Shown here: positions 1 through 10,290 of the stretch, piece after piece
Position numbering within the stretch: the stretch's first letter is position 1
Layout of the letters: each line of letters opens with the position of its first letter
Position numbers and translations under genes: made by a program
Source: Acidothermaceae bacterium
Lineage (GTDB): Bacteria > Actinomycetota > Actinomycetes > Acidothermales > Acidothermaceae
DNA: 10,290 nt
Assembly: GCA_025925185.1 (NCBI GenBank)
Contig: JAICLV010000088.1
Span: 1-10,290, forward strand
Direction of reading: 5' to 3'
Notes under the pieces: generated by a model
Told to the model about the DNA's origin: nothing
Seen by the model: only the letters and a program-made list of their open reading frames with translations
The model's database searches: none

Positions 1-373
1 GACGAGCGCAGCTGGACCTTTGACCTCGACCCCGGCGGCCGCGACCCCGTGCTCGGCATCGAGCGGCTGCAAGAGGCGTACTTCAAGCGGTTCCCGGGCT
101 ATGCCGGTGCTGTGGGCGTACGCCCGCGACCTGTTCCAGACGCCCGGCTTTGGCGACACGATCGACTTCGACCACATCAAGCGGCACTACTACTGCGTGC
201 ACCGCGACATCAACCCGACCGGCATCGTGCCCGACGGGCCCGACCTGTCCGGTTGGGTGACGTCGCACGGGCGGGAGCAACTCGGGGGCAGCCCGTTCGG
301 CGACGGTACCCCGCCTTCCGCGCCGAAGCCGGCGGAGACCGTCCCGCGGCAGCACACGCCGCTCGCGGCCTAG
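1..373 (+). pseudogene. Glutathionyl-hydroquinone reductase (Xi-class GST, YqjG/ECM4 type), 5'-truncated by the window and internally deleted
   Basis: Two pieces of one protein family lie next to each other in different frames. Frame 1 from base 1 reads DERSWTFDLDPGGRDP and then RLQEAYFKRFPGYA (to about base 105). This resembles the segment after the catalytic CPWA region of Xi-class GSTs. Frame 2 from about base 101 reads LWAYARDLFQTPGFGDTIDF, then HYYCVHRDINPTGIVP, and ends at the TAG at 371-373. This is the diagnostic C-terminal end of the family. In intact members of about 320-330 residues these segments are separated by roughly 110-140 residues, so a central part is missing and the frame changes at about 97-106. 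The family reduces glutathionyl-hydroquinones using a thiol; in actinobacteria mycothiol may replace glutathione (inference). The catalytic cysteine would lie left of the window. Identity is fairly sure. Whether the deletion is biological or an assembly error cannot be told from the sequence. Confidence 0.8.
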
Positions 374-409
374 CGTCGTGCCGGCTTGTGCGCGCTCCGT
401 GACCGTTTC

Positions 410-438
410 TTGACCCATTGGTGAGGCCCGCATAGCCT
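410..438 (+). promoter_or_regulatory. Sigma-A-type promoter for the rny leader
   Basis: A -35 element TTGACC (410-415) and a -10 element TAGCCT (433-438, fitting the actinobacterial TANNNT pattern) are separated by exactly 17 nt. It lies 37 bp after the stop of the GST remnant. Transcription would start near 444-447, leaving a leader of about 250 nt before rny. Called by pattern only. Confidence 0.55.
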
Positions 439-444
439 CAAAAG

Positions 445-694
445 GAGTGAGGAGTTGCCCCGGCGACGGGGCGTGAGCACGCGCAAGCACGACGAAACCA
501 GCCGGGCCGATGGCCCGTCTTGATACCCGACAGATCGGGCTCCGGCCACACCGGCCGGAGTCGCGCACCGGCAGCGACGGCGTCTCCTACGCCGCCGTCT
601 TCCGGTGCATGTCCGGCGTCACGTGCTGCCTGTCACGTGCCACGCGCCAACGTCACCTCCTCGCGCGGACGCGGTCACGGACGAGGAGGCGGCG
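445..694 (+). ncRNA. Highly structured 5' leader of rny, candidate cis-regulatory RNA
   Basis: This 250-nt stretch between the predicted start site and rny has no convincing gene but holds a chain of hairpins. They are: GCCCCG/CGGGGC closed by a GCGA (GNRA) tetraloop (457-472); CGGGCC/GGCCCG (503-517); CCCGA/TCGGG with loop CAGA (526-539); CTCCGGCC/GGCCGGAG with loop ACACC (540-560); GACGGCG/CGCCGTC (576-599); CACGTG/CACGTG (620-639); and an 8-bp stem that covers the ribosome binding site (656-689). It matches no riboswitch class I can recognise. Long structured leaders that mediate autoregulation are known for E. coli RNase E; a similar role here is inference. High GC content makes chance hairpins common, so covariation would be needed. 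Confidence 0.45.
656..689 (+). promoter_or_regulatory. Hairpin sequestering the rny Shine-Dalgarno sequence
   Basis: CCTCCTCG (656-663) is perfectly complementary to CGAGGAGG (682-689), forming an 8-bp stem with an 18-nt loop. The right arm contains the whole GAGGAGG Shine-Dalgarno sequence of rny (683-689), which sits 5 nt before the ATG. If folded, it would block ribosome access. A second partner for the anti-SD arm exists at the transcript 5' end: GAGGAG at 449-454 pairs with CTCCTC at 657-662, so a two-state switch is conceivable. Confidence 0.5.
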
Positions 695-2218
695 ATGCCC
701 ACGGCGGCCCTGGTAGCGGTGATCGCGTTGGTGTCGGCGGCGGCGCTCGCAGCCTGCATCATCGTCATGCTGGCCATGCGCCGCGACCGGTACGGCGGCT
801 CCGCGCCGGCGATCGACCGCCGCCAGCAGGCGCGAGAGCAGGCCGACCTCATCGAGGAGGCCAGGCAGGCCAACGAGCTCGAGGTGAAGGCGCTCAAGAC
901 CGAGCTTCGCGAGCTGCGGTCAGACCTTGAACGCCGCGAGCGCCGGCTCGCCGACCGAGAAGCGAGGGTGGACGACGAGCAGCGCCGCGTCGACGCCCGT
1001 GATCGCGAGCTGACCGCGCTCGAAGCCGACCTCGCCAAGCGGCGCGCCGAGCTCGAGGACGTCGCGGAGGAGCGCCGGCTGGTGCTCGAGCGCACCGCCG
1101 GGCTCACCGCCGAGGACGCCAAGGCCGAGCTCATCTCGACCATCGAGAACCAGGCCAAGCGCGAGGCCGCCATCGTCGTCCGGGACATTGAGCGGGCCGC
1201 CACCGAAGAGGGCGAGAAGCGCGCCCGCAACATCGTCACCACCGCGATCCAGCGGATCGCGAGCGAGCAGACCGCCGAGTCGGTCGTGTCGGTGCTGCAC
1301 CTGCCCAGCGACGAGATGAAGGGTCGCATCATCGGGCGCGAAGGCCGCAACATCCGCGCGTTCGAGACGGTCACCGGTGTCAACCTGATCATCGACGACA
1401 CGCCCGAGGCCGTGCTGCTTTCGTGTTTTGACCCGGTGCGCCGCGAGGTCGCGCGGGTGGCGCTCGAGAAGCTGGTGCTCGACGGACGCATCCACCCGCA
1501 CCGCATCGAAGAGGTCTACGAGCGCAGCCTCTCCGAGTTCGAGCAGCTGTGCTTGCGCGCGGGGGAGGACGCATTGGTCGAGGTCGGCGTCACCACCCTG
1601 CACCCTGAACTCGTGGCGGTGCTGGGGCGGTTGCGTTACCGGACGTCGTACGGCCAGAACGTGCTGAAGCATCTCGTCGAATCGGCGCACATCGCCGGGA
1701 TGATGGGCGCCGAGCTCGGGCTCGACGTCCCGCTGGTCAAGCGGTGCGCGTTGCTTCACGACATCGGCAAGGCGTTGACCCACGAGGTCGAGGGCAGTCA
1801 CGCGCTGGTCGGCGCCGAGCTCGCGCGCAAGTACGGCGAGAACGACGACGTCGTCCACGCCATCGAGGCGCACCACAACGAGGTCGAGGTGCGCACGGTC
1901 GAAGCGGTATTGACCCAGGCCGCCGACGCCATCAGCGGTGGGCGGCCGGGCGCGCGGCGCGAGTCGCTCGAGTCGTCCGTCAAGCGATTGGAGCGGCTGG
2001 AGCAGATCGCCTCGTCGTACGAGGGCGTCGAGAAGGTGTTCGCGATGCAGGCCGGCCGCGAGGTGCGGGTGATGGTGCTGCCCGACCACGTCGACGACAT
2101 CCAGGCCCAGGTCATCGCGCGCGACATCGCCAAGCAGATCGAGGAGGAGCTGACCTACCCGGGTCAGATCCGGGTGACGGTCGTGCGCGAGTCGCGTGCC
2201 ACCGAGCTGGCGCATTAG
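695..2218 (+). CDS. rny: Ribonuclease Y
   Basis: Membrane-anchored endoribonuclease of the RNase Y family, which starts mRNA decay by internal cleavage (507 aa; B. subtilis RNase Y is about 520). A hydrophobic anchor spans about residues 4-28, followed by a long charged coiled coil (about 45-175). The KH RNA-binding domain contains GRIIGREGRN at 210-219. The metal-binding HD domain has the signature LLHDIGKA with H355 and D356, then an HH pair further on. The C-terminal part carries family motifs RPGARRE, QAGREVRVMV and YPGQIRVTVVRE, so all domains look intact. I chose the ATG at 695 rather than the frame-open ATG at 605 because GAGGAGG stands 5 nt upstream and the product then begins directly with the anchor; the 30 extra residues would be Arg/Pro/His-rich and unlike the family. 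A structured leader precedes it and a small membrane protein follows after 86 nt. Confidence 0.97.
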   Translation: MPTAALVAVIALVSAAALAACIIVMLAMRRDRYGGSAPAIDRRQQAREQADLIEEARQANELEVKALKTELRELRSDLERRERRLADREARVDDEQRRVDARDRELTALEADLAKRRAELEDVAEERRLVLERTAGLTAEDAKAELISTIENQAKREAAIVVRDIERAATEEGEKRARNIVTTAIQRIASEQTAESVVSVLHLPSDEMKGRIIGREGRNIRAFETVTGVNLIIDDTPEAVLLSCFDPVRREVARVALEKLVLDGRIHPHRIEEVYERSLSEFEQLCLRAGEDALVEVGVTTLHPELVAVLGRLRYRTSYGQNVLKHLVESAHIAGMMGAELGLDVPLVKRCALLHDIGKALTHEVEGSHALVGAELARKYGENDDVVHAIEAHHNEVEVRTVEAVLTQAADAISGGRPGARRESLESSVKRLERLEQIASSYEGVEKVFAMQAGREVRVMVLPDHVDDIQAQVIARDIAKQIEEELTYPGQIRVTVVRESRATELAH

Positions 2219-2228
2219 TCCGGACGAC

Positions 2229-2244
2229 GCCGCGCCCCCGCGGC
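2229..2244 (+). terminator. GC-rich hairpin after rny
   Basis: GCCGCG and CGCGGC form a perfect 6-bp stem with a CCCC loop, starting 10 nt after the rny stop. No T-run follows, so it is at best a weak or processing-type terminator. It may serve to stabilise the 3' end of the rny transcript. Confidence 0.3.
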
Positions 2245-2304
2245 ACAGGGTTCAGCCTCCGCGGCGATGGGAATGATCTCGGTCGATGTGACCGGGAGGT
2301 CAGG

Positions 2305-2625
2305 ATGGGACGGTTCGGCACGCTCTTTGGGCGACCCGAATTCCTACGTGGCTTTCACGGTTGGATGACCTTGTGTTGGGGGGCGCTCATCCCGATCACC
2401 GTCTTCACCGGCCTCAAGGGCTCGATCATCTGGATCGCGCTGATGTCGGTTTGGGCCAACTTCGTCGGACACTTCTCCAGTTGGCAAGCGGCGCGTGTCG
2501 AGGTCAAACAAGGCGAGCAGATCGGCGAGACGGCGACCCTCGCGAATGGGGCGACGGCGCTAGCCCAGCAGACCGCCGATGCGGCGAGCGGCGCGCTCTT
2601 CAGCGACGCCGAATCGCGGGTCTGA
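2305..2625 (+). CDS. Small membrane protein of unknown function
   Basis: A 106-residue protein starting at ATG 2305, with GGGAGGT (2294-2300) 4 nt upstream. The basic, aromatic N-terminus (about 1-18) is followed by two likely membrane helices, about 20-35 (WMTLCWGALIPITVF) and 40-57 (SIIWIALMSVWANFVGHF), joined by a short TGLKG turn. A hydrophilic, Ala-rich C-terminal tail (about 60-106) follows, containing AARVEVKQGEQ and then ALAQQTADAASGA; it is predicted helical. The helices and tail suggest a two-pass inner-membrane protein. I recognise a similar type of hypothetical protein in actinobacteria but know no function. It follows rny by 86 nt on the same strand and may share its transcript. 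Upstream in-frame codons reach back into rny, but that part is only a shadow of rny. Confidence 0.8.
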   Translation: MGRFGTLFGRPEFLRGFHGWMTLCWGALIPITVFTGLKGSIIWIALMSVWANFVGHFSSWQAARVEVKQGEQIGETATLANGATALAQQTADAASGALFSDAESRV

Positions 2626-2659
2626 CGCCGCAGGGCCGAAGGTCCGTCGCGTGGGCAGC

Positions 2660-2698
2660 GCGGAAACAATTCGTCGCCTGGGCGCGAATTGTCTCCGC
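2660..2698. terminator. Long near-perfect hairpin between convergent genes
   Basis: Arms GCGGAAACAATTCG (2660-2673) and CGAATTGTCTCCGC (2685-2698) are complementary over 14 bp with one A-C mismatch. The loop itself contains CGCC/GGCG, which extends the stem. It sits between the stop of the small membrane protein (2625) and the convergent GNAT gene (stop at 2736), where a bidirectional terminator is expected. No T-run is present on either side, so termination may be imprecise. Confidence 0.6.
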
Positions 2699-2735
2699 TG
2701 TTCAGCCTTAACGGGCAGTTGGACGACGGCCGCGC

Positions 2736-3413
2736 CTAGCGCGGCGTTCGCACCCGCAGGAACTCGCGGTTGCGCCGGAACACGAAGCCCATCGACTCAT
2801 AGAGTCGGATCGCGCTCGTGTTCTCCGCGGACGCGTGCAACATCGGCAGCTCGCCGCGATCGATGATCCCCGCCCCGATCGCTCGGACCAGCCGGGAGGC
2901 GAACCCGCGACCGCGGAACCGCTCGTCGGTGCACACCGCGCTGATCTCGACCCACCCGCGGGGCCGCAGCCGCTCGCCGGCCATCGCGACCAGCTCGCCG
3001 TCGACTCGCACCCCGATGTAACGGCCCATCTCGACCGTGCGGGGCCGCCACGGGCCGGGCTGGGTTCGCTTCACGAGGGCCGTCATCTCCGGCTCGTCGG
3101 CCGGCCCGAGCTCGACCGCCTCGGGATCGTCCTGCACCTTGAGATCTTCGCCGGTGAGCTGCACGCCGGCGATTCGCCCGACGATCTCCCAATCACCCGG
3201 CGGGTCGAACGGCGCGTCGACCACGACGAGATGCGCGCCAGGCTCGGCGAGCGCCGCGAGGTCGCGCCACGCCGACGGGTCAGCGTCGTCGGCCATCGCA
3301 GCGAAGACCGCGACGTCAGGGTCGAAGCGCGCCGCCGCGCCCTGTTGCAACGCGAAGTGGGCTTGCGCGCCGTTGAGCGAATCCCACACAGGGTTGTCGA
3401 GCGGATGAGTCAC
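2736..3413 (-). CDS. GNAT family N-acetyltransferase
   Basis: A 225-residue acetyltransferase that would transfer the acetyl group of acetyl-CoA to an amine. The GNAT fold lies in the C-terminal half: VEISAVCTDERFRGRGFA (about 155-172) contains motif A, whose R-x-x-G-x-G loop (RFRGRG, 165-170) binds the CoA pyrophosphate. ENTSAIRLYESMGF (197-210) is the usual motif B end. It resembles the FR47-like subgroup. The N-terminal half (about 1-100) is less conserved and may set substrate choice; the substrate is unknown. It starts with GTG (3413-3411) only 12 nt after the stop of the S9 peptidase gene upstream, which suggests co-transcription and coupled translation. Possible substrates include a peptide or amino acid released by the neighbouring peptidase, but nothing in the sequence shows this. 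Confidence 0.9.
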   Translation of the reverse strand: MTHPLDNPVWDSLNGAQAHFALQQGAAARFDPDVAVFAAMADDADPSAWRDLAALAEPGAHLVVVDAPFDPPGDWEIVGRIAGVQLTGEDLKVQDDPEAVELGPADEPEMTALVKRTQPGPWRPRTVEMGRYIGVRVDGELVAMAGERLRPRGWVEISAVCTDERFRGRGFASRLVRAIGAGIIDRGELPMLHASAENTSAIRLYESMGFVFRRNREFLRVRTPR

Positions 3414-3425
3414 GACCCGATGCTC

Positions 3426-5381
3426 TCAAAGGTTGGACAGCGGAAGCACCGGAATATCCGGCGGCGTGAACCCGAACACCTGCCCATAGAACGACAGCTC
3501 CGCCTCCAGCGCGGCGATCACGTTCTCGGCGCGCCGGAACCCATGCTGCTCGCCGGGAAACGCGATGTAGGCGTGCCGAATTCCCTTAGCCGCAAGCGCG
3601 TCGCGGAACATCTCGGCCTGCGACGGCGGCACCACCTTGTCTTCGAGTCCTTGCAGCAATAGCACTGGACACGACAACTCATCGACGTGGTTCAGCGGCG
3701 CACGCTCGACGTAGAGGTCGTGCGCCTCCGGCAGTGGCCCAACCAGGCCGTCGAGGTAGCGCGACTCGAAATCATGAGTGTCCGCCGCGAATTTCAGCAG
3801 TTCCGCGACACCGAAGTACGATGTGCCGGCCGCGAACGCGTCGGTGCGCGTCAACGCCGCCAGCGTGGTCCAGCCACCCGCGCTGCCGCCGCGAATGGCG
3901 AGTCGCGCGCGATCTGCCTCGCCTCTGTCAGCTAACGCGAGGGCCGCGGCGACGCAGTCCTCAACGTCGACGACGCCCCACTGGCCGCGCAGCCGCTCGC
4001 GGTATTCGCGGCCGTAGCCGGTGGAGCCGCCGTAGTCGACGTCGACGATGCCGACGCCGCGACTGGTGAAGAACGCGTACTCCAAGTCGAACGTCGCGGG
4101 GGAGTCGGACGTCGGGCCGCCGTGCACGAACACGATGTACGGCGGCAACTCTCCTTGCGGAGCAACCGCTTCCGGGTTTCGCGGCGGGTACACGTGCGCG
4201 TGCACGTCGCGTCCGCGTGGTCCGGGCAGCGTCACCGAACGGGGCTGTGGCAGGTACATCTCATCGGGAATCGACTCGGCCGCGCGCCGCAGCGTCACGC
4301 ATTCGCCGCTTCGCACATCGACCCGCACCACCGACATCGGCAGGCTCGGGCTCGCGGCGACACCGGCGACCGTCTGATCGGCAGCAGCCAGCACCGGTAG
4401 CCAGTCGCTGAACGGCGTGCGCAGCGGCTCGACCGCACCGGACGCAGGGTCGAGAATCCCAAGCCCCTGCTCGCCAAAACCATGTCGGACGACGAGACGC
4501 CCGTCGTCGAGCACCGCGTAGAAGCGGTACCCGAGCTGCCACAACGGGCCGGCGAACTCTTGGTCGGCCGGGTGGAGCGCGCGCAGGTCGGCGCCGTCAA
4601 CCCCGACCGAGTAGAGGTTCCACCACCCCGAGCGGTCGCTGATCACGTACAGGGACTCGCTCGTCGCCCACTCCGGCTGCAACACCGACTCATCCGGGCC
4701 GCCCAAGACCGGCCGCCATTGCGACACGACGCCGTCGACCAGCGCGCCGACCCGCAACTCCGTTGAATCCCACGGCATGTTCGGGTGGTCCCACGCGATC
4801 CACGCGAGCCGCGAGCCATCCGGCGAAAGTCGCGGAAAGGCGAAGAACCGGCTGCCGGAGACCACGACCCGCACCCGAGAGGCGTCGTCGGCCGCCGCGC
4901 CGTCGAGCGGCACCGCGACGATCGCGCGTCGCACCTCGCCGTCCGGCGTGTGCTCCTCCCGCACGCACCAGACCTCGTCGCTCGCGACGACGTGAACCAG
5001 CTCGGCGTAGCGCCAGCCGGCGTCGACGTCGGAGAGCGGAGTGAGCGGCGTGGGTTCGCCTCCAACCGCGAGCCGGTACAGCCGCTGGTCGCTCCACTCG
5101 GCGAACACCAGAGCCGACGCCGACAGCGCCAGCCACGCCATGCCGCCGTATTCGTGCACGCGGGTGCGCGCGTTCCAGGGCACGGGCAGGAGGTCGCCGC
5201 GCGCCGCCGAGACCACGACCTGCCGCCCGCCCTCGGCCGGCCGGCCCTCGGTCCACCACACGTCGTCCGCGTCATCGGCGGCGCGGACGACGGTGAGGAA
5301 GCCGAGGCGCAGCCCGCCGCGCGCGACGTCGGCGGCGCTGATCGGAGAGGGCCAGGAACCATGGGGGAGGACGACGCTCAT
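3426..5381 (-). CDS. S9 family serine peptidase (prolyl oligopeptidase / acylaminoacyl-peptidase type)
   Basis: A 651-residue peptidase of family S9, probably the S9C-like dipeptidyl-peptidase/acylaminoacyl-peptidase branch, cleaving short peptides. Residues about 20-380 form the beta-propeller-like region, with a propeller-type segment at PRLSPDGSRLAWIAWDHP (183-200). The alpha/beta-hydrolase domain follows: oxyanion-region VFVHGGPTSD (417-426), DYGGSTGYGREYRERLRG (449-466), nucleophile elbow GGSAGG with Ser500, Asp581 in LQGLEDKVVP, and His613 in GEQHGFR. The triad is complete and the length is normal. No signal peptide is seen, so it should be cytoplasmic. The start fits family N-termini (HGSWPSPISAADVA), but no Shine-Dalgarno precedes it; instead the 19 nt upstream can fold into a small hairpin. 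The oxidoreductase gene lies 40 nt upstream and the GNAT gene 12 nt downstream, suggesting one operon. Confidence 0.94.
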   Translation of the reverse strand: MSVVLPHGSWPSPISAADVARGGLRLGFLTVVRAADDADDVWWTEGRPAEGGRQVVVSAARGDLLPVPWNARTRVHEYGGMAWLALSASALVFAEWSDQRLYRLAVGGEPTPLTPLSDVDAGWRYAELVHVVASDEVWCVREEHTPDGEVRRAIVAVPLDGAAADDASRVRVVVSGSRFFAFPRLSPDGSRLAWIAWDHPNMPWDSTELRVGALVDGVVSQWRPVLGGPDESVLQPEWATSESLYVISDRSGWWNLYSVGVDGADLRALHPADQEFAGPLWQLGYRFYAVLDDGRLVVRHGFGEQGLGILDPASGAVEPLRTPFSDWLPVLAAADQTVAGVAASPSLPMSVVRVDVRSGECVTLRRAAESIPDEMYLPQPRSVTLPGPRGRDVHAHVYPPRNPEAVAPQGELPPYIVFVHGGPTSDSPATFDLEYAFFTSRGVGIVDVDYGGSTGYGREYRERLRGQWGVVDVEDCVAAALALADRGEADRARLAIRGGSAGGWTTLAALTRTDAFAAGTSYFGVAELLKFAADTHDFESRYLDGLVGPLPEAHDLYVERAPLNHVDELSCPVLLLQGLEDKVVPPSQAEMFRDALAAKGIRHAYIAFPGEQHGFRRAENVIAALEAELSFYGQVFGFTPPDIPVLPLSNL

Positions 5382-5421
5382 GCCCGCAATCTTCGCAGGC
5401 GCGCCTTCCTCCCCAGCCCCC

Positions 5422-6852
5422 TCATGCCCCCCTGGAGGCGGGAATGGCGGCGGGAATGGCGGCGGCCGGCGCTATCGCGTGCCCGAACCGGAACAGGTTC
5501 TGCGGGTCGAACCGCGCCTTCAGCTCGCACAGCCGCGCGTAGGTCTGCGGGTCCCACGGCCGGGCGCGGTCGGCGGCGTCACCGGGTCGCCCGTGGAAGT
5601 TCACGAAGGTGGCGCCGCCAGTTCGCGACGAGAACCGGGCGAACGACGCCACAAGCGCGTCGGTCGCCGCCGGAGCGATCTCCGCAACCGGACCCATCAA
5701 GACGCCGATCGCCTCCAGCACGAAAGCCGCGTCGCGGTTGTCGACCGCGTTGGCGACCGCGGGCGGGCGCGACAGCGCGCCGCCGAGGTGACGGATCTCG
5801 ACGATCATCACCGGCGTCTGCACGCCGGGCCCCGCGAGCTCGAGCAGCTGCGCGACGACCGCGTCGTCGAGTGCCGACAGCAGCACGCCGCGCTCGTGCG
5901 CCGGCACCGGATGGTCGGGGTCTTGGTGCACGCTGTCGATCGCGGTGTAGGGCATCTCGCCCACCAGGTCGACGATCGCGGGCGCGACCGCGCGCATCGG
6001 CGCCACCAACCGCTCACCGCTCTCGGCGTCACCGACGTGAATGATCCGAAGATGGACGACGAACCGCCCGCGCAGCGGCTCGGGGATGTCGGGAATCGGA
6101 GGCAGCCGCAGCAAGGCGATCGACGTGTTTGTCTGCTCGTCGAGCCCGCCGACCCAGTCGCGGTAGGCGCGCAGCAGCTCCGGCGCGTGCTCGCCCGGGA
6201 AGAAGATGCCGCCGCCGTAGATGCGGCGGACCGGCACGAGGTCGACCGTGATCTCGGTGACGATGCCGAGATTTCCCTTGCCGCCGCGAAGTCCCCAGAA
6301 CAGGTCGGGCTCGGACGTCGGCGACGCCTCGCGCACCTCGCCGTCCGCCGTCACGACGGTCATGCGCTGCACGTGGTCGGCGGCGAAGCCGTAGGTGCGG
6401 CCCATCAGCGGCAGGCCGCCGCCGACCGTGTAGCCGACCACCCCGACGTCGGACGACGAGCCGTTCAGGGGGGCGAGCCCGTGCGCGGCCGCCGCCTCGA
6501 CGACGGCCTTCCACTTCACGCCGGCGCCCACCGTCGCGGTGCGCTCGCGCGGGTCGATGGCGAGATCGGCCATCGCCCGAGTGTTGATGAGCACCCCGCC
6601 GTCGACCGCGGTGACCGCGCCGTGCCCGGTGGCTTGGACGGCGACCGGCAGGCCGCGCCCGGCGGCGAACCGGACGGCCGCCGCGACGTCGTCGGCGCAG
6701 GTGGCCGCGACGGCGAGCGCGGGACGATGCGTCGTCGCCAGGTTGAAGCAGGCGACCTCCTCGTCGTAGCCCGCGTCGTCCAGGCGGTACACGGCGCCCC
6801 GTACGGCCGCGGCGAGTTCCTGACTGTCGAGGGGTTGTTCCGTCACGGTCAT
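5422..6852 (-). CDS. FAD-linked oxidoreductase (PCMH/BBE type, berberine bridge enzyme-like)
   Basis: A 476-residue flavoenzyme with an N-terminal FAD-binding PCMH domain (about 40-215) and a C-terminal BBE segment (438-462, YARLCELKARFDPQNLFRFG). VQATGHGAV places His77 where family members attach FAD covalently. SSSDVGVVGYTVGGG (132-146) is the second FAD-binding loop. It has Ser133 where bicovalent enzymes have the cysteinyl link, so FAD is probably bound by His alone. Relatives oxidise alcohols, sugars or polyketide/alkaloid scaffolds with oxygen; the substrate here is unknown. ATG 6852 has GTGAGG (6866-6861) 8 nt upstream. It is the first gene of a likely three-gene operon and is divergent from the LuxR-type regulator 137 bp away, which probably controls it. 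The C-terminus contains a short repeated AIPA segment coded by a 12-bp tandem repeat. There is no signal peptide, so it is probably cytoplasmic. Confidence 0.94.
   Translation of the reverse strand: MTVTEQPLDSQELAAAVRGAVYRLDDAGYDEEVACFNLATTHRPALAVAATCADDVAAAVRFAAGRGLPVAVQATGHGAVTAVDGGVLINTRAMADLAIDPRERTATVGAGVKWKAVVEAAAAHGLAPLNGSSSDVGVVGYTVGGGLPLMGRTYGFAADHVQRMTVVTADGEVREASPTSEPDLFWGLRGGKGNLGIVTEITVDLVPVRRIYGGGIFFPGEHAPELLRAYRDWVGGLDEQTNTSIALLRLPPIPDIPEPLRGRFVVHLRIIHVGDAESGERLVAPMRAVAPAIVDLVGEMPYTAIDSVHQDPDHPVPAHERGVLLSALDDAVVAQLLELAGPGVQTPVMIVEIRHLGGALSRPPAVANAVDNRDAAFVLEAIGVLMGPVAEIAPAATDALVASFARFSSRTGGATFVNFHGRPGDAADRARPWDPQTYARLCELKARFDPQNLFRFGHAIAPAAAIPAAIPASRGA
5437..5460. repeat. 12-bp tandem repeat, two copies
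   Basis: GGCGGGAATGGC occurs twice head to tail (5437-5448 and 5449-5460), followed by a partial third copy (GGCGG). It lies in the last codons of the oxidoreductase gene and codes for the repeated Ala-Ile-Pro-Ala of its C-terminus, beyond the conserved BBE segment. Copy number could vary without changing frame. Confidence 0.85.
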
Positions 6853-6989
6853 TGCAGGTGCCTCACTTGTGTTGTCGTTGCGGTCGTGGACGAGTCTGGT
6901 TGTGGGGCGCCGGGCTCGGCATGGGGCAAGTCCCTGAGTCTGCCCCCTATTTGTGCGGACGCGCGGCCAGTTAGGCGCACAATGCCGAG
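6853..6989. promoter_or_regulatory. Divergent intergenic region with candidate operators
   Basis: This 137-bp region must hold the promoters of the oxidoreductase operon (-) and the LuxR-type regulator (+). Visible symmetry: GGGGCA (6923-6928) and TGCCCC (6941-6946) form an inverted pair 12 nt apart; CTCGGCAT (6915-6922) and ATGCCGAG (6982-6989) form a perfect 8-bp inverted repeat 59 nt apart that ends just before the regulator's start codon; GAGTCTG is repeated directly at 6892-6898 and 6936-6942. No clear -35/-10 pair was found in either direction. The operator assignment is inference from position. Confidence 0.45.
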
Positions 6990-8651
6990 GTGGACCTGAC
7001 CCGCAGCGTCGGCTTGCACCTGCGTGCCGACGAGGCCGACGCCGCCCCAGCGCTGATTGAGGCGGCGTTGGCGACCGGCTCGCCCGACGCCCACCTTGCC
7101 GCTGGCCTGATGTTCTTCGCCGTCGCCGACTTCGCGCTGTCCGCCCGCCATCTCGAGACGGCTTTTCTCGACTACAAGGCGGCCGGACGACGCAGGCGCG
7201 CCGCCCTGGCGGCGTCGCACATGACCCGGCTGCACTTCGACGGCACCGGCCGGCAGTCGGTCGCGGCCGGCTGGCTCGCGCGGGCCCGCAGGCTGCTCGC
7301 CGACGACCGCGACTGCGTCGAATCGGGCTGGGTTTCGGTGACCCTGATCGGATGCAGCGTCGCCAACATCGAGGAGTTGGAGGCGAACGCGACGCACGCG
7401 CTCGCGATCGCGCGACGCCTCGGCGACGTCGACCTCGAGTGCAAGGCGCTCGCCGACTCCGGCCTCGCGCTGGTCAGCCGCGGCGCCATCGACCAGGGGC
7501 TCGCGCGCATCGACGAGGCGATGGTGATGGCGAGTAACGGCGAGTGCGACAACTTTTGGATCGTCGGTCAGGTCTATTGCGCGTTGGTCAGCGCCTGCGG
7601 ACGCAGCGGCGACCTGCACCGGATCGAGGACTGGCTGGCCGTCGCGCCGATCGGCGAACCGGCGCACCAGGGCGTCGCGCCGCCGAACCTGCTGCTCAAC
7701 CACTGCCAGATCGAGTACGGCACGTTGCTGTGCGAGGCGGGTCGGTGGAACGAGGCCGAGACCGCGCTGCGTTTCGCGGTCGACGCCACCGCGCATTTCG
7801 CGCAGCGAGCGCAGTCGCGCGCCGCGTTGGCCGGCCTGCGCATCGACCAGGGGCGGCTGGCCGAGGCCGCGAGCCTGCTCAACGGCTTGGAGCAACGCGC
7901 CGAGGCCCAGCTGTCCCTGGTGCGGCTGCATCACGCGCGCGGGGACCACGACCTCGCGGTGGCCGTCGGCCGGCAGGCCCTGCGCATGATGACCGGCGAC
8001 CGGCTGCGCACGGCTCCGATCCAGGTGCTGGTGCTGCAAGCCGAGCTCGCCCGCGACAACATCGCCGCGGCGCGGGACATCGCCGAGGTGCTTGCCGCGT
8101 CGGCCGCGGAAACCCCGTCGCGCACGGTCTTGGCGCTCGCGCGGTGGGCGGCTGGCCGGATGCTCCTCGCCGAGTCCGACGGCGGCCACTCGCCCGCGGC
8201 GATCGCGCAGTTCGAGGGCGCGTTGGGCGCGCTGCACCCGGGTGAGCGGTCTCTGCTCGCGGCCTACGTCCAGCTCGACCTCGCCCGCGCGCTCGCCCGG
8301 GTGGACCGGGCGCAGGCGATCGCCGAGGCCCGCCGCGCGCTCGCCACATACGGACGGGTCGGCGCCCATCGGATGCACGCCGCGCAGGCGTTGCTGCATG
8401 ACCTCGGCGACGCCGCGGCGGCCCGCCCCGCCGCTCCCGACGCGGTGCGGGCACTCACCGCGCGGGAGCGGGAAATCCTCAACCTGCTCGCGCAAGGTCT
8501 GTCGAACCCGCAGATCGCCGAGCGCTTGGTGATTTCCCCGAAGACCGCGGAGCATCACGTCGGCGCCATCTTGCGAAAGCTGCAGCTGGGGAGTCGCAGC
8601 GAGGCGGCCGTGTACGCGGCCACCCTCGCTGCCAACGCGACTAGCTCTTAA
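6990..8651 (+). CDS. LuxR-family transcriptional regulator with TPR-like N-terminal region
   Basis: A 553-residue regulator. The C-terminal LuxR/NarL helix-turn-helix spans 489-543, starting LTAREREILNLLAQGLSNPQ, with recognition-helix region SPKTAEHHVGAILRKL at 516-531. The rest (about 1-480) is Ala/Leu-rich helical sequence with TPR-like pairs (for example AAGWLARARRLL and ALADSGLALVSRGAIDQGLARIDEA), which probably sense a ligand or partner. Unlike MalT-type LuxR proteins it has no Walker A motif, so it is not an ATP-dependent STAND regulator. The GTG at 6990 gives the longest sensible product; no strong Shine-Dalgarno precedes it, so translation may be weak or the mRNA nearly leaderless. 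It is divergent from the BBE-type oxidoreductase, an arrangement in which such regulators usually control the neighbour (inference). Its end overlaps the convergent beta-helix gene by 11 bp. Confidence 0.92.
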   Translation: MDLTRSVGLHLRADEADAAPALIEAALATGSPDAHLAAGLMFFAVADFALSARHLETAFLDYKAAGRRRRAALAASHMTRLHFDGTGRQSVAAGWLARARRLLADDRDCVESGWVSVTLIGCSVANIEELEANATHALAIARRLGDVDLECKALADSGLALVSRGAIDQGLARIDEAMVMASNGECDNFWIVGQVYCALVSACGRSGDLHRIEDWLAVAPIGEPAHQGVAPPNLLLNHCQIEYGTLLCEAGRWNEAETALRFAVDATAHFAQRAQSRAALAGLRIDQGRLAEAASLLNGLEQRAEAQLSLVRLHHARGDHDLAVAVGRQALRMMTGDRLRTAPIQVLVLQAELARDNIAAARDIAEVLAASAAETPSRTVLALARWAAGRMLLAESDGGHSPAAIAQFEGALGALHPGERSLLAAYVQLDLARALARVDRAQAIAEARRALATYGRVGAHRMHAAQALLHDLGDAAAARPAAPDAVRALTAREREILNLLAQGLSNPQIAERLVISPKTAEHHVGAILRKLQLGSRSEAAVYAATLAANATSS

Positions 8652-9885
8652 CCGGCACATCGACGACCAGGTAGCTGTTGTGCGAGGTGTCGGTGCCGGG
8701 CGCGTTGCTCAACCAGATGCCGTAGTGATCGTCGACGAAGTGGTTGTGCGTGATGACGGTGTCGGTCACCGGGACCACCGCCGAGAACACGATGACGCCG
8801 GCCGTCTGCGTCACACCAGCGGAGAAGTCGCCGATCGCGTTGTTGCGCCCGATCTCGTTGAACTCGATGACGTTGCCGTGGACGTCCTGCGCGGGCGCGT
8901 GGCTGTGGATCGCGACCCCTGAGTGGCCGTTGCCCGAGACGACGTTGTGGGTGACCGTGTTGTCATAGGCCGCGGTTCCGGGGAACCCCGTCGCCATCAA
9001 GATGCCGGCGCCACCGCTGCCGCTCGTGCCGTTGTCGAGCACCAGGTTCTTCGTGATGGTGTTGTCATAGACGCCGCCGGCCGTCGGGTTGCCGAGCGCC
9101 GTCGAGTTGTGCGAGGGCAAGGAAATGCCGCAGTCCCAGAGGTTGGCGACGACGCTGTTGCCCTCAATCAGGTTGTCGAAACTCGGTCCGGACGGCGAGG
9201 TGTATCCGAACGCGGTCTCGCCGATGCTTCCCGCCGGAACGCCATCGGTGATGTGGATTCCACCGGTGTTGTGACTCACCTCGTTGTCGATGACGCGCGA
9301 GTGGCTAACCGCGCGCAGATGCAAACCCTCACCGCAGTCGAGGCTCGGGTTGACCTGCGGCTGGCACGCGAGGTTGTTGCCGGTCACCCGGTTGTGCGCG
9401 ACCGTGATGTGGCTGGTGTGCTGGACCAGCAGGCCCTCCTGCCGCGCTCCGGTGATCGTCAGGCCGGTCACGCTCGAGCCGCTCGCGCCGTCGCCCTCGA
9501 TCGTGAGACCCGCGGTGTCGCTCGTCGCCGGTGGCGCGATCGTGGCGCTGTCCGCGCCGTCGCCCGTGAGGTGGACGACCTTGCCGTCGATGACGACCGC
9601 CTCGGCGTAGCTGCCGGCGCACACATGCACGGTCGCGCCCGACCGGGCCGCCGCGACCGCCGTCGAGATCGTCGAGTAACCGGCCGTGCGGCACGAGTGG
9701 TCGCCGGCCCCGTTGTGACCGGTGGGTGAGACGTAGAGCGACGACCCCGACGCGGCGAACGCGGGAGCTGCGGCGCCGATCGTCGTCGCGCCTACCCCGC
9801 CGACGACGAGTGTGGTCAGCGCGGCGGTTCGGCCGAGCCGGCCAACGCGGCCGAAGCCAAACCTTCGAAGCTTGATGATGCTCAT
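8641..9885 (-). CDS. Secreted right-handed parallel beta-helix repeat protein
   Basis: A 414-residue exported protein. Residues 1-44 are a signal peptide: basic n-region KLRRFGFGRVGRLGR, hydrophobic core ALTTLVVGGVGATTIGAA, and an AFA-AS cleavage site after A44. The RR pair does not fit the Tat motif well, so Sec export is likelier. The mature start SSLYVSPTGHNG plus GYSTISTAVAAARSGATVHVCAGSY (two short stretches, 49-93) is typical of beta-helix proteins. About eight coils follow, marked by NxI/V..N..xN patterns such as SHITVAHNRVTGNN (158-171), YDNTITKNLVLDN (273-285) and YDNTVTHNVVSGN (307-319). Cysteines 65, 89, 174, 184 and 252 could form disulfides. Such folds occur in polysaccharide lyases and surface proteins, but no catalytic set is evident. 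ATG 9885 has AAGGGA (9898-9893) 7 nt upstream, inside the preceding gene, and overlaps that gene's stop as ATGA. A longer open frame upstream was not used because signal peptide and RBS fix the start. Confidence 0.9.
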   Translation of the reverse strand: MSIIKLRRFGFGRVGRLGRTAALTTLVVGGVGATTIGAAAPAFAASGSSLYVSPTGHNGAGDHSCRTAGYSTISTAVAAARSGATVHVCAGSYAEAVVIDGKVVHLTGDGADSATIAPPATSDTAGLTIEGDGASGSSVTGLTITGARQEGLLVQHTSHITVAHNRVTGNNLACQPQVNPSLDCGEGLHLRAVSHSRVIDNEVSHNTGGIHITDGVPAGSIGETAFGYTSPSGPSFDNLIEGNSVVANLWDCGISLPSHNSTALGNPTAGGVYDNTITKNLVLDNGTSGSGGAGILMATGFPGTAAYDNTVTHNVVSGNGHSGVAIHSHAPAQDVHGNVIEFNEIGRNNAIGDFSAGVTQTAGVIVFSAVVPVTDTVITHNHFVDDHYGIWLSNAPGTDTSHNSYLVVDVPVKS

Positions 9886-10178
9886 GACGGGTTCCCTTCG
9901 TGATGGGTGATGAAGACATGGACCGCGCGCAGGTCGCGGACGGCGGCGCCGCGCGTCGACGCGTCCGTGAGCAGCGCGACGATCGGCGCGAGCCGCTCGT
10001 CGCGAAACCGCGCGGCCGCCTGCTCGTCGTCCCAGATCTCGATGATTCGCACGCCCTCGTCGGTCGGGCCGGCGATGTGGGCGAGCAGCCCCTGCGGAAG
10101 CGGGTCGACGAGCGCCGCGGCGGCCCGTTCGTACTCGGCCCAGCTCGACGCGACGTCGTGAATGCATGCGTACGCCAC
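9882..10178 (-). CDS. Small protein with ABM-like (dimeric alpha-beta barrel) features
   Basis: A 98-residue protein. VRIIEIWDDEQAAARFRDERLAPIV is split here as VRIIEIWDDEQAAARF (43-58) and RDERLAPIV (59-67); this strand-then-helix pattern is typical of antibiotic-biosynthesis-monooxygenase and other ferredoxin-like dimeric barrel proteins. The N-terminal VASSWAEYERAAAAL (9-23) gives the first helix, and AVHVFITH (85-92) the last strand. Members can be quinol monooxygenases, haem-degrading or purely structural; no activity can be assigned. The chosen start is GTG 10178. No Shine-Dalgarno is visible before it, and the frame stays open to the window edge without another start codon, so a start beyond the window is possible but unlikely because the upstream codons look non-coding. 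Its stop overlaps the start of the beta-helix gene by 4 bp (ATGA), implying coupled translation. Confidence 0.75.
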   Translation of the reverse strand: MAYACIHDVASSWAEYERAAAALVDPLPQGLLAHIAGPTDEGVRIIEIWDDEQAAARFRDERLAPIVALLTDASTRGAAVRDLRAVHVFITHHEGNPS

Positions 10179-10290
10179 CGGCGGAGCATCGCCGCTCGCG
10201 GTATAGCGCGGGTTTAGTCGCGGTGGCGTCCGTCGCGGTGCGAGACTTCCCGGCGTGGGGGTGGTGGCAAGGTGGTCGAGGTCCGGGTGC
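10179..10290 (-). promoter_or_regulatory. Upstream region of the ABM-like/beta-helix pair with a possible -10 element
   Basis: No gene is recognisable in these 112 bp. On the - strand TATACC (10205-10200) could be a -10 element, ending 21 nt before the GTG; no good -35 is found at the usual distance. Weak call. Confidence 0.25.

Follow-up and report, generated by a model that had tools for sequence, protein, structure and literature searches.

A predicted folded mRNA leader before rny, with a promoter and an outline shared by many actinobacteria

In Bacillus subtilis, RNase Y holds down its own production by cleaving the rny message at sites early in the coding frame and in the 5' UTR; the strongest 5' UTR cuts fall within the first 50 nt, which are A/U-rich and hold one stem-loop (PMC10303841). 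In Staphylococcus aureus, RNase Y was described as cutting better when AUA or one of a few other triplets follows the cut, and the model transcripts presented there required a downstream duplex (PMC11321564). For the B. subtilis enzyme, the motif given is weak, with GA across the cut and U before it, and structure often lies further downstream (PMC11780869). The RNase Y literature consulted for comparison deals with Firmicutes. Other leaders also bear on the subject. STAB-SDs are 5' stabilisers: their 5' end carries a Shine-Dalgarno (SD)-like sequence but no start codon that could be used with it. Furthermore, an actinobacterial cis-regulatory RNA, Actino-pnp RNA (RF01688), stands before an RNase gene, as the rny leader does. 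This RNA is tabulated in PMC2864571. Our search of the open full-text literature on RNase Y, rny leaders and autoregulation in Actinobacteria or Streptomyces found, at the level of titles and abstract openings, no description of the leader treated here.

Here we analysed a stretch of 10,290 nt (the window; contig JAICLV010000088.1, assembly GCA_025925185.1) from an Acidothermaceae bacterium. Judged by sequence comparison, its positions 445-694 are a conserved, folded leader of the rny mRNA with its own promoter and with an outline common to many actinobacteria. On the plus strand, to which all features below belong, rny occupies 695-2218 and encodes a 507-aa RNase Y with the Pfam domains RNase_Y_N, KH_1 and HD. 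Its nearest named homologs were Acidothermaceae MAG proteins, and further records held homologs with 88-99% identity. The promoter at 410-438 consists of TTGACC (-35, 410-415) and TAGCCT (-10, 433-438) separated by 17 nt; it was not in the output of a generic sigma-70 scan of the window. From the position of the -10 element, the rny transcript should start at about 446, and its 5' end would be the purine-rich, SD-like sequence AGTGAGGAG (446-454). The rny frame stays open in the 5' direction as far as a GTG at 605, so that RNase Y could formally be longer; the SD and the membrane segment favour the start at 695. Other frames were also seen in the leader. One of nine codons runs from a GTG at 447, where the transcript is presumed to start, to TGA 476; the related locus L087 has it too, and it could be a leaderless small ORF. 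Another, of 68 codons, was read by eye from an ATG at 510 into the rny start (510-716); this ATG is missing in L087. The gene upstream (1-373), which we take to resemble the end of a glutathionyl-hydroquinone reductase, reads in frame 1 to about 105 and then in frame 2 to a stop at 373. From its reading frames, the change is a frameshift or a sequencing error. A Pfam search with pieces of this gene gave no match, and its counterpart in L087 also appears broken.

Hairpins in 445-694 were searched as non-overlapping perfect stems of at least five Watson-Crick pairs with loops of up to 20 nt, and compared with 500 shuffles. The search returned exactly seven, as many successive hairpins as the original prediction had described, including its GNRA stem at 457-472 and its 8-bp stem at 540-560; the promoter with 17-nt spacing and the identity of the following gene as rny, which it had also proposed, were confirmed. 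Shuffles averaged 4.28 hairpins (P 0.03), and the summed stem pairs were 46 against 24.5 in shuffles, none of the 500 reaching the observed value. From 5' to 3', the stem search gave a 6-bp GNRA hairpin (GCCCCG-GCGA-CGGGGC, 457-472), a hairpin CGGGCC-GAU-GGCCCG (503-517), a hairpin CCCGA-CAGA-UCGGG (526-539) right after an AUA, the 8-bp hairpin (540-560), a hairpin region GACGGCG...CGCCGUC (576-599) and a hairpin CACGUG...CACGUG (620-639). Close to the gene, CCUCCUCG (656-663) can pair with CGAGGAGG (682-689) in a helix over the SD (656-689). The leader gave a fold z of -3.56 (445-694), and of -4.29 in a second leader-wide computation. Elsewhere in the window, z for twenty 250-nt segments ranged from -2.6 to +3.2, the segment at -2.6 overlapping the leader. 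The GNRA stem is displaced by other pairing in the global minimum-energy fold, yet it is the best local fold. A scan for terminator-like sites found none in the window leader. At the gathering threshold of Rfam 15 there was no match in the window or in 20 related loci, to Actino-pnp RNA or any other family, and below the threshold only weak ones appeared; this agrees with the earlier statement that the leader fits no recognised riboswitch class.

Close comparison covered four Acidothermaceae-like leaders, those of the window, L087 (genome G060), L090 and L115; the order around G060 was represented by three genomes. The RNase Y of L087 is 88% identical and its leader 73% identical to those of the window, while L090 and L115 have the promoter and the leader ends in common with it. 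Identity between the window and L087, per 20 nt, was 0.80-0.90 in 394-473, 0.80 in 574-613 and 0.90 in 674-693, but 0.40-0.50 in 534-573 and 0.05 in 634-653; the yardstick, third codon positions of rny in the same pair, was 0.69. Since they exceed this yardstick, the promoter, the start of the leader, one inner hairpin (that of 576-599, 0.80 identity in L087) and the ribosome binding site appear to be under constraint, unlike the remainder. Conservation of the stems in close relatives was therefore partial: the leader start, 574-613 and the SD region rose above third codon positions, but the middle, with the weakly conserved 8-bp hairpin, did not, and the hairpin at 620-639 had no counterpart in L087, L090 or L115. 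Among the relatives examined the GNRA stem occurs in L087 only, where the copy is identical except for a final G-U. The SD helix recurs, as 7-8 bp and with differing letters, in each of the four leaders; P against shuffles was 0.065, 0.015, 0.075 and 0.075, and these values are not independent because the leaders are related.

For a wider survey, 393 genomes of one class were searched. RNase Y was matched in 128, although in four the match came near E 1e-4 only. Upstream regions of a further 60 were added, and rny starts were chosen by a hydrophobic N-terminus and an SD. The resulting 107 loci contain at least one genome twice (L008, L117). Three loci (L016, L020, L153) were dropped before the leaders were measured, as they had no usable start, and the nonredundant set comprised 61 of 88 leaders. 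The shortest leader measured 73 nt and the longest 511 nt, with most at 180-400 nt. Our results revealed that a promoter of the window's kind precedes rny in 91 of the 107 loci in a loose form (1.5 in shuffles) and in 43 in a strict form (0 in shuffles). An SD-like tetramer lies in about the first 17 nt of 57/61 leaders (20.5 shuffled) and a pentamer in 41 (5.1 shuffled). Furthermore, ATA occurs 36-60 nt after the -10 element in 49/61 leaders (4.6 in shuffles), and as ATAG in 32/61 (1.5 in shuffles). When the 50 of 61 leaders with ATA 34-60 nt past -10 were considered, a hairpin ended within 9 nt before the ATA in 44, against 18.2 in shuffles and at most 29 in 100 shuffles; these hairpins represent 22 distinct stems, mostly 5-6 nt from the ATA. 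Over 53 leaders the AUA is predicted to be unpaired at 0.67 versus 0.39, and A is frequent in the following 30 nt, by the standard of a GC-rich leader. Two clades have an almost unchanging stretch of ~45 nt at the leader's 5' end, with variation in its middle.

It is improbable that only the promoter and the initial transcribed sequence are conserved, with the hairpins as by-products of GC-rich DNA. The placement of hairpins before the ATA, the stem pairs of the window leader and a mean fold z of -1.42 over 87 leaders all speak against it, though shuffles of GC-rich leaders also yield many hairpins, the strict hairpin count exceeded shuffles in L090 (P 0.025) but not in L087 (0.16) or L115 (0.78), and the opposite strand of the window leader folds as well, with a z for 445-694 (-4.6) better than that of the sense strand. 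The window appears to be a variant of the shared layout: by eye, its hairpin 503-517 (with counterparts in L087 and L090), the linker UCUUG and the AUA at 523-525 follow one another in the usual order and at the usual distances. Because the extra GNRA hairpin stands first, the AUA of the window is 84 nt past -10, against about 40 in the common layout. Linker and AUA (518-525) form the candidate cleavage site, which reads UUG-AUA in the window, and UCUUG-AUAGC is identical in L087 and L173. The widely shared element is hairpin-linker-AUA (by this assignment 503-525 in the window) together with the purine-rich 5' end, not the GNRA stem.

Thirty-one sequences went into a covariance model, R1. Fourteen of the 61 leaders were left out by hand, including the four Acidothermaceae-like ones, and 31 of the remaining 47 were used; most had short spacing, and R1 is therefore biased towards it. 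On 98 sources, a subset of the loci, R1 gave 61 matches at E up to 5, but none to the window leader. On the 393 genomes it gave 58 matches at E up to 0.05. All 42 below E 1e-3 sit before rny, and the 16 weaker ones divide evenly, 8 before rny and 8 elsewhere; match positions and rny coordinates were compared by eye, with 14 candidates scored per genome. Since many matches are R1's own training sequences, this screen supports specificity more than breadth. The original prediction's claim of an undescribed cis-regulatory RNA gained from the recurrence of the promoter and the 5' module before rny, and from strong R1 matches there only, but the GNRA stem that it stressed was confined to L087 among the relatives. 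Covariation support for the leader stems is modest: stem columns of R1 were paired in 86.4% of cells against 79.7% in shuffles, and the covariation score was 0.222 against 0.120, with 0/500 shuffles as high. RNAalifold predicted no pair on the R1 alignment (A3). In whole-leader folds of the two clades, double changes were found in 2/38 and 8/64 predicted pairs.

Could the conserved site be a stop codon? A short frame (GTG...) that begins where the transcript does might encode a leader peptide terminated at AUAG. Of the 31 leaders with TAG or TAA at the site and a start close to the 5' end, 18 are in frame; the window has its own frame from GTG 447 to TGA 476. However, the other 13 are out of frame or interrupted, 12 further leaders have no start, and the in-frame cases come mostly from two clades. 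Start codons at a usable distance after the SD-like 5' stretch are fewer than expected (10/57 versus 19). We consider a leader peptide quite improbable for these leaders, and as a general function a small upstream frame was ruled out on frame.

A riboswitch-like, two-state leader, in which the 5' module pairs alternately with itself and with the leader's 3' half, is very improbable. Complementarity between the 5' end and the 3' half did reach z below -2 in 22/56 leaders (mean -1.5) and is strong in some clades, and a conserved long-range pairing was predicted in a clade fold. But the long-range helix shows one-sided changes only, neither an Rfam match nor a terminator-like site was found, and the window leader has no excess complementarity (z +0.64). 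Long-range 5'-3' pairing was rejected as an account of the window. In six leaders (L119, L101, L124, L147, L125, L001) there is strong complementarity between the first 45 nt and the 3' half of the leader itself (z -3.2 to -6.1).

Taken together, the leader probably helps the cell to tune the amount of RNase Y made. We hold it to be evenly balanced whether 445-694 is a cis-acting control region through which excess RNase Y, by cutting at the AUA, keeps its own production in check in the manner of B. subtilis. The AUA would be where an endonuclease, RNase Y being the likeliest, attacks the message. With enzyme in excess, the cut would remove the protective 5' end and the hairpin and expose the rny message to a 5' exonuclease, and less RNase Y would be made; the helix over the SD may add translational damping. 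That RNase Y itself cuts at the AUA is a plausible inference, and feedback through its own leader, as demonstrated in B. subtilis, is sound as an idea. The module has a likeness to the RNase Y sites described above, with AUA after the cut in S. aureus and with U before and GA across the cut in B. subtilis, and UUG-AUA in the window agrees with both. But the base before the AUA is C in 34 and G in 14 of 53 leaders, and a hairpin immediately after it, as in the window, is rarer than chance (6/53 versus 17). Prevalent C and few downstream hairpins fit the known preferences of RNase Y poorly, and favour a rival in which the leader acts in cis under another factor and RNase Y makes no cut. That factor would be a different RNase or a protein that binds RNA at hairpin-AUAG. 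The conservation of promoter and 5' module and the R1 matches fit that rival too, and binding of RNA polymerase to rny mRNA is described for B. subtilis (PMC11077062). Strong R1 matches before rny only, among 393 genomes with few candidates scored in each, are more in keeping with feedback in cis than with a factor that has many targets, and we consider control by another factor unlikely.

For translational damping, the SD region was paired at 0.74 versus 0.68 in shuffles over 87 leaders, and most of 20 hand-picked leaders were no better than chance; SD sequestration was rejected as a general mechanism. It was retained for the four Acidothermaceae-like leaders only, in which a predicted helix can cover the SD. 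A bolder reading of the RNase Y feedback, possible but doubtful, is an undescribed RNA device that combines a ribosome-binding 5' cap lacking a frame with an AUA cleavage site positioned by a hairpin. One cut would take off the cap and commit the message to decay, which would let the mRNA gauge free RNase Y by titration, and in some clades pairing of the 5' module with the leader's 3' half instead would make the device a two-state switch. A leader common to many actinomycetes and absent from Rfam suggests that rny feedback reaches well beyond B. subtilis. In addition, these leaders amount to a ready-made set of candidate cleavage sites, embedded in GC-rich RNA where AUA is conspicuous, with which RNase Y recognition would become directly testable.

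Compared with known systems, E. coli rne is similar in that an RNase gene stands under a long structured leader. It is different in its enzyme, RNase E, and in a leader stem-loop that is described as bound rather than cut (PMC10303841). With STAB-SDs the actinomycete rny leaders have in common the SD-like 5' end (57/61) and the scarcity of start codons (10/57 versus 19 expected), judged from predicted 5' ends, but the motif in rny leaders is shorter and varied, and a stabilising role is a candidate one here. The closest counterpart is the leader of the same gene in B. subtilis, for which cleavage has been shown, whereas that of the actinomycete leaders is putative; that 5' UTR is given as 164 nt with 76% A/U in the first 50 nt, while those described here are GC-rich and mostly 180-400 nt (PMC10303841). 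As there, the leader lies before rny, here behind a promoter, the transcript start being a predicted one in our case. The B. subtilis leader has a strong SD able to sit in secondary structure (PMC10303841), and a comparable ribosome binding site may exist here: helices of 7-8 bp are predicted in the four Acidothermaceae-like leaders, and over 87 leaders the SD region pairs at 0.74 versus 0.68. Finally, the one stem-loop described near the A/U-rich 5' end of the B. subtilis message, with A-rich sequence around it (PMC10303841), may have its likeness in the hairpin, AUA and relatively A-rich stretch of most actinomycete leaders, to which the window adds an extra hairpin.
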